Source: Ferrimonas sp. YFM
GTDB taxonomy: Bacteria > Pseudomonadota > Gammaproteobacteria > Enterobacterales > Shewanellaceae
Assembly (NCBI RefSeq): GCF_030296015.1
Contig: NZ_AP027368.1
Span: forward strand, 3,954,839-4,018,838
Reading direction: 5' to 3'
DNA length: 64,000 bases
In this document: positions 1-64,000 of the stretch, in pieces
How positions within the stretch are numbered: the stretch's first letter is position 1
How the letters are laid out: each line of letters begins with the position of its first letter
Position numbers and translations under genes: made by a program
Notes under the pieces: model-generated
Told to the model about the DNA's origin: nothing
Seen by the model: the letters and a program-made list of their open reading frames with translations, nothing else
Databases searched by the model: none

Positions 1-1
1 C

Positions 2-199
2 CTGCTCTGGAGCTGGTTCGGATTCGCCTTGGGGGGGTTGCTGCTGCTGACCCTGTGGCAGAGGCTGCTCAGCGCCTGGGTAATGATTAAAATAAATCCA
101 GACAGGGAGATCGCCCTGCAGGACAACAGCGGCATTGCCGCCCTGGAAGCGGCTCAGTGGGTGGGGGTTGCCCTGCTGCTGAGCGCCATGATTGATTGA
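2..199 (+). CDS. DUF350 family membrane protein, C-terminal fragment
   Basis: The window opens inside a gene of which the last 65 codons are visible, ending in TGA. The visible part has a hydrophobic helix rich in Leu and Gly, a charged linker (KINPDREIALQDN) and a second hydrophobic stretch (AAQWVGVALLLSAMID). This layout and the acidic-Asn linker fit the end of a DUF350 (YjfL-like) inner-membrane protein, whose function is unknown. Its stop lies 7 bases before the start of the channel gene, so the two are probably cotranscribed. DUF350 genes often neighbour ion-channel genes in this group, which supports the call. The 5' end is missing. Confidence 0.6.
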   Translation: MLWSWFGFALGGLLLLTLWQRLLSAWVMIKINPDREIALQDNSGIAALEAAQWVGVALLLSAMID

Positions 200-206
200 G
201 AGAACT

Positions 207-1025
207 ATGCCAAAAGAGTCTTTAAGCCCCAGGGAAACGGGGATGATGTTGCTGTCGGTGTTGTCGGTGATCGTCGTGCTGGTCATCGCCTTCAACGACG
301 AAACCAAAGAGGCGATCCGTCTGCTGCTCTATGTCGATTTCGCCATCTGCTTGGTGTTCATCACCAACTTCTTCTGGGGACTGGCCAAAGCGGACAGCCG
401 CAAGCTCTATTTCACCCAACACTGGATTGACCTGGTGGCCTCCATTCCGGTGATTGAGCCTCTGCGCTTCGCCCGGATCTTCCAGGTACTGCGGGTGATC
501 CGCCTAATGCGCATGAGCCGCTCCCTGCTCAAGGCTTACAGCCACCATAAGCGGGAAACCACCGCCACCAGCCTGCTGGTTGCCCTGATCACCGTACTCA
601 CCTTCTCTTCGGTGATGATCCTGCTGTTCGAGGACGGGGTACCTGGATCCAACATCAACGACGCCGAATCCGCCATCTGGTGGTCCCTGGTGACCATCTC
701 AACCGTGGGATACGGCGACTACTACCCGGTGACCACAGAAGGCCGGGTGATTGGGGCCATGGTGATCATCTGTGGCGTGAGCTTCTTTGGTATCGTGGCG
801 GGCTACCTGGCCTCCATCTTCGTCTCCCCCGAGGAGCAGGAGAAGCTGGACGAGCAGAACAAACAGCTGCAGAAGCGCTCCGACGCCCTGGAAGCCAGAT
901 TGGCGGCCCTGTCTGAGCAGAACCGCCAGATTCTGGCCAGGCTGGAGGCCCTTACTCCCCCCGAAGCTCAGGCAGCAGGGCAAGAAGGGCCAGCTGAGTC
1001 TGACCATAAGCGGGAGACGCCATAA
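207..1025 (+). CDS. Potassium-channel-like ion transporter (TVGYGD filter)
   Basis: Inner-membrane cation channel, probably K+-selective. The N-terminal half has several hydrophobic helices with an arginine-rich S4-like segment (RFARIFQVLRVIRLMRMSR, about residues 90-108). A pore loop follows with the textbook selectivity filter TVGYGD near residue 170, then a last membrane helix and a long coiled-coil tail rich in Gln, Glu and Leu that may drive tetramerisation. I chose the ATG preceded by GAGAG rather than a TTG five codons upstream that overlaps the DUF350 stop. The 3' end overlaps the end of the opposite-strand CYTH gene by 74 bases. Gating stimulus cannot be read from sequence. Confidence 0.85.
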   Translation: MPKESLSPRETGMMLLSVLSVIVVLVIAFNDETKEAIRLLLYVDFAICLVFITNFFWGLAKADSRKLYFTQHWIDLVASIPVIEPLRFARIFQVLRVIRLMRMSRSLLKAYSHHKRETTATSLLVALITVLTFSSVMILLFEDGVPGSNINDAESAIWWSLVTISTVGYGDYYPVTTEGRVIGAMVIICGVSFFGIVAGYLASIFVSPEEQEKLDEQNKQLQKRSDALEARLAALSEQNRQILARLEALTPPEAQAAGQEGPAESDHKRETP

Positions 1026-1866
1026 GTTGAGCCAGCCGCGCCCTGGGATCCGGGGCGTCCACCAATCCCTGCCCCAGGGATGCCAGGCGTACCGCCAGCG
1101 CCGGCTCCCGTTCAAACAGCAGTTGAGACAATCCGCTGAACTGGACCACCAACGCCTCCAGGGCCCCCTGTGTGCCCAGCATCAGGTGATGCTCGTTGCA
1201 CTGCCAGCCTGCCAGCCCCCTGGCCAGGTTTTCGGGCGGCTCAGCCTGAACCGGAGACTGAGGCGACAGGCCGGCCAGCCGATAGCCGCGGGCAGCCTTG
1301 GAGGCCTGGCCCAGGCGCAGATTGAATCGCTCCGCCAGCTTCTGAGCCAATTGCAGCGCCTCGCCCAGGTCGCCACTGATCAACTCCAGCTCCAGCTCAT
1401 CGATCACTTCACTCTTGCCAGCCGCCAGCACCTCTCCGGAGTCCAGCGCCACCTCCAGCAGGGTGCCACCGGCCAGTTCCAGCTCCAGGGCGTGACGGCG
1501 GAAATTGGTGGCAAACTGCTCGGTCAGCGCCTGCTGCAGGGCCGACACCTCCTCCCCTTGCCAGACTTCCACCGGAAACAGCGCCAGCTCCGGCCAATCC
1601 GCGTCGATGTCGACGTTGTACTCGGGCCGGCGGTGCACGCCGGTGTCACTGCTGCCGGCGGTCTTTACCGTCTGCTCTCGATGCTCGCCCTTCTGGCGGA
1701 TCCGCAAACCAATATCCAGATGGCGCAGCGCCAGTTCCGGGGTGTCAAAGTAGCGATTCACCAGAAAGTGAACCTGATCACTTTTTACTCGACCCGCCTG
1801 TTTCAGCGCCGAAACCAGTTCATTCCTGTCTACCTGGGTGAGCAACAGTTTCAGTTCGATTTCCAT
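952..1866 (-). CDS. ygiF: CYTH-domain inorganic triphosphatase (YgiF-like, short CHAD)
   Basis: Cytoplasmic triphosphatase of the CYTH family. The start shows the hallmark EIELKLL (ExExK), which places metal- and phosphate-binding residues in the tunnel; later beta strands carry paired charges such as RIRQK and ELELE. E. coli YgiF hydrolyses inorganic tripolyphosphate and is about 430 residues with a C-terminal CHAD helical domain. This protein has 304 residues, so CYTH fills about residues 1-200 and only a shortened CHAD-like tail (about 210-304) remains. It diverges from the DUF47-pit operon across a 233-base gap holding a Pho-box-like element, which fits a phosphate-linked role. The 3' end overlaps the channel gene. 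Confidence 0.8.
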   Translation of the reverse strand: MEIELKLLLTQVDRNELVSALKQAGRVKSDQVHFLVNRYFDTPELALRHLDIGLRIRQKGEHREQTVKTAGSSDTGVHRRPEYNVDIDADWPELALFPVEVWQGEEVSALQQALTEQFATNFRRHALELELAGGTLLEVALDSGEVLAAGKSEVIDELELELISGDLGEALQLAQKLAERFNLRLGQASKAARGYRLAGLSPQSPVQAEPPENLARGLAGWQCNEHHLMLGTQGALEALVVQFSGLSQLLFEREPALAVRLASLGQGLVDAPDPRARLAQLMASPAYGQTQLALLALLPELRGE

Positions 1867-1917
1867 AAGCCTATAAGTTTCTTTAAAAATTCATACTGAC
1901 GTAAGTAAAGTGAAATA

Positions 1918-1946
1918 ATGTCATATAAGTGTCACATTACTGACAT
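1918..1946 (+). promoter_or_regulatory. Candidate PhoB box: three direct repeats at 11-bp spacing
   Basis: Three half-sites, ATGTCAT, GTGTCAC and CTGACAT, begin at 1918, 1929 and 1940, exactly 11 bases apart. The known Pho-box unit is CTGTCAT plus 4 bases, repeated. A fourth, weaker match (CTGACGT) begins at 1896, in phase at 22 bases. A TATAAT lies at 1993-1998 before the DUF47-pit operon. The gap to that hexamer is longer than in a classical PhoB promoter, so another start site may be used. Confidence 0.55.
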
Positions 1947-2099
1947 AGGATGCTCCCGGCCTTGATTCATCGGGATTTTTATAGCCAGCCGTTATAATTA
2001 CTCCACAGAAGGCCAGATTTTTGATGTTGCTTATATTGGTGCATAGGGTAACATGCGCCCGCCAATGCTATTGAGAGCAAAGCAGAAGGTTCTTTGGCT

Positions 2100-2780
2100 A
2101 TGCCAGTAAATACGATCTTAGGTGTCTTCGCGAAGTCACCCATTAAACCGCTTCAAGAGCACATGCATAAGGTGCACGAAGCGTCCAAGATGCTGATTCC
2201 TTTCATGGAAGCAGTTATTGACCAGAAGTGGGAACGTGCCCGCGAACTCCAGGGCGAAGTCAGCCGTCTGGAGCGTGAAGCGGATGTTCTCAAGCGGGAG
2301 ATCCGTCTGACCCTGCCTGGTGGCCTGTTTATGCCGGTGGAACGCACCGACATGCTCGAGCTGCTGACTCAGCAGGATAAGATCGCCAACAAGGCAAAAG
2401 ACATTGCCGGTCGCATCATTGGCCGTGAAATGGTGATGCCTGCCGATCTTCAGGATGATCTCAAATCCTACCTACAGCGCTGCGTTGACGCAGTGTCTCA
2501 AGCCTCCAAGGCCATCAACGAACTGGATGACCTTCTGGAAACCGGTTTCCGGGGACGGGAAGTGAACCTGGTTGAAGAGATGATTCAACAACTGGACCGC
2601 ATCGAAGACGACACTGACCACATGCAGATCAGCCTGCGCCGTCGTCTGTTCAGCATTGAGAAAGACCTCAATCCTGTGGATGTGATGTTCCTGTATAAGA
2701 TTCTCGAGTGGGCCGGAGATCTGGCCGACCAGGCAGAGCGGGTTGGCTCTCGTCTGGAACTCATGTTAGCTCGCGCTTAA
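2100..2780 (+). CDS. DUF47 family PhoU-like protein (TIGR00153)
   Basis: Soluble, almost wholly helical protein of 226 residues related to PhoU. The opening MPVNTILGVFAKSPI is typical of the gammaproteobacterial TIGR00153 group, and the body is long amphipathic helices rich in Glu, Asp and Arg with metal-binding-type acidic patches (RIEDDTDHMQ). DUF47 proteins pair with Pit-type transporters and are thought to modulate phosphate uptake. Here the pit gene starts 32 bases downstream, clearly one operon. An in-frame TTG two codons earlier has closer spacing to AGAAGG, but the ATG matches the family start. Control by PhoB is suggested by the upstream repeats. Confidence 0.88.
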   Translation: MPVNTILGVFAKSPIKPLQEHMHKVHEASKMLIPFMEAVIDQKWERARELQGEVSRLEREADVLKREIRLTLPGGLFMPVERTDMLELLTQQDKIANKAKDIAGRIIGREMVMPADLQDDLKSYLQRCVDAVSQASKAINELDDLLETGFRGREVNLVEEMIQQLDRIEDDTDHMQISLRRRLFSIEKDLNPVDVMFLYKILEWAGDLADQAERVGSRLELMLARA

Positions 2781-2812
2781 GTCGAGACAAAATAAAAAGT
2801 TAAGGGTTTACC

Positions 2813-4081
2813 ATGGTAGAAGTACTGGTAAATTACGGCCCCATTTTGATTGTGGTGGCCGCATTATTCGGTTTTCTGATGGCTTACGGTATTGGCGCAA
2901 ACGACGTTGCCAATGCCATGGGGACTTCGGTAGGTTCAGGCGCACTGACCATCAAACAGGCGATCGTCATCGCGATGATCTTCGAGTTTGCGGGCGCTTA
3001 CCTGGCCGGGGGAGAGGTAACCTCCACCATTCGTAAAGGAATCATCGATTCCGCCTTCTTTATCGACCAGCCTGAACTGCTGGTGTACGGCATGATCTCC
3101 GCCCTGTTGGCTGCAGGTATCTGGCTGGTCGCTGCCTCCATCCTGGGCTGGCCTGTGTCCACCACCCACTCCATCATCGGTGCCATCATTGGTTTCGCCG
3201 CTGTCGGCGTGGGCGTAGACAGCGTCAACTGGGGCAAGGTGGCTGGCATTGTGGGTTCCTGGATTGTGACCCCCGCCATCGCCGGTTTCATCGCCTACAT
3301 CATCTTCCAGAGTGCTCAGAAGCTGATCTTCGATACCGAAGACCCGCTGAAGAACGCCAAGCGCTACGTCCCCTTCTACATGGGTCTGGCGGGCATGGTG
3401 CTGTCTCTGGTGACCATCAAGAAGGGCCTGAAACACGTTGGCCTGCACTTTGACAACGTTGAAGCCTGGGGCCTGGCCATCGCCATCTCCATCACCGTTG
3501 CCCTGATTGGTAAGTTCTTCATCAGTCGCCTGAAGCTGGATCCCAGCGCCGACCGTGACATGCACTTTGCCAACGTGGAAAAGGTGTTCGCCCTGCTGAT
3601 GGTGGTGACCGCCTGTGGCATGGCCTTCGCACACGGCTCCAACGACGTGGCCAACGCCATTGGTCCTCTGGCTGCGGTAGTGTCTATCGTTCACGCGCAG
3701 GGTGAGATTGTCGCCAAGGCACCCCTGGTATGGTGGATTCTGCCCCTGGGCGGTGTGGGTATCGTTATCGGTCTGGCCACCCTGGGTAGCCGGGTGATCA
3801 TGACCATCGGTAAGAACATCACCCACCTGACCCCAAGCCGCGGCTTCGCCGCAGAGCTGGCGGCGGCCTCTACCGTGGTGATCGCGTCCGGTACCGGTCT
3901 GCCCATCTCCACCACTCAGACTCTGGTCGGTGCGGTTCTGGGTGTAGGTATGGCTCGCGGCATCGCCGCACTGAACCTGGGTGTTGTACGCAACATCGTG
4001 GTTTCCTGGGTCATCACCCTGCCAGCAGGCGCCGGTCTGTCGATTGTGATTTTCTACTTGATTCGCGCCATGCTGGGTTAA
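2813..4081 (+). CDS. pitA: Inorganic phosphate transporter, Pit family
   Basis: Polytopic inner-membrane symporter for inorganic phosphate (as metal-phosphate with protons, from the family). Both signature repeats are present: GANDVANAMGTSVG near residue 28 and HGSNDVANAIGPLAAV near residue 276, the inverted-repeat halves of the PiT fold. Each half also has its partner motif, WPVSTTHSIIGAIIG and LPISTTQTLVGAVLG. Length 422 residues is normal for the shorter bacterial PiT proteins. It is the second gene of the DUF47-pit operon and is closed by a hairpin terminator. Confidence 0.93.
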   Translation: MVEVLVNYGPILIVVAALFGFLMAYGIGANDVANAMGTSVGSGALTIKQAIVIAMIFEFAGAYLAGGEVTSTIRKGIIDSAFFIDQPELLVYGMISALLAAGIWLVAASILGWPVSTTHSIIGAIIGFAAVGVGVDSVNWGKVAGIVGSWIVTPAIAGFIAYIIFQSAQKLIFDTEDPLKNAKRYVPFYMGLAGMVLSLVTIKKGLKHVGLHFDNVEAWGLAIAISITVALIGKFFISRLKLDPSADRDMHFANVEKVFALLMVVTACGMAFAHGSNDVANAIGPLAAVVSIVHAQGEIVAKAPLVWWILPLGGVGIVIGLATLGSRVIMTIGKNITHLTPSRGFAAELAAASTVVIASGTGLPISTTQTLVGAVLGVGMARGIAALNLGVVRNIVVSWVITLPAGAGLSIVIFYLIRAMLG

Positions 4082-4099
4082 TATCCTTAGCTGATATCA

Positions 4100-4127
4100 C
4101 CCGCTGTCTTCACGGGCAGCGGGTTTT
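4100..4127 (+). terminator. Rho-independent terminator after pit
   Basis: Perfect 7-bp stem CCCGCTG / CAGCGGG with a 10-base loop, followed by TTTT. It starts 18 bases after the pit stop codon and precedes ygiM, so ygiM may have its own promoter or rely on read-through. Confidence 0.8.
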
Positions 4128-4147
4128 CTGTATTAAGGGTTCTGAAT

Positions 4148-4777
4148 ATGTCGCACAAACCTCTGGCCATCGCCGCGCTGCTCAGCGCCGCCCTGCTGGC
4201 CCCGAACATCACCGCCGCTGAGAGCAACTACAGCATCTCAGAGGAGATTTACATCTACCTGCATTCAGGGCCGGGCACTCAGTTCCGCATCCTGGGTTCG
4301 GTAAAGGCTGGTATGCCGGTGACACTGACCGGTGAGAACCAGGGTGACTATGTTCAGATCATCGACGACAAGGAGCGCACCGGCTGGGTCAAGCGAGACC
4401 AACTGACCGAGCAGGAGAGCTTCCGCCTCGCCGTCCCGCGCCTCAATGACGAGGTCGCTGCACTCAAACAACTGCTGGACGCGGAGCAAACCCGCACCGC
4501 CGGGCTGCAGGAGCAACTGACGCAGCTCAACAGCGAGCTGGAGTCGACCCGACGCGATGCCATCAATGTGGAAGCCGACCTGAAGACCACCCTGGATTCC
4601 CTCTCTGCCGAGAATGAGCAGCTCAAAGAGGAGAATCAGAGCATGCAGAACAGCGAGCGCTGGCAGTGGCTGCAACAGGGCGGCATGGTGGCCGGTGCCG
4701 GCCTGATACTGGGCCTGCTCATCGCTTACCTGCCAAGGCCTCAGCGACGCCGCAATAACAAGAGTGGTTGGGTGTAA
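4148..4777 (+). CDS. ygiM: SH3-domain periplasmic/membrane protein, YgiM (TIGR04211) family
   Basis: Envelope protein of unknown function. A cleavable signal peptide (about residues 1-24, ending ITAAES) is followed by a bacterial SH3 domain (about 25-90: YIYLHSGPGTQFRILGSVKAG, ending in GWV). A long coiled coil follows (about 95-175) and then one membrane helix (GMVAGAGLILGLLIAYL) with a basic cytoplasmic tail (PRPQRRRNNK). The 209-residue length and domain order match E. coli YgiM, which neighbours cca there; here putA, DUF748 and exeAB separate the two. A strong terminator follows. Confidence 0.87.
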   Translation: MSHKPLAIAALLSAALLAPNITAAESNYSISEEIYIYLHSGPGTQFRILGSVKAGMPVTLTGENQGDYVQIIDDKERTGWVKRDQLTEQESFRLAVPRLNDEVAALKQLLDAEQTRTAGLQEQLTQLNSELESTRRDAINVEADLKTTLDSLSAENEQLKEENQSMQNSERWQWLQQGGMVAGAGLILGLLIAYLPRPQRRRNNKSGWV

Positions 4778-4814
4778 CCGCCAGCATCAGGGATTACCCT
4801 AGAATCAGAAACTA

Positions 4815-4841
4815 AGCCGATAATTTTTATCGGCTTTTTTT
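4815..4841 (+). terminator. Rho-independent terminator after ygiM
   Basis: Perfect 9-bp stem AGCCGATAA / TTATCGGCT with a three-T loop, followed by an uninterrupted run of T. It lies 38 bases after the ygiM stop. Confidence 0.9.
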
Positions 4842-5035
4842 ATTCCCACCCCTCCACACCATCCCCTTTATCTTCGCCGTTTGGTGTTTGAATCTCCGCT
4901 GCACAAAACGCCAGCAAACCCTGTTTCACCTCACAATTTAAGGGTATACTGTGCGCGCCGTTGGCGCGGATTGTATACAAAAACAAAACTGATCACAGGA
5001 TGCCGCGCCGCCCCATGGATTACGAGGGACACGCG

Positions 5036-8000
5036 ATGTTTAAAGCAAGCCAAGTACTGGCTAATGGAGTACCCACTGACCTGACCAGCCTGAGAGAGGC
5101 GATCAGCGTCAATCACGGTGCGGATGAGTCCGACTACATCAGCGAACTGCTGCAACTGGTTCCGCAAGACCAGGCCACCATCGACCGCATCACTGAACGA
5201 GCCGAGCGTCTGGTGCACGAAGTGCGCAGCGTCGAGAAGAAGGGGCTGTCAGTGGGCATCGATGCCTTCCTGCAGCAATACAGCCTGGATACTCAGGAAG
5301 GGATCATCCTGATGTGCTTGGCGGAGGCCCTGCTGCGCATCCCAGATGCCGCCACCGCCGACGCCCTCATCGAAGACAAGCTCTCCGGCGCCGACTGGGC
5401 CAGTCACCTCAAGGGATCCGACTCGGTGTTGGTGAACGCCTCCACCTGGGGCCTGATGCTCACCGGTAAGGTAGTCACCCTGGACAGGACCCTCGACGGC
5501 AACCCCAACAACCTGCTGGCCCGCCTGGTCAATCGAGTGGGCGAACCCATCATCCGCAAGGCGATGTATACCGCCATGAAGATCATGGGCAAGCAGTTCG
5601 TCCTGGGCCGCTCCATGAACGAGGCGTTGGCCAACTCCGAAGACAACCGGGGCATGGGCTACACCCACTCCTATGACATGCTGGGTGAAGGCGCCCTGAC
5701 CCAGGGCGACGCCGAGCGCCACTTCCAGGAGTACAGTCAAGCGATCAATACCCTGGGCAACCACCGCTCCAAACACAGCGACGCGCCCCTGCCCTCCATC
5801 TCGGTGAAGCTGTCTGCCATCCACCCCAAGTATGACGTCGCCAATGAGGCTCGGGTGCTGGAGGAGCTGCACGACACCATGATCAAGCTGATCACCCAGG
5901 GCCGCCAGCTGAATGTGGGCATCACCCTGGACGCAGAGGAAGCGGACAGGCTGGAACTCTACCTCACCCTGTTTGAGAAGCTCTACCGCAGCAACGCCAA
6001 CCGCGGCTGGGGCAACTTCGGCGTGGTGGTCCAGGCCTACGCCAAAACCGCCCTGCCGGTGCTGTGCTGGCTCAACGCCCTGGCCTCTGAGCAGGGCGAC
6101 CGCATCCCCATTCGCCTGGTAAAGGGCGCCTACTGGGATACGGAGATCAAACACTGTCAGCAACTGGGGGTCGCCAACTACCCGGTGTTCACCCGCAAGG
6201 CCGCCACCGATGTCTCCTATCTGGCCTGTGCCCGCTACCTGCTGTCCGACTTGACCAAGGGCAACATCTACCCTCAGTTCGCCAGCCACAACGCCCACAC
6301 CGTGGCCGCGGTGCTGGACATGGCCGGCGAGCGGGAGTTTGAGTTCCAGCGCCTGCACGGCATGGGACAAGAGCTGTACGACCCGGTGATCACCCAACAC
6401 CACCCCAGAGTGCGCATCTATGCCCCCGTGGGCGCCCATGAGGACCTGCTGCCCTATCTGGTACGGCGACTGCTGGAGAACGGTGCCAACACCTCGTTCG
6501 TTCACAAGCTGGTGGATCCCAATACCCCGGTCAGCAGCCTGATCGCCCACCCGCTGACCACGCTGAAGGCCTGCCCCACCCTGCATAACCACAAGATTGT
6601 CCTGCCGGAAGCGATCTTCGGCAGCGAGCGCAAAAATTCGAAAGGAATCAACATGAACATCGCCGCCGAGTCCCGCACCTTCTTTGCCAAGCTGGATGGC
6701 TTCAAGACCCACCAATGGCAGGCAGCCCCGCTGATTGGCGGCGAGACCATCAAATGTGGCGATGCCCTTGCCATCACCAGCCCTCAGGATCGCGGCCAGA
6801 CCGTCGGTCAGGTGCACTTCGCCGACGCCGCCACCATCGAGCAGGCGGTCAAGGTCACCAATGCCGCCTTCCCCGCCTGGAACCGCGAAGATGTCGACGT
6901 ACGGGCCCGGGCAGTGGAGAAGCTGGCGGACCTGCTGGAGAGCCACAGAGAGGAGTTGATCGCCCTGTGTACCCGCGAAGCGGGCAAAACCTTGCAGGAT
7001 GGCATCGACGAGATCCGTGAAGCGGTGGACTTCTGTCGTTACTACGCCGTCCAGGCCCGCAAGATGCAGGGCGAAGCCACGGTGCTCCCCGGCCCCACCG
7101 GCGAGTTGAACGAGCTCTTTGTTCAGGGCCGTGGCACCTTCCTGTGCATCAGCCCCTGGAACTTCCCCCTGGCGATCTTCCTCGGTCAGGTGGTGGCCGC
7201 CCTGGTCACCGGCAATACCGTGATTGCCAAGCCAGCAGAACAAACCAGCCTGGTGGCCTATCGCGCCGTTCAGCTGGCGCACGAAGCGGGCGTTCCCGGC
7301 GATGTTCTGGCCCTGCTGCCGGGCACCGGTGCCCTGGTGGGCGGCAGCCTGACCGGCGATGACCGCATCGGCGGCGTCTGCTTTACCGGCTCCACCCAGA
7401 CCGCCAAGGTGATCAACCGCGCCCTGGCTGGCCGCGAAGGGGCCATCGTGCCTCTGGTGGCGGAAACCGGTGGCCAGAATGCCATGGTGGTAGACTCCAC
7501 CTCTCTGCCTGAGCAGGTGGTCAAGGACGTGGTGCAATCCGCCTTTGCCAGTGCCGGTCAGCGCTGTTCCGCTCTGCGGGTGCTCTACGTCCAGGACGAC
7601 ATCGCCGACAAGGTGATCGATCTGCTCAAGGGTGCCATGGCCGAGCTGCATGTAGGCAACCCCGCCCGCCACATGACCGACCTGGGCCCGGTGATCGATG
7701 AGGCCGCTCAGACCAACCTGCTGGCTCACATCGACCGCATCTCCAAGGAGGGCAAGCTGATCTTCCAGGCTCCTCTGTCCGAGGAGTGTCTGGACGGCAC
7801 CTTCGTTCAACCGACCGCAGTGGAGATCCGCCATATCGGTCAGCTGGAGAAGGAACATTTCGGCCCCATCCTCCACCTGATTCGCTACAAGACCAGCGAT
7901 CTGGAGAAGGTGATCGAGGAGATCAACAGCACCGGTTTCGGCCTGACCCTGGGAATCCACAGCCGCAACGAATCCCACGCACTGAAGGTCGCTGACAAGG

Positions 8001-8206
8001 TGAATGTGGGCAACGCCTACATCAACCGCAACCAGATTGGCGCCGTGGTGGGCGTTCAGCCCTTCGGTGGCCAGGGCCTCTCCGGTACCGGCCCCAAGGC
8101 GGGCGGTCCCCACTACCTGACCCGGTTTGTCACCGAGAAGACCCGCAGCAACAACATCACCGCCATCGGCGGCAATGCCACCCTGCTGTCACTGGGCGAC
8201 GGCTAA
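5036..8206 (+). CDS. putA: Bifunctional proline dehydrogenase / P5C dehydrogenase PutA, no RHH domain
   Basis: Oxidises proline to glutamate in two steps: FAD-dependent proline dehydrogenase, then NAD-dependent delta1-pyrroline-5-carboxylate dehydrogenase, with channelling between sites. The N-terminal half holds the helical arm and PRODH barrel (for example RLVKGAYWD near residue 360). From about residue 560 the aldehyde-dehydrogenase half has SPWNFPLAIF, the glutamate region VAETGGQNA and the catalytic Cys in GQRCSAL near residue 843. I chose the ATG after GAGGGAC; a TTG 25 codons upstream is open but lacks family support. At 1056 residues it lacks the ribbon-helix-helix N-terminus of E. 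coli PutA, so it should not self-repress. It stands alone, convergent with the DUF748 gene. Confidence 0.95.
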   Translation: MFKASQVLANGVPTDLTSLREAISVNHGADESDYISELLQLVPQDQATIDRITERAERLVHEVRSVEKKGLSVGIDAFLQQYSLDTQEGIILMCLAEALLRIPDAATADALIEDKLSGADWASHLKGSDSVLVNASTWGLMLTGKVVTLDRTLDGNPNNLLARLVNRVGEPIIRKAMYTAMKIMGKQFVLGRSMNEALANSEDNRGMGYTHSYDMLGEGALTQGDAERHFQEYSQAINTLGNHRSKHSDAPLPSISVKLSAIHPKYDVANEARVLEELHDTMIKLITQGRQLNVGITLDAEEADRLELYLTLFEKLYRSNANRGWGNFGVVVQAYAKTALPVLCWLNALASEQGDRIPIRLVKGAYWDTEIKHCQQLGVANYPVFTRKAATDVSYLACARYLLSDLTKGNIYPQFASHNAHTVAAVLDMAGEREFEFQRLHGMGQELYDPVITQHHPRVRIYAPVGAHEDLLPYLVRRLLENGANTSFVHKLVDPNTPVSSLIAHPLTTLKACPTLHNHKIVLPEAIFGSERKNSKGINMNIAAESRTFFAKLDGFKTHQWQAAPLIGGETIKCGDALAITSPQDRGQTVGQVHFADAATIEQAVKVTNAAFPAWNREDVDVRARAVEKLADLLESHREELIALCTREAGKTLQDGIDEIREAVDFCRYYAVQARKMQGEATVLPGPTGELNELFVQGRGTFLCISPWNFPLAIFLGQVVAALVTGNTVIAKPAEQTSLVAYRAVQLAHEAGVPGDVLALLPGTGALVGGSLTGDDRIGGVCFTGSTQTAKVINRALAGREGAIVPLVAETGGQNAMVVDSTSLPEQVVKDVVQSAFASAGQRCSALRVLYVQDDIADKVIDLLKGAMAELHVGNPARHMTDLGPVIDEAAQTNLLAHIDRISKEGKLIFQAPLSEECLDGTFVQPTAVEIRHIGQLEKEHFGPILHLIRYKTSDLEKVIEEINSTGFGLTLGIHSRNESHALKVADKVNVGNAYINRNQIGAVVGVQPFGGQGLSGTGPKAGGPHYLTRFVTEKTRSNNITAIGGNATLLSLGDG

Positions 8207-8230
8207 ATCAGCGAGAAGACCGCCAAAAAA

Positions 8231-8255
8231 ACAGGCCGCCCACTGGGCGGCCTGT
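8231..8255. terminator. Bidirectional hairpin between putA and DUF748 gene
   Basis: Perfect 11-bp stem ACAGGCCGCCC / GGGCGGCCTGT with an ACT loop, preceded by an A-run that gives a T-run on the minus strand. It sits between convergent genes and could stop transcription from both sides. Confidence 0.85.
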
Positions 8256-8282
8256 CTGTTTCTGACGTTAAGCCAGGCTGCA

Positions 8283-11159
8283 CTAGAGTGCTTCCAGGGA
8301 CATCACCACCTTGGGGCCGCTTTGATTCAGCTCCACCCGGCTCTCCTGGATGAACACCCGCTCGGCACCGATGCCGAACTGGGCGATCAGCACCTGCTTG
8401 ACGGCCTGAGCCCGGCTGGCCGCCAGCTCCGGCAGGGCATCCAGGGGCAGATTAACCCTCTCCAGCAACTGGTTATACAGCCCCTGCTGCCAGGCCTGAG
8501 GCGGCTGGCCCTCAGGGGGCGGCGGGGCGGATCCCACGCCAAAGCGCCGTTCATAGGCGCTGACCAGCAGCGTCTGCTGTTCCGGGGTCAGCCCCTGCTC
8601 CGGAGTGGCGTCAAAGCCCAGTTCGGCGGAGAGTGCCTTTGAGGCCAGGGCACTGCGATCCGCGCCGACGGACACTGCCCCCTGGACCGACAGGCTGAGA
8701 CCAGGACGTTGTGACAAGCCATCCGCCAGACGCTTGAGCTGCGCCTGAGCACCGGGGGACACCGAGGCGACACCAGGCTCGAACAGCACCTCTGAGGCTG
8801 GCTCCTCCCCGCCCAGCAAAGAGCCCAGCAGGGTAAAGGGCGAGGTCACCACCTTGGTGATGGCATTGAACAGCGCCTTGCCCACCAGGGGGCCGATGGC
8901 AAACTCAGGGTCGTCCACATCCCCCTGCACCTCCAGACCCAGATCGATGACGCCATTGCTGTCCTGCAACAGGGCCACCGCCAGGGCGACTGGCAGACTG
9001 GTGGCCTTGTCTGAATCACTGCGCTTACCCAGCTTCAGTTTGTCCACCACCGCCCGGTTGCTGCCCACCATTTTACGCTTGTCCAGCTTGTAGTTGAGGT
9101 AGAGATCCAGCTGGCCCTGATCGATGAAGTAGCCGGCATAGGTGCCGGAATAGGCATTCAGCGACGTCAAATCCACATTATCGAAGGTGAGCGCCATATC
9201 CAGGTAGCTCTCTGCCGCCAGGGGCTGTAGCTCGCCGGTGAGGCTCACCGGCGCATAGCGGTCGACCTGGCCCTGAATGTCCACCTTGGCACGGGAGTCT
9301 GGCTTGGAGCTGAGCCCACTGATGCTGCCCGCCAGGGTCTCAATGCCAGTGGCAAACTTCGGGGTCAGGCTGTTGTCGGCAAAGAAGGCGCCGCCGTCGC
9401 TCAGCTCGATGCGGTTGATGCTGAGCTGCAGCGGCTCAGATGCCCCGCCATCTTCGGCCTCGGCAGCGGCGTCTGCCCCCTGGGGCTGACTCTCGGCCCC
9501 CAGCAACTGCTGAATGTTGGTGCTGCCATCCTCATCGATGATCACCCGCGCGTAAGGCTGAGTGACGGCAACGGTATCCAGCGCCACCGACAGGGGGGCG
9601 GTGCCCACCTTCAGGCTGTTGACATCAAGCTGCTGCCATTTCACGAAGTCCCTGCCCTGAGCCGGGTCCTGAGTCACCAGCTCTTGAACCGCCAACTGGC
9701 CGTCGTAGCTCAGATCCAGTGGTTCGACCCCGGCCAGAGTCAGGGTACCAACGCAGCTCAGGCTGCCTGAGGTCATCTTCAGCGGCACCAGGTCCTGCCA
9801 ATAGGGAATGGTCGCAGTCAGAGGGAAACGCTCCAGATTCAGCTCGAACTGGGCATTGAGGGTCTGTGGCACCAGCTCACCTTTGGCACTGAAGGCTGCA
9901 TCGTCGTTGATGCGGCTGAGCACCTCGAGGGCGATGGGCTGGCTCAGATCGTTTGAGGCCGGGCCGACGGTCACCCGATCCAGATCCAGGATCCAGGTTG
10001 TCGCCTCTCTGGGGAGCCGATCCTCCAGGGTCAGGCGGAACTGCTCAACACTGGTTCCCGCCAGAGTGACCCGCCAGGGCTCTTCCGGCTCATCGCCGTT
10101 GGAAGCTGGGTCAGGCTGAGCATCAGTGTCCTCGGCGATCACCGGCTGGAACAGGGTCGCCCAGTCCAGCCCTTGTTCGCTGTTCACACCCAGGATCTGC
10201 CCCTGTTCCAGGGCCAGCTTGGCCACCGACACAGAGCGCTCATTCAGGTCCAGGCTGATCCCCGCCACCCGGGTTTTCGCCAGGGTCAGCAGCGGCCCCT
10301 GGTCGCTGGAGAGATTCAGACCGGACAGCTCAATGGTGCCGTCATTCAGCGTCAGCGATGAATCGTTGCCCACGCGCTGAAATCTCAGCCCGGTGTGCAG
10401 ATCCAGTCGTCCCTGATCCAGCTGGAAACGGAACAGGTCTTTGATGAAGGGCCAGTAGCGGGTCAGATCCAGGTCATCCAGAGTCAGCTCCATCTGAATG
10501 TCCGCAGGGGCCAGGGATGCCGTGGCCTCCACCAGCAGGCGCCCCCCACCTGAACCGGACAACGCCAGAGCCATCTTGTTGTCTGCCCCCGCCAGGGCCA
10601 GGTTCTGGGCATCGAGCTCCAGATCGGTAAATCGGGTACTGGCCCCATCGGGACGCCGGTAGCTCACCACACCACTCTCCAGATTGAGATCGGCGATGTA
10701 CAGCTGTGGAACCGTGGGCTCCTGAGGTTCGGCCTCCGGTGAGGGGCTGGATTCCGTCAGGGGCTTGAGCAGGACACCCAGGTTGCTGCGACCCTGCCCC
10801 AGCTCTCTGACCGCCAGCTCGGGGCCCTGCAGAGAGAGGGTTTTGATGCGGCCACTCAGGGTGAACAGCGAGTGAAGGGGGTCGAGGTCCAGGATCAGCT
10901 GCTGCAGACCCAGCACAGGCTCGCCGTCGTCACCATCGAGACGGACACCGTCGATCTGCAGTCGCCAGGCAAAGGGGTGGAACGCCACCTTTTCCAGGGT
11001 GAGTTGGCCATTGAGGTTGTCGGCCACCCACTTGGGAGCCTGGCTCTGAATCAGCCGGGGCAGGCCCCAGCCGGTGAGCAGAAGATAGATGAGCAGGACC
11101 AGCAGGCCCCAGCCGCCCCGGCGAATCCAGGGGTTACTCCATAGGGTTTTGATATTCAC
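8283..11159 (-). CDS. DUF748 (AsmA-like) envelope protein
   Basis: Large envelope protein of unknown exact role in the AsmA/DUF748 group. One membrane helix near the N-terminus (WGLLVLLIYLLLTGWG) anchors a long periplasmic region with repeated amphipathic beta segments, the pattern of AsmA-like proteins proposed to shuttle lipids between membranes. The C-terminal 150 residues (from VLFEPGVASVSPGAQAQL) loosely resemble an OmpA-like peptidoglycan-binding module. I placed the start at a GTG with AGGGAG five bases upstream; an upstream TTG would add 18 residues without homology support. Monocistronic by spacing, with exeAB following on the same strand upstream. Function is inference from the superfamily. 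Confidence 0.8.
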   Translation of the reverse strand: MNIKTLWSNPWIRRGGWGLLVLLIYLLLTGWGLPRLIQSQAPKWVADNLNGQLTLEKVAFHPFAWRLQIDGVRLDGDDGEPVLGLQQLILDLDPLHSLFTLSGRIKTLSLQGPELAVRELGQGRSNLGVLLKPLTESSPSPEAEPQEPTVPQLYIADLNLESGVVSYRRPDGASTRFTDLELDAQNLALAGADNKMALALSGSGGGRLLVEATASLAPADIQMELTLDDLDLTRYWPFIKDLFRFQLDQGRLDLHTGLRFQRVGNDSSLTLNDGTIELSGLNLSSDQGPLLTLAKTRVAGISLDLNERSVSVAKLALEQGQILGVNSEQGLDWATLFQPVIAEDTDAQPDPASNGDEPEEPWRVTLAGTSVEQFRLTLEDRLPREATTWILDLDRVTVGPASNDLSQPIALEVLSRINDDAAFSAKGELVPQTLNAQFELNLERFPLTATIPYWQDLVPLKMTSGSLSCVGTLTLAGVEPLDLSYDGQLAVQELVTQDPAQGRDFVKWQQLDVNSLKVGTAPLSVALDTVAVTQPYARVIIDEDGSTNIQQLLGAESQPQGADAAAEAEDGGASEPLQLSINRIELSDGGAFFADNSLTPKFATGIETLAGSISGLSSKPDSRAKVDIQGQVDRYAPVSLTGELQPLAAESYLDMALTFDNVDLTSLNAYSGTYAGYFIDQGQLDLYLNYKLDKRKMVGSNRAVVDKLKLGKRSDSDKATSLPVALAVALLQDSNGVIDLGLEVQGDVDDPEFAIGPLVGKALFNAITKVVTSPFTLLGSLLGGEEPASEVLFEPGVASVSPGAQAQLKRLADGLSQRPGLSLSVQGAVSVGADRSALASKALSAELGFDATPEQGLTPEQQTLLVSAYERRFGVGSAPPPPEGQPPQAWQQGLYNQLLERVNLPLDALPELAASRAQAVKQVLIAQFGIGAERVFIQESRVELNQSGPKVVMSLEAL

Positions 11160-11383
11160 GGGACTCCCTACTCCGGGCTTTAAGTGACTCTCCCCGAGAG
11201 ACAGCGAACGCAATAATCATAGACACTCCCGCCGGATGACGCGGAGGCAAGATACAGTAAGTGTGGCCCAGTATATCAGGAATAACTGGCCCAACCTGCT
11301 GTTTTAACATGTGAAGATAAAGGGGGGCACGGCACTCCCCGACCGGACAATGCCGCGCCCTGTTGCCGCGAGGCGACAGAGAG

Positions 11384-12247
11384 TCAGAGTTGACCCAGGG
11401 CGGGGACGCTGAACGCCTGGCCGGACATCTCCAGAATCACCTCGTTAGGCCGGATCTCGCGCAGCATCACCCCGGGGGCCACGCTGTCTCCCTCCTGCAG
11501 CTCACGACCGTTGGCCCTAAGCCAGCGGCTCTCCACTTCCGAAGAGTAGACATGGGCGGTGATGTTGATGTCAGGCAACCGCTTCTGGAAGTTCCAGGGC
11601 AGGCTGCCCAGCTTGGGCACCTCGGCGGAAGCCACAGGCTCACTGGCCTGGGGGTTGAGCAGGGACTCGGCGCTGACCTCGGGCTCGGGCTCGGGCGCCG
11701 GTTCCGGCTCGGCGCTCACCTCAGGGTCCAACTCAAGGTCGGCCACTGCACGCTCGAAGGCCGCCAACAACTTGGCATTGGCGGGCTCGGCCGCCTCCGG
11801 GGCCGCCTTGGGCGCCTGAGTAGCGACCTGAGGCTGAGAACCGGCAGAAGCTGTCGCTGCCTCCACCTGCAGATGATCCTGGGTAAGCACCTCGGCCTTG
11901 AACTCGGCATCGGTCATCTCGGGCTCAATCTGGTCATTCTGAGGCTTATACACGTACTGGGGCTCAGGCTCCGCCACCTGGGCAGGTTGCTCCCAGGCCA
12001 CCGGAATGGGCATCACCACCTGCCTGACCAGCTGAAGCTCTGGGAGCTCAGTGACAATCTCAGGTTCGGGCTGAGGCTGAAAGCTCACCGCCAGCAGGCC
12101 CAGGCCTACCCCCATGGCGGTGCCAATCAGCGGCCAGCCATAGTGCCAGGGCAAAGCGCGTTTCGGGGCCAGGGGCGCCGCCATGGCAGGGTCCAGTTGA
12201 CCCTGCTGCTGCTTCTCGCGGCCTACCGCATCCAACAGATAAGACAT
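11384..12247 (-). CDS. gspB: General secretion pathway protein GspB/ExeB
   Basis: Partner of ExeA in placing the type II secretion secretin through peptidoglycan. A short cytoplasmic start (MSYLLDAVGREKQQQ, typical of GspB) is followed by one membrane helix (about residues 38-56), a long Pro/Glu/Ala-rich periplasmic linker with EPEPAPEPEPE-type repeats, and a C-terminal GspB_C domain (about 220-287: LPWNFQKRLPDINITAHVYS). Its ATG overlaps the stop of exeA (ATGA), so the two are translationally coupled. The other gsp genes are not in this window, the usual arrangement for exeAB. Confidence 0.87.
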   Translation of the reverse strand: MSYLLDAVGREKQQQGQLDPAMAAPLAPKRALPWHYGWPLIGTAMGVGLGLLAVSFQPQPEPEIVTELPELQLVRQVVMPIPVAWEQPAQVAEPEPQYVYKPQNDQIEPEMTDAEFKAEVLTQDHLQVEAATASAGSQPQVATQAPKAAPEAAEPANAKLLAAFERAVADLELDPEVSAEPEPAPEPEPEVSAESLLNPQASEPVASAEVPKLGSLPWNFQKRLPDINITAHVYSSEVESRWLRANGRELQEGDSVAPGVMLREIRPNEVILEMSGQAFSVPALGQL

Positions 12248-13791
12248 CAGGCGTCTCCTCCCTGGCTGAGTCTGGGGCCCTGTTCACTGCTCATCAGGCT
12301 GAGCAGCTCAAGGGTTTGTCGTCCGGCGATACCATCCACCTCCAGGCCAAAGCGGCGCTGGAAACTCATCACCTGCTGTTTCAGCTCCAGGTCATAGCTG
12401 CCGAGCATTCGGGCCGGGCGCTGCTGCAACCGGCTTAGGGTATTCTCCAGCCATTGCACCTGCCCCTGAGGACTGCCCTCCCCCACCAGCCTTGGCAGTT
12501 GGCCGGAGGGCCGCCAAATCAGGCTGTAGTGGCCATCAAAATGACTGATAAACCAAGACTTACTCGCGGAAATCCACTGATCACCAAACTGCAGGGTCAG
12601 AGGTGCATTGCCATCATTGCCGCTATTGAGCAGGGCACCGTAGAAGAGGGAACCGTCATCGCCGCGCAGGCTGACCACCGCCGGATAGTCCATCTCCAGC
12701 AGCTGCTGCCAGCTGCTGACCCCATCCAGGCAGGCCAGGCCCCGGGACTGGGCAAACTCACAAGGTGCGGTCGCCGGCACAGGTTGCTGCCAGTGGTGAA
12801 GCAGAGCCTGATAGGCCTGCAGATCATCGGCGAAGCGGCTCAGCTGAGGGACAGGAGCCGAAGGCTGGACCTGGGCTTGAGGCGCAGACTCCGGCTTAGG
12901 CGCCAGGACGTAGACCACGGCTGCAGCGGCGATGCCGGCGGTCAGGGTACCCGCCAGCCAGGGCCAGCGCCCCTTGGCTTTGGCCTTGATGCCCAGCACC
13001 TCAGCGGCGGCGGATTCCACCTCGCGGCGACCCAGATAGATCTTCTGGTGGGCGTAGCCCCCCATCAGGGCCCGCTCACACAACAGGTTGATCACCCGGG
13101 GCACCCCGCCACTGTACTGATGCAGAGCCTTGATGGCACCGGACTTGAACAGGGGCTGAGCCCGGCCCGCCACCTGCAGGCGGTGCTGCACATAGTGAGA
13201 CACCTCCTCCTTAGTCAGAGGCAGGAGGTGATAGCGGGCGGTAATGCGTTGAGCCAACTGGCGCAGCTCGCGACGCTGCAGCAACTCCTGCAGCTCTGGC
13301 TGACCGATAAGGATCACCTGCAACAGCTTGCGGGTGTCGGTCTCCAGGTTGGTCAGCAGCCGCAGCTGTTCCAGCACCTCAGGCTTGAGGTGCTGGGCCT
13401 CATCGATGATCATCACCGTATTGCGGCCCGCCTTATGGTTGGCCAGCAGGAAGGCGCTGATCTTGTCGGTCAGTTGCTTGAGCGTCGGGTCTGGGTCATA
13501 GGGGATCTTCAGCTCATCGCACAGGGTCGCCAACAGCTCCAGCTCCGTCAGAGCCGGATTGAGGATAAAGGCGGTATCGGTGTTGTCCGGCAGTTGCTTG
13601 AGCAGGCTGCGGGACACTGTGGTCTTGCCGGTTCCCACCTCTCCGGTCAGCAGCACGAAGCCGCCATTCTCCCCCAGACCATAGGTCAGGTGAGCCAGGG
13701 CCTCACGATGTCGGCCGCTGAGAAACAGGAAGGCTGGGTTGGGGGCGATGGAGAAGGGGCTCTCCGCTAGCCCATAAAATCCCTTATACAT
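12247..13791 (-). CDS. gspA: General secretion pathway ATPase ExeA/GspA
   Basis: AAA+ ATPase with a peptidoglycan-binding tail that helps assemble the ExeD secretin. The opening MYKGFYGLAESPFSIAPNP is diagnostic of the ExeA family. Walker A is GEVGTGKTT (about residues 51-59) and Walker B is MIIDEAQH (about 127). A membrane helix lies near residues 275-297, and a C-terminal peptidoglycan-binding domain (about 460-500) contains FQRRFGLEVDGIAGRQT. The 514-residue length fits. It heads the exeAB pair and diverges from cca across 109 bases, which must hold both promoters. Confidence 0.92.
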   Translation of the reverse strand: MYKGFYGLAESPFSIAPNPAFLFLSGRHREALAHLTYGLGENGGFVLLTGEVGTGKTTVSRSLLKQLPDNTDTAFILNPALTELELLATLCDELKIPYDPDPTLKQLTDKISAFLLANHKAGRNTVMIIDEAQHLKPEVLEQLRLLTNLETDTRKLLQVILIGQPELQELLQRRELRQLAQRITARYHLLPLTKEEVSHYVQHRLQVAGRAQPLFKSGAIKALHQYSGGVPRVINLLCERALMGGYAHQKIYLGRREVESAAAEVLGIKAKAKGRWPWLAGTLTAGIAAAAVVYVLAPKPESAPQAQVQPSAPVPQLSRFADDLQAYQALLHHWQQPVPATAPCEFAQSRGLACLDGVSSWQQLLEMDYPAVVSLRGDDGSLFYGALLNSGNDGNAPLTLQFGDQWISASKSWFISHFDGHYSLIWRPSGQLPRLVGEGSPQGQVQWLENTLSRLQQRPARMLGSYDLELKQQVMSFQRRFGLEVDGIAGRQTLELLSLMSSEQGPRLSQGGDA

Positions 13792-13900
13792 AGCTTTTGC
13801 GCGGTTCTTGGTCGAATTCGCCCAAGGTAAGGGGTGTCATCTGGCTTGTCAAAGCCACCAGGCCATATAATGACGAAACAGCGATTTTTAGGAGAAAAAG

Positions 13901-15115
13901 GTGGAGATCTACCTGGTAGGCGGCGCGGTGCGCGACCAGCTGTTGGGGCTGGAAGTAAAGGACAGGGATCATCTGGTTGTCGGGGCGACCCCGGAACAGA
14001 TGCTGGCGTTAGGCTACCAGAGCGTAGGCAAGAGCTTCCCGGTCTTTCTGCATCCCCAGACCCATGAGGAGTACGCCCTGGCCCGCACCGAGACCAAGGC
14101 CGGCCATGGTTACACCGGGTTCGAGGTCTGCTCCGACCCGGAAGTGACCCTGGAGCAGGACCTGCTGCGCCGCGATCTGACGGTCAATGCCATCGCCATG
14201 GACAGCCAGGGTCAATTGCACGACCCCTACCAGGGCCAGAAGGATCTGGACGCCAGAGTGCTGCGCCATGTCTCCCCCGCCTTTGTGGAGGATCCATTGC
14301 GGGTGCTGCGGGTGGCCCGTTTTGCCGCTCGCTTCCACCCCCAGGGCTTTACCGTCGCCGAAGACACCCTGGCTCTGATGGCCGAACTCGCCGACTCCGG
14401 AGAGCTGTCCCACCTGACTCCTGAGCGGGTATGGAGTGAAGCCGAGCGTGCCCTGGCGGGCCCCTGCCCCTGGGTGTTCTTCGAGGTACTGCATCGCTGC
14501 GGCGCCCTTTCGGTGCTGATGCCTGAACTGGCTGCCCTGGACGGAGTGCCCCAGCCCGAGGCCCATCACCCGGAAATCGACTCCCTGGTTCACACCCTGA
14601 TGGTGCTCAAACGCGCCAGCGAACTGTCCGACTCGGTGGCAGTGCGCTTCGCCGCCCTGACCCATGATTTGGGCAAGGCACTGACTCCCCAGCATGAGTG
14701 GCCCAGGCATATCGCTCACGAAACCCGGGGCCTGGCGCCCCTGGCGGATCTGTGCCAGCGTCTCAAGGTGCCCAACGCCCCCAGAGAGCTGGCGGAGATC
14801 GGTTGCCGGTGGCATCTGCACGGTCACCGGGCCCTGGAGCTGAAACCCACCACCCTGCTGAAGCTGTTCGATGGCGTCGATGCCTGGCGCAAGCCAGAGC
14901 GGTTTGAACAGTTCATCCTGGTGTGTCAGGCGGACGCCCAGGGCAGGATGGGCCTGGAGCAACGGCCATACCCCCAGGCGGCCTGGCTGCGGCAGGCCCT
15001 CTCCCTGGCCAACCAGATTGAGGTGAAGCCCATTGTCCAGGCCGGCTTCAAGGGCGGGGCCATAAAAACGGAGCTGACCCGAAGACGAACACAGGCACTC
15101 GCCGATGCCCGATGA
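13901..15115 (+). CDS. cca: CCA tRNA nucleotidyltransferase
   Basis: Adds or repairs the 3'-terminal CCA of tRNAs using CTP and ATP. The N-terminal class II nucleotidyltransferase signature [13 protein letters not shown] with DRDH near residue 23 is clear, followed by [10 protein letters not shown] and the helical neck ([16 protein letters not shown]). An HD phosphohydrolase domain (HTLMVLKR to [10 protein letters not shown], about residues 225-255) is present as in E. coli Cca. It starts with GTG behind AGGAG, and the family start ([12 protein letters not shown]) fixes this position. A hairpin without a T-run (stem GCCCGGG/CCCGGGC, 15142-15165) follows the gene. Confidence 0.95.
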
Positions 15116-15233
15116 TCGTCTCGGCATGATGTAAGAACTTCGCCCGGGGTGACCAACGCCCGGGCTGAAATCGCCCCATCCTCCCAGATCACTGACGTAG
15201 ACTGGAAAGACCCCGGCCAACCAGGAGCCCTCA

Positions 15234-17183
15234 ATGCCCAGGCAGCTGCTCAAACAACACTTTGGATTTGATGAATTTCGCCCCGGTCAGGAGCCGGTGA
15301 TTCAGCGACTGATGGCGGGTGACAGCGCCGTGGCGATCTTCCCCACGGGCTCAGGCAAATCCCTGTGTTACCAGCTGCCCGCCCTGACCCTGCCCCACCT
15401 GACCCTGGTGATCTCGCCGCTGCTGGCCCTGATGCAGGATCAGCTGGCGTTTCTGCGCCGCCGGGGCATTCCGGCCGCCGCCATCGACTCCAGCCAGAGC
15501 TTCGAAGAGAGCCGGGAAGTGATGCAGCAGGCTCAGCGTGGGGAACTGAAGATCCTGATGGTATCGGTAGAACGCCTGAAGAATGAGCGCTTCCGCCGGT
15601 TTATCAGCCAGGTTCCCCTGTCGATGCTGGTGGTGGATGAAGCCCACTGCATCTCCGAGTGGGGTCATAACTTTCGGCCCGATTACCTGAAGCTGCCCCA
15701 CTATCGGCGCTGGCTCAAGATCCCCCAGGTATTGCTGCTCACCGCCACGGCCACCCCCAGAGTCATCGAGGACATGTGTGCCCGATTTGAGATCCCCGAA
15801 ACCGGGGTGGAAACCACCGGCTTCTATCGCCCCAACCTGGATCTGACGGTGAGGGGAGTGAGCGGCGGCCATAAGCGCAGCGCTTTGCTGCAGGCCCTGG
15901 CCGGGGAGCCCGAGGCGCCCACCATTGTGTATGTGACCCAACAGGCCAGTGCCGATGAACTGGCCCAATGGCTGACTCAACAAGGGGTCAGCGCCCGGGC
16001 ATACCATGCGGGCATGGACCATGAGAAACGCAGCGCCTGTCAACAAGCCTTTATGGCGGGCAAATTGCCCGTGGTGGTGGCCACCATCGCCTTTGGCATG
16101 GGTGTGGACAAGGCCGATATCCGTCGGGTCATCCACTTCGATCTGCCCAAATCGGTGGAAAACTACTCCCAGGAGATCGGCCGTGCTGGCCGGGATGGCG
16201 GACTGTCCCACTGCCTGCTGCTGGCTGACACCGGTAACCGCACCCTGCTGGAAAACTTCGTCTTTGGCGACACCCCGGAACTGTCGGGCATCCAGGCAGT
16301 GCTTCGGTCATTGGCCGACGCAGGGGCCCAGTGGGAACTGCTGCCCAACTCCCTGTCGACTCTGAGCAACATCCGCCAGCTGCCCCTGCGTACCCTGCTG
16401 GTCTACCTGGAGATGGCGGGAATCATTGAGCCGCAATACAGCTACTTTGCCGAGATCAAGTTCAAGCTGCTGGTCGAAGAAGCCAGCCTGCTCACCCGGT
16501 TTGAGGGGGAGCGACAACAGTTCCTGCGCGCCCTGCTGCAACACAGTCACAAAGCCCGCACCTGGTATCAACCGGACTTCGATGCCCTCCACACTCAATA
16601 CGGCTCAGACCGCAACCGCGCCATGACCGCCCTGGAGTACCTGGCCCAACAACAGTTGGTTGAGTTGCAAACCCGGCAGATGACCGAAGTGTTCCGGGTG
16701 CGCACGCCCCTGCCTGAACTGGCTCCCCTGGCGGCTCAGCTGCATCAGCAGTTCCTCGACAAGCAGGAGCAGGAGGTGGCGCGCATCGAGCAGATGCTGC
16801 AGCTGCTGCAGGAACCCCACTGCCTGAGTCATGCCCTGGCCGCCAATTTTGGCGATCCCCAGGCCCCCGAGCGCTGCGGCCACTGCTCAGCCTGCCGAGG
16901 GGAGACCGCCACCCTGTCACAGCCCCAACCTTTGGCGGAAGCGGATCCGGAACAAGTGCGACGCTGGCTCTCCCCTCTGGCCGACAAGCTGCAACAGAGT
17001 TTGCAGCAGCCTCTGACGCCGGAGCTGGCCGCCCGCTTCCTGTCCGGCCTGCCTACCCCCTGGCTGACCAAGGTCAGGGCCAGGCAACTGGCTGGCTTTG
17101 GCGCCCTGGAGGAGCACCCCTTCCGGGTGCTGGTTCAACTCTGTCAGACCAGCATCATCCCAGGGTTGGCCCTGCAGGAGTAA
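15234..17183 (+). CDS. RecQ-family ATP-dependent DNA helicase, HRDC-less
   Basis: 3'-5' superfamily 2 helicase. The Q-motif region FGFDEFRPGQEPVI, Walker A TGSGKS (about residue 39), DEAHCISEWGHNFRPDY (about 135) and motif VI QEIGRAGRDG are all present. A C-terminal zinc-type cluster (HCLSHAL to CGHCSAC, about 530-556) identifies the RecQ group rather than a generic helicase. It differs from canonical RecQ in that no HRDC domain is visible and the linker FGDTPELSG is unusual, so I avoid the recQ symbol: this looks like the second RecQ-like helicase some Shewanella-type genomes carry. It follows cca by 118 bases. Confidence 0.88.
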   Translation: MPRQLLKQHFGFDEFRPGQEPVIQRLMAGDSAVAIFPTGSGKSLCYQLPALTLPHLTLVISPLLALMQDQLAFLRRRGIPAAAIDSSQSFEESREVMQQAQRGELKILMVSVERLKNERFRRFISQVPLSMLVVDEAHCISEWGHNFRPDYLKLPHYRRWLKIPQVLLLTATATPRVIEDMCARFEIPETGVETTGFYRPNLDLTVRGVSGGHKRSALLQALAGEPEAPTIVYVTQQASADELAQWLTQQGVSARAYHAGMDHEKRSACQQAFMAGKLPVVVATIAFGMGVDKADIRRVIHFDLPKSVENYSQEIGRAGRDGGLSHCLLLADTGNRTLLENFVFGDTPELSGIQAVLRSLADAGAQWELLPNSLSTLSNIRQLPLRTLLVYLEMAGIIEPQYSYFAEIKFKLLVEEASLLTRFEGERQQFLRALLQHSHKARTWYQPDFDALHTQYGSDRNRAMTALEYLAQQQLVELQTRQMTEVFRVRTPLPELAPLAAQLHQQFLDKQEQEVARIEQMLQLLQEPHCLSHALAANFGDPQAPERCGHCSACRGETATLSQPQPLAEADPEQVRRWLSPLADKLQQSLQQPLTPELAARFLSGLPTPWLTKVRARQLAGFGALEEHPFRVLVQLCQTSIIPGLALQE

Positions 17184-17219
17184 GTTCATCCGATGAAGCT
17201 AAGTCGATGAATCATCGAC
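17184..17219. repeat. Two adjacent palindromes with shared GATGA/TCATC arms
   Basis: Immediately after the helicase stop lie TTCATC-C-GATGAA (17184-17196) and, 6 bases on, GTCGATGA-A-TCATCGAC (17203-17219). Both are perfect with one-base centres and share the GATGA/TCATC core. No T-run follows, so termination is unlikely; an operator for the hemerythrin-GGDEF gene about 120 bases downstream is possible. Confidence 0.45.
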
Positions 17220-17336
17220 GCAAATTATGACTTAACCGGCTGAGAACAATGTGAATTATGTCGGATAGGCCATAGGCATTGCTGTTCCGAGTGGCTAGTA
17301 TGACTTCAAGCTTTGTCACTCACATAAAATGCGCGG

Positions 17337-18446
17337 ATGAAATCCTTCAACTGGAACAAAAACTTCGTTACCGGCTTCGACAGCGTAGACAGCCAGCACC
17401 AGGAGCTGGTCAGCCTGATCAATGGATTGGGCAATCTTCTCACCGAGAACAGATTCGATGAACAACGAGCTCGGGAGCTGATTCAAAAACTGGCGGATTA
17501 TGCCCACGACCACTTCCAGGATGAAGAGGCCCTGATGGTGGCCCAGGGGATCGACTGCCGCCATTTGAAGCACCATATCGACGACCATCGTCACTTCCTC
17601 CGGGAGGTGGCCATACTGCAGCAATCGGTCAACACCGAGACCTCCGCCGGTTACATGCTGGAGTTTCTGATCCACTGGCTCGCATACCACATCCTAGGGC
17701 AGGACCAGAACATGGCCCGCCAGTTGGAGCGGATAGAGGCAGGCATCCCGGCAGCCGACGCCTTCGACGAACAGCAGCGCAGCCAGGACCCGGCCACCAG
17801 CACCCTGCTCGACGCCATTGGCCAGTTGTTTAAACAGGTCTCTGCCCGCAATCAGGAGTTGCAGGAACTCAACCTGACTCTGGAAGAGAAGGTGGCCAAA
17901 CGCACCCTGGAACTCAGTGAAGCCAACCGCCATCTTGAGCTGCTCTCCCTCACCGACACCCTGACCCAGCTGCCCAATCGGCGCCACGCCATGCAGACCT
18001 TAGAGGCCTTGTGGAAAGAGGGAGAAGAGAAAAAACTGCCGGTGACAGCGATGCTGGTGGATGCCGACTACTTCAAGCAGGTCAACGACACCTATGGACA
18101 CGATGCCGGGGATCAGGTGCTCATCGAGCTGGCCAGGACCCTCAGAGGCGCGGTACGCACCGATGATCTGGTGTGCCGTCTCGGCGGTGACGAGTTCCTG
18201 GTGCTTTGCCCCAATACCGACCTGGCCGGTGGTCAGATTCTGGCACAGCAGCTGGTGAACAAGGTGGCTGCGCTCAGGGTGGCCACCGGCGGTGCGCCCT
18301 GGCAGGGCAGCATCAGCCTGGGCTTTGCCAGTCAAATACCGAAGACAGAGGATTTCGAAGCCTTGATCAAGGCCGCCGACCGGGGCGTCTACGCCGCCAA
18401 AGAAGCGGGAAGGGGCTGCGCCAGGACCACTGCAGCCATTGGGTAA
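17337..18446 (+). CDS. Bacteriohemerythrin-diguanylate cyclase fusion
   Basis: Predicted cytoplasmic c-di-GMP synthase gated by a di-iron oxygen- or NO-binding domain. Residues 1-140 are a hemerythrin domain with the expected ligands: HQELVSLI, HDHFQDEEALM, the His-rich HLKHHIDDHRH, and a final HWLAYHILGQD. A coiled coil (about 165-200: LEEKVAKRTLELSEANRHLE) passes the signal to a GGDEF domain with an intact GGDEF near residue 283 and an RxxD inhibitory site (RTDD) five residues before it. The first base pairs lack an obvious Shine-Dalgarno. The next gene starts one base after its stop, so they are coupled. Confidence 0.88.
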   Translation: MKSFNWNKNFVTGFDSVDSQHQELVSLINGLGNLLTENRFDEQRARELIQKLADYAHDHFQDEEALMVAQGIDCRHLKHHIDDHRHFLREVAILQQSVNTETSAGYMLEFLIHWLAYHILGQDQNMARQLERIEAGIPAADAFDEQQRSQDPATSTLLDAIGQLFKQVSARNQELQELNLTLEEKVAKRTLELSEANRHLELLSLTDTLTQLPNRRHAMQTLEALWKEGEEKKLPVTAMLVDADYFKQVNDTYGHDAGDQVLIELARTLRGAVRTDDLVCRLGGDEFLVLCPNTDLAGGQILAQQLVNKVAALRVATGGAPWQGSISLGFASQIPKTEDFEALIKAADRGVYAAKEAGRGCARTTAAIG

Positions 18447-18447
18447 A

Positions 18448-18966
18448 ATGATGAACCGCGACAAGCTGCTGCAAGCCACAAAGCCAGGCCAAATGATTCA
18501 TCTTGATATCGGTGAAGATGACCATTTAATTGGTGAGCTGATGAGTGTGCAATCCGATTATCTCACGATTCATCAGGCCACAGACTTTCACTTTGACGGT
18601 TTGGCGCATGTCAGACTTGAGAGCATTCATCACCTTATCGACGATGAGCAAAGCCGTTTCTATTCAGAGCTCTTCGAAAAAACAAACCACGCTCCACGGT
18701 CCGATGAACTTCAATCCTTCCCTGAAACCTTTGATCGACTGCTAGCGCGCATCATCAGCAACAGATTGATCGTCTCCTACCACATCGAAGATATGATGTT
18801 GCTTGGGGAAACCCTGGGCTACCTGGATGAAATGATCACCATCCGTCCCATCAATACACTGGGAAAGGTGGGGGAAGCAGAAACCATCTCCAAGAACGAA
18901 CTGACCTGTATTGAGGAGGGCACTGAGTACGTTCTGGCCTACGCCCGGCATCACCTCAACTCCTGA
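18448..18966 (+). CDS. Hypothetical protein coupled to hemerythrin-GGDEF
   Basis: Not recognised. About 172 residues, soluble, no signal peptide. The N-terminal 55 residues (GQMIHLDIGEDDHLIGELMSVQSDYLTIHQ) read as a small beta barrel with alternating strands, reminiscent of Sm-like or PilZ-type folds but without an RxxxR PilZ motif. A helical middle and another beta-rich end (GEAETISKNELTCIEEG) follow. Two consecutive ATGs are possible starts, one and four bases after the upstream stop, so translation is coupled to the diguanylate cyclase and a role in the same signalling branch is inferred. Confidence 0.7.
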   Translation: MMNRDKLLQATKPGQMIHLDIGEDDHLIGELMSVQSDYLTIHQATDFHFDGLAHVRLESIHHLIDDEQSRFYSELFEKTNHAPRSDELQSFPETFDRLLARIISNRLIVSYHIEDMMLLGETLGYLDEMITIRPINTLGKVGEAETISKNELTCIEEGTEYVLAYARHHLNS

Positions 18967-18982
18967 GTTCAGTCGCAATCAA

Positions 18983-19008
18983 AAAGCCACCGCCTTGGCG
19001 GTGGCTTT
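18983..19008. terminator. Bidirectional terminator
   Basis: Perfect 12-bp stem AAAGCCACCGCC / GGCGGTGGCTTT with a TT centre between two convergent genes; A- and T-rich flanks suit both directions. Confidence 0.85.
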
Positions 19009-19026
19009 GCTTTCTCCAGTCAGCCG

Positions 19027-19524
19027 TTAAGCTTCCACGGTCGGCTTCTTCTCCTGGGCCTTCTCAACCAGTTTCTTGCTGCTCTGCTGAGCATCGATGT
19101 TCACCAGCTCGACCCGGGCTCCCTCCACTTCGTGCCACTGACCACGGGCAAAGAAGGAGAAGTTGGCCACCCCGGACTGCCAGTCCTCGTTCATCACCAT
19201 CCTCAGTTTGGCGTTCTTATGCTCAATGGGGTGACCGCCCACCAGCAGCGGGCTGATGTCGAACCCTTCCGCCACCACCAGAATGTGGCAATCCTTCATG
19301 GTGCACATGTAGGACCACTCTCCGGTGAACTGGGACACCACATTGATCGGGGGGCTGACAGGCTGAAAGATGTGGCCCACACCGGACACACTCTTGTTGA
19401 CCGTGTCCACCAGCAGCTTCAGGGTCAGGGAGGCGCCGCCGAGGATGGGCATCTCCTTGGTGCCCAAGGCAATCTGGTAGGAAACGGGAAACAGGCCGGT
19501 TTGAATATCTTTGGAAGTGCTCAT
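19027..19524 (-). CDS. DUF1842 domain protein
   Basis: Function unknown. The 165-residue protein carries the DUF1842 pattern: GLFPVSYQIALGTK at the start, LTLKLLVDTVNKSVSGVGHIFQ, INVVSQFTGEWSYMC and LRMVMNEDWQSGVANFSF. It is predicted to be mostly beta and has no signal peptide. The last 20 residues are a charged Lys/Glu tail. It is monocistronic, convergent with the preceding gene and divergent from the TonB receptor. Family assignment is from memory of the domain and was not searched. Confidence 0.75.
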   Translation of the reverse strand: MSTSKDIQTGLFPVSYQIALGTKEMPILGGASLTLKLLVDTVNKSVSGVGHIFQPVSPPINVVSQFTGEWSYMCTMKDCHILVVAEGFDISPLLVGGHPIEHKNAKLRMVMNEDWQSGVANFSFFARGQWHEVEGARVELVNIDAQQSSKKLVEKAQEKKPTVEA

Positions 19525-19890
19525 AGTTCAATCCTTTGTATGCTTTGAGTAGATCTCAGAGGTCCATCACTGACCTCAGGCTTCGCAAGTCTAGGAGCGC
19601 CTGTCTGCCCTCGCCACGTCTTGGGGAAAAACCAGAGATCGCCCTTCCGTCTCGAGCGCCATTTTCCTACAAGGATTGCAACGACGAATCCTCCACAGGG
19701 TGATAAGGCGCCGTGGAATAACGGCGCCAGCGTATAAAAACTCCTAAAAAAACCTCATCAGAAATCACGACTCCTCGGCGGCTGCGACCGATTGTCGCAC
19801 TTTGCCCCATGGCCATTGCCGAACTCGGCTCAGAGCGAAAATAATGCGCGGCAACAAGCCCATAGAAGTAAAAAAATCAGGATGATAATC
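19525..19890. other. Divergent intergenic region with two strong hairpins
   Basis: 366 bases without a credible gene. It holds GAGGTC-N7-GACCTC (19559-19577) near the DUF1842 start and GGCGCCGT-N6-ACGGCGCC (19707-19728) followed by AGCGTATAAAAA, which may be a promoter for the TonB receptor. ATGATAATCAT (19882-19892), the core of a Fur box, overlaps the receptor ATG, but its flanks do not match. Confidence 0.5.
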
Positions 19891-21873
19891 ATGAAAGCGT
19901 CCCTCCTTCCCAGCGCCATAGCCGTTGCAGCCACCCTCTCTGCCCCCGCTCAGGCACAAGAGGCAGACAACAGCTGTGACCAATCCCGTTGCGACGAAGT
20001 GATCGTGGTGACCGCCGAGCCCATGCAGTCTCCTCTGACCGTGGTCATCGACCCCAAGAAGCCCAGACAGCCCATTCCCGCCTTCGACGGCTCCAGCTAC
20101 CTGCGCACCATTCCGGGCTTTGCCGTCACCCGAAAAGGGGGCTCCGGTGGCGACATCAGTTTACGGGGCATGGCGGGCTCCAGGGTCAGCGTGGTCAACA
20201 ACGGCCAGCACATGCAGGGCACCTGTGGCGGGCGGATGGATCCCCCCACCAACTACATCTCTCCGGAAACCTACGAAGAGGTCAGGGTGATCAAGGGGCC
20301 CCAGACGGTGAAATATGGCCCTGTGGGCAGTGCCGGCACCGTGGTGTTCTCCCGGGACAGCTATGGCCTTAGTGAAGCGGGCACCGAGGGGCGGGCCAGC
20401 ATCACCGGCGGCAGTTTCGATCGCAAAGACTACCTGATGGAGCTGCTTACCGGCAGCGAGGACTATTACTGGCAACTGGACATCAACGGCTCCCAGAGCG
20501 ACGACTATGAAGATGGCAACGGCGAAATGATGCAGTCCGAATACGACCGCCAGAGCGTCAACACCGCCTTTGGCTGGACCCCGAGTCAGGGTCAGGTGGT
20601 GGAGCTGAGCTACGGCTACTCCCAGGGCAGCGCCGAGTACGCCGACCGGGCCAACAAGGCCCGGCAGATAGACAACGAGAACCTGTCGCTGCTGATGCGC
20701 AGCAACCTGGACAGCGACTGGGCCAAATCCATCGAGTTCCAGATCTACGCCAATGAAAACGATCACATCATGGATCAGTTCGATCGCCCCATTAGCGATC
20801 CGGACAACCTGCCCATGGGGATGAACCCCAGGCGCACCACCTATGGCGGCCACCTCTGGCTGGAGTTGGCACCCACTGAACCCTGGCAGCTGACCCTGGG
20901 GCTGGACGCCCTGGACAGCACCCAGGATATGCGCGGCGGCAAGAGCCTGGATCAGTTGGAGGCCGCCCCCTTCAAGGAGGTGTTCAACCAGCAGAGCATC
21001 GGACTGTTCATGGAGTCGGACTATCAGCTGAGTCAGGGGGTGATCAAGGCTGGCGCCCGTCTGGATCAGTGGACCACCGACCTGCGCGGCAGCTGGGCGG
21101 GTGACAACAAGGACAACAGCCGGGACGACACCCTGTTCTCCGGCTTTGCCCGTTATGAGCTGACCCAGGGTCAACACCAATGGTACGCCGGCTTCGGTCA
21201 CGCAGAACGCATCGCCGACTACTGGGAGGTGATGATGGCAGGCAAGACCCTGACGCTGGATCCGGAAACCACCGACCAGCTGGATCTGGGCTGGATCTAT
21301 CAGGGTCCGGTCGAGCTGTCCCTGTCGCTGTTCTATGCAGATCTGAGCGATTACATCCTGATCGACAACAACAGCATGCCATCGGCCCGCAACATCGACG
21401 CCACCCTGTGGGGCGGCGAGGCCGGACTGACCTGGACCTTCGCCGACCATTGGCAATGGGTCACCACCCTGGCGTACAGCCGCGGGGAGAACGACAGCGA
21501 GGATCGCCCCCTGGGCCAGATCTCTCCCCTGGAGGGCAAGCTGGCCCTCAACTATGAGCGGGAGAGCTGGAGCTTCGGCGCCCTGTGGCGACTGGTGGCC
21601 AGGCAGGACAGAGTGGCCGTCGGCCAGGGTAACATCGTTGGCCAGGACCTGGGGGAAACCGCCGGCTTCGGGGTGGTCTCCCTCAATGGCGCCTGGCGCT
21701 TCGCCGACGACTTCACCCTGAGCATGGGCATCGACAACCTGCTGGACAAGGCCTACGCCGAGCACATCAGCAAAAGCGGTGCCGGCAACGACCTGCTTCC
21801 GCCGGAAGAGCGCACCCGCCAGGTGAATGAGCCGGGTCGCACCCTTTGGGCCAAGCTGGACTATCAGTTCTGA
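19891..21873 (+). CDS. TonB-dependent copper receptor (NosA/OprC type)
   Basis: Outer-membrane TonB-dependent receptor. A signal peptide (MKASLLPSAIAVAATLSAPAQAQ) precedes a TonB-box-like DEVIVVTAEP, a plug domain with ISLRGMAGSRVSVVNNGQHMQG and an unusual Cys-containing GTCGGRMDPPTNYI typical of the NosA/OprC copper group, then a beta barrel ending in aromatic Phe (AKLDYQF). In known members the receptor binds copper through Met and His/Cys residues. The ATG behind AGGATG gives 660 residues; longer starts would bury the signal peptide. It pairs conceptually with the PCuAC chaperone at 48.3 kb. Confidence 0.85.
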   Translation: MKASLLPSAIAVAATLSAPAQAQEADNSCDQSRCDEVIVVTAEPMQSPLTVVIDPKKPRQPIPAFDGSSYLRTIPGFAVTRKGGSGGDISLRGMAGSRVSVVNNGQHMQGTCGGRMDPPTNYISPETYEEVRVIKGPQTVKYGPVGSAGTVVFSRDSYGLSEAGTEGRASITGGSFDRKDYLMELLTGSEDYYWQLDINGSQSDDYEDGNGEMMQSEYDRQSVNTAFGWTPSQGQVVELSYGYSQGSAEYADRANKARQIDNENLSLLMRSNLDSDWAKSIEFQIYANENDHIMDQFDRPISDPDNLPMGMNPRRTTYGGHLWLELAPTEPWQLTLGLDALDSTQDMRGGKSLDQLEAAPFKEVFNQQSIGLFMESDYQLSQGVIKAGARLDQWTTDLRGSWAGDNKDNSRDDTLFSGFARYELTQGQHQWYAGFGHAERIADYWEVMMAGKTLTLDPETTDQLDLGWIYQGPVELSLSLFYADLSDYILIDNNSMPSARNIDATLWGGEAGLTWTFADHWQWVTTLAYSRGENDSEDRPLGQISPLEGKLALNYERESWSFGALWRLVARQDRVAVGQGNIVGQDLGETAGFGVVSLNGAWRFADDFTLSMGIDNLLDKAYAEHISKSGAGNDLLPPEERTRQVNEPGRTLWAKLDYQF

Positions 21874-22007
21874 CCGCATCCGGGAGGCCGCCCGGCCTCC
21901 CAACCCCTCTCAACATGACTCGGCCTCGTTCTTTTGCAGTTGTTCACGTCGCCAAACTCCTCCTCATCCATTTGGGTTAACTCACCGACATGATCAGGGA
22001 GTGTCCG

Positions 22008-22898
22008 ATGCGTCTTATCCTCAATGGCAAAAAAGCAAACCAGGATCCGGTTCGCCAGGGGATCCTGGCCCTGCGCCACCACGGCCCCATCGAGGTGCGA
22101 GTCACCTGGGAGGGGGACGACGTCGCCAGGCTGGTGACAGAAGCGATCGACGAGGGGTGCCCCCGGCTGGTGGCTGGGGGAGGTGACGGTACGGTCAACG
22201 AGCTGGTATCGGCGCTGATGGCCCACCCCAGGGAGCGAAGACCACAGCTGGCGATCCTGCCCCTGGGCACCGCCAACGACTTTGCCACTGCCTGCGCCAT
22301 TCCCACGGAGGTGGAAGCGGCTCTTGCCCTGGCTCGAGATGGGCAATCTAGGCCGGTGGACGTAGCCAGTGCCAACGAACGTTACTTCATCAACGTCGCC
22401 AGCGGCGGTTTTGGCGCCCGGGTCACCGCCACCACTCCGGTGGCCCTGAAGAACTTCCTTGGTGGAGGCGCCTACACCCTTAATGGCCTGCTGCAGGCGT
22501 TAAAATTCGAACCCTACGAGGGGCAGCTACTCACCCCCAACGGCCCGCTGGAGAACCGCATCCTGGTGGGGGCGGTGTGCAATGGCCGTCAGGCCGGAGG
22601 CGGTCAGCCGCTGGCCCCTATGGCCTGCATCGACGACGGCCTGCTGGACTTCGTCGGCCTCTCCGCCTTTACCCCCCAGGACCTGCCCCAGGTTCTGAAG
22701 GAGCTGGAGTCGCCGGCGCCGGACAACCGCTTTGTCACCTGGATGCAATTGCCCTGGGCCGAGTACCAGGCCGACGATCCAATGCCAATGAACCTGGATG
22801 GCGAACCGATCCACGCCTCCCGGATCCGCTTTCAGGTCCATCCCGGCGCCATCAACCTGGTGCTGCCACCGGACTGCCCCTGTGTGGGTGGCGGCTAG
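22008..22898 (+). CDS. yegS: YegS-like lipid kinase (diacylglycerol kinase fold)
   Basis: Soluble kinase expected to phosphorylate a lipid headgroup (E. coli YegS acts on phosphatidylglycerol in vitro). The nucleotide-binding motif GGGDGTVNELV (about residues 58-68) and PLGTANDFA (about 85) are the DAGK catalytic signature; INVASGGFGA and DGEP complete the set. I chose the ATG seven bases after AGGGAG, beginning MRLILNGKKANQD as in family members, over an ATG six codons upstream. The gene is flanked by the TonB receptor and a terminator that belongs to uppP on the other strand. Confidence 0.9.
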   Translation: MRLILNGKKANQDPVRQGILALRHHGPIEVRVTWEGDDVARLVTEAIDEGCPRLVAGGGDGTVNELVSALMAHPRERRPQLAILPLGTANDFATACAIPTEVEAALALARDGQSRPVDVASANERYFINVASGGFGARVTATTPVALKNFLGGGAYTLNGLLQALKFEPYEGQLLTPNGPLENRILVGAVCNGRQAGGGQPLAPMACIDDGLLDFVGLSAFTPQDLPQVLKELESPAPDNRFVTWMQLPWAEYQADDPMPMNLDGEPIHASRIRFQVHPGAINLVLPPDCPCVGGG

Positions 22899-22949
22899 CG
22901 CCCTCCCCTGGATTCTCGAAGGCGGCCTGTCTGTGACAGCCGGGTACAA

Positions 22950-22971
22950 AAAAGCGGCCCTGTGGGCCGCT
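22950..22971 (-). terminator. Terminator after uppP
   Basis: Perfect 8-bp stem AGCGGCCC / GGGCCGCT with TGT loop; on the minus strand it is followed by a six-T run. It lies 18 bases past the uppP stop. Confidence 0.85.
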
Positions 22972-22988
22972 CATTGCGCCGGTCTGGG

Positions 22989-23783
22989 TCAGACGAAGAA
23001 GGCGAACAGCACGCCAGCCAGAACCAGACGGTAGATGACGAAGGGTAGCATGCCCATATTACTGATCATCTTCAGGAAGTAGTGAATACACAGATAGGCG
23101 GACACAAAGGCCGCCACCAGAGCGACGCCCAGGGGAGACCAGTTGACCGGATCAGGGTTGCCAATCAGTCCCAGGGCCTCATAGCCGCCGGCCAGCGCCC
23201 CCACAGGGATCGCCAGCAGGAAGGAGAATCGGGCAGCAGAGACCCGATTCAACCCCACCAGCAGGGCCGCCGTAATGGTGACGCCGGAGCGGGAGGTGCC
23301 GGGGATCAACGCCATCGCCTGGGCGATGCCGATAAAGAGCACCAGCTGCCAGGTCAGATCCTCGATGCCGCGCTTCTCACTGGGCTTGGCGTCTGCCCAC
23401 CACAGCAGCAGGCCGAAGATCAGGGTGGAGCAAGCCACCACCAGGGTGCTGCGAAAATGGGTGGCGATGAAATCGTTGAACAGCAGGCCGGAAAGCCCTA
23501 CGGGAATGGTGCCCAGAACAATGAGCCACGCCAGCTTGCTTTGCTCACTGTGATGCCCGCCCAGGGAGCGCAGCCAGGCGGTCAGCAGAGAGATCACATC
23601 CTGGCGGAAGTAGATCACCACCGCCGCCAGGGTACCCAGGTTGACGATGGCATCAAAAGCCAGCCCCTGATCCGGCCAGCCCAGCAGCTGTGACGGCAGA
23701 ATCAGGTGCGCCGAGCTGGAGATGGGTAGAAATTCGGTGATCCCCTGAATCAGGGCGAGCCAGAAGGCTTGTATCAGATCCAT
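22989..23783 (-). CDS. uppP: Undecaprenyl-diphosphatase UppP/BacA
   Basis: Integral inner-membrane phosphatase that recycles undecaprenyl pyrophosphate, the lipid carrier of peptidoglycan synthesis. The two catalytic motifs are present: GITEFLPISSSAHLIL near residues 14-29 and PGTSRSGVTITAALL near residue 160. Eight or so hydrophobic helices and a length of 264 match E. coli BacA. The ATG abuts the folK stop with no gap, so it is the last gene of a folB-folK-uppP operon. Confidence 0.95.
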   Translation of the reverse strand: MDLIQAFWLALIQGITEFLPISSSAHLILPSQLLGWPDQGLAFDAIVNLGTLAAVVIYFRQDVISLLTAWLRSLGGHHSEQSKLAWLIVLGTIPVGLSGLLFNDFIATHFRSTLVVACSTLIFGLLLWWADAKPSEKRGIEDLTWQLVLFIGIAQAMALIPGTSRSGVTITAALLVGLNRVSAARFSFLLAIPVGALAGGYEALGLIGNPDPVNWSPLGVALVAAFVSAYLCIHYFLKMISNMGMLPFVIYRLVLAGVLFAFFV

Positions 23784-24290
23784 TTACTGCATGTCTCCGG
23801 AGGGTGACCAGTGGAATTCCACAGGCCATAGTTTCTGTTGAGTCTTATCGAAGTCCTGCCACAACTGTGACAGGGGAGCGTCATCGCCGGGCATCACCAG
23901 TTCGGGAGCCAGTTCGGCCAGGGGCCACAACACAAAGGCGTTGAATCGAATCTCTGGCCTGGGCAACACCAGGGGCTGCTGGCACTGAGTCTCGCCAAAG
24001 AGCAGCAGATCCAGATCCACGGTGCGGCTGGAAAACTTCTGAGCGTTCGGGGCGCGACCATGGGCCAGCTCCATCTTTCGCAGGGTTGCGGCAGTCTCTG
24101 CCAGAGAGAGCTTGGAGTCGCAGGCCACCACAAAGTTCAGGAAGTTGTCTCCGTCAAAGCCCACGGCTTCGCTCTCGAACACCCTGGACAGAGTCAGGGG
24201 GCCAAAGTGGCGAAACAGGTCATCCAGAGCGGGAGGGATATTCTCTCTGGGGCAGATGTTACTGCCCACGCTGATGTAGATACGGGTCAC
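23784..24290 (-). CDS. folK: 2-amino-4-hydroxy-6-hydroxymethyldihydropteridine diphosphokinase FolK
   Basis: Transfers pyrophosphate from ATP to hydroxymethyl-dihydropterin in folate synthesis. Motifs: IYISVGSNICPRENI at the start, FVVACDSKL, the catalytic loop LAHGRAPNAQKFSSRTVDLDLLLFG, and LVLPRPEIRFNAFVLWPLAEL. Here TxKNGPRT-type spacing is slightly diverged but the DLDLLLF metal site is intact. Start is GTG, overlapping the folB stop (GTGA), so translation is coupled. It sits between folB and uppP, unlike E. coli where folK pairs with pcnB; a second folK elsewhere is possible. Confidence 0.9.
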   Translation of the reverse strand: MTRIYISVGSNICPRENIPPALDDLFRHFGPLTLSRVFESEAVGFDGDNFLNFVVACDSKLSLAETAATLRKMELAHGRAPNAQKFSSRTVDLDLLLFGETQCQQPLVLPRPEIRFNAFVLWPLAELAPELVMPGDDAPLSQLWQDFDKTQQKLWPVEFHWSPSGDMQ

Positions 24291-24655
24291 GGGTTGGTCC
24301 TGCTGCCCCGCTCAATGCGCACCCCAAGGTTGGCGGCATTTTTCACCGCACCGGGCTTATTGACCGTCACCTTGACCCAGTGGACGCCGAAACGGCTGCG
24401 AATCAGCTCAGCCACTTTTTCTGCCACGGTTTCCACCAACTCGTGGGGCGTGCCCTCCACCAGTTCGGTGACGGCAGTGGAGACGGTGTCGTAACACAGG
24501 GCGTGGCGGTAGTCGTCCGAGGCGGCGGCCGGCCGGTTGTCCCAACTCATCTCCAGGTCAATAAACAGGGTCTGGGTGATCTGCTTCTCCCAGTCAAATA
24601 CCCCGATGACCGCTTCACATTTCAGCTGGTCGACGAAAACCGTATCTGCTTGCAA
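24287..24655 (-). CDS. folB: Dihydroneopterin aldolase FolB
   Basis: Converts dihydroneopterin to hydroxymethyl-dihydropterin, the step before FolK. Signature features: IGVFDWEKQITQTLFIDLEM, the catalytic region ELVETVAEKVAELI, VHWVKVTVNKPGAV and the C-terminal GVRIERG. The reading frame could open at a TTG six codons earlier, but the internal TTG (MQADTVFVDQL) has GGAG eight bases upstream and matches where E. coli FolB begins. Both are non-ATG starts, suggesting modest expression. First gene of folB-folK-uppP, divergent from plsY. Confidence 0.9.
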   Translation of the reverse strand: MQADTVFVDQLKCEAVIGVFDWEKQITQTLFIDLEMSWDNRPAAASDDYRHALCYDTVSTAVTELVEGTPHELVETVAEKVAELIRSRFGVHWVKVTVNKPGAVKNAANLGVRIERGSRTNP

Positions 24656-24801
24656 CTCTGGTACTCCAATCAAAGGTTAGATACCCTAATATCCTGTCCG
24701 TAGGCGGGTGTGGCGGAATCATAAAGCCTTTTACCCCATCGCGGCAAACCGCAACCACCGCCTGGGGTGGCCATTAACGCAGAAAAGGACGCGCCGTTTC
24801 G

Positions 24802-25413
24802 ATGACCCTGATGATGATCCTGTTTGCCTACCTGCTGGGTTCCGTATCCAGTGCGGTATTGGTGTGCAAGCTCAAAGGGTTACCCGATCCCAGAACCAGC
24901 GGCTCCAACAACCCGGGGGCCACCAATGTACTCAGGCTGGGGGGAAAGAGCGCCGCGGTGATGGTGCTGCTGTTTGACGTGCTCAAGGGCACCATTCCGG
25001 TGTGGACCAGTTACCATCTGGGGATCGATCCCCTCTCTTTGGCCTTTATCGGCATCGCCGCCTGCCTGGGCCACATCTATCCGGTGTTCTTCGGTTTTCG
25101 TGGCGGCAAAGGGGTGGCCACCGCCCTCGGCGCCCTGGCGCCCATCAGCGACTGGATGGGTCTGCTGATCATCGCCACCTGGGTGGTGATCGTCTGGCTG
25201 ACCCAGTACGCCTCTCTGGGTGCGGTGATCACCTCGATGCTGGCCCCTTTATATACCTACCTGATCAAACCCCAGTACACCCTGTCGGTGGTGCTGCTGT
25301 GTCTGCTGATCATCTGGCGGCACCAGCCCAACCTGGTGCGCCTGTGGCAGGGCAAAGAGCCCAAGGTGTCGGAACGCCTGAAGGCGAAGGCTAAGCAGCC
25401 CCCGGCGCCTTGA
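24802..25413 (+). CDS. plsY: Acyl-phosphate glycerol-3-phosphate acyltransferase PlsY
   Basis: Inner-membrane enzyme that makes lysophosphatidate from acyl-phosphate and glycerol-3-phosphate, the first step of phospholipid synthesis. All three PlsY cytosolic motifs are present: [17 protein letters not shown] (about residues 29-45), [20 protein letters not shown] (about 93-112) and the C-terminal [20 protein letters not shown]. Five to six hydrophobic helices and 203 residues are typical. The 3' end overlaps tsaD, on the other strand, by 23 bases, so the two messages are complementary at their ends. Confidence 0.95.
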
Positions 25414-26413
25414 GGGTATCCAGAGGCCAGCGCGGCTGACACTTCACTGACAGAGGCTGGGTTTCACCGGCCTTGAGTCGCTGCAGACCCGCGTAGGCGA
25501 TCATCGCACCGTTGTCGGTACAGAACTCATTGCGGGGGTAGTACACCTCCCCCTTCTGCTTGGCCATCATCGCCGCCAATTGGGCGCGCAGATGTTTATT
25601 GGCGCTCACCCCACCGGCGATCACCAGGCGGTTCAGCCCGGTCTCCTTCAGGGCCCGGCGGCACTTGATCGCCAGGGTGTCCACCACGGCGTCCTCGAAC
25701 GCCCGGGCGATGTCGGCCCGAGTCTGCTCATCGTCGCCTTCGGCGGCGATGGTGTTGGCGGCAAAGGTCTTGAGGCCGGAGAAGCTGAAATCCAGGCCAG
25801 GGCGGTCGCACATGGGGCGCGGGAAGGTAAAACGTCCCGGCGTGCCCTTTTCCGCCAGTTTGGCCAACAGCGGTCCGCCAGGGTAATCCAACCCCATCAG
25901 CTTGGCGGTCTTGTCAAACGCCTCACCGGCGGCATCGTCGATGGATTCGCCCAGGGCCTGATACTGGCCGATGCCGTCTACGCGCACCAGCATGGTGTGG
26001 CCACCAGAGACCAGCAGGGCAACAAAGGGGAATGGGGGGGGCGTCTCCTCCAGCATGGGTGCCAGCAGGTGACCCTCCATGTGGTGTACCGCCACCGCAG
26101 GGATGTTCCAGGCAAAGGCCAGGCTGCGACCGACGCAGGCGCCCACCAGCAGCGCCCCCACCAGGCCGGGGCCCGAGGTGTAGGCGATACCGTCAATCTC
26201 ATCCGAGGTCAGGCCGGCATTGGCCACCGCTTCCTTCACCAGGGGCACGATCTTGCGTACGTGGTCCCGGGAGGCCAGTTCAGGCACAACGCCGCCGTAA
26301 TCCGCATGCAGTTTCACCTGACTGTAGAGGGCGTGTGACAACAGCCCGCGCTCATCATCGTAGATGGCGATACCAGTTTCATCACAGGAAGTTTCGATTC
26401 CCAACAGTCGCAT
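25391..26413 (-). CDS. tsaD: tRNA N6-threonylcarbamoyladenosine transferase TsaD
   Basis: Catalytic subunit that transfers threonylcarbamoyl to A37 of ANN-decoding tRNAs, working with TsaB/E/C. Motifs: [15 protein letters not shown] at the start, the metal-binding [10 protein letters not shown] near residue 111, VSGGHTML near residue 135, and FSFSGLKTF. The 340-residue length is typical. It diverges from rpsU across 300 bases, the same arrangement as E. coli, and converges on plsY with a short 3' overlap. Confidence 0.96.
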
Positions 26414-26929
<516 letters not shown>

Positions 26930-26941
26930 GCAGAGTTTACG

Positions 26942-27385
26942 ATGTCCGTAATTGAGCGTCTCAAAGACGAGCAGAAAGCTGCCATGCGTGCCAAAGATAA
27001 GGCACGCCTGGGCACCATCCGCCTGGCTCTGGCTGCGGTTAAGCAGCAAGAGGTAGACGGTCAGAAAACCCTGACCGACGATGAAATCACCGCGGTTCTG
27101 ACCAAGATGGTCAAGCAGCGTCGCGATTCCATCAGTCAGTTTGAGGCCGCAGGCCGACAGGATCTGGCCGACGTGGAAGCCGCCGAAGTTGTTGTGCTGC
27201 AGGAGTTTCTTCCTCAGCCTCTGACCGAGGAGGAGCTGGGCGCTCTGGTAGACAAGGCACTGGCTGATTCCGGTGCCAGCTCAATGCAGGATATGGGCAA
27301 GGTGATGGGGCTGCTGAAGCCTCAGGTTCAGGGTCGTGCCGACATGGGCGCGGTCAGTGGTCTGATTAAGGCCCGTCTGAGCTAA
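26942..27385 (+). CDS. GatB/YqeY domain protein
   Basis: About 147 residues, helical, related to the tail domain of the GatB amidotransferase subunit and expected to bind tRNA, though its role is unknown. It shows MSVIERLKDEQKAAMRAKD, RLGTIRLALAAVKQQEVD, VLQEFLPQPLTEEEL and MGKVMGLLKPQVQGRADM, all typical. It lies between rpsU and dnaG, an insertion relative to the E. coli operon but common in Shewanella-like genomes. A terminator-like hairpin follows it. Confidence 0.93.
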   Translation: MSVIERLKDEQKAAMRAKDKARLGTIRLALAAVKQQEVDGQKTLTDDEITAVLTKMVKQRRDSISQFEAAGRQDLADVEAAEVVVLQEFLPQPLTEEELGALVDKALADSGASSMQDMGKVMGLLKPQVQGRADMGAVSGLIKARLS

Positions 27386-27405
27386 GCCATCTTGCCTTAG
27401 CGTGA

Positions 27406-27432
27406 AACAAGCCGTGCCCTGCACGGCTTGTT
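27406..27432 (+). terminator. Hairpin between yqeY and dnaG
   Basis: Perfect 12-bp stem AACAAGCCGTGC / GCACGGCTTGTT with CCT loop; what follows is CGTCTC rather than a T-run. It likely acts as an attenuator or processing site that lowers dnaG relative to rpsU, as the known terminator does in the E. coli operon. Confidence 0.75.
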
Positions 27433-27470
27433 CGTCTCTAATCGATAGCACCTCGGAGACTCAAAAGTAA

Positions 27471-29234
27471 GTGGCAGGGCGTATCCCCAGAGATTTCATT
27501 GACCAGCTACTGGCCCGAGTCGACATTGTCGATCTGATCGACGCACGCGTAAAACTTAAGAAAACAGGCAAGAATCACAGCGCCTGTTGCCCATTCCACA
27601 ACGAAAAATCCCCCTCCTTCACCGTCAGTCAGGATAAGCAGTTCTATCACTGTTTTGGCTGTGGCGCCCACGGCAATGCCCTGGACTTTGTGATGGAGTA
27701 TGACCGGCTGGAGTTCCTCGACGCCATCGAGGATCTGGCATCCACTGTGGGCCTCGAGGTCCCCAGGGAGCAGGGCCAGAGCGCCCGCCAGCAACAGGCC
27801 CCCAAACTCACCAGCCACTATGAGCTGATGGACTGGGCCGCCCGCTTTTTCCAACTGCAGCTGCGTAAGCATGCCCAGCGCCAGAAGGTGATCGACTACA
27901 TTCGCTCCCGCGGCCTGGATGGCGAAACCGTCAAGAAATTCGGCATCGGCTTTGCCCCGGATGGCTGGGACAACCTGCAGTCGCAACACAAACAGAACCC
28001 CACCGGCCTGAACGTGCTGACCGAATGCGGCATGCTGATCGCCAAGGAGGGGGGTGGCCGAAGCTACGATCGCTTCCGCGACCGGCTGATGTTTCCCATC
28101 CGCGACCGACGCGGCCGGGTGGTGGCCTTCGGGGGCCGGGTGTTGGGTGACGGCACCCCCAAATACCTGAACTCGCCGGAAACCCCCATCTTTCACAAGG
28201 GGCGTGAACTCTATGGCCTGTATGAGCTGAAGCAGCACGACAGGAACCCCGCCAGAATTCTGGTGGTCGAAGGCTATATGGATGTGGTGGCCCTGGCACA
28301 GCATGGGGTGCCCTATGCGGTGGCCTCCCTGGGCACCTCCACCACCGCAGACCAGATGCAGCTGCTGGTGCGTACCAGTAAGCAGGTGATCTGCTGCTAC
28401 GACGGCGATAACGCCGGCCGGGAAGCCGCCTGGCGGGCGATGGAAACTGCCCTGCCCCATTTGAGGGATGGCATCCAACTGAAATTCATGTTCCTTCCCG
28501 ACGGGGAGGATCCGGACAGCCTGGTGCGGAAACAGGGTAAAGAGGCGTTTGAAGCCCTAGTGGAGAAGGCGATGCCCCTCTCCGATTACCTGTTTGACAC
28601 CCTGCTGTCCGACGCAGATCTCTCCAGCCAGGAGGGCAAAGCCCACCTGGCCAGCACCATGGAGCCCCTGCTCAATAAGGTGCCCGATGGTCTGCTCAAA
28701 GAGAGTCTGTTTGCCCGGCTGCGCACCGAGCTCGGCTGGGGGGCAGACTCACTGCGACAACGGAGTGCGCCTCAGGTGGTTCAGCCCACCGGGGCTCAGG
28801 GACGCGGCACGCCGGTTCGGCGGGCCATTGCCCTGCTGCAGCAACAGCCTTCACTGGGCCACAACATGCCGGTGCAGGAGGAGTTGCAACACCTGGAGAT
28901 GGCCGGCTTGCCGCTGCTTCGGGAGATGCTGGAGATCTGCCGCCCGGAACCGCTGACCACGGGTCAGCTGATGGAGCGGTTCAGGGGCCGTCCTGAACAC
29001 GGCACCTTATGTAAACTGCTGAACTGGAAACTGGAGCTCAGTGATGAGTCCGCTTACCGCCAGGAGTTTACCGACTGTTTATTATGGTTAAACCAACGTT
29101 TTTTTGAACAGATGTCAGAGCAACTGCAACGTAAAGCGCGTGATGGTTCAATATCCACCGATGAGCTACGTCAATTGCAAGAGATGAATCTGTTATTACA
29201 GGGGCTTAAGGCCCCGGCAAAGGCTAGCGATTGA
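27471..29234 (+). CDS. dnaG: DNA primase DnaG
   Basis: Makes RNA primers at the fork. Zinc-binding domain [14 protein letters not shown] to [12 protein letters not shown] (about residues 38-65) with CHC2 ligands; catalytic core with [14 protein letters not shown] and TOPRIM motifs [11 protein letters not shown] and [16 protein letters not shown] (about 260-330); helical C-terminal DnaB-binding region from about 440. Length 587 is typical. Start is GTG with poor Shine-Dalgarno spacing, consistent with the low primase level expected after the hairpin. rpoD follows after a short gap. Confidence 0.97.
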
Positions 29235-29247
29235 CCCGCCGAAACGC

Positions 29248-29253
29248 TATAAT
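29248..29253 (+). promoter_or_regulatory. Possible internal rpoD promoter -10
   Basis: An exact TATAAT lies between dnaG and rpoD. TTGACC is present but only 11 bases upstream, too close for a sigma70 -35, and the element at proper spacing (TAGCGA) is poor. It may be fortuitous. Confidence 0.3.
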
Positions 29254-29313
29254 TGGCTATTTGCGCGGCTGTCGCTCAAACACTCTGTTCGCATAAGTAA
29301 GTGGATGATATCT

Positions 29314-31146
<1,833 letters not shown>

Positions 31147-31156
31147 TCAGAAAAGA

Positions 31157-31187
31157 AAACGCCCCGCTGATGCGGGGCGTTTTTTTA
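31157..31187 (+). terminator. Terminator of the rpsU-yqeY-dnaG-rpoD operon
   Basis: Perfect stem AAACGCCCCGC / GCGGGGCGTTT with TGAT loop followed by seven T, 10 bases after the rpoD stop. Confidence 0.93.
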
Positions 31188-31258
31188 TTTGTCTTCCTTG
31201 CTCCTAATTCACTATTTGCACCCGACTTTCACCTGGCGAAAATGAAACTGTCAGGGCA

Positions 31259-32047
31259 CTATCTCGGTAAATAATTTCGCTCTTTTCCCTGCTGTCTGGC
31301 TACGGCAATTCTCTGATTCTTTGAGAACATCGCCTTTATCTGGCCCAAAGTTTCGCCCAAAAGAACCGAGCCATTGGAACCAAAGCCGCGGGTCTTATAC
31401 AGGCGTTTGACTTCGGCCAGGGCATTGGGTGAGCGCTGCGCCAGGGCCTTGGCCAGCTCCTGGCTGCGTCCCATGGCATCATCCACCACTTCGGTGACCA
31501 GATTCAGCCTGAGCGCCTCGTCGGCATTCACAGGCTCTGCCAGCATGGAGAGCATCAATGCCTGGTCCTGTGGCATCTGCTCGCGCAACGCCAGGGTCCC
31601 GCCCATGTCGGGAATCAACCCCCAGCGCCCCTCCATCACCGCCAGGGTGGCGTCGGACTCGGCAATGCGGAAATCCGCCCCCAGGGCGATCTGCATGCCT
31701 CCCCCCCAACAGCGTCCCTGGATGGAGGCGATCACCGGTACCGGCAGGTCCCGCCAGCCGGTGCTAACCCTCTGAGCCCGGTTTGCCTGCCACGGCCATA
31801 ACTTAAACAGCAACTTCATTGCGATTGAAGGGGAGGTAAACATGGACTTTATGTCTATGCCGGAACAAAAATCCTTGCCTCGTCCGGTAAGGATGACCGC
31901 ACGAATTTCCCTCATGCCCGCGATGCGTTTTTGTACATCTACCAAGGCTTTGAATAGGTCGTAGTCCAGGGCATTACACTTATCGGGACGATTCATCTCC
32001 ACCAGGGCGATGCCGTCCAGGACACTTAAAATTACTTTTTCCGACAT
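31259..32047 (-). CDS. Crotonase / enoyl-CoA hydratase family protein
   Basis: Member of the crotonase superfamily. The oxyanion-hole segments are visible as SGIDIKSMF (about residue 65) and IQGRCWGGGMQIALGADFRIA (about 105), and the second acidic region is EGRWGLIPDMGGT. The Glu of the catalytic pair appears at the EGRWGL position and the other at DMGG rather than the typical hydratase Glu, so isomerase activity (dienoyl-CoA or enoyl-CoA) is as likely as hydration. ATG five bases after AAGGAG; a GTG two codons earlier is less good. Monocistronic, divergent from the receiver-CheC gene. Confidence 0.85.
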   Translation of the reverse strand: MSEKVILSVLDGIALVEMNRPDKCNALDYDLFKALVDVQKRIAGMREIRAVILTGRGKDFCSGIDIKSMFTSPSIAMKLLFKLWPWQANRAQRVSTGWRDLPVPVIASIQGRCWGGGMQIALGADFRIAESDATLAVMEGRWGLIPDMGGTLALREQMPQDQALMLSMLAEPVNADEALRLNLVTEVVDDAMGRSQELAKALAQRSPNALAEVKRLYKTRGFGSNGSVLLGETLGQIKAMFSKNQRIAVARQQGKERNYLPR

Positions 32048-32176
32048 AACCACTCCTTAGTTGTCAGAAATTCATCACCGTCAAGATCATGACATTTATA
32101 AATTAATTCAATAGAATGCTCTTTTTACGAGTTTCGATAAAAAGGTCATTTAGACCCAGGGCAGGGAGGCACCACC

Positions 32177-33130
32177 ATTAAGGTTCTAATTTGCGATGAC
32201 TCTGCGCTGGCCCGTAAGCAACTGGCCAGAACTTTGCCGTCGGGCCTTTGCAGTGACATAGCCTTCGCCGAAAACGGCGAACGGGCCCTTGAGATGCTGA
32301 AACAATCCAGCTACGAGCTGCTGTTTCTTGACCTCAACATGCCTGGCCTGGATGGCTATCAGGTCCTGGAGGCCCTCTCTGGTCAGACCTCCAAGCCTCA
32401 GACTATCGTGGTTTCCGCCGATATCCAACCCCAAGCCCTGACCCGGGTAAAGACGCTGGGTGCTCTGGACTTCATCAAGAAGCCAGTCAACACCGCGGAT
32501 CTGGCCTCGGCACTGGCCAGGCTGAGGATCGAAACCGGCACGGCGACAAACATGGTCGACACCGGCAGCGTCAGCCTGGAGGACGCCCTGCGCGAAATCT
32601 GCAATGTCGCCATGGGTCGCACCGCGTCGCTGCTGGCCAAGGTGATCGACGACTTCGTTCAGCTGCCTGTGCCCAAGGTCTCCCACTGGAGCAGTCGTGA
32701 CCTGGAGATGATGCTCACCTCCGCCCGCCAGGATCAATACACCCAGATCCTCAGCCAGGGGTTCATCGGCGCCGGTATCGCCGGCGAAGCCTTGCTGCTG
32801 TTTCACGACATCAACGAAACCGACCTCAGCCAGCTGTTTGGCCTCAAGGGTGAAACCGCCGCCCAGCAGGAGGAGATCCTGATGGATGCCGCCAACCTGT
32901 TGTTTGGCGCCTTCCTAAACAGCCTGTCAGAACAGTTACATGTGGCCTTCAGTCAAAGCCCGCCCATCATTTGGCGCCACTCCAAGGAGGTCAACAGCCT
33001 CAGCGGAGAGGTCTACGCCATTGAAATCAGCTACCGACAGGAGCAACATAAGCTAAATTGCGACCTGTTGCTGCTGCTGCCCCAATCCAGCTGGGCCCTG
33101 CTGCAGACCCAACTCAAGGACCTGGTGTAA
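32177..33130 (+). CDS. Response regulator with receiver and CheC-like phosphatase domains, ATT start
   Basis: Receiver domain (1-120) with acid pocket DDS at residues 7-9, phospho-acceptor Asp52 in FLDLNMPGLDG and Lys in DFIKKPVN, then a CheC/CheX-like domain with paired motifs EDALREICNVAMG and EEILMDAANLLFG. It likely dephosphorylates a CheY-type protein. The only way to keep the DD pocket is to start at ATT (IKVLICDDS), 8 bases after GGGAGG; no ATG, GTG or TTG exists between the in-frame stop at 32138 and that point. The next candidate, TTG at 32234, would delete the pocket. 317 residues; the PAS-GGDEF gene follows 3 bases later. Confidence 0.8.
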   Translation: MKVLICDDSALARKQLARTLPSGLCSDIAFAENGERALEMLKQSSYELLFLDLNMPGLDGYQVLEALSGQTSKPQTIVVSADIQPQALTRVKTLGALDFIKKPVNTADLASALARLRIETGTATNMVDTGSVSLEDALREICNVAMGRTASLLAKVIDDFVQLPVPKVSHWSSRDLEMMLTSARQDQYTQILSQGFIGAGIAGEALLLFHDINETDLSQLFGLKGETAAQQEEILMDAANLLFGAFLNSLSEQLHVAFSQSPPIIWRHSKEVNSLSGEVYAIEISYRQEQHKLNCDLLLLLPQSSWALLQTQLKDLV

Positions 33131-33133
33131 TCC

Positions 33134-34084
33134 ATGCCAAACCAGCACTCCCACAATGCCGAACTCGATGCCCTGCACCTGCTGACCCAGCTGGTTCAGA
33201 CTATTGAAGTGGGCCTGGTGGTGCTGGACCGACAGTTCCGCATCCACCTGTGGAACAGCTTCATGGAGAACCACAGTGGCCTCAGAGCCTCCCAGGTGCG
33301 CGGCAAGCGGGTCTTTGACCTGTTCGAAGAGTTACCGGAGGAGTGGCTCACCAGCAAGCTGGAGACCGCCTTCCTGCTGAATAACCGCGCCTTCACCACC
33401 TGGGAGCAGCGGCCCTACATCTTCAAGTTCCCCAACTCCCGCCCGGTGACCGGCCAGAGCCCCTACATGTACCAGAACCTGACCATTCAGCCACTAAGCA
33501 ACCGGTTTGCCGAGGTGAATAACGTGGCTCTGGTGGTGTACGACGTTACCGTCGAAGCCAACCACCGTCAGGCGCTGTCGAAGATGAGCCAGATTGATAC
33601 CCTTACCGGGCTGGCCAACCGCCGCATGTGGCAGCAACACCTGGATCAGGAGTTTGAGCGCAGTCGCCGCTATGGTCACCCCTCCACCTTGATGGTGCTG
33701 GACATCGACCACTTCAAGTCCATCAACGACACCCTGGGTCACAGTGCCGGTGACCTGGTGTTGGCGGCAGTGGGTCAGAAACTGGGGCAACTGCTGAGAA
33801 AGAGCGATGTGGCGGCTCGCTACGGCGGCGAGGAGTTTACCCTGTTGCTGCCGGAAACCACCCAGGAGCAGGCACAGCTGCTGGCTGAGCGCATTCGCAG
33901 CACCATGTCTGAGTTGACCGTGGAGACCGATGCCGGCGTGGCCAGCTTTACCGTCAGCATCGGTTATGCTCCCTACCATGAGGGCCTGGAGAACAATAAG
34001 GTGTGGTTCGAAAAGGCTGACAAAGCCCTGTATGAAGCCAAGCGTCAGGGCCGTAACCGCTGCATCCTGGCCAAGGCCAGCTGA
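33134..34084 (+). CDS. PAS-GGDEF diguanylate cyclase
   Basis: Soluble c-di-GMP synthase of 316 residues. A PAS-like domain fills about residues 10-135 (LDRQFRIHLWNSFMENHSG, then VYDVTVEANHRQALSK). The GGDEF domain follows from about 145 (IDTLTGLANRRMW) with active site GGEEF near residue 231 and an RxxD inhibitory site (RKSD) five residues ahead of it. Three bases separate it from the receiver-CheC gene, so it is the output partner of that regulator: phosphorylation and c-di-GMP synthesis are probably linked in one operon. Confidence 0.9.
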   Translation: MPNQHSHNAELDALHLLTQLVQTIEVGLVVLDRQFRIHLWNSFMENHSGLRASQVRGKRVFDLFEELPEEWLTSKLETAFLLNNRAFTTWEQRPYIFKFPNSRPVTGQSPYMYQNLTIQPLSNRFAEVNNVALVVYDVTVEANHRQALSKMSQIDTLTGLANRRMWQQHLDQEFERSRRYGHPSTLMVLDIDHFKSINDTLGHSAGDLVLAAVGQKLGQLLRKSDVAARYGGEEFTLLLPETTQEQAQLLAERIRSTMSELTVETDAGVASFTVSIGYAPYHEGLENNKVWFEKADKALYEAKRQGRNRCILAKAS

Positions 34085-34096
34085 CCGCGCCCGAGA

Positions 34097-34255
34097 CTAA
34101 TCCTGCCAGTACCCCTGAAGGCCATCCTCCTTGCGACGCCCCCATCCCCGTCGTCTCTCCTTCTTTCCTGGCTCCCAACGTAGATACTGACGACGATCCG
34201 AGTTCTGACGCCGATTGATGCTGCGACGCTCCTGCTGAGGCTGCTGATCCGTCAT
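34097..34255 (-). CDS. Small Arg-rich protein, 52 residues
   Basis: Not a named family. Reads MTDQQPQQERRSINRRQ, then NSDRRQYLRWEPGKKERRRG, and ends GLQGYWQD. About a quarter of residues are Arg; Trp/Tyr are spaced along it. A strong Shine-Dalgarno (AGGGGGGA) sits seven bases before the ATG. The RRxxDRR motif recalls short Arg-rich proteins seen in Shewanella-like genomes, suggesting nucleic-acid or ribosome binding (inference). It converges with the PAS-GGDEF gene, stop to stop within 13 bases. Confidence 0.6.
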   Translation of the reverse strand: MTDQQPQQERRSINRRQNSDRRQYLRWEPGKKERRRGWGRRKEDGLQGYWQD

Positions 34256-34414
34256 ACTCTGTCCCCCCTATGAGACACAGACTATAGTCTCCGGCATTGC
34301 GGCCAGCAAGCTCTTGGGCTCGCCATACGGGCCGAGGCAATTGACATACGCCTCCCCGGCAGTCCCATCGGCCCCAGACACAGCGCCTGCCTGAACCGGC
34401 GTGTCTAAGCCACA

Positions 34415-34440
34415 AAAAAAGCGCCTGACGGCGCTTTTTT
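34415..34440. terminator. Terminator after rraB
   Basis: Stem AAAAAAGCGCC / GGCGCTTTTTT with a TGAC loop; T-runs on both strands. On the minus strand it lies about 42 bases past the rraB stop and upstream of the small Arg-rich gene. Confidence 0.85.
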
Positions 34441-34481
34441 AATTTCGCCATCACTGGCGAATGAGAACAACACCCGGGTGT

Positions 34482-34835
34482 TTATTCCACAAAGTAGGTG
34501 CCCCAGCCGTCGTACTGGATGCCGTGCTTGTCGGCCAGTTCGATCAAGGTCTTGGTGTCTTTATTCAGGCGCTCCACCTCAAGTTTGTGCTCAATCACGG
34601 CGTCAAAGGCAAACACCACGGCGCCGTCATCCAGCTCCAGCTCTTCGGCGTCTTCCACTTCATAACCCGCCTTAAAGGCGTCTACCGCCGCCTTCTCCAG
34701 CTTGTCGAAGTTGGAGCCGGAGAAGTGGTGCTCGATAACGTACTCGGCGTCCGGCTGAGAGCCATCCTCCAGCAGAGCCTCCACGATCTCGCGGTTCTCC
34801 TGCTCCTGCTCGAGGATCAGTTGTTCAATGGTCAT
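34482..34835 (-). CDS. rraB: Ribonuclease E inhibitor RraB
   Basis: Binds RNase E and changes which RNAs it degrades. The match to E. coli RraB is clear: [50 protein letters not shown] and the C-terminal YDGWGTYF. It lacks the long acidic tail of the E. coli protein (117 versus about 138 residues). Three in-frame starts exist; I chose the ATG six bases after GGAG ([10 protein letters not shown]). Monocistronic with its own terminator. Confidence 0.92.
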
Positions 34836-34871
34836 GACCATCTCCAAATGGGTAAGATTGGCGCCAGTATA

Positions 34872-35606
34872 TCAGGCCAGGGCAGGCTTGGCCCCTGCCA
34901 GTCGCATCGCCTCGTTGTTCAGCTCTTCCAGGCGCTGTTTCATGCGGCCATAGACCTCTTCCGCCAGCTCACGTACCTGATCCTTGGAGTAGCCCTTGGT
35001 GCAGATGGGCTCCAGGGTCTCGACGATCACCACGCCGTTGTTGCGGCGATTGAGGTTGATTCCATGCTGGTCTGAAGCGATCACCGGTACGATGGGCACC
35101 CCGGCCTGGATGGCGGTGTGGAAGGCTCCGGTCTTGAAGGGCAGCAAACCACGGCCACGGGAGCGGGTGCCTTCTGGGAAGATCCAAACAGACAAAGACT
35201 TGCCGCGGATCTTCTCCGCTGCCTGCTTCAGGGTGCGAACCGCCTTGGAGCGGTTGCCACGATCAATCAGAATGTTGCCGGTCAGCCAGTACAGCTGGCC
35301 AAAGAAGGGGATCCACTTCAGGCTGGTCTTGCCCATGGACACCGTGCCCTTGGGCACAGAACCTGTGTGGGTAAACAGATCGAAGTTGTTCTGGTGGTTG
35401 CCCACATAGACCACGGGCTCACCGTCGCCTCGGGTTCCGCGGTGAATCACCTTGAGACCGAGGATCGGTGCCACGGCACCAAACACCTTGGCGGTGTAGT
35501 GGACATTATTTCGGTGAAAGGGGCGAATCAGGCACAACAGCAGACCAAGGGTAGAAACCAGGACCAGCAACAGAGCCAGAGTCAGGGAACGCAACAGTAA
35601 CAGCAT
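34872..35606 (-). CDS. plsC: 1-acyl-sn-glycerol-3-phosphate acyltransferase PlsC
   Basis: Inner-membrane enzyme that acylates lysophosphatidate to phosphatidate, the second step of phospholipid synthesis. Two N-terminal hydrophobic helices precede the catalytic NHQNNFD (HX4D, about residues 70-76), the glycerol-phosphate motif FPEGTRSRGRG (about 142-152) and VPIVPVIASD. 244 residues fits the E. coli enzyme. It lies near parC as in E. coli, with a CAT-like gene between. Confidence 0.95.
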   Translation of the reverse strand: MLLLLRSLTLALLLVLVSTLGLLLCLIRPFHRNNVHYTAKVFGAVAPILGLKVIHRGTRGDGEPVVYVGNHQNNFDLFTHTGSVPKGTVSMGKTSLKWIPFFGQLYWLTGNILIDRGNRSKAVRTLKQAAEKIRGKSLSVWIFPEGTRSRGRGLLPFKTGAFHTAIQAGVPIVPVIASDQHGINLNRRNNGVVIVETLEPICTKGYSKDQVRELAEEVYGRMKQRLEELNNEAMRLAGAKPALA

Positions 35607-35719
35607 CGGCGACGTCTTTCCTCACAACAGGGGCGCCCAGTATAGGCAAACCCCGTGACCGACTCAACGAATTCGTTACAACTGTTCGCTCAAAATTGGA
35701 TACAGCGAACAGACAGGGG

Positions 35720-36358
35720 CTACAGCCATTGACGACACTGGTTTATACGTTGCTGTAATGCCTCGTAAAACTCTCCAAGGTGCAGGCCATCGGCCAATCC
35801 ATGGTGGATCTGCGCGGCCACCGGCACCTTCACCTCCTCGCCACTCTGATCATACTTTCCCCAGGTAATTCGGGGCACAGAGTCTGCCGGGCTCAAAGGC
35901 ATGGGGTTGGTCATCTGGGTAAAGCGCACCCAGGGCAGACAGGACATGTAGATGGAGTCATCCCCATCCCCCTCCTCATCAAACAGTCCTGGCCGTTGCC
36001 AGGCGATCTCAGACTGGGATGTCATCCGCCGGGAAAACTCGGCAAACTCCACGCAATAAGGCACCCGGACAAAACGCACCAGCCGATCCTCACCCAGGGT
36101 GGTGATGCCGGCACTCAGATGCTCATGTTCGATGACCTGATCGCCGCGGATGCGCCAGCGGGTCCAATCCAGCTGATGGCAGACGGTCATGATGGCGTGG
36201 GTGATGGCGTGATAGGCGGACAGCTTGTCGCGCTGGCAGCGGTGAAAGAGTTCGGTGATGGTGATGTCCGCACACAGGCTGAAGTAGGGCTGGTCCAGCT
36301 GAGTGAAAAACTGAAATTGCTGGCGGCGTGGCCAGCGCTCCATATCCAGATGTTTCAT
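35720..36358 (-). CDS. Chloramphenicol-acetyltransferase-like protein (CatA fold)
   Basis: Chromosomal member of the classical CAT family, 212 residues. The catalytic motif QIHHGLADGLHLGEF (HHxxxDG) lies near residue 190 and the structural SxLPWVRFT near 145. The N-terminal MKHLDMERWPRRQQFQFF recalls the CAT start (WxRxxxFxxF). Chloramphenicol acetylation is possible but chromosomal relatives often act on unknown substrates. It sits between plsC and parC, alone on its strand. Residues around the chloramphenicol pocket are not conserved enough to judge. Confidence 0.82.
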   Translation of the reverse strand: MKHLDMERWPRRQQFQFFTQLDQPYFSLCADITITELFHRCQRDKLSAYHAITHAIMTVCHQLDWTRWRIRGDQVIEHEHLSAGITTLGEDRLVRFVRVPYCVEFAEFSRRMTSQSEIAWQRPGLFDEEGDGDDSIYMSCLPWVRFTQMTNPMPLSPADSVPRITWGKYDQSGEEVKVPVAAQIHHGLADGLHLGEFYEALQQRINQCRQWL

Positions 36359-36449
36359 GATGTCCTTGTTTGTGTTCTTGCCGGGCTCTTGGCGGCCCGC
36401 TGGAAGTGTACCTAGGTTATATAACAGAGCGACGACAATGGGGATAAAT

Positions 36450-36477
36450 AAAAGCGAAGCCAGTGGGCTTCGCTTTT
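36450..36477. terminator. Terminator after parC
   Basis: Perfect 12-bp stem AAAAGCGAAGCC / GGCTTCGCTTTT with a four-base loop; on the minus strand it lies just past the parC stop and gives a T-run. Confidence 0.85.
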
Positions 36478-36488
36478 CTGTGACTCAG

Positions 36489-38744
36489 TTATTCGGTGAC
36501 CAACTCGAGCTTGTCCACCCGCTGCAGGCCTCGGGGCAGCTTGTTGCCCCGGCGGCCCCGCTCACCCTGATAGTGGGCCAGGTCATCGGGCTTGAGGGTC
36601 AGCTTGCGCTTGCCCGCCCACAAGGTGACGGCCGCGGTCTCCGGCACCACCACCAGATGCTTCAGGTACTCCTCCCGGCTCTTCACCCGCTCGGTGGGAA
36701 TGCCGATGATCTTATTGCCCTTACCCTTGCTCAGCACCGGCAGCTGGGCCACAGGGAACAGCAGCATCCGGCCTTCGGTGGTGATCGCCAGCAGGCGGTC
36801 GCTCTCCTGATTGGCGATGGGGGTCGGCGCGATCACCCGGGAACCGATGGGAACGGTCAGCAGTGCCTTACCCGCCTTGTTGCGGCTGATCATCTCCTTG
36901 AGGGCACAGACGAAGCCATAGCCGGCATCGGTGGCCATCAGGTAGAGCTGCTCTGAGTCTCCCATCAGGGTATGCTCGAGCATCTCGCCGGCCACCAGGT
37001 TGAAGCGGCCCGACAGGGGCTCACCCTGGCTGCGGGCGGAAGGCAGGGTGTGCGCATCCGTGGTGTAGCTTCGTCCCGAGCTCTCCAGGAAGATCACCGG
37101 CTGATTGCTGCGCCCCCTGGCATGGGACAGGTAACCATCTCCGGACTTGTAGTTGAGCGTCTCCGGGTCGACCTCATGACCCTTGGCCTGACGGGCCCAG
37201 GCCTTCTGGGACATCACCACGGTGATCGCTTCGGTGGGCATCAGCTCGGTCTCGGTCAGGGCCTTGGCCTCCTCCCGCTCCTTGAGCGGGCTGCGGCGGT
37301 CGTCACCGTACTTCTCGGCGTCCGCCAGCAGCTCTTTTTTCACCAGGGTCTTCATGCGGCGCTCGGAGGAGAGGGTCAGCTGCAGCTTATCCCGCTCCTT
37401 GGAGAGTTCATCCTGCTCACCGCGGATCTTCATCTCCTCCAGCTTGGCCAAATGGCGCAGCTTGAGGTCGAGGATCGCTTCCGCCTGCTTCTCGGTCAGG
37501 CCAAAGTGGGCCATCAGCACAGGTTTGGGCTCATCCTCGTTACGGATGATGGCGATCACTTCGTCGATGTTGAGGAAGGCGATGAGCAAGCCGTCGAGGA
37601 TGTGCAGTCTGGCCAGCACCTTGTCCAGACGGTACTCCAGGCGGCGACGCACCGTGGCCATACGGTAGTCCAGCCACTCGCCAAGAATGGTCTTCAGCCC
37701 CTTCACCGCCGGACGCTGATCCAGCCCCAGCATGTTCAGGTTGACCCGGTAACTCTTCTCCAGATCCGTGGTGGCAAACAGGTGCGCCATCAGCTGATCC
37801 AGATCCACCCGGTTGGAGCGAGGCACCACCACCAGACGGGTGGGGTTTTCATGGTCGGACTCATCACGCAGATCCGTGACCATGGGCAGCTTCTTCGCCT
37901 GCATCTGAGCGGCGATCTGCTCGAGGATCTTGCCGCCGGACACCTGGTGGGGCAGTTCGCTGATCACCACTTCGCCCTGCTCTATGGTGTAGACCGCCCG
38001 CATCTTCACCGACCCCTTGCCGGTCTCGTACATCTTGGCAATTTCATTGGCCGGAGTGATGATCTCGGCCCCTGTGGGGTAGTCCGGACCTTTAACAAAG
38101 GTCATCAGTTCCGGCAGTTCCGCCCTGGGGTTGTCCAGCAGGTGGGCACAGGCGTTGGCCACCTCGCGAACGTTATGGGGCGGGATGTCGGTGGCCATAC
38201 CCACGGCAATGCCGGTGATGCCATTGAGCAGGATGTGTGGCAGACGGGCCGGCAGGCTCTTGGGCTCCTTCAGGGTGCCATCAAAGTTGACGCCCCAGTC
38301 CACGGTGCCCTGCCCCAGCTCGCTGAGCAACACCTCGGAGAAGCGGGAGAGACGGGATTCGGTGTAACGCATGGCGGCGAAGGACTTGGGATCGTCCGCC
38401 GCCCCCCAGTTCCCCTGGCCATCCACCAGGGGATAGCGATAGGTAAAGGGCTGGGCCATCAGCACCATCGCCTCGTAACAGGCGCTGTCACCATGGGGGT
38501 GGTACTTACCCAGCACGTCGCCCACGGTACGGGCGGATTTCTTGTACTTGGCAGAGGCGGACAGACCGAGCTCGCTCATGGCGTAGATGATACGTCGCTG
38601 GACCGGCTTGAGACCGTCACCGATGTGGGGCAGCGCCCGGTCCATGATGACGTACATGGAGTAGTTCAGGTAGGCCTCTTCGGTAAAGGCATGCAGCGGC
38701 CGCTGCTCCACTCCCTCAAGGCTCAATTCAGTTGCATCACTCAT
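36489..38744 (-). CDS. parC: DNA topoisomerase IV subunit A ParC
   Basis: Breaks and rejoins DNA to separate daughter chromosomes. Catalytic Tyr in [11 protein letters not shown] near residue 126, and a quinolone-resistance region [16 protein letters not shown] with Ser and Glu at the sensitive-type positions. The C-terminal beta-pinwheel domain runs from about residue 490. 751 residues, as in E. coli. Its ATG overlaps the stop of the upstream sugar-dehydrogenase gene by eight bases, so the two are cotranscribed, an odd pairing. Confidence 0.97.
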
Positions 38745-39837
38745 TGTTTTCGTTATCCGCCGTCTGCGCCGGCATTCCGTTGTAAGTTAGCTTGTAAACC
38801 GCACCATTATAATCGTCCGAAATCAAAAGCGAACCATCAGGGTGCTCAAGAAATGCCACAGGACGGGCTAAAGGTTGTTCTCCATCAAGCCAGGGGCCAA
38901 TAATCACCCGGTATTGCCAGCTGCCGTCGTCCTGAGGCAGCAGGGCACTGACCTGATAGCCCACCTTGCTGCTGCGGTTCCAGCTGCCATGCTCGGCGAT
39001 AAACAACGCCCCCCGATACGGCGAGGGAAACGCCTCGCCCCGGTAGAAGTGGATTCCCAGGGGCGCCACATGGGCCTGCAGCTGCCACAGAGGCTTCTCA
39101 AAGCCGGCCATCTGCCCGGCACTGGCCTTGAACTTGGGGTCGGCCACCTCAGCGCCATGAAGGAAGGGGTAACCAAAATGGCTGCCCACCGTGGTCAGCC
39201 GATTGATCTCATCCGGAGGCACGTCATCCCCCATCATGTCGCGGCCATTATCGGAAAAGTAGAGTTCGCCACTGTCCGGATGGAAGTCAAACCCCACGCT
39301 GTTGCGCACGCCCCTGGCCAGAACCTCATACTTCCCCCTGTCCAGGTCCAGCGCCAGAATGCTGGCGTAGGGCAGCTCCGGATTGCAGATGTTGCAGGGC
39401 GCACCCACTGGCACGATCAGCCGGCCATCGGCGGCGAAGCGGATGAACTTCCAGCCGTGGTGGGCGTCACTGGGCAGGCCGTCGTACACCACCTCCATCT
39501 TAGGTGCCACCAGCCGGTTTTCCACGTCCGGGAAAGCCAGGATGCGATTGACCGCCGCCACATAGAGGGTGTTGTCGCGAAACGCGATGCCGGAGGGAAG
39601 GTAGAGCCCCTGGGCCACCAGGTGCCGGGTCTCATAGACACCATCACCATCCAGATCCTGCAAGGCATGAACCTTGCCCGCCTTACGGCTGCCGACAAAC
39701 AGGGTACCCCGGTTGCCCCAGGCCATCTGTCTGGCATTGTCCGCCTCGGCCACCTGAGTCAAAGAAAACCCCTCCGGCAGCTGGGCGGACGAGACCGCCG
39801 CCGCTGCGGCGATGATCAATAGTGTGACGCTTCCCAT
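38737..39837 (-). CDS. PQQ-type sorbosone/glucose dehydrogenase-like beta-propeller
   Basis: Secreted beta-propeller, 366 residues. A signal-type start ([16 protein letters not shown]) precedes repeats of [79 protein letters not shown] and [14 protein letters not shown]. This is the sorbosone dehydrogenase / YliI group; known members use PQQ, often added exogenously. A cysteine pair in [10 protein letters not shown] may form a disulfide. It overlaps parC downstream, so its promoter drives both. Confidence 0.85.
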
Positions 39838-40225
39838 TTTCCCTCCCTGGCAGTCGAGCTAAGATTGCATAGTTATGCAAACTCAATCTGACCACCCTTT
39901 AGCCATGGTGTTCAGTTAACCATCAACACCGCTTTTAACAATTTCAAAATTTATTCCAGAATTCCAATATCTAAAATCCAGAGCTTCAAAAAATATTATA
40001 TTTAGAGCAATAACATCAATAAAATGTGATTATCTGAGCCTGTCAACACATCACACTTTTCCACAAAACGCGATCTGCACGCCATATGCACTCTTTACAT
40101 AGTGACAACATTCACGAAAAAGATGCTCAGTTTTTAGGCTGTTTCAATAGTGTGAACTGATGACGATTCCCGCATCAAGCTCTCTGCTATTAATACTCCT
40201 GCACACAACTAAGCGGGTAACGATC
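39838..40225. other. AT-rich divergent intergenic region
   Basis: 388 bases without a gene and clearly more AT-rich than its flanks. It separates the sorbosone-dehydrogenase/parC operon from the orphan 112-residue gene. It holds the palindrome at 39865-39880, a stretch of A/T from 39940 to 40010, and one half (TTTAGAGCAAT, about 39998) that recalls the TTAGAG palindromes at 57.4-57.7 kb. No site was certain. Confidence 0.5.
39865..39880. promoter_or_regulatory. 16-bp palindrome upstream of the sugar-dehydrogenase/parC operon
   Basis: TTGCATA-GT-TATGCAA, perfect 7-bp arms, 28 bases before the ATG of the sorbosone-dehydrogenase-like gene. Position and symmetry suit a repressor dimer site. Confidence 0.5.
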
Positions 40226-40564
40226 ATGCAACGCGTATTCAATACACAGGACACTCAAAATCTGGCGATTGATCGCCGTCCGACCCTGGAAGAGCTGGTG
40301 CGTGACACCGGTTGGGTCACCGAGTCCACCGCCGTAACCCAGGAGCCCGACGGCACCCTGGTTCACTGGCGCATGCCCCTGCACCAGGTGGTGGCGGCCC
40401 GTATGTCCTTCACTGGCAAGTCCCTGCGCAGCGAGCTCGGTGGCAACTTCAGCAAGTACGTGGTTCAGGTAAACCACGAAAAGCGAGAGCTGGCAGAAGA
40501 CTGGTCCAACGGGGTGGTCAGCGCCCTGAACTACATGGATTGTAAGCGTCGCACCAGCTGGTAA
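40226..40564 (+). CDS. Orphan small protein, 112 residues
   Basis: Not recognised. Soluble, no signal peptide, with a mixed composition. Key segments: IDRRPTLEELVRDTGWVTEST, DGTLVHWRMPLHQVVAARM, LRSELGGNFSKYVVQVN and the end MDCKRRTSW with one Cys. An in-frame ATG 22 codons earlier gives a leucine-rich extension that looks unreal, and MQRVFN has a weak GGGTAA upstream. A strong terminator follows, and a long AT-rich region precedes it, so it appears to be a separately regulated gene. Confidence 0.65.
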   Translation: MQRVFNTQDTQNLAIDRRPTLEELVRDTGWVTESTAVTQEPDGTLVHWRMPLHQVVAARMSFTGKSLRSELGGNFSKYVVQVNHEKRELAEDWSNGVVSALNYMDCKRRTSW

Positions 40565-40587
40565 GCGCCGCAAAGAGAAACAAAGAG

Positions 40588-40612
40588 AAAGGCCGCACTG
40601 AGTGCGGCCTTT
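40588..40612. terminator. Terminator between orphan gene and parE
   Basis: Stem AAAGGCCGCACT / AGTGCGGCCTTT with one-base centre (so a 7-base loop in practice) and T-rich flanks. It serves convergent genes. Confidence 0.85.
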
Positions 40613-40618
40613 TCTTTA

Positions 40619-42511
40619 TCAGTTTTCCAGAGACGCCAAGTCGCCCTTGGCTTCCAGCCAGGACTTGCGGTCACCGGCCCGCTTCTTGGCCAGCAGCATG
40701 TCCATCAACGCCTCGGTGGCCTGGGCATCATCCACCGTCAATTGCACCAGACGGCGGGTATTGGGATCCATGGTGGTCTCCCTGAGCTGGCCCGGGTTCA
40801 TCTCACCCAGTCCCTTAAATCGGGTGACCTGAACCTTGCCTTTGCGCTTCTCGGCGGCAATTCTGTCGAGGATTCCCTGACGCTCCTGCTCATCCAGGGC
40901 GTAGAACACCTCTTTGCCCACGTCGACGCGGAACAGCGGTGGCATGGCCACATACACATGCCCCTGCTCCACCAGAGAGCGGAAATGCCTCATGAACAGC
41001 GCGCACAGCAGGGTGGCGATGTGCAGGCCATCGGAGTCCGCATCCGCCAGGATGCACACCTTGCCGTAACGAAGCCCGCTGAGGTCCTCGGAGTCAGGAT
41101 CGATCCCCAGGGCGATGGAGATGTTGTGCACCTCCTGAGAGGCCAGCACCTGACCGGCGTCCACCTCCCAGGTATTCAGAATCTTTCCTCGCAGGGGCAT
41201 GATCGCCTGAAAGTCACGATCTCGGGCCTGCTTGGCACTGCCGCCTGCCGAGTCCCCCTCCACCAGGAACAGCTCGCCGCGCATCGGCTCTGTGGTGGTG
41301 CAATCGGTGAGCTTACCTGGCAAGGCAGGACCACTGGTCACCTTCTTGCGGGCCACCTTCTTGGCCTTGCGCAGACGGCTCTGGGCACTGGCGATGCAGA
41401 ACTCGGCCAGGGCTTCCGCCTGCTCGGTGTGCTCGTTGAGCCACAGGCTGAAAGCATCCCGAACCACGCCGGTAATGAAGGCCGACGCCTGACGGGAGGA
41501 GAGCCGCTCCTTGGTCTGACCGGCAAACTGGGGATCCTGCATCTTGATGGAGAGGATGTAGCTCACCTTGTCCCAGATATCCTCAGGCGCCAGCTTGACG
41601 CCCCGGGGCATCAGGTTGCGGAACTCGCAGAACTCGCGCAGTGCTTCCAGCAGTCCTTGACGCAGGCCGTTGACGTGAGTACCGCCCTGGGCGGTGGGGA
41701 TCAGGTTGACGTAACTCTCGGCGACGGAGTCGCCCCCTTCCGGTTGCCACACCAGGGCCCAGTCCACCGCTTCATTGTTCGCAGCAAAGGCGCCGGTAAA
41801 GGGGGTATCCGGCAGCATGGGCCAGGACTTCACCGTATCGAACAGGTAATCCTTGAGGCCATCTTCGTAGTGCCACTCGGTGACCTCACCGGTCACCTTG
41901 TTGTCGAACTTGATCTTCAGTCCGGGGCAGAGTACCGCTTTGGCCCGCAGCAGGTGAGTCAGCCGGGCCACAGAGAAGTTGGCGGAGTCAAAATAGCTGG
42001 GGTCTGGCCAGAAATGAACGCTGGTGCCGGTGTTGCGACGACCACAGGTGCCGGTCACCTGCAGGTCCTGCACCTTGTCGCCATTTTCGAAGGCGATCTC
42101 ATACACCTGGGCATCGCGGCGAACGGTCACCTCCACCCGGGTGGAGAGGGCGTTCACCACGGAGATCCCCACACCGTGCAGACCACCGGAGAACTGGTAG
42201 TTCTTGTTGGAGAACTTACCACCGGCGTGCAGCTTACACATGATCAGCTCGATACCGGGCACGCCCTCTTCCGGGTGGATATCCACCGGCATGCCACGAC
42301 CATCATCGATCACCTCCAGAGACTGGTCCTTATGGAGTATCACCTGGACGCTGCTGGCGTGACCCGCCAGGGCTTCATCGACGCTGTTGTCGATCACTTC
42401 CTGACCCAGGTGGTTGGGCCGGGCAGTGTCGGTGTACATCCCGGGGCGCCGCTTTACCGGCTCCAGTCCGTTGAGTACCTCAATGGCATCGGAGGTGTAT
42501 TGATTGGTCAT
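40619..42511 (-). CDS. parE: DNA topoisomerase IV subunit B ParE
   Basis: ATPase subunit of topoisomerase IV. GHKL ATPase motifs: EVIDNSVDEA, DDGRGMPVD, GGLHGVGISVVNAL; TOPRIM motifs: VEGDSAGGSAKQARDRDFQAI and DADSDGLHI. 630 residues is normal. I chose ATG (MTNQYTSDAIEVL) with GGGA upstream over a TTG four codons earlier. It is last in nudF-yqiB-cpdA-yqiA-parE, in the same order as E. coli. Confidence 0.97.
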   Translation of the reverse strand: MTNQYTSDAIEVLNGLEPVKRRPGMYTDTARPNHLGQEVIDNSVDEALAGHASSVQVILHKDQSLEVIDDGRGMPVDIHPEEGVPGIELIMCKLHAGGKFSNKNYQFSGGLHGVGISVVNALSTRVEVTVRRDAQVYEIAFENGDKVQDLQVTGTCGRRNTGTSVHFWPDPSYFDSANFSVARLTHLLRAKAVLCPGLKIKFDNKVTGEVTEWHYEDGLKDYLFDTVKSWPMLPDTPFTGAFAANNEAVDWALVWQPEGGDSVAESYVNLIPTAQGGTHVNGLRQGLLEALREFCEFRNLMPRGVKLAPEDIWDKVSYILSIKMQDPQFAGQTKERLSSRQASAFITGVVRDAFSLWLNEHTEQAEALAEFCIASAQSRLRKAKKVARKKVTSGPALPGKLTDCTTTEPMRGELFLVEGDSAGGSAKQARDRDFQAIMPLRGKILNTWEVDAGQVLASQEVHNISIALGIDPDSEDLSGLRYGKVCILADADSDGLHIATLLCALFMRHFRSLVEQGHVYVAMPPLFRVDVGKEVFYALDEQERQGILDRIAAEKRKGKVQVTRFKGLGEMNPGQLRETTMDPNTRRLVQLTVDDAQATEALMDMLLAKKRAGDRKSWLEAKGDLASLEN

Positions 42512-42567
42512 CTCTGGTCCCAAGTCCGCTTAGTTGTGGTTATGTTATCGGCATCATCGAGTGGGCT

Positions 42568-43143
42568 TCAAGCCAGCCCAAGGAAACGGCATGCCGCAGG
42601 CAGGTGCTGCTCAAAGCCGACGAAACTGTGGTCGCCGCCCGGCTCAATCACCATCTGGCCATGGTGATACTTATCGACCGCCTGACGGTAATCCAGCACC
42701 TCATCACCGCTCTGCAGCAGGGTCAGGAAACGATCCGGATGATGGATCACCGGCGTATCCAGTGCCTGTAACTGGGTCATGTGTGCTTCTGTTACCTCGT
42801 AGCACTCACCGGTATAGGGGTTTTCCTGAGGGCCCAGGTAATCCAGCAGCAGTTCGAAGGGGCGCACCGCCGGGTTGATCAGCACCGCCCTGCCCCCATA
42901 CTTCTCCGCCAGATAGCTGGAGAAAAAGCCCCCCAGAGAGCTGCCCATCAGCCGCAGCGGCTCGCCCGCCGCCAGGGCGGGTTCGACGATCCCCTCGAGC
43001 TGGGCCATGGCCGCCTGGGGCGTGGTGGCCAGCCGGGGAATGGCCAGGGGTTCATTGGCATGGTGCCGCGCCATATAGTCGCGGACCAGCTCCGCTTTCT
43101 GCGAACCGGGGGAACTGTTGAATCCGTGGATGTAGAGCAGCAT
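42568..43143 (-). CDS. yqiA: Alpha/beta hydrolase YqiA
   Basis: Small esterase, 191 residues. YIHGFNSSPGSQKA (oxyanion region), nucleophile Ser in MGSSLGGFFSS near residue 69 and catalytic His in GGDHSFVGF near residue 174 define the triad. E. coli YqiA hydrolyses short acyl-CoA or ester substrates in vitro. It lies between cpdA and parE with about 10 bases to cpdA. Confidence 0.93.
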   Translation of the reverse strand: MLLYIHGFNSSPGSQKAELVRDYMARHHANEPLAIPRLATTPQAAMAQLEGIVEPALAAGEPLRLMGSSLGGFFSSYLAEKYGGRAVLINPAVRPFELLLDYLGPQENPYTGECYEVTEAHMTQLQALDTPVIHHPDRFLTLLQSGDEVLDYRQAVDKYHHGQMVIEPGGDHSFVGFEQHLPAACRFLGLA

Positions 43144-43153
43144 GGTTCCTTGC

Positions 43154-43978
43154 CTAGTAGCCGGACGCCGTCCTGTCGGGTTGGAAGCGATCGCCGGACA
43201 GCCGTTTTATCGAGGTGTCGATGCTACCATCGGCATTCAGGGTCAGCAAACGGTAACCGGGCTGCAGGTTGTCCAGGGTAAAGTCCCGGCAGTGTGGCCG
43301 GAACTGAATGGACGTTGACGGTGCCGCCAGCATACGGATGTGGTCCACACGCTCATCCATCTCCTGATGGACGTGGCCCCAGATCACCCCTTTCACTGTC
43401 TCGAAGCGGCGAATCAGGTCGTTGAACTCCTGACCGTTATCCAGCCTGTGCTGATCCAGCCAGACACAGCCCGTGTCCAGGGGGTGATGATGCAGGGCGA
43501 TCAGGGTGTGGTAGGCACTGGAGTGATTCAGCACCGCCTCCAGCCACTCCAGCCTGTGGTGATTCAGGTGCCCACCGGGCAGCCCCAGCACGGTACTGTC
43601 CAGCTGCAGCAACTGCCAATGGCCGAGGATGATGCGCCGGTCCAGCATGACACCACTGCCTTCGAGGCCCAGCTCCATGCGGTCGAAGGCGTCGTGATTG
43701 CCCGGCAATGCGCTCACCGGCACGCCCAGTCCACGGACGCCGTCGGCAAAATGGCGATAGGCTTCGATGCTGTGATCCTGGCTGAGATCGCCGGTGCCAA
43801 TGACCATGTCCAGCGGCTCATAACGCAGTTCGGAGAGGATCGCGGAGAAGCTGTCCCAGGGATTCAGTCCCAGGAACTCAGCCCCTTTATCGGCAAACAG
43901 GTGGGGGTCGGAGATCTGTGCGATGCGGATCGACTGCTTGTCCGCAGGAAACGACAGTGCCTTGGCTCGAACACTCAA
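43154..43978 (-). CDS. cpdA: 3',5'-cyclic-AMP phosphodiesterase CpdA
   Basis: Binuclear-metal phosphodiesterase that lowers cAMP. Metallophosphatase motifs: QISDPHLF (about residue 21), GDLSQDHS (about 62), GNHDAFD (about 92), LHHHP (about 163) and GHVHQEMD (about 200). 274 residues. The start is TTG; its Shine-Dalgarno (GGGAG) is 11 bases away, suggesting weak translation. Nearby yqiB precedes it with an eight-base gap. Confidence 0.94.
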   Translation of the reverse strand: MSVRAKALSFPADKQSIRIAQISDPHLFADKGAEFLGLNPWDSFSAILSELRYEPLDMVIGTGDLSQDHSIEAYRHFADGVRGLGVPVSALPGNHDAFDRMELGLEGSGVMLDRRIILGHWQLLQLDSTVLGLPGGHLNHHRLEWLEAVLNHSSAYHTLIALHHHPLDTGCVWLDQHRLDNGQEFNDLIRRFETVKGVIWGHVHQEMDERVDHIRMLAAPSTSIQFRPHCRDFTLDNLQPGYRLLTLNADGSIDTSIKRLSGDRFQPDRTASGY

Positions 43979-43986
43979 GGGCTGGT

Positions 43987-44421
43987 TTACTCCCTAACTT
44001 CAGCCACCATGGCCTTAAGCCTATGGGGCGATAAACATTCCAATATTTCAGCCAGAAACAGGTTTGTCTGGAACCTGTCCTGCGCCAGCCACAATTTGGC
44101 AGTCTGCCAATCATACAACGGCGAAAGGCCGGAGATCTGTTGACCACTTAACACTTCTGCCAGTCGAGCGTCGTGGTACATCCTAACCGACATGCAGGGG
44201 ATAGTCAGCCAGGAGCTCGCAGGCACCCAGCGCTGTATCTGTAAAACCTGGGTGTAACGGGTTTGCTCCACCAGGGTGAAGCCCACTTCTATCAGGGGAG
44301 AGAGGCGCATATGCCAACGTTCCCCGGGCTTGGCATCCTCGGGGATCAGGGGCAGCAGGCGCAGATAGTTGCGCCCATACAGGGCGTGTAACCTCGCCAG
44401 CGAATCGCGCCGTTTGGCCAT
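43987..44421 (-). CDS. yqiB: DUF1249 protein YqiB
   Basis: Function unknown, 144 residues. Family pattern MAKRRDSLARLHALYGRNYLRLL at the start and the conserved TRYTQVLQIQRW, MSVRMYHDARLAEVL and LWLAQDRFQTNLFLAEIL blocks. It overlaps the nudF stop (ATGA), so translation is coupled; it always sits between nudF and cpdA in this group. Confidence 0.92.
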   Translation of the reverse strand: MAKRRDSLARLHALYGRNYLRLLPLIPEDAKPGERWHMRLSPLIEVGFTLVEQTRYTQVLQIQRWVPASSWLTIPCMSVRMYHDARLAEVLSGQQISGLSPLYDWQTAKLWLAQDRFQTNLFLAEILECLSPHRLKAMVAEVRE

Positions 44422-45044
44422 CAGACCTCAACCCTCCTGAGTTTGTGGTGATTCAATTCCAGCCATTGTAGACCAATCACGCTGCTTCCATTGTCGATTT
44501 GTCCAGATTCCACCATCTGGTACGCCTGGGTTCTGGGCACCACCACCACCCGGATGTCTTCATGCTCATCATCCAGGCCGTGAATCCCCTCAGCCTTGGA
44601 GGCATCCACCAGGGCCAGGACCATATGAAGGCGCTCGGAGCAGCCCCCCGGCGAAGAGAGATGGCTGCCGATGGGGGTGAGGCCAGCGCTGCGCAATCCG
44701 GTCTCCTCCAGCAGCTCCCTCTCGGCGACCTCCAGAACCGACTCCTTCTTATCGATCATCCCCGCCACCAGTTCATAGAGCCAGGGATTGTCGCTGTTGC
44801 CTATGGCGGGAATGCGGATCTGCTCAATCAGCACCACCTCATCCCGCACCGGGTCATAGGGCAACACCACCACCGCATTGCCCCGCTCGAAGATCTCCCG
44901 GGTCACCACCTCGCTCATGCCGCCGTCGAACAGGGGGTGGCGCAGTTTTCGCTGAATCAGTTTGAAAAAGCCCTGAAACAGCGTTTTTTCCTCCAGAAGC
45001 TCGATCCGTTCAGGATCCATCTGGCCAGGAAGTTGTACTTTCAT
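44421..45044 (-). CDS. nudF: ADP-ribose pyrophosphatase NudF
   Basis: Nudix hydrolase that clears ADP-ribose. The Nudix box GMIDKKESVLEVAERELLEETG (about residues 96-118) is intact, with GSHLSSPGGCSERLHM after it. 207 residues. First gene of the nudF-yqiB-cpdA-yqiA-parE operon, divergent from tolC across 213 bases, same as E. coli. Confidence 0.95.
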   Translation of the reverse strand: MKVQLPGQMDPERIELLEEKTLFQGFFKLIQRKLRHPLFDGGMSEVVTREIFERGNAVVVLPYDPVRDEVVLIEQIRIPAIGNSDNPWLYELVAGMIDKKESVLEVAERELLEETGLRSAGLTPIGSHLSSPGGCSERLHMVLALVDASKAEGIHGLDDEHEDIRVVVVPRTQAYQMVESGQIDNGSSVIGLQWLELNHHKLRRVEV

Positions 45045-45257
45045 CCATCTACCCTCTGTTTGGCGAATTTCTCCAGCCTTATGAACTCTATAAACTGTTA
45101 CACTTGGTGACGCAAAATGATTGACTTTCCTGGGTGCAATTCAGTTTACTAAGGCTGTCAAAGTCAAGGTCGTCTTGGGAATAACGGGTTTTCCCAGCCC
45201 GGAAATTTAGCTTGCCTGTGGTGCAGGCTAGCTTTGTGTTTACTTTAAGGATTTCAA

Positions 45258-46571
45258 ATGCGACTCAAATTTCGTGCATTGACCCTAGCGCTTGGTCTGG
45301 CCGGTGCAACCCTGCCAGCTCATGCGGACGATCTCTATCAGATCTACCAACAGGCACTGACCAAGGATCCGGTCCTGCTGCAATCCAAAGCGACTCGTGA
45401 CGCCGCCTTCGAAGCGATCGATCAGAGCCGTGCCTCTCTGCTGCCCCAAATCAGTGGCTCCCTGGGCTATGGTTACTCCTGGTTTGATGACCTGGGTGAA
45501 ACCTCAGACAGCGGTGGTTCCGGTTCCGGCAGCATCGAGCTGGGTCAGAGCATCTACAATCACGCCAACTACGTCAACCTGGCGCTGAGTGAGAAGAGTG
45601 CTGCCCAGAGCGACGCCAACTACTCGCTGGCCGCCCAGAGCCTGATCGTGCGGGTGTCCAACGCCTACTTCGACGTGCTATCTGCCCAGGACTCCCTTGA
45701 GTTCGTTCAAGCCAACAAGCGTGCCATCGAGCGCCAGCTGGAGCAAACCAAGCAGCGTTTCGCCGTGGGTCTGACCGCCATCACCGACGTGCATGAAGCC
45801 CAGGCTCAGTATGACCTGGCCATCGCCGAGGAGATCAACGCTCAGAACACCCTGGAGAACAGCTACGAGGGCCTGCGTGAGATCACCGGCCTAGAGCACA
45901 GCGAACTGTCCGTGCTGGACACTCAACGCTTCAGCCCCTCTGCCCCGGCCCCGGCCACTCACGACGCCTGGCTGGCACTGGGTGAGGAGAGCAGCCTGGA
46001 GCTGCTGAGCCGCCGCCTGGGTGTGGACATTGCCAAAGAGCAGATTGAACTGGCGAAAACCGGTCACCTGCCCAGCCTGGATCTGGCCGCTGGCATCACC
46101 GCCAACTATGGTCAGGAAGATCGCCCCAACCAGATCACCAACGATACCACTGGCCAGATCGGTCTGACCCTGAGGGTACCCATCTTCAGCGGCTTCTCCG
46201 TGACCAGCCAGGTTGAGCAGGCCAAGTACAACTTCGTGGCCTCCTCTCAGGCCCTGGAGGAGACTCACCGCTCCGTGGTGCGTAACCTGCGCAACAGCCT
46301 GAACAACGTTAAGGCATCCATCAGCACCATCAAGGCCTATGAGCAATCTGTGGTCTCTGCAGAGAGTGCCCTGAAGGCCACCGAAGCGGGTTTCGAAGTG
46401 GGTACCCGTACCATTGTTGAGGTACTGAACTCCACCCGTCAGCTGTACAGCGCCAAGCAACAGCTGGCCGATGCCCGCTACAACTACATCCTGGCCGTTC
46501 TGTCCCTGAAGCAGGCAGCCGGAACCCTGAGCGCCGAAGACGTACAGATGATCAACAACGGTCTGAAGTAA
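45258..46571 (+). CDS. tolC: Outer membrane efflux protein TolC
   Basis: Trimeric outer-membrane channel for drug efflux and type I secretion. Signal peptide ends at AHA; DDLYQIYQQALTKDP opens the mature chain. Two homologous halves each have a coiled-coil pair (SARNAY-type VSNAYFDVLSAQDSLEF; VRNLRNSLNNVKASI). 437 residues is short of E. coli TolC (493) because the C-terminal tail is missing, as is usual outside enterics. Monocistronic with a terminator. Confidence 0.93.
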   Translation: MRLKFRALTLALGLAGATLPAHADDLYQIYQQALTKDPVLLQSKATRDAAFEAIDQSRASLLPQISGSLGYGYSWFDDLGETSDSGGSGSGSIELGQSIYNHANYVNLALSEKSAAQSDANYSLAAQSLIVRVSNAYFDVLSAQDSLEFVQANKRAIERQLEQTKQRFAVGLTAITDVHEAQAQYDLAIAEEINAQNTLENSYEGLREITGLEHSELSVLDTQRFSPSAPAPATHDAWLALGEESSLELLSRRLGVDIAKEQIELAKTGHLPSLDLAAGITANYGQEDRPNQITNDTTGQIGLTLRVPIFSGFSVTSQVEQAKYNFVASSQALEETHRSVVRNLRNSLNNVKASISTIKAYEQSVVSAESALKATEAGFEVGTRTIVEVLNSTRQLYSAKQQLADARYNYILAVLSLKQAAGTLSAEDVQMINNGLK

Positions 46572-46585
46572 ACGTTGCGCCTACG

Positions 46586-46613
46586 AAAAAACCGCCCATT
46601 GGGCGGTTTTTTT
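46586..46613. terminator. Terminator after tolC
   Basis: Perfect stem AAAAAACCGCCC / GGGCGGTTTTTT with ATT loop and T-run. Confidence 0.92.
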
Positions 46614-46631
46614 ATGGCTGGCGCAGGATGA

Positions 46632-47297
46632 TTAGAAGCTCAGTTCCACACCGACGAAGGCACCGGAGAACTCCAGGTCCGCCTGAGTGCCCCAGTCGCT
46701 GACGTCAAAGGTGTGCTGGCGATAGCCCCCCTTGATGGCCAGGTCCAGGGCCAGCATATCCAGCTCCCAGCCCAGGCCAGCCTTATAATCGCTGATCTCG
46801 CGATCGTCATAGCTGGCCAGCACCCCGTCGGCAAACACAAACAGGCCGGTACCAATCAGGTTCACCTGTCCCCGCACATAGCCCATGAGAATGCCATCAT
46901 CCAGGTTGTCCTGGTTGAGGGCGCCATCGTTGAGCTTGCCACTGTACAGTCGGTAGCTGGCGCCCAGGTCCAGTTCTACGGCACCATTGTCCAGCAGCTC
47001 ATAGTAAGCCACCAGTTCGGTGTTGGAGAGGTCCGCCTTAACGGAACCCTGGCCGTCTGACTCCTGCTGGTTGTGACGCAGCATCACGTTGGGCACCAGG
47101 GGAATGAAGTGCTCGAAGGCGACATAGCCGCTGGGCTGATAGCTGTCGTCCCAATCACCACCCGTGCTGTGCAGATCGCCACTGACGCTGTTCTGCTGCA
47201 GATCCAGGCCCAGCTTGACCCCCAGTACATCGGCCTGGGCGGTTCCGGTCAAAGCAGTGGCAAGACAGGCCGCCGCAACAGAGAGTTTCAAACGCAT
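46632..47297 (-). CDS. Outer-membrane beta-barrel protein, TIGR04219 family
   Basis: 221 residues, signal peptide ending QADV. Repeated amphipathic beta strands, aromatic girdle and terminal Phe (VGVELSF) define an 8- to 10-stranded barrel. The pattern VLGVKLGLDLQ, then GYVAFEHFIPLVPNVMLRH, fits TIGR04219, whose function is unknown. Seven bases separate it from DUF2333 upstream, so both are cotranscribed with PCuAC. Confidence 0.8.
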   Translation of the reverse strand: MRLKLSVAAACLATALTGTAQADVLGVKLGLDLQQNSVSGDLHSTGGDWDDSYQPSGYVAFEHFIPLVPNVMLRHNQQESDGQGSVKADLSNTELVAYYELLDNGAVELDLGASYRLYSGKLNDGALNQDNLDDGILMGYVRGQVNLIGTGLFVFADGVLASYDDREISDYKAGLGWELDMLALDLAIKGGYRQHTFDVSDWGTQADLEFSGAFVGVELSF

Positions 47298-47303
47298 AAA
47301 GAG

Positions 47304-48272
47304 TTACCCTTGAGTTAGCAGTTGTTTGAGGTCAATCAGTGCCGCATTGGCACGACTGATGTAATTCGCCATCACCAGCGAATGGTTGGCCACCAGGCCA
47401 AATCCGCTGCCATTGAGCACCATGGGACTCCAAACGGTCTCCTGGGTCGCCTCCAGCTCACGGATGATCTGTTGCAGGCTGACGGTGGCGTTCTTCTTCT
47501 CCAGCACAGGAGCAAAGTCGGACTCCACGGCATTCATGATCGCCAGCAGCGCCCAACAGCTGCCACGGGCCTCATGAAACACATCGTCAATCTTCCACCA
47601 GCTGGTTTTCACCTCCTGCTCGCTCACCGTCATGGTGGACGCACTGGCGGAGGTGTCCCCGGCCAGATCGGTATTCAGGCGAGCCTGACCGACACTGGCG
47701 GACAATCTCTGGGACAGGCTGCCCAGACGCTTCTCCACCTGATCCAGTACCGCCACCAGGTTGTCGGCTCGGGCGTAGAACTGGGCCGAGGGCTGAGTGG
47801 GGTCACTGATGCGCATCCGGTAGGACTTGAGCGCCTCGATGCCATCGCGATACTCGGATTCGGCGCTGGGGATCAGCCAGCTGCGGTGGTCGATGTTGAA
47901 TTTCGGCTGAGCCTTGGCCAGATCCGGGTCCTCGGCAGACTGGGACTGGGAGCGAGCCAGGTCCTTGCGCATCACCAGGGTCAGATCCCGCACCTGCTCC
48001 AGGGCACCGAACTCGAAAGCAGGCATGTTATCCATCAGCACCGAAGGCGGCATCTTGTCATTGGAGAGGAAGCCCCCGGGTTTATCCAGCAGGTTTTCCA
48101 TCACCTCAATGGCCGCAGAGGTGGTGGCATAGCCGGTCACCGGCGTCTCCCCGCGCAGACGGTCGTTGCCAATCTGGTCTGGCTCGAAACTCCACCATAC
48201 GGCAATCAGCCAGTTCAACAGCAGCAGACCCGCCAGGCCTGCCACAATCCACTTCCTATTCAATGCGGCCAT
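47304..48272 (-). CDS. DUF2333 family membrane protein
   Basis: One N-terminal membrane helix (WIVAGLAGLLLLNWLIAVWW) and a long periplasmic helical domain. Conserved features: ATTSAAIEVMENLLDKPGGFLSND, SWWKIDDVFHEARGSCWALL and NHSLVMANYISRANAALIDL. 322 residues. Function unknown. Between PCuAC and TIGR04219. Confidence 0.85.
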   Translation of the reverse strand: MAALNRKWIVAGLAGLLLLNWLIAVWWSFEPDQIGNDRLRGETPVTGYATTSAAIEVMENLLDKPGGFLSNDKMPPSVLMDNMPAFEFGALEQVRDLTLVMRKDLARSQSQSAEDPDLAKAQPKFNIDHRSWLIPSAESEYRDGIEALKSYRMRISDPTQPSAQFYARADNLVAVLDQVEKRLGSLSQRLSASVGQARLNTDLAGDTSASASTMTVSEQEVKTSWWKIDDVFHEARGSCWALLAIMNAVESDFAPVLEKKNATVSLQQIIRELEATQETVWSPMVLNGSGFGLVANHSLVMANYISRANAALIDLKQLLTQG

Positions 48273-48286
48273 ACACTGGCTCCTCT

Positions 48287-48736
48287 TTAGTGGTGATGAT
48301 GGTGCTCATGCCCGGCGGACTTCATGTCCACCACCGGCAGGATGGCGTCAACTTTGTCGCCGTTGGCAAAGCTCAGGGTGCACTTGACCTGCTGGCCGGC
48401 CAATGGCTGCTGAGTCAACTGCAGCAGCATGAGGTGATCTCCCCCTTCGGCAAGGGTCACCGACTGGCCCGCGGGCAGTTCGATGCGCTCAATGCGGCGC
48501 ATCTTCATCATGCCGTTCTCGGTCAGCATGGTGTGTATCTCGGTCTTACCGGCGATGTCGCAGCTGGCCCCGATCAGGGCGGTGGCTGCGTCATCATTGT
48601 GAAGGGTCAGGTAGGCGGCGGTGTTGGGCACTCCCGGCGGCATCTCCCGCACCTTGGCATCACTCAGGGTAATGGCCGCCATGGCTGGGGTTGCGGCCAA
48701 TAGGGCACAGCAAGTAAACAGTTGTTTGAATTTCAT
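48287..48736 (-). CDS. PCuAC periplasmic copper chaperone, His-rich tail
   Basis: Periplasmic copper chaperone, 149 residues, that delivers Cu(I) to cytochrome oxidase. Signal peptide ends AMA. The copper-binding H(M)X10MX21HXM set is visible: EIHTMLTENGMMKMRRIE with later DHLMLL. The protein ends in a natural HEHHHHH tail, an added metal-binding site. Divergent from an enoyl-CoA hydratase gene. In the genome it may work with the NosA-type receptor at 19.9 kb. Confidence 0.9.
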   Translation of the reverse strand: MKFKQLFTCCALLAATPAMAAITLSDAKVREMPPGVPNTAAYLTLHNDDAATALIGASCDIAGKTEIHTMLTENGMMKMRRIERIELPAGQSVTLAEGGDHLMLLQLTQQPLAGQQVKCTLSFANGDKVDAILPVVDMKSAGHEHHHHH

Positions 48737-48794
48737 CGCGCTTCCCTTACACTTTTTCCTTCAGTACAAAAACTCTCCACGGAAAGGAGCAATT

Positions 48795-49535
48795 ATGGCC
48801 AATCCCATAGCGATCTCCCGTGACGGTAACGTCATGGTACTGACCATCAATCGGCCCGACAAGCGTAACGCATTGACACATGAGATGTATTACCAGCTGT
48901 GTGACGGCCTGCAACAGGCGGAAAAGGATCCTGAGATCCATGCCTGCCTTCTCAGGGGGCAGAGCAACTGTTTTACCGCCGGCAACGACCTTGGCAACTT
49001 CCTGGCCGACGGTGGCTTCGATGAATCCAATGCCGCCGCCCAGTTCATTCAGCTTCTGCCGACCCTCAGCAAACCCCTGGTTGCTGCGGTAGGGGGCAAT
49101 GCCGTGGGCATCGGCTGTACCCTGTTGCCCCACTGCGACATGGTGATCGCCGCAGACAACGCCAGTTTCATGCTGCCCTTCGTCAACCTGGGCATCGTCC
49201 CTGAAGCGGGCTCCAGCACCCTGATCCCTCAGATGTGCGGCGGGCCCCTGGCGGCAGAGCTGCTGCTGTTGGGAGAGCCCTTTGATGTGACGCGCGCCAA
49301 ACAGGTGGGTTTGGTCAACCACAGCTGCCCTGAAGCGGAGCTGATGGATCTGGCCATGAGCTATGCTCAGAAGTTTGCCTCCCGTCCACCGCAGGCGATG
49401 CAGCAGGCCAAACGGCTGCTGAAGCTGTCCCAGCCACAGCTTGGGCAGGTGATGCAATCGGAGTTTTCCGCCCTCGGAGAGCGGCTGACCAGCGATGAGA
49501 CCCGCCAGGTGATTCAGGCACGTCTGAAACGATAG
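48795..49535 (+). CDS. Enoyl-CoA hydratase/isomerase family protein
   Basis: Crotonase, 246 residues. Oxyanion-hole region NCFTAGNDLGNFLAD and AVGGNAVGIGCTLLPHCDMV, with FVNLGIVPEAGSS as the second acid region. FTAGNDL at the first acid position and PEAGSS at the second fit isomerase-type members. ATG 6 bases after AAAGGAG; a longer frame opens 58 codons upstream but overlaps the PCuAC promoter. Monocistronic. Confidence 0.87.
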   Translation: MANPIAISRDGNVMVLTINRPDKRNALTHEMYYQLCDGLQQAEKDPEIHACLLRGQSNCFTAGNDLGNFLADGGFDESNAAAQFIQLLPTLSKPLVAAVGGNAVGIGCTLLPHCDMVIAADNASFMLPFVNLGIVPEAGSSTLIPQMCGGPLAAELLLLGEPFDVTRAKQVGLVNHSCPEAELMDLAMSYAQKFASRPPQAMQQAKRLLKLSQPQLGQVMQSEFSALGERLTSDETRQVIQARLKR

Positions 49536-49540
49536 GGAAA

Positions 49541-49573
49541 GCGGGGCCCCCGAGAGGGCGTTGGGGACCCCGC
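49541..49573. terminator. GC-rich bidirectional terminator
   Basis: GCGGGGCCCC / GGGGACCCCGC with one mismatch and 12-base loop; T-rich on the minus side (TTTCCC). Confidence 0.7.
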
Positions 49574-49585
49574 GAAAATTCGATT

Positions 49586-49744
49586 CTACTGGCTCTTCTG
49601 CCAGTACCAGCAGGCGATCACCACCACGGCCAGGGTCGCCAGGGACCAGCTGCCGTAATCCTGCCACCACCACACCAGTGCCGGGGGATCGCTCAGGGTC
49701 GCCAGACAGAGGCACAGCAGCAATACGACTAGCAGTAACGGCAT
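49586..49744 (-). CDS. Small membrane protein, 52 residues
   Basis: Reads MPLLLVVLLLCLCLATLS, then DPPALVWWWQDYG, then a second helix ending WYWQKSQ. Two hydrophobic helices with Trp-rich linker. Its ATG overlaps the end of the PspC gene by 16 bases, so it is coupled. No family known. Confidence 0.6.
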   Translation of the reverse strand: MPLLLVVLLLCLCLATLSDPPALVWWWQDYGSWSLATLAVVVIACWYWQKSQ

Positions 49745-49929
49745 CGACGTTTCGGCATCAACAGGGTGGCGACCAGGTAAGCCAGGGTCGCGGTCACTGG
49801 CTCAAGCATCAGATAGACCAGAAAGATGGCCCGGCACCAGAAGGGGCTGAATCCCAGATAGCTGCAGAGGCCGGCAAAGGTTCCGGCGACCCAGCCCCGG
49901 CTGGGATCTCGTTGGATTTTATTGGCCAT
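49729..49929 (-). CDS. PspC-domain protein, 66 residues
   Basis: Short PspC-domain membrane protein. RDPSRGWVAGTFAGLCSYLGF and CRAIFLVYLMLEPVTATLAYLVATLLMPKR are the PspC core, with the first helix and the second membrane helix. In E. coli PspC activates the phage-shock response by binding PspA; here no pspA/B is adjacent. It overlaps the next small gene and is likely part of a stress-envelope cluster. Confidence 0.85.
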   Translation of the reverse strand: MANKIQRDPSRGWVAGTFAGLCSYLGFSPFWCRAIFLVYLMLEPVTATLAYLVATLLMPKRRCRYC

Positions 49930-50019
49930 GGTTTACCTCCTGGTCCTGCAATTCTTTCCTACTCACTCTTTCAACGGTCATCACCCGTTCAGGCAACGGC
50001 CGGAAAACTTCCCTGGGCT

Positions 50020-50118
50020 CTAGCACACTTCGTTGTAGATCCAATAGCCCAGGACGGTCAGCATCCAGCCGGCCAGGGGCAACATGCACAGCATGGCCGG
50101 CATCCAGTTCACAATCAT
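50020..50118 (-). CDS. Very small membrane protein, 32 residues
   Basis: MIVNWMPAMLCMLPLAGWML plus TVLGYWIYNEVC: one membrane helix. ATG overlaps the stop of the upstream 96-residue gene as ATGA, the strongest evidence that it is translated. Family unknown. Confidence 0.5.
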   Translation of the reverse strand: MIVNWMPAMLCMLPLAGWMLTVLGYWIYNEVC

Positions 50119-50405
50119 TCTGCATCCTCTCCCTGTTGGTGAGCAGCTGCGGTCAACTCGGGCTTGGGCTGCTTGGCGGCCAGCTCGGTGGATTTACCCA
50201 CCAACAGCATCTGGGCGGCCAGTCGCACTTCGTTGGCCAGTTGACGTTCCAGGGCTTGGCGCATTGAGGCTACCTGGGAAGACACAAACTGCTCGACTCC
50301 CTGCTCAATCTCGCCGTGAGGGGTCGCCTGGGCACCGGCGGAAAACATCAACACTGCGGCCAATGAAACGGATACCAGAGACTTCACTTTGATTGAACGG
50401 TCCAT
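50115..50405 (-). CDS. Periplasmic small helical protein, 96 residues
   Basis: Signal peptide (VSVSLAAVLMFSAGAQA) then a helical, Gln/Ala-rich body (EQGVEQFVSSQVASMRQALERQLANEVRL) and a charged tail. Not recognised. GGAG upstream. First of a run of four tiny envelope genes that ends with PspC and the 52-residue protein. Confidence 0.6.
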   Translation of the reverse strand: MDRSIKVKSLVSVSLAAVLMFSAGAQATPHGEIEQGVEQFVSSQVASMRQALERQLANEVRLAAQMLLVGKSTELAAKQPKPELTAAAHQQGEDAE

Positions 50406-50616
50406 GAGATTTTCTCCAAAAGGGTGAATGTGTAGTTCACATAGGACTATTCAATCAGCGTGCCAACTTTTATCTCATTGATATTTAAAAGAATGTGAAA
50501 AAACAGGGGGGAGGACGGAGTGCCCATTTAAGGAGATCTCCGGGGAAATGGTGATTTTCACCAACCCTTGGTGAAATTGGTTAAGAAAGGGACAGCAGGC
50601 TGCCCCTCATACAGAA
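50406..50616. other. Intergenic region with hairpins between deoD and small-gene cluster
   Basis: 211 bases. A perfect 9-bp hairpin TTTCACCAA-CCC-TTGGTGAAA (50556-50576) and a bulged GC hairpin (50589-50605) followed on the minus strand by TTTCTT, a probable deoD terminator. Near the 96-residue gene lies ATGTG-TAGTT-CACAT (50428-50442), an inverted repeat with the wrong spacing for CRP. Confidence 0.55.
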
Positions 50617-51327
50617 TCAAGCGGGTTGCACACCGGTGGCCAGGGCCAGCTCCACCATGTCGCTGAAGCTGTTCTGGCGCTCCTCGGCGCTGGTTTCCTC
50701 GGTCATCAGCAGATGATCCGACACGGTGAGGATGGTCAGGGCCCGGGCTCCCTGTTCGGCAGCGATGGCATAGAGGGCCGCCGCCTCCATCTCCACCGCC
50801 AACACCTTCATCCTTTGCAGGGCGGGCAACAGTGCCGGGTCGCAGCCATAGAAGAGGTCATTGGTGAACACTGTGCCGAAGCGGGCCGGAATTCCCAGCC
50901 GCTGGGCCTGCTGATGGCAAGCCATCGCCAATCCGAAGTCCGGCACCGCAGGATAATCGTAACCCGCCAGCCGGGTGCGGTTGGTGAGTGAGGCGGTGCC
51001 GGCACCGGTGGCCACTACCACGTCCCTGAGCTTGAGATCCTCGGCCACCCCGCCGCAGCTGCCGATGCGGATCAGGGTTTTGACCCCATAATCGCGAATC
51101 AGCTCTTCGGCGTAGATGGAGATGGAGGGGATGCCCATGCCGTGGCCCATCACCGAAACCCTGTGGCCCTGCCAGGTACCGGTAAAGCCGAGCATGTTGC
51201 GCACATTGGTCACCTCCACCGCGTCCTCGAGAAAGGTGTCAGCAATGTATTTGGCCCGCAAAGGGTCACCGGGAAACAGCAGCAGGTCAGCGAAGTCGCC
51301 AGGTTTGGCATTGATATGGGGAGTCAT
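50617..51327 (-). CDS. deoD: Purine-nucleoside phosphorylase DeoD
   Basis: Hexameric PNP that splits purine nucleosides with phosphate. FPGDPLRAKYIA, HGMGIPSISIYAEELI, GSCGGVAEDLKLRD, the Met-Glu pair VEMEAAALY and TVSDHLL are the class I signatures. I chose the ATG behind GAGGAAACC, giving 236 residues as in E. coli; an upstream in-frame opening adds 58 non-homologous residues. Divergent from the Crp/Fnr gene. Confidence 0.95.
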   Translation of the reverse strand: MTPHINAKPGDFADLLLFPGDPLRAKYIADTFLEDAVEVTNVRNMLGFTGTWQGHRVSVMGHGMGIPSISIYAEELIRDYGVKTLIRIGSCGGVAEDLKLRDVVVATGAGTASLTNRTRLAGYDYPAVPDFGLAMACHQQAQRLGIPARFGTVFTNDLFYGCDPALLPALQRMKVLAVEMEAAALYAIAAEQGARALTILTVSDHLLMTEETSAEERQNSFSDMVELALATGVQPA

Positions 51328-51388
51328 CTTGGTTTCCTCTTTTTTCAGTGTCGACGACAGTGTAAAAAGAGGCTTGAGAACAGTATGA

Positions 51389-51400
51389 GGACAATTGTCC
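51389..51400. promoter_or_regulatory. Palindrome GGACAATTGTCC in deoD / crp-like promoter region
   Basis: Perfect 12-bp palindrome in the 89-base divergent gap, 17 bases before the Crp/Fnr-type gene. It could be the operator of that regulator. Confidence 0.45.
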
Positions 51401-51416
51401 GCCTGGGGAGCCAGAA

Positions 51417-52076
51417 ATGCCCGCATCAGAATCCCACCCTCTGCGCAGCGCCATCGAAAAGGGCCATCAACAGCTGGTGGAGGCCATCCACGCCCTGCCA
51501 TTAAAACAGTGGCTATTGCCCGAAGGGGAGCCCCTGCTGCGCCAGGGAGAGCGTGTCGACGCCCTCTACTGGGTGGAACAAGGGGAGTTTACCCTGCACT
51601 ACGCCGCCGCCAACGGCAAAGAGTTTGGCCTGGGGATCTGGCAGGGGGATCAGCGACTGTTTGGCGAGGTGGAACTGCTCACCGGCCAGCCCTGCCAGTT
51701 TGATGTGGTCCCCCTGATGCCGGTAAGCGTACGGCAACTGCCCAGGGACACATTCGAAAGCCTGCTCACCCATCACCCGGAGATCGCCCTGTGGCTCAGC
51801 CAACAGCTGGCGGGTTACTACCAGGGGCAGATGCAAAGGGCCATGACCCTGAGCCTCTACCCCCTGGCACACAACATCGCCCTGGACCTGATGCAGCGCC
51901 GTGCCAACGGCGAGCCGGACCTCAAGCTTTATCAGGAAGCGGCCCGCTTCGGCTGTTCCGAGCGGGTCTACCGCCGGGTGGTGGCTCAGCTGACCGAACT
52001 GGGGCTGGTGGAGAAACGTGGGGGGCGACTGGAGATCATTGACCAGGAGAAGCTTACCGCCTTTCTGGATCTGTAA
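51417..52076 (+). CDS. Crp/Fnr family transcriptional regulator
   Basis: 219 residues: cyclic-nucleotide-binding fold (about 30-130: LLPEGEPLLRQGERVDALYWVEQGEF) and a short winged helix at the end (ARFGCSERVYRRVVAQLTELGLVEKRG). It lacks the N-terminal Cys cluster of FNR and the cAMP-binding Arg-Ser pair of CRP, so the ligand is unknown. Divergent from deoD, which suggests local control of nucleoside salvage. Confidence 0.85.
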   Translation: MPASESHPLRSAIEKGHQQLVEAIHALPLKQWLLPEGEPLLRQGERVDALYWVEQGEFTLHYAAANGKEFGLGIWQGDQRLFGEVELLTGQPCQFDVVPLMPVSVRQLPRDTFESLLTHHPEIALWLSQQLAGYYQGQMQRAMTLSLYPLAHNIALDLMQRRANGEPDLKLYQEAARFGCSERVYRRVVAQLTELGLVEKRGGRLEIIDQEKLTAFLDL

Positions 52077-52081
52077 ACAAC

Positions 52082-52104
52082 AACGCCGCCCCGAGGGCGG
52101 CGTT
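52082..52104. terminator. Terminator between Crp-like gene and dusA
   Basis: Perfect 10-bp stem AACGCCGCCC / GGGCGGCGTT with CGA loop, between convergent genes. Confidence 0.85.
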
Positions 52105-52123
52105 TGTCCTGTCTGACGGCTGC

Positions 52124-53119
52124 TTAAGCCTGCGCCTGCTCCAGAGGCTCACCCACCTGGGCCATCGCCTCCAACAGCAAGGCTGGCGTGGCATCGGCCA
52201 GATGGGCACGCTCGGACAGGGTACGGCGCCAGGTGCGGGCACCGGGCAGTCCATTGAACAGGCCCAGCATATGGCGGGTGACGTGGTTGACCCGGCCACC
52301 CCGGGCCAGATGACGCTCCACGTAGGGCACCATCTTCTCCACCACCTCGCGGCGATCCGCCACCGGGGTATCGCAACCGTAGATCGCTCTGTCCACCGCC
52401 GCCAGAAGATAGGGGTTCTGGTAGGCCTCACGGCCCACCATGACGCCATCCATCTGCTTCAGGTGGGTCTGGCACTCCTCCAGCGTCTTAATGCCGCCAT
52501 TGAGCGCCAGGGTCAGGTGGGGGAAGTCGCGCTTCAACTGATAGGCACGCTCATAGTCCAGAGGCGGGATCTCCCGGTTCTCCTTGGGGCTGAGACCGGA
52601 GAGCCAGGCCTTACGGGCATGGATGGTGAACTGCTCACAGCCGGCGGCCGACACCAGCTCGACGAAGCGGGTCAGGAACTCGTAGCTGTCCTGATCGTCG
52701 ATGCCGATGCGGGTCTTGACCGTCACCGGAATGTCCACCACCTGGCGCATGGCGTCCACGCTCTGGGCCACCAGCTCTGGTTCTGCCATAAGACAGGCAC
52801 CAAAGCGGCCGTTCTGAACCCGGTCGGAGGGACACCCCACGTTGAGGTTCACCTCGTCATAGCCCAGCTCCTCGGCACGCTTGGCGCACAGGGCCAGCTC
52901 CTCAGGATTGCTGCCTCCCAGTTGCAGAGCCACAGGGTGCTCCTCCTGGTTGTAACCCAGGTAGTCTCCCTTACCGTGGATAATCGCCCCAGTGGTCACC
53001 ATCTCGGTGTACAGCAGGGTATGTCGGGACAGCAACCGCGCAAAGTAGCGGTAATGCCTGTCGGTCCAATCCAGCATGGGGGCCACGGAGAAGCGGCAGT
53101 TGTGCTCGGCGTAACTCAA
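52124..53119 (-). CDS. dusA: tRNA-dihydrouridine(20/20a) synthase DusA
   Basis: Flavoenzyme that reduces U20/U20a in t[20 protein letters not shown] at the start, [19 protein letters not shown] with catalytic Cys (about 95), [32 protein letters not shown] and NGGIK. 331 residues. Monocistronic. Confidence 0.95.
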
Positions 53120-53217
53120 AGAAAGATCACCCTAGATTCAGTTCAACACAGCCGGAGACGACACTCCGGACGGCTTTGGGCCGGGGATTATAGCAAAGCC
53201 ACGCCCCTCAAAGAAAA

Positions 53218-53240
53218 CCCCGCCAGCAAGGTAGACGGGG
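53218..53240 (-). terminator. Terminator of the DUF5692-like operon
   Basis: On the minus strand, CCCCG-N13-CGGGG followed by TTTTC, about 75 bases past the last gene. Stem is short (5 bp). Confidence 0.6.
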
Positions 53241-53315
53241 CAAAAGGAGTGATGGGCCATTTCTCAATGGGTTGGCGTGCTGCGCCGGGTGATGCGCCCC
53301 GGCACAGATAATGAC

Positions 53316-54233
53316 TCAGCGGGCGGACGCCACGTGCTGATAGGCGGGAAGGTGCTCATACAGCTCATCCTTGAGAGGATGGCGACGAGCGGTGCGAATG
53401 CGATGTATCTGGTAGATGGCCAAGGCCACGTTGGCTGCCAGGGCGATGGCCGAGACAAACCACAGGGCCGCCGGATCACCGGACGCCTTCACAGCATATT
53501 TAGAGGTGTCCACAAAGCTTGGGAAGCACATGACAAACATCATCCAGAACGCCAGGGTGTGGGCCCGGTGTTGCAACCAGGCTCCGCGGCGCATGAAAAA
53601 GGCCGGGATGGTGCAGGAGAGCAGCAGGGCCGCTCCGGCGTAAAACGCGTGGTCACCGACGCAGTTGTAGACATAGGCGAAGTTCCACAGATCGTAGGCG
53701 ATGATCCAGAACCACAGCATGTCGGGCCAGAGCATATCCTTGAACTTGTCCCGGCTGATGAAGATCCCGGCCCAGCCACAGATGGTGAGGATATTCAGGA
53801 TGCCGGCGATGCCGTTCATGATGTTCCAGGAACCGCCGGTGATCATCACGCCATCCACCAAGCCGTTGAAGCTGTAACACTGAAAGTCCCGCACGACGGC
53901 TTCGGCGATGTTGATGGCCAGAATGGCCGGTGGAAACATCAGCACCCACTTTTTCTGAGCCGCGCCCGGGATATAGCGGATCGCCATAAAACCGATGCAG
54001 CCCGCCAGCACCGAGTACACCTTGGCCCAGTGGAACCAGGTGCCCACACTGGAGCCTTCTGCGGTGGTGGTGTGGGGCCAGACGGTGAAGGTCAGCACCA
54101 GGGGCAGGACAATGAAACAGCCGATGCCGGCCCACATGCTGCGGCGGGAGATCTCGTTGAGCAGAATCAGGGCGCCCAGAACCGCAAAGAAGGCGACCCA
54201 GGAGTGAAAGGGGATAGGTTCAAACAGAGACAT
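53316..54233 (-). CDS. DUF5692-like polytopic membrane protein (paralogue 3)
   Basis: Uncharacterised inner-membrane protein, 305 residues, about eight helices. Conserved landmarks: WFHWAKVYSVLAG, NIAEAVVRDFQ, WNIMNGIAGILN, FWIIAYDLWNFAYVYN, LQHRAHTLAFW. ATG behind GAGGTGG; a longer frame opens 18 codons upstream without support. Last gene of the four-gene operon, separated from the porin-like gene by 109 bases with a strong hairpin. Two upstream paralogues share N-[IS]-x-EA-x3-D, WFxWxKxxSV and WN[FM]A[FY]VY. DUF5692 assignment is from memory and should be searched. Confidence 0.75.
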   Translation of the reverse strand: MSLFEPIPFHSWVAFFAVLGALILLNEISRRSMWAGIGCFIVLPLVLTFTVWPHTTTAEGSSVGTWFHWAKVYSVLAGCIGFMAIRYIPGAAQKKWVLMFPPAILAINIAEAVVRDFQCYSFNGLVDGVMITGGSWNIMNGIAGILNILTICGWAGIFISRDKFKDMLWPDMLWFWIIAYDLWNFAYVYNCVGDHAFYAGAALLLSCTIPAFFMRRGAWLQHRAHTLAFWMMFVMCFPSFVDTSKYAVKASGDPAALWFVSAIALAANVALAIYQIHRIRTARRHPLKDELYEHLPAYQHVASAR

Positions 54234-54301
54234 GTTTCCACCTCGTAAGGTAGGGCGGAGGAGCGGAATGGGGATTGAGGATGACACCGCTCCTCCTGAA
54301 A

Positions 54302-54333
54302 GCTGGCAGAGCTACGGACGAGGCTCTGCCAGC
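54302..54333. repeat. Strong hairpin inside the DUF5692-like operon
   Basis: Perfect 11-bp stem GCTGGCAGAGC / GCTCTGCCAGC with a 10-base loop between the outer-membrane-like gene and paralogue 3. A TTTC follows on the minus strand. It may be a partial terminator or an mRNA end stabiliser. Confidence 0.75.
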
Positions 54334-54342
54334 GTTTCTGGG

Positions 54343-55179
54343 TTAGAAGGCGTAGTTGTATTCCAGCCAGTAGCTGTCGTCCTTGGCGGTGCTGTAGTAG
54401 GCGCGGACGTTCTGCTTCTTGGTCAATTGATACGCCAGGGAGATCTCGAATTCGTAGGCATCCATCTGCAGGCCGCCCTCCATCACGTCGTCATCCCAGG
54501 ACTTGCCGTTGAGCTCCATGGTGTAACGGTAGCTGGCCAGGGTCCACCAGTTGTCGGAGATGGTCCACTTGGCGTACACCATGGCGGTACCGATGGTGGA
54601 GGCGATGTCCACACCACTGGAGCTGGAGTCGGGCCACTCTGGATTCAGATCCTGAATGTTGTCGTCCATGATCACCGCACCCACATAGAGGATGGGCCAG
54701 ATCAGGATGTCCTCACCCACGGGGATGGTGGCTACGGGACCGGCCTGTATCACCGAGGTGGACCCGAAGAAGGGATGATCGGCAAATACCGCGTCGACGG
54801 AGAAGCCCAGGCCGTTCTTGGTATTAATGGTGCCGTAACGCAGACGGTAGGAGCGGTTACTGGCGTACCCTTTGGTTTTGGTGCCTACGGGCCCAATACT
54901 GCCATCTGGGTATTGGCCATATTGAATACCACCAAATTTGGGGGTTTTATCGCCTTCATTGAAGATGTTTTTCACTTCAAACAGAATACCGGTCTTTTGA
55001 TCAAATTCTCCTTTATCTTCACTCAGGGCCATCATCCCTTTCAGGTTGGCACCTTCGCTACCATAAGATGCACCTAAATAAGTGTACACTTCGGTTGGGT
55101 TGCCCATATCCGGTGCTTCTTCAGAAGCAAATGCAGACAAACTCAGGGCGGCCATCGCTAATGCAGTGAACTTTTTCAT
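54343..55179 (-). CDS. Outer-membrane-like beta protein of the DUF5692-like operon
   Basis: 278 residues. Signal peptide (MKKFTALAMAALSLSAFAS), then alternating amphipathic beta strands and a terminal aromatic Phe (WLEYNYAF), as in outer-membrane barrels. Not assigned to a named porin. Segments GILFEVKNIFNEGD, YRLRYGTINTKNGLGF and WTLASYRYTMELNGKSW suggest about ten strands. It lies between paralogues 2 and 3, 48 bases after the former. Its presence implies that the operon spans both membranes or imports/exports a solute. Confidence 0.7.
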   Translation of the reverse strand: MKKFTALAMAALSLSAFASEEAPDMGNPTEVYTYLGASYGSEGANLKGMMALSEDKGEFDQKTGILFEVKNIFNEGDKTPKFGGIQYGQYPDGSIGPVGTKTKGYASNRSYRLRYGTINTKNGLGFSVDAVFADHPFFGSTSVIQAGPVATIPVGEDILIWPILYVGAVIMDDNIQDLNPEWPDSSSSGVDIASTIGTAMVYAKWTISDNWWTLASYRYTMELNGKSWDDDVMEGGLQMDAYEFEISLAYQLTKKQNVRAYYSTAKDDSYWLEYNYAF

Positions 55180-55227
55180 TATCAACTCCAGAATCATTTA
55201 ATTATTTGTTTGTTTCGTAACTAATAA

Positions 55228-56400
55228 CTAACTCGCCATCTCTTGTTTCAAGCGGTAATTTCTCCATTTGGCGCCGAACACTTGGTAGAAAAGGATGGAA
55301 TTAAGAACGAAGCTCAAAAGTCCAACCGCCAGCATTAATTCGTCGTTTCTTGGCAGCATCACCACGTTACTTTCGTACATCGCCGGATTGGTGAAGTAGT
55401 ACATAAAGGAGAGGGCCAGGGTGAACGCCCGCGCCTGCAACCAGGTACCTCTGGTGATCAGCAGAGACGGAATGGTGGCCGCCGTCAGCACCATAAACTG
55501 AGCTGTGGCAGACCCAGGGAAGTTCAGGTAGACGAAGGCAAAGTTCCACACGTCATAGGCGATGATCCAGAAGGTGGTCATGGCCGGCCAGATCATGTCC
55601 TTCTCCTTGGTCTTGGCCGCCTGAATCTGGGCCCAGCCGGTCAGAGTGATGATGGAGAAGATGCCACCGATGGCGTTGAGCACATTGGCGGTATAGCCCA
55701 TGCTGAAGTCCTGCAATACCGCCTCGGAGATGTTCAGTGCCAGGAAACCCGCAGCACAGAACTTGGCCCACTTCATCTCGCCCACCTTGGTGTAGCGAAT
55801 CAGGGTAAAGAGCACACAGGCGCCGACCACGGAGTAAAGCTTGACCCACTTGAACCAGTAGCTGACACCGTAGCTGGCCCACAGGGGAATCAGCACTATG
55901 GGCAGGACGAAGAAGATGATCACCGTGGGCCACTTGTAACGGCGGCAGACCTCGTTCATCACCATCAGGCCAATCAGCACCAGCAGTACGTGACCATAGG
56001 CTCTGGCCTCAATCCACTTGTGGCCGATGAATTTCTTGCCCTCCTTGGCATAGTGAAAGCGATCGGCGGAGACCACGGTCATGTCGGCGTTGTCGAAGTT
56101 GTCGATCTGCTGACCAGGAGAGCCGGTGATGACCAGGCGATTGCCATCGATCTGCCACTGTTTCACCTCAACCTGATTGTGACCACCGGACTGCTTGGTG
56201 ATGGTCACCTGATGGTCTGGCGCAAACTCCAGTCTGAAGAAGATGCTTCCCTGGCCCGGGTCGCCATCCATGGTGCCTTGCCAGATCTGACCGGCAAACT
56301 GATCGCCGATAGACACCCCATCCAGGTCATTGGCCAGGACGGCCGGAGCCAGTACCAGGGCCAGCAGCCAGGCACAAAATAGCTTAAAAAAGGATTTCAT
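55228..56400 (-). CDS. DUF5692-like protein with N-terminal periplasmic domain (paralogue 2)
   Basis: 390 residues. A signal peptide (MKSFFKLFCAWLLALVLAPAVLA) and about 110 residues of beta-rich periplasmic domain (GDQFAGQIWQGTMDGDPGQGS to FHYAKEGKKFIGHKW) precede the shared membrane domain. Landmarks: WFKWVKLYSVVGA, NISEAVLQDFS, FWIIAYDVWNFAFVYL, LQARAFTLALS. The added domain is absent in the other two. The ATG gives the clean signal peptide; a longer frame opens 12 codons upstream. 46 bases after paralogue 1. Confidence 0.75.
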   Translation of the reverse strand: MKSFFKLFCAWLLALVLAPAVLANDLDGVSIGDQFAGQIWQGTMDGDPGQGSIFFRLEFAPDHQVTITKQSGGHNQVEVKQWQIDGNRLVITGSPGQQIDNFDNADMTVVSADRFHYAKEGKKFIGHKWIEARAYGHVLLVLIGLMVMNEVCRRYKWPTVIIFFVLPIVLIPLWASYGVSYWFKWVKLYSVVGACVLFTLIRYTKVGEMKWAKFCAAGFLALNISEAVLQDFSMGYTANVLNAIGGIFSIITLTGWAQIQAAKTKEKDMIWPAMTTFWIIAYDVWNFAFVYLNFPGSATAQFMVLTAATIPSLLITRGTWLQARAFTLALSFMYYFTNPAMYESNVVMLPRNDELMLAVGLLSFVLNSILFYQVFGAKWRNYRLKQEMAS

Positions 56401-56446
56401 TTCGTTTCTCCGCGGGGCAGCCACCCTGCCCCGCATTAGCGTTAAC

Positions 56447-57370
56447 TCAGGCAGTTAGCGGTTTTTGACCGGGCAGCAAGGGACTGCTTTCCTCGGTCCT
56501 GGCATCCACCACCAGCGGCGGTTGCCTGTCCCCATAGGGAGGTTCATTGCCACCCTCAGCATTGGGCTGACGGAACTTCTTGAAGTACCAGAACAGGTAG
56601 GCCACATGCAGTACGGCGTTGGCTACGCCCCAGTAGAGCAGTACCTGATCGTTGGCCCAGTGGGTGGAGTCCATGACCTTGGCGAAGGGGTCGCCCATGG
56701 CACGCACCAGGATGTGGAACGCCAGGGTGTAGACTCGGGCAATGATGTAGAGCTCGGGGCGCTTCTTGAACACGGGGTAGAGCTCTGCCGCCATCAGAAT
56801 GCAGAAGGAACTGGCGAAGTATCCGGGGTTTTCCCCATAGACAAAGGCCATGTTCCAGGTGGTGTAGAGGAAGTTCCATGACGCGGTGGAGTAGAACAGC
56901 AGGTCATTGGGCGCGTCTTTACCGATAAGCCAGTATTGGCGCTTGCCGTTCTTGTATTTGGGGAAGGGCATGGTGGCCAGCAACACACAACCTGCAATGA
57001 AGTTGAAGTAGTTCTCTGTCACCAGGTCCTTGACGGTTGCCTCGGCAATGTTGAGGAAAAGTACGCCGTACAAAACCCACAATACCCAGTCTTTTCGGAA
57101 AAACTTAAGTATCCGGTTTGGATTTTCATAATAGAGATATGCAATTCGTGCGGTACCGACAATTAACGCGGTAGGAATAAGCACGCTGACGGTTTTTGCC
57201 CAGCGGAACCAACCATCCAAATTGTCCGCCCAAAGAGGGGCAGTCAATAAAGACAGCAACCAGAAAAGAAAAGTAAATCTTGGTGTTCTTCTCATCATTT
57301 CGACGAGAACTAGCAGGAATACAATGTAGCCCACCATGGAAACTACATAGGTAGAAATCGGGATACCCAT
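56447..57370 (-). CDS. DUF5692-like polytopic membrane protein (paralogue 1, divergent)
   Basis: 307 residues, about eight helices and a Pro-rich charged C-terminal tail. It is the most diverged copy but keeps WFRWAKTVSVL, NIAEATVKDLV and TTWNMAFVYGENPG in the same order and spacing. First gene of the operon, so directly downstream of the promoter region that holds the FNR-type site and palindromes. Function unknown. Confidence 0.7.
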   Translation of the reverse strand: MGIPISTYVVSMVGYIVFLLVLVEMMRRTPRFTFLFWLLSLLTAPLWADNLDGWFRWAKTVSVLIPTALIVGTARIAYLYYENPNRILKFFRKDWVLWVLYGVLFLNIAEATVKDLVTENYFNFIAGCVLLATMPFPKYKNGKRQYWLIGKDAPNDLLFYSTASWNFLYTTWNMAFVYGENPGYFASSFCILMAAELYPVFKKRPELYIIARVYTLAFHILVRAMGDPFAKVMDSTHWANDQVLLYWGVANAVLHVAYLFWYFKKFRQPNAEGGNEPPYGDRQPPLVVDARTEESSPLLPGQKPLTA

Positions 57371-57399
57371 ACCAACCTCAGAATTTATCCAGACTCGCT

Positions 57400-57417
57400 T
57401 TAGAGCTTTTACTCTAA
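57400..57417. promoter_or_regulatory. Palindrome TTAGAG-N6-CTCTAA, copy 1
   Basis: 6-bp arms around CTTTTA, 30 bases before the paralogue 1 ATG, at the position of a promoter or operator. Confidence 0.6.
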
Positions 57418-57631
57418 TGTTTGGTTTGGCCGAATTTCATGACCGGGATCAAGAATTTTTCCGCCGTTTTTTTGAACTGACATCAATATGGTTCGAACCA
57501 GATTATTTAACCGAAAAACAGGCCAATACTTCAAAGGGAGCGTTGCAATCAGAGGATTTTCAAAGCAAAAAACGAGATGACAGACAGATAACCCCATTCG
57601 TTAACATGGGCGAACATTTTGGAAAAATAGA

Positions 57632-57645
57632 TTGATTTAAATCAA
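57632..57645. promoter_or_regulatory. Exact FNR/EtrA site TTGATTTAAATCAA
   Basis: Perfect match to TTGAT-N4-ATCAA, extended to a 16-bp palindrome ATTGATTTAAATCAAT. Its centre (57638.5) lies 69 bases before the chalcone-isomerase-fold gene. FNR class II placement would put a transcript start near 57680. Confidence 0.7.
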
Positions 57646-57656
57646 TAAAAAATAGA

Positions 57657-57674
57657 TTAGAGCAAATACTCTAA
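57657..57674. promoter_or_regulatory. Palindrome TTAGAG-N6-CTCTAA, copy 2
   Basis: Same arms around CAAATA, 34 bases before the chalcone-isomerase-fold ATG. It would overlap the -10 of an FNR-type promoter, consistent with a repressor site. Confidence 0.6.
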
Positions 57675-57707
57675 TGGGGATTCTGGCCATATTTAAGGTG
57701 ACCCAAG

Positions 57708-58268
57708 ATGCAAAAAATGCCCCTGCTTTCCCTATGCTTCTCCCTGGCCTTCAGTGGCGCCGCCTGGTCGGTGACCATGGCCGATGTGGAGCTGGCTGAT
57801 AACCTCACTCTGGATGGTGTGGAGATGCCTTACCGAGGCGCCGGCATCCGCTCCAAGTTCTTTATGGACCTCTATGTCAGCTCCCTCTACAACCAGGAAA
57901 GCCTGCCCGCAGGCGAACTGATGGAGGGGCAAACCGCCACCACCATTCAACTGGACATCATCTCCTCGATGATCACCTCGGAAAAGATGACCGCCAGCAT
58001 GGAGGATGGTTTTGCCCAATCCGCCGGTAAACACCTGCCGCAGCTGAAAGAGCAGATCAGCCAGTTTACCCAGGCGTTCAGTGCCCCGGTCAGTGAAGGT
58101 GACACCTTCCAGATCGTCTCCATTCCCGGGCAGCCGGTGGAGCTGATTAAAAATGGCACCAAGCTGGTGGCGGTCGAGGGCGAACTGTTCCGCTCGGTCC
58201 TGCTGGGCATCTGGCTTGGTGACGATCCCCTCGACGATGACTTGAAAGAGGAGATGCTGGGACTCTAG
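57708..58268 (+). CDS. Chalcone-isomerase-fold periplasmic protein
   Basis: 186 residues. Signal peptide (LLSLCFSLAFSGAAWS) and the bacterial chalcone_3 domain: LTLDGVEMPYRGAGIRSKFFMDLYVSSLYN, then QLDIISSMITSEKM and LLGIWLGDDPLDDDLKEEMLGL. Bacterial members lack known isomerase activity and may bind fatty acids or haem (family knowledge). Divergent from the DUF5692-like operon and sharing its regulatory region, so probably co-regulated. RBS AAGGTG. Confidence 0.82.
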   Translation: MQKMPLLSLCFSLAFSGAAWSVTMADVELADNLTLDGVEMPYRGAGIRSKFFMDLYVSSLYNQESLPAGELMEGQTATTIQLDIISSMITSEKMTASMEDGFAQSAGKHLPQLKEQISQFTQAFSAPVSEGDTFQIVSIPGQPVELIKNGTKLVAVEGELFRSVLLGIWLGDDPLDDDLKEEMLGL

Positions 58269-58318
58269 CCATTATCAAGCTTTGTTGTCGCTCTGTTGAC
58301 CGCACCTATAAGGTCAAC

Positions 58319-58401
58319 TGAACACGAACGCGCGTGAGTCGTACTGTCCGGATACGCCGCCGGACCGTTTCGGGGCCAGCCTTAGACCTGGCCCCTTTTT
58401 T
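58319..58401 (+). ncRNA. Candidate small RNA with terminator
   Basis: A TTGTCG-N16-TATAAG element (58285-58312) precedes a 83-base segment with hairpin GTCCGG-N8-CCGGAC (58346-58365) and a terminator GGGGCCAG-N8-CTGGCCCC plus T6 (58372-58401). An inverted repeat GTTGACC/GGTCAAC (58295-58318) overlaps the start. No gene occupies it. Alternatively it is only the 3' end of the upstream gene. Confidence 0.45.
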
Positions 58402-58812
58402 CTAGCTCATCAGGGTCGCCAGGATGCGACGCCCTCCCCCATGATCCCGGTGCTCGCCCAGATAGATTCCCTGCCACTGCCCCAGCGCCAATCGACCCTT
58501 ACGAATCGGCAGCATCAGGCTGGTGCCCAGCAAGCTGCTCTTGATGTGGGCCGGCATATCATCATCCCCCTCATAGTCATGACGGAAGTAGCGGGTGCCA
58601 TCGGGCACCAGCCGGTCGAAGAAGGAGGAGAAGTCCCCCCTGACCGTGGGATCGCAATTTTCATTCAGTGTCAGGCTGGCGGAGGTGTGCTGCAACTGCA
58701 GGTGCACCATGCCCACAGCGATCTCTGCCAGGGGCAGCTCCCGGCAGATATGATCGGTGATCAGGTGGAACCCCCTTGGGCGGGGATCCAGTCTGAGTTC
58801 AATCTGTTTCAT
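58402..58812 (-). CDS. yjbQ: YjbQ family (UPF0047) protein
   Basis: 136 residues. Secondary thiamine-phosphate-synthase-fold family. [22 protein letters not shown] and [31 protein letters not shown] are diagnostic. E. coli YjbQ has weak thiamine phosphate synthase activity; its physiological role is unclear. It converges with the candidate sRNA, touching its terminator. Confidence 0.93.
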
Positions 58813-59002
58813 CGAATTATCCTGGCGTCGAAGGTGTTACCGGCATAGTGGCAGCTCTCCCACAGGATGCAAGCGCCCCAGGCATGGACTAGTCCATTCG
58901 GGGGAGGAAACTACACTTTCGGGTAATGGGCTGATTCAGACTCAGCCCCTAAGTTAGGCCCTTGACTGCAGACCCCGAGCTGAGCTCAAAAGGAGTAGAG
59001 CG

Positions 59003-59377
59003 GTGCGACGATTGATCCTAATGCTGCTGTTGGCCATGCCTCTTCCCGGTCAGGGGGAGGATATTGAGCTGGACGGCATGCTCATCGACCGCACCCTGAC
59101 TCGATTTGGCAAGGAGTTCATCTACTACTACGCCGGTTACTGGCGGGACTTGCCAGGGACTCAGGGGTTTATCGTGACTGTTTATGAAACCGTATACCCC
59201 CAGGCGGGCACCAAGCTGTGGATAGAGGTCAACCAGACTCCCATCTACCAAACCTATTTCGGCCGACGCTATAACGATCTGAAGAAACGGGCGGACCAGG
59301 CGATGCTGGTGACCATTGACCATGTCACCAAGGTCAAGGCCAACCTGATGCTGGGGCAAAACGAAGAGCAGTGGTAA
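59003..59377 (+). CDS. csgE: Curli assembly protein CsgE
   Basis: Periplasmic cap of the CsgG pore that directs curli subunits. Signal peptide then ELDGMLIDRTLTRFGKEFIYYYAGYW, WIEVNQTPIYQTYFGRRYNDLKKRADQA, matching CsgE order (VPGLLTDHTVS, ITVNQDVIFQTFL). 124 residues. GTG start after AAGGAG. First of csgEFG. Confidence 0.9.
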   Translation: MRRLILMLLLAMPLPGQGEDIELDGMLIDRTLTRFGKEFIYYYAGYWRDLPGTQGFIVTVYETVYPQAGTKLWIEVNQTPIYQTYFGRRYNDLKKRADQAMLVTIDHVTKVKANLMLGQNEEQW

Positions 59378-59389
59378 TTCAAGGAGAGA

Positions 59390-59782
59390 ATGATGAAGCT
59401 CAACCCCCTGCTGTGTGCCGCGGCCCTGCTGTCACTGCCCGCCGCCGCCACCCAACTGACCTATCAGCCCATCAACCCCAGTTTCGGCGGCAACCCGCTC
59501 AATGGCAGCTTCCTGCTGGGAAAGGCACAATCACAGAATGACCATACGGCGGACCGCACCGAACTCAGTTTTGTGGAGCGCTTTCAGGAGTCTCTGGAGC
59601 GTAACCTGCTCTACAGCCTGACCCGGGCCATCACCAATGGTGACTTCACCGCCGGAACCTACAACACGGGCGAATACGTGGTGGAGGTGATCGACAGCGA
59701 CCCCAGCAACATCATCGTCCGCATCACCGACATCGCCACCGGCGAAGTCACCGAAATCACCATGCCCAGGCAGGAGTTCTGA
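59390..59782 (+). CDS. csgF: Curli assembly protein CsgF
   Basis: Anchors the nucleator at the cell surface. After the signal peptide comes the CsgG-binding TYQPINPSFGGNPLNGSFLLGKAQSQN, the diagnostic CsgF N-terminus. 130 residues. Stop overlaps the csgG start (TGATG). Confidence 0.95.
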   Translation: MMKLNPLLCAAALLSLPAAATQLTYQPINPSFGGNPLNGSFLLGKAQSQNDHTADRTELSFVERFQESLERNLLYSLTRAITNGDFTAGTYNTGEYVVEVIDSDPSNIIVRITDIATGEVTEITMPRQEF

Positions 59783-60537
59783 TGAAACGGCTACTCACCC
59801 TGGCATTGCTGGTCACCCTCACCGGCTGTTCGGCCATTCCCAAACCGGACCTGATGACCGAAGAGGCCAAGATTGACCCGGTCAGCGAACTGATGCAATC
59901 CCTTAAGGACGCCCCCAAGCCGGCGTTTCCCATACCCGTCGCGGTCTATGCCTTCAGGGATCAGACCGGACAATACAAGCCCCAGGCCAATGTCAGCTCC
60001 TTCTCCACCGCCGTCACCCAGGGGGCCACTTCCATGCTGGTGCAGACCCTGCTGGATACCGGCTGGTTTGATCCTGTGGAACGGGAGGGGCTGCAAAACC
60101 TGCTGACGGAAAGAAAGATCATCCGCCAAAGCCAGGCCAAAGGTGACGAGATGCCCACCCTGGCCAACGCCAGGTTGCTGTTCGAAGGGGGGATCATCGC
60201 CTACGACACCGACACCTCCACCGGAGGCATCGGCATGGAGTACTACGGCATTGGCGTCTCCGAGCTCTATCGCCAGGACCAGATCACCCTGTACCTGAGG
60301 GCGGTGGATGTGCACACGGGCAAGGTGCTGATGTCGGTCTCCGCCACCAAAAACATCTTCTCCCAGGAGCTGCGAGCCGGCTTTTTCCGCTACATCAGCC
60401 TGAACCGACTGGCGGAAGCGGAGGCGGGCTACACCACCAATGAACCTGTGCAGTTGTGCGTTCGTCAGGCCCTGGAAACCGCCGTGGCGGAGCTGATTGA
60501 GCAGGGCAAGACCAAGGGTTACTGGTCCGCGGGTTAA
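59782..60537 (+). CDS. csgG: Curli secretion channel CsgG
   Basis: Nonameric outer-membrane lipoprotein pore for curlin. Lipobox LTGC at Cys16; FRDQTGQYKPQANVSSFSTAVTQGATSMLV and EREGLQNLLTERKIIRQSQ match the CsgG constriction and soluble regions. 251 residues, shorter than E. coli (277). A terminator follows. Confidence 0.95.
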   Translation: MKRLLTLALLVTLTGCSAIPKPDLMTEEAKIDPVSELMQSLKDAPKPAFPIPVAVYAFRDQTGQYKPQANVSSFSTAVTQGATSMLVQTLLDTGWFDPVEREGLQNLLTERKIIRQSQAKGDEMPTLANARLLFEGGIIAYDTDTSTGGIGMEYYGIGVSELYRQDQITLYLRAVDVHTGKVLMSVSATKNIFSQELRAGFFRYISLNRLAEAEAGYTTNEPVQLCVRQALETAVAELIEQGKTKGYWSAG

Positions 60538-60835
60538 CCCGTCAATTACCCCAGTTTGGGCGGCCTGAGGGCCGCCTTTTTTTGTGCGATTTTGCCGTCT
60601 GTCCGCTGTAAGCCTACTGCCCCTCCCGTTGCCCGGATTTGTAGGGATTAGCCCCTCACCCAAGGACTAACTCCATGGGACTAGTTCCGGGGTTAATCAC
60701 AGACAATCTCGAAATAATCCCTTTTATTTTTAATCCCTTAGCAATTGCAAAATAATCAAACAAACCACCCAAAGTGGCTATGGAGAGCGAGGGTGCAGGG
60801 CTATAGCATGGAGTCAACTTTTTCGCGAGGTGGCT
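60538..60835. other. csgG-csgB intergenic region with terminator
   Basis: 298 bases. GGCGGCC-N4-GGCCGCC plus T7 (60559-60583) ends csgEFG. The rest is AT-rich from 60710 and should carry the csgBA promoter. A CsgD-like box on the minus strand (GGGTGAGGGGC near 60650) is a weak match. Confidence 0.7.
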
Positions 60836-61321
60836 ATGAAACTTCGACTGATTTTGCCGCTGCTCTGTGCCATGCCGGTATGGGCCACGGACCTCTCCCT
60901 ACCCCTACAGAACCTGATGGAACAACACTCCGTCAGCCAGCTTCTGCGTGGAGAAAACCGTGTCTCCCTGACCCAGACCGGCACCGACAATCTAGCCAGT
61001 CTCCTCCAACGGGGCAGCGGCAACTCCATCACCCTGACCCAGCAGGGACAGACTCAGCAAAGTACCGTCATACAGCTGGGCGAAAACAACCGTGTCTACG
61101 CCCTGCTGGTCGGCAGCGATAACCAGCTGGACCTGGAACAGGTAGGCCGAAGCAATCAGGCCCAGATGTTCCTCGGCGGCAACGGCAGCAAGCTGGACGT
61201 GAATCAATATGGCGACGCCAACCTGGTGGACGTCGGAATCTATTCTGTTACGCCTATGGACTCCCCCCTCTCCATTACCCAGACGGGCAGCGAGCGGACT
61301 CTATACATAGGCATCTACTAA
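60836..61321 (+). CDS. csgB: Curlin minor subunit CsgB-like
   Basis: Nucleator of the amyloid. Signal peptide then about eight imperfect curlin repeats, such as LTQTGTDNLAS, IQLGENNRVY and EQVGRSNQAQ, the last ones degenerate. ATG after GAGGTGG. 161 residues, normal size for CsgB. csgA follows at 17 bases. Confidence 0.88.
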   Translation: MKLRLILPLLCAMPVWATDLSLPLQNLMEQHSVSQLLRGENRVSLTQTGTDNLASLLQRGSGNSITLTQQGQTQQSTVIQLGENNRVYALLVGSDNQLDLEQVGRSNQAQMFLGGNGSKLDVNQYGDANLVDVGIYSVTPMDSPLSITQTGSERTLYIGIY

Positions 61322-61338
61322 AACCCAAGAGGAAGACG

Positions 61339-63147
61339 ATGATGAAACATGGAGTTAAGTTCTCGCTGATCGCCCTGGCCCTGGCCTCTACCGGCTTTGC
61401 CGCACAGGCAGAGGACAGCGTTGTCGTAGAGCAGTCCGGCAACAACAACACCGCCAACTACAACTCATTAGGTGGCAATGCTGCCGAGATGATCCAACGT
61501 GGTAACGACAACACCATCGCCACCGGCCAGTTCACCGGCAGCGGCAACACTGCAGGCATCGGCCAGCTTGGCGATCACAACAGCGTCAGCCTGAACGAAA
61601 CCAGCACCACCACAGGCAGTGGCAGCGACTACTTCCTGATTCAGTTTGGTGCTGAGGGTGTCGATCAAGCCCAGGGTCAGCAGATGAACATAGACATCGA
61701 CGGCGGCAACAACGATGTTACCGCTTATCAGTTCGCCGGTGACGGCATGAACGCCGATGGCAGCGCAGGCACAGGCAACCAGCTAAACGTACAAGCCACT
61801 GGCGAAGGCAACGTACTGACCAGCTCGCAATCAGGCGACACCAACCTCATCGACATCAACTCCGGCAGCCTGAACACCAACGTCATCGGTGTAACCCAAG
61901 CCGGTGACAACAACACCCTGGACATGAATGAAGTGACCAACATCGGTGGCTCTGAGTTCGAAGTGTCTCAAGGCGGTAACAACAACCTGGCCGACTTCAG
62001 CGACGTAGCCCGTATCGATGGCTCCAGCATGGCGGTATTCCAGGAGGGTCAGGGTAACCAGACCAACTTCACCAGCATTGCCGACGTTAATGATTCTCGC
62101 ATCACCGCCGATCAGGTCGGAGACGGCAACACCATCAACTTCTCCGAAGTGACCGGTGTGGACAGCTCCACCCTGGAAGCGTATCAGCAAGGCAACAGCA
62201 ACACCGTGAACTTTGCCAGCGCCACCAACCTGACCGACAGTGTGGTGACCGCCGAGCAGATGGGCAACAGCAACAGCATCAGCGGCAGCCTGAGTGGCCT
62301 GAACAACACCACTGTCACCTCCTTCCAGGGCAGTGAAGAGGATGCAGAGCCCAGCACCAACAACCAGGTAACCTTTGCCATTCGCGATGCCAGCAACAGT
62401 GAATTTGCCACCGAGCAGCTGGGCAAAGACAACACCATCGATGTTGACATCATCAGTGCCGATGAGGTGACCTACAACCTGACTCAGGATGGCGAAGGCA
62501 ACCGCATCGACTACGCCAGCTCCTGGTTCTCCTCCAACATCGACCTGACCGTCGATCAGACCGGTAAAACCAACGTCACCTATGTCTACGCCGACGGCCG
62601 CGACACCACAGTGGACATGATCCAAACCGGCGAGTCCAACCGCGGTGTTGTTCGCTCCAGCGCCAGCGGCTCCGACCTCGATACCGTACAAAATGGTGGG
62701 TTTAACAACCTGGATCTGCTGATTGGCGGCGACGACATGACTGCCCGTCTGGTTCAGCTGGGCTACCGAAACACCCTGACCGGTGACGACGGCAGCCTGA
62801 GCGTCAGCGGCAGCGGCCACACCCTGGACCTGGTGCAAAATGGCGACGACAACGTTCACACCAGTGACGTAGCCGGTAACGGCAACACCCTGGACACCTG
62901 GCAGCTGGGTGATGAGAACCAGTTGACCAGCAGCCAGAGTGGTGACGGCCTCATCGCGTACGGTTACCAGATTGGTGACAGCAACGAGCTGAGCGTGACT
63001 CAGACCGGTGAAAACAACGAAAGCTACGTACTGCAGATTGGCACCGACAACAGCGCCATCGTTACCCAGGCGGGCTTCGGCAACTTCGCCGATGTCTCCC
63101 AGGGCGGCATTGGCAACAGCGCCACCATCAGCCAGATGAAGCCTTAA
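61339..63147 (+). CDS. csgA: Giant curlin-repeat protein, CsgA-like major subunit
   Basis: 602 residues versus about 150 in E. coli CsgA. Signal peptide (FSLIALALASTGFAAQA) then roughly two dozen curlin-type repeats with core Q-x-G-x2-N: EQSGNNNTAN, TQAGDNNTLD, DQVGDGNTIN, EQLGKDNTID, TQTGENNESY, and closing SQGGIGNSAT. Regular in the first and last thirds, the middle has longer repeats (about 20-22 residues) with VTN/VTG-type inserts. Strongly acidic (many Asp), no Cys. Terminator follows. Could be an extended amyloid or a fused set of subunits. Confidence 0.88.
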   Translation: MMKHGVKFSLIALALASTGFAAQAEDSVVVEQSGNNNTANYNSLGGNAAEMIQRGNDNTIATGQFTGSGNTAGIGQLGDHNSVSLNETSTTTGSGSDYFLIQFGAEGVDQAQGQQMNIDIDGGNNDVTAYQFAGDGMNADGSAGTGNQLNVQATGEGNVLTSSQSGDTNLIDINSGSLNTNVIGVTQAGDNNTLDMNEVTNIGGSEFEVSQGGNNNLADFSDVARIDGSSMAVFQEGQGNQTNFTSIADVNDSRITADQVGDGNTINFSEVTGVDSSTLEAYQQGNSNTVNFASATNLTDSVVTAEQMGNSNSISGSLSGLNNTTVTSFQGSEEDAEPSTNNQVTFAIRDASNSEFATEQLGKDNTIDVDIISADEVTYNLTQDGEGNRIDYASSWFSSNIDLTVDQTGKTNVTYVYADGRDTTVDMIQTGESNRGVVRSSASGSDLDTVQNGGFNNLDLLIGGDDMTARLVQLGYRNTLTGDDGSLSVSGSGHTLDLVQNGDDNVHTSDVAGNGNTLDTWQLGDENQLTSSQSGDGLIAYGYQIGDSNELSVTQTGENNESYVLQIGTDNSAIVTQAGFGNFADVSQGGIGNSATISQMKP

Positions 63148-63163
63148 ATTCATCACCCATTAA

Positions 63164-63187
63164 AAAAGGGAGCCTCGGCTCCCTTTT
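63164..63187. terminator. Terminator between csgA and csgD-like gene
   Basis: Perfect 11-bp stem AAAAGGGAGCC / GGCTCCCTTTT with TC centre, serving both convergent genes. Confidence 0.88.
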
Positions 63188-63203
63188 CTGTTTTCACCCT
63201 GGC

Positions 63204-63833
63204 TCAGTTCAAGCCCAGCTTGCTCACCAGTTCCACCCGGTTGCGGGTCTCGGTCTTGCGGAAGATGGAGGCCAGGTGCGCTTTCACCGTGTACTCGCTG
63301 ATAAACAGCTCCCGGGCGATCTCCTTGTTCCTGGCCCCCATGGCCACCAGCCGTACCACACTCTGCTCCCGGTTGGTCAGCTTCTCCTGCTCCTGGCGCT
63401 TCTGCAGCTGAATCTGGCTGCCGATCATCCGGGTCACCGCCTTCTCCAGGGTCGCCCGGGAGAACCACAGTTCCCCCTGCATCAGGGCCCGTAATGCGGA
63501 CAGGGTCATATCCACCCGCTCCTCCTGGAACAGCAGTCCCTTGAGGCCCAGGGTCAGCAGTTGCACCGAGTCTACCTGAGACTCTCTGACGTCGTAAAGC
63601 ACCATGGCGCTCTGGGGCAGCATGACCCGGGCCCAGTCGGGCAGTCCACTGGTGCCGATTCCGCCCTGCCAGGGCACCAGAGTCAGAGTTTGGGGATCCG
63701 CATCGGGCTCAGGCAACAGCGGATCGTCGATGGTGTGGATCTCCACCGGAATCCCCAGGGTGGCGCACAGCATGGGCAGAGAGCTGGGCAGCTCCCCGCT
63801 CTGATAGAAGAGAATTTTGGAATAGGGGGTCAT
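63204..63833 (-). CDS. csgD: CsgD-like LuxR-family regulator
   Basis: 209 residues. N-terminal receiver-like domain without a clear phospho-Asp, and a C-terminal LuxR helix-turn-helix: LTNREQSVVRLVAMGARNKEIARELFISEYTVKAHLASIFRKT. This is the CsgD pattern, the activator of curli genes. Its position, convergent with csgA, supports it. ATG after AAGGA; GTG and another ATG upstream are possible. Confidence 0.88.
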   Translation of the reverse strand: MTPYSKILFYQSGELPSSLPMLCATLGIPVEIHTIDDPLLPEPDADPQTLTLVPWQGGIGTSGLPDWARVMLPQSAMVLYDVRESQVDSVQLLTLGLKGLLFQEERVDMTLSALRALMQGELWFSRATLEKAVTRMIGSQIQLQKRQEQEKLTNREQSVVRLVAMGARNKEIARELFISEYTVKAHLASIFRKTETRNRVELVSKLGLN

Positions 63834-64000
63834 AGGCATTCCTTGCACTCAAGCTGCCGAACATCCGTTGCCCGACATGACCGTAACGACCCCAACCTAT
63901 AGGCTTAGCAGAGAAAGTTCAAGAAAGTGAACGCAGATCAACAGCATGCACAAACAACTTAGATGCATCTCATAAGCCACCCTTGGGGATGGCCTACTCC

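Follow-up and report, generated by a model that had tools for sequence, protein, structure and literature searches.

A conserved DUF5692 membrane-protein module in Ferrimonas and its possible role in the handling of unsaturated fatty acids

Bacteria of the rumen, gut, and sediment isomerise and saturate dietary unsaturated fatty acids, with effects on the fat of milk and meat and on the lipids of the host. Polyunsaturated fatty acids (PUFA) are substrates of membrane-bound linoleate isomerases (EC 5.2.1.5) in anaerobic or facultative bacteria, including Butyrivibrio fibrisolvens, Lactobacillus reuteri, Clostridium sporogenes, and Bifidobacterium, whose enzyme BBI is membrane-bound. According to a 2025 review, such isomerases sit in the membrane and readily lose activity on purification (PMC12254105), and a paper on a B. 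fibrisolvens genome reports no linoleate isomerase gene (PMC6249431). The premise that a gene is missing is weakened by a 2026 review: for lactic acid bacteria and bifidobacteria, it re-annotates several "linoleate isomerases" associated with the membrane as the hydratase MCRA (PMC13365329).

The isr operon of Acetobacterium wieringae encodes IsrA, a putative isoprene reductase, together with two HypA proteins, HypB, and a ferredoxin, and is described without DUF5692 (PMC10134865). The same paper lists DUF5692 (0.40), HypA, HypB, and TetR as neighbors of 988 IsrA homologues, and oleate hydratase as a neighbor in two Acetobacterium species. An earlier note on the DNA analyzed here had called DUF5692 a family name with no known function and knew of no description of clustered triplicates with a barrel. 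DUF5692 (PF18948) is indeed barely mentioned in the literature searched, but its co-occurrence with IsrA had been published (PMC10134865). The literature searched for DUF5692 and PF18948 showed no cluster with an outer-membrane barrel-like protein (OMP), a barrel domain, and a PF16036 gene.

Such a cluster lies in the window, the whole 64,000-nucleotide stretch of DNA from the marine bacterium Ferrimonas sp. YFM that was analyzed. Its features are as follows:

53316-54287, minus strand: gene 1, canonical DUF5692 protein, 323 aa
54343-55197, minus strand: OMP, outer-membrane barrel-like protein, 284 aa, with a signal-peptide-like start and a C-terminal Phe
55228-56436, minus strand: gene 2, DUF5692 protein, 402 aa, with a signal-peptide-like N-terminus and an extra barrel domain
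56011-56319, minus strand: gene 2 barrel, predicted lipocalin-like beta barrel, residues about 40-142
56447-57370, minus strand: gene 3, DUF5692-related membrane protein, 307 aa, homologous by profile-profile comparison
57371-57707, no strand: divergent intergenic region between gene 3 and the PF16036 gene, 337 bp, presumed from its position to be the control region of both divergent units
57708-58268, plus strand: PF16036 chalcone-isomerase-like (CHI-fold) protein with a signal-peptide-like start, divergent from gene 3

All four open reading frames of the minus-strand operon claimed by the earlier note at 53316-57370 were found there, with gaps of 10, 30, and 55 bp in the order gene 3, gene 2, OMP, gene 1. 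Because residues 1-18 of gene 1 have low pLDDT in the predicted model and M19 is invariant in all 19 rows of the alignment of relatives, translation probably begins at the ATG of residue 19 (position 54233). For gene 2, the start may be the ATG at 56400. A second pair, gene 2' and gene 3', is located elsewhere in the host genome without an OMP or gene 1; its gene 3' scores 45 bits against PF18948 (cut-off 27).

The earlier note had also proposed that the three membrane proteins are homologous, share three motifs, and have invariant polar residues within membrane helices, and that gene 2 carries an extra domain; our analysis agrees on each point. Profile comparison with hhalign related the three beyond chance, with probabilities of 100% for genes 1 and 2 (E 5e-56), 99.0% for genes 1 and 3 (E 4e-18), and 98.4% for genes 2 and 3 (E 5e-15), and all three motifs occur in each protein in the same order. 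Gene 1 (467 bits) and gene 2 (190 bits) exceed the PF18948 cut-off of 27 bits; gene 3 had no Pfam match at E<=1, PF18948 included, and belongs with the family by profile comparison. The gene 1 model has nine predicted helices (pLDDT 93.5), and the gene 2 model has nine downstream of the barrel. Both are predicted to be integral membrane proteins with the N-terminus outside, and the loop charges are mostly in line with the positive-inside rule. Seven residues, Lys89, Asn126, Glu129, Asp134, Asn158, Tyr198, and Arg241, never vary in ten alignment rows and lie in predicted helices.

The additional N-terminal domain of gene 2 comprises about 100 residues and is modeled as a beta barrel, predicted to be lipocalin-like. 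The protein at 57708-58268 matches PF16036 with 156 bits (cut-off 27). Members of the CHI and lipocalin fold classes commonly have hydrophobic ligands. The OMP scored 14.8 bits against PF13505, below the cut-off of 28.7, and its profile found no solved relative in the PDB (best E 0.46); its terminal residues A283 and F284 are invariant in 11 rows.

Conservation of the cluster in relatives was confirmed, with gene3-gene2-OMP present in 16 module loci. The OMP lies beside gene3-gene2 in all 16 (and in 17 of the 34 DUF5692 neighborhoods examined), and the PF16036 gene adjoins the module in 15. Each of the nine module-bearing genomes has three PF16036 matches, compared with one or two in the remaining 49 of the 58 genomes. 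The unit kept outside Ferrimonas is gene3-gene2-OMP plus the PF16036 gene. The earlier note had taken three paralogues and the OMP as the unit; gene3-gene2-OMP stands, but gene 1 is inconstant and the PF16036 gene had been overlooked. Gene 1 is within the operon in five of the seven module-bearing Ferrimonas genomes, and gene3-gene2-OMP occurs without adjacent gene 1 in the other two, in Shewanella, in Moritella, and in another genus of the order. Because the module exists without gene 1, and because proteins from other phyla share 61-75% identity with gene 1 (best 80 of 310 relatives), gene 1 looks, from these sequences, to have been recruited into the operon, and an origin of the operon by triplication in place was not upheld. 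DUF5692 ranges from Actinobacteria to Gammaproteobacteria in the material sampled. That the membrane proteins form a hetero-oligomer tied to the outer membrane, as the earlier note suggested, is plausible.

IsrA-type reductases co-occur with these proteins. Among 295 genomes of the order, a full-length IsrA-like gene (E<=1e-150, at most three candidates scored per genome) was present in seven, all among the 11 that matched the gene-3 profile (Fisher p 9e-12), and at the genus level in three of five genera with a gene-3-profile match versus 0 of 94 (p 6e-5); these values overstate independence, because the sets overlap and five of the seven IsrA-bearing genomes are from one genus. Genomes with only other types of DUF5692 may be missed by the gene-3 profile. 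The order set and the canonical set share Shewanella sp. SR44-3, Moritella sp. DT_65, and M. dasanensis, with identical contig coordinates. In the canonical set, 31 genomes hand-chosen out of 80 loci, 14 had a full-length IsrA-like gene and 17 did not; the 14 were the IsrA query's own genome and 13 others with 60-81% identity, including Ferrimonas aestuarii. The canonical loci were the best 80 of 310 gene 1 relatives, with full flanks for 57, and IsrA was near DUF5692 within the flanks of five. HypB lay between the two in four of these; in the fifth, they were about 7 kb apart and the locus was cut by the edge. At another locus, a gene-3-type relative directly precedes IsrA. The host genome contained no full-length IsrA, only partial GltD-like matches. 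Because IsrA is missing from the host and from 4 of the 11 gene-3-profile-matching genomes of the order, it was rejected as an obligatory partner.

Other neighbors resemble enzymes that act on acyl chains. Three PAI-like genes searched matched PDB 2b9w (E 9e-57 to 1e-61), which we take to be the Propionibacterium acnes fatty-acid isomerase (entry title: putative aminooxidase), and PAI-like neighbors match PF01593, the flavin amine-oxidase family. In two Paenibacillus genomes (2 of the 80 loci, one genus), neither of which had an IsrA match, such a gene precedes DUF5692, at distances of about 230 and 430 bp. Of the 11 IsrA loci inspected, which were 11 regions of 21 IsrA places, 3 also have a PAI-like gene no more than 3 kb from IsrA. 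At L171, gene3'-gene2' is followed by oleABCD, with OleA, OleC, and OleD at 503, 960, and 613 bits, above their cut-offs; this adjacency was seen in two genomes of one genus, one of which shows only a 114-aa frame of gene 3'. At L177, a DUF5692 relative has a gene for a triple-FabA/acyltransferase protein on one side and one for a patatin protein on the other. The product of OleABCD or of a PUFA synthase was rejected as the general substrate, because OleC and PfaD are common in the host family (matches in 71 and 72 of 96 genomes) and PF18948 is rare (12 of 96), and because neither OleC (E<=1e-100) nor PfaD (E<=1e-50) had a match in the host genome or the 13 other Ferrimonas genomes sampled.

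Relatives of these genes adjoin genes for enzymes of double-bond isomerisation or saturation. The cluster is therefore probably concerned with unsaturated fatty acids, and its connection with the metabolism of unsaturated acyl chains or conjugated dienes is fairly well favored. Our best reading of these neighborhoods is that DUF5692 is a membrane double-bond isomerase or the handler of its substrate. We tentatively propose that the operon and the PF16036 gene encode a trans-envelope system whose cargo is (poly)unsaturated fatty acids or unsaturated acyl chains like them, a proposal we place somewhat short of probable; that DUF5692 is itself the isomerase is a little more doubtful still. In such a system, lipid would be admitted or collected at the outer membrane by the OMP. 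To judge from their folds, its carriers across the periplasm could be the PF16036 protein and the gene 2 barrel; the direction of movement, like the ligand, is part of the proposal. The DUF5692 proteins would take the lipid into an intramembrane pocket with a predicted lining of Lys89, Asn126, Glu129, Asp134, Asn158, Tyr198, and Asn202. These residues are invariant or nearly so, and the topology would place them mostly in the periplasmic half. There, a double bond may be moved or isomerised by acid-base catalysis with no redox cofactor, as by a linoleate-type isomerase. In hosts with an IsrA-like flavin/FeS enzyme and HypA/HypB, the conjugated product could then be reduced, completing biohydrogenation. 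The Ferrimonas host might perform the first step alone, perhaps for detoxification or lipid modification. Several results speak against the proposal: the host has no OleC, PfaD, or full-length IsrA match, many DUF5692-bearing genomes lack IsrA, the PAI and ole adjacencies are each confined to one genus, no neighbor is shared by most canonical loci, and DUF5692 has no sequence or fold relative among solved structures at the thresholds given below.

DUF5692 could instead be a carrier that imports or exports an unsaturated lipid or hydrocarbon, with the OMP, the CHI-fold protein, and the barrel as the rest of the route and IsrA or PAI processing the cargo in the cytoplasm. Retention of the OMP and two ligand-binding-type folds with gene3-gene2 is consistent with this, as is the commonest neighbor of the canonical loci, a TetR-like gene at no fewer than 34 of 80 (two members Pfam-confirmed); TetR-like neighbors are common for transporters. 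No family recurred beside most of the 80 loci, with crude, codon-position-weighted gene calling that missed small genes and makes the counts lower bounds. We nevertheless regard a carrier as somewhat unlikely: the window cluster contains no ATPase or coupling protein, no solved chain is similar by sequence or by Foldseek at E<=0.001, and the cross-phylum identity of gene 1 and the invariant acid/base residues also suit an enzyme. The DUF5692 profile matched no PDB sequence at E<=1, and hence not 2b9w; the fold search with the DUF5692 model found nothing at E<=0.001 by Foldseek, and neither PDB nor BFVD gave a hit at that threshold. Sandercyanin, the best match of gene 1 in a PDB sequence search (E 0.27), was treated as chance, and a retinal protein or GPCR-like receptor was set aside as improbable, the fold scores being within the background range.

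DUF5692 proteins might instead sense a hydrophobic ligand as 7-helix-like receptors and signal to a chemoreceptor of the same operon; this is quite improbable, since their fold Z scores are in the background range for helical models, the chemoreceptor was unmatched in seven Ferrimonas-type stretches searched, and many canonical loci show none. The substrate might also be another unsaturated hydrophobic compound, such as an isoprenoid, a diene hydrocarbon, or a bile-acid- or quinone-like molecule, which the system would detoxify; we consider this unlikely, because the PAI-like isomerase, oleABCD, and FabA/patatin neighbors, and oleate hydratase in the paper cited above (PMC10134865), point to acyl chains.

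If the preferred reading, an isomerase or its substrate handler, is correct, DUF5692, a family without an assigned function, gains that role, IsrA-type reductases gain an upstream partner, and there would be an envelope system in which two or three paralogous membrane proteins go together with a lipocalin-like domain and a chalcone-isomerase fold. The boldest form of this reading, in which DUF5692 is the missing integral-membrane PUFA double-bond isomerase of anaerobic biohydrogenation, and duplication in Ferrimonas, Shewanella, and Moritella has made of it a machine of several subunits that is linked to the outer membrane and has its own lipocalin-like domain and CHI-fold carrier, is itself unlikely. 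With the membrane-bound linoleate isomerases, DUF5692 has its predicted membrane location in common, and on the preferred reading it may share their activity. Homologues of the P. acnes polyenoic fatty acid isomerase (2b9w) are neighbors of both DUF5692 and IsrA, but that enzyme is of the flavin amine-oxidase family, to which DUF5692 is unrelated in sequence. The OleABCD long-chain olefin pathway is joined to DUF5692 where gene3'-gene2' directly precede oleABCD, whereas OleC had no match in the 14 Ferrimonas genomes sampled. As for the isr system, IsrA-like genes and HypA/HypB co-occur with DUF5692, whereas the Ferrimonas host has the DUF5692 proteins without a full-length IsrA.

The cluster consists of four genes spaced by 10, 30 and 55 bp:

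53316-57370, minus strand: genes 1, 2 and 3, encoding three DUF5692-type membrane proteins, with an outer-membrane barrel-like protein (OMP) among them

Pfam assigned genes 1 and 2 to DUF5692 (PF18948), and a Pfam scan of gene 3 gave no match. Profile-profile comparison showed that gene 3 is a homologue of both, which upholds the claim of the earlier note that the three are paralogues. Across ten diverse aligned members the unvarying residues were Phe85, Lys89, Arg104, Asn126, Glu129, Asp134, Asn158, Thr168, Trp194, Tyr198, Arg241 and Leu245; across an alignment of 66 members they were Lys89, Asn126, Glu129, Asn158, Tyr198, Asn202 and Arg241, with Asp134 nearly invariant.

The gene 1 model, built from a 66-row alignment, had nine membrane helices and a mean pLDDT of 93.5. 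Its loop charges mostly agreed with an N-out, C-in topology, and the barrel domain of gene 2 would therefore sit in the periplasm; this predicted barrel (residues 51-140; pLDDT of the gene 2 model 87.4, from 23 rows) appears similar to designed and lipocalin-like barrels. Comparison of the membrane part with solved structures gave no close match. The best viral fold match was BFVD A0A6J5L4T2 (probability 1.00, E 0.009, TM 0.35), an uncharacterised protein of an uncultured Caudovirales phage and possibly a phage-borne relative.

Conservation of the cluster in relatives, which the earlier note had made decisive, was found for the unit gene3-gene2-OMP (the module). These genes lie side by side in 16 loci, drawn from 13 genomes and from three named Ferrimonas contigs that possibly duplicate some of the 13; the Ferrimonas genus, Shewanella, Moritella and one further genus of the order are represented. 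Gene 1 was within the operon in five of the seven module-bearing genomes of the Ferrimonas genus. A chalcone-isomerase-like (PF16036) gene adjoins the module in 15 of the 16 loci, the exception being L161, and had no match in the five module-free stretches searched (L005, L170-L173). In Ferrimonas the PF16036 gene and gene 3 are transcribed divergently; in the Shewanella and Moritella loci it comes after OMP, in the same direction. PF16036 matches were present in all 58 family genomes examined: three in each of the nine carrying the module (the weakest being below the family cut-off in three of these) and one or two in the other 49. A chemoreceptor-type gene lies downstream in 7/16 module loci. 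In five Moritella loci (L159-L163) an enoyl-CoA hydratase/isomerase-like gene, PF00378 in L159 and assigned by clustering in the other four, is divergent from gene 3. A related pair, gene3'-gene2' (38 and 44% identical to gene 3 and gene 2), occurs without OMP in this and other genomes. Partial arrangements were as follows:

L005:6536-8662 (near 2558520-2560660 of the same genome): gene3'-gene2', without OMP or gene 1
L173:5510-9816: gene1-gene3 pair lacking gene 2, with an alpha/beta hydrolase and an OMP homologue transcribed divergently to it

The L005 pair is neighboured by MipA-like and DUF5610 genes and, judged by eye, a TonB-receptor/ABC-transporter-like set.

PF18948 was patchily distributed, in 5/299 genomes across the phylum and 12/96 in the family, counting one decayed remnant below cut-off (G319:C2:391307-391630, with seven stops) that is a sign of loss after gain. 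Gene 1 relatives are encoded on 310 stretches of the genome collection. The best 80 of these, 61-96% identical, come from Actinobacteria, Chloroflexota, Clostridia, Bacilli, Spirochaetota, Bacteroidales and Gammaproteobacteria, and their commonest neighbour family by clustering was TetR-like (34/80 loci). Three Peptostreptococcaceae stretches (L077, L081, L083) have canonical (gene 1-type) DUF5692 genes doubled in tandem.

According to the excerpted text of PMC10134865, DUF5692 occurs near relatives of the putative isoprene reductase (IsrA) at a frequency of 0.40 among 988 homologues; HypA, HypB and TetR are likewise neighbours, and in two Acetobacterium species the IsrA relatives have oleate hydratase next to them. 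The same neighbourhood was recovered here. The order is TetR-DUF5692-HypB-IsrA in a Chloroflexota locus (L053), and DUF5692-HypB-IsrA recurs in three others; Romboutsia (L228) has TetR, a gene-3-type protein (26.2 bits to PF18948, just under cut-off) and IsrA, and in Moritella (L220) gene 1 lies ~6 kb from HypB-IsrA-HypA-IsrA. From the best 80 loci 31 canonical-DUF5692 genomes were chosen, and 14 of them, Ferrimonas aestuarii included, had full-length IsrA. So did 7/295 order genomes, all seven within the 11 having a gene-3-profile match. Because these tests overlap in three genomes and five of the seven belong to one genus, the genus-level co-occurrence of 3/5 versus 0/94 is the fairer figure. 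The Ferrimonas sp. YFM genome had no full-length IsrA, OleC or PfaD at the cut-offs used.

Genes for fatty-acid and olefin metabolism also keep company with the family:

L171:1548-8879: gene3'-gene2' directly upstream of oleABCD
L172:8240-14571: gene 2' directly upstream of oleABCD, by clustering (OleA being the one ole gene scanned here), with gene 3' seen as a fragment only
L177:1-7650: DUF5692 relative flanked on one side by a triple-FabA/acyltransferase protein and on the other by an NTE-type patatin protein

In two Paenibacillus (2/80 loci, best 80 of 310) DUF5692 is preceded by a homologue of PDB 2b9w, an entry titled a putative aminooxidase and presumably the P. acnes polyunsaturated fatty acid isomerase; 3/11 IsrA loci also have such a homologue, less than 3 kb from IsrA. 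Three of these five matched 2b9w, and two were assigned by similarity to those three. A helix-turn-helix/transposase-like protein and such a homologue recur as a pair near IsrA (L224, L226, L227). A Latilactobacillus curvatus record contains a DUF5692 protein (57% identity), and another strain of that species is listed as a conjugated linolenic acid producer in a 2026 review (PMC13365329, in part).

These neighbours converge on the carbon-carbon double bonds of hydrophobic chains, and function is assigned through guilt by association. DUF5692 would suit the role of a double-bond isomerase or of a partner that delivers the substrate, because it is highly conserved across phyla, is buried in the membrane, has no recognised redox motif and keeps invariant Lys, Glu and Asp, and because it occurs by itself in some loci and in others beside an isomerase homologue or a proposed conjugated-diene reductase. 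The additional parts of the Gram-negative cluster could carry such a lipid over the outer membrane and periplasm. We consider a link to an unsaturated acyl or conjugated-diene pathway probable. The full proposal, a trans-envelope system for unsaturated acyl chains with DUF5692 as its isomerase or substrate handler, is tentative, and isomerase activity in particular is somewhat less likely still. These ratings were left unchanged, because corrections on re-checking (IsrA in F. aestuarii, the overlapping co-occurrence tests, and re-annotation of some published isomerases as hydratases) pull both ways.

Among known systems, DUF5692 can be compared with membrane-bound linoleate isomerases, which the consulted part of PMC12254105 describes as known by biochemistry. 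The B. fibrisolvens genome paper, as excerpted, found no linoleate isomerase gene and pointed instead to oleate hydratase and enolase (PMC6249431); BBI of B. breve is backed by a knock-out, according to an excerpt of PMC11812354. The likeness of DUF5692 to these enzymes rests on gene context, which supports a similar mode of working; its identity with the membrane-bound linoleate isomerase is putative.
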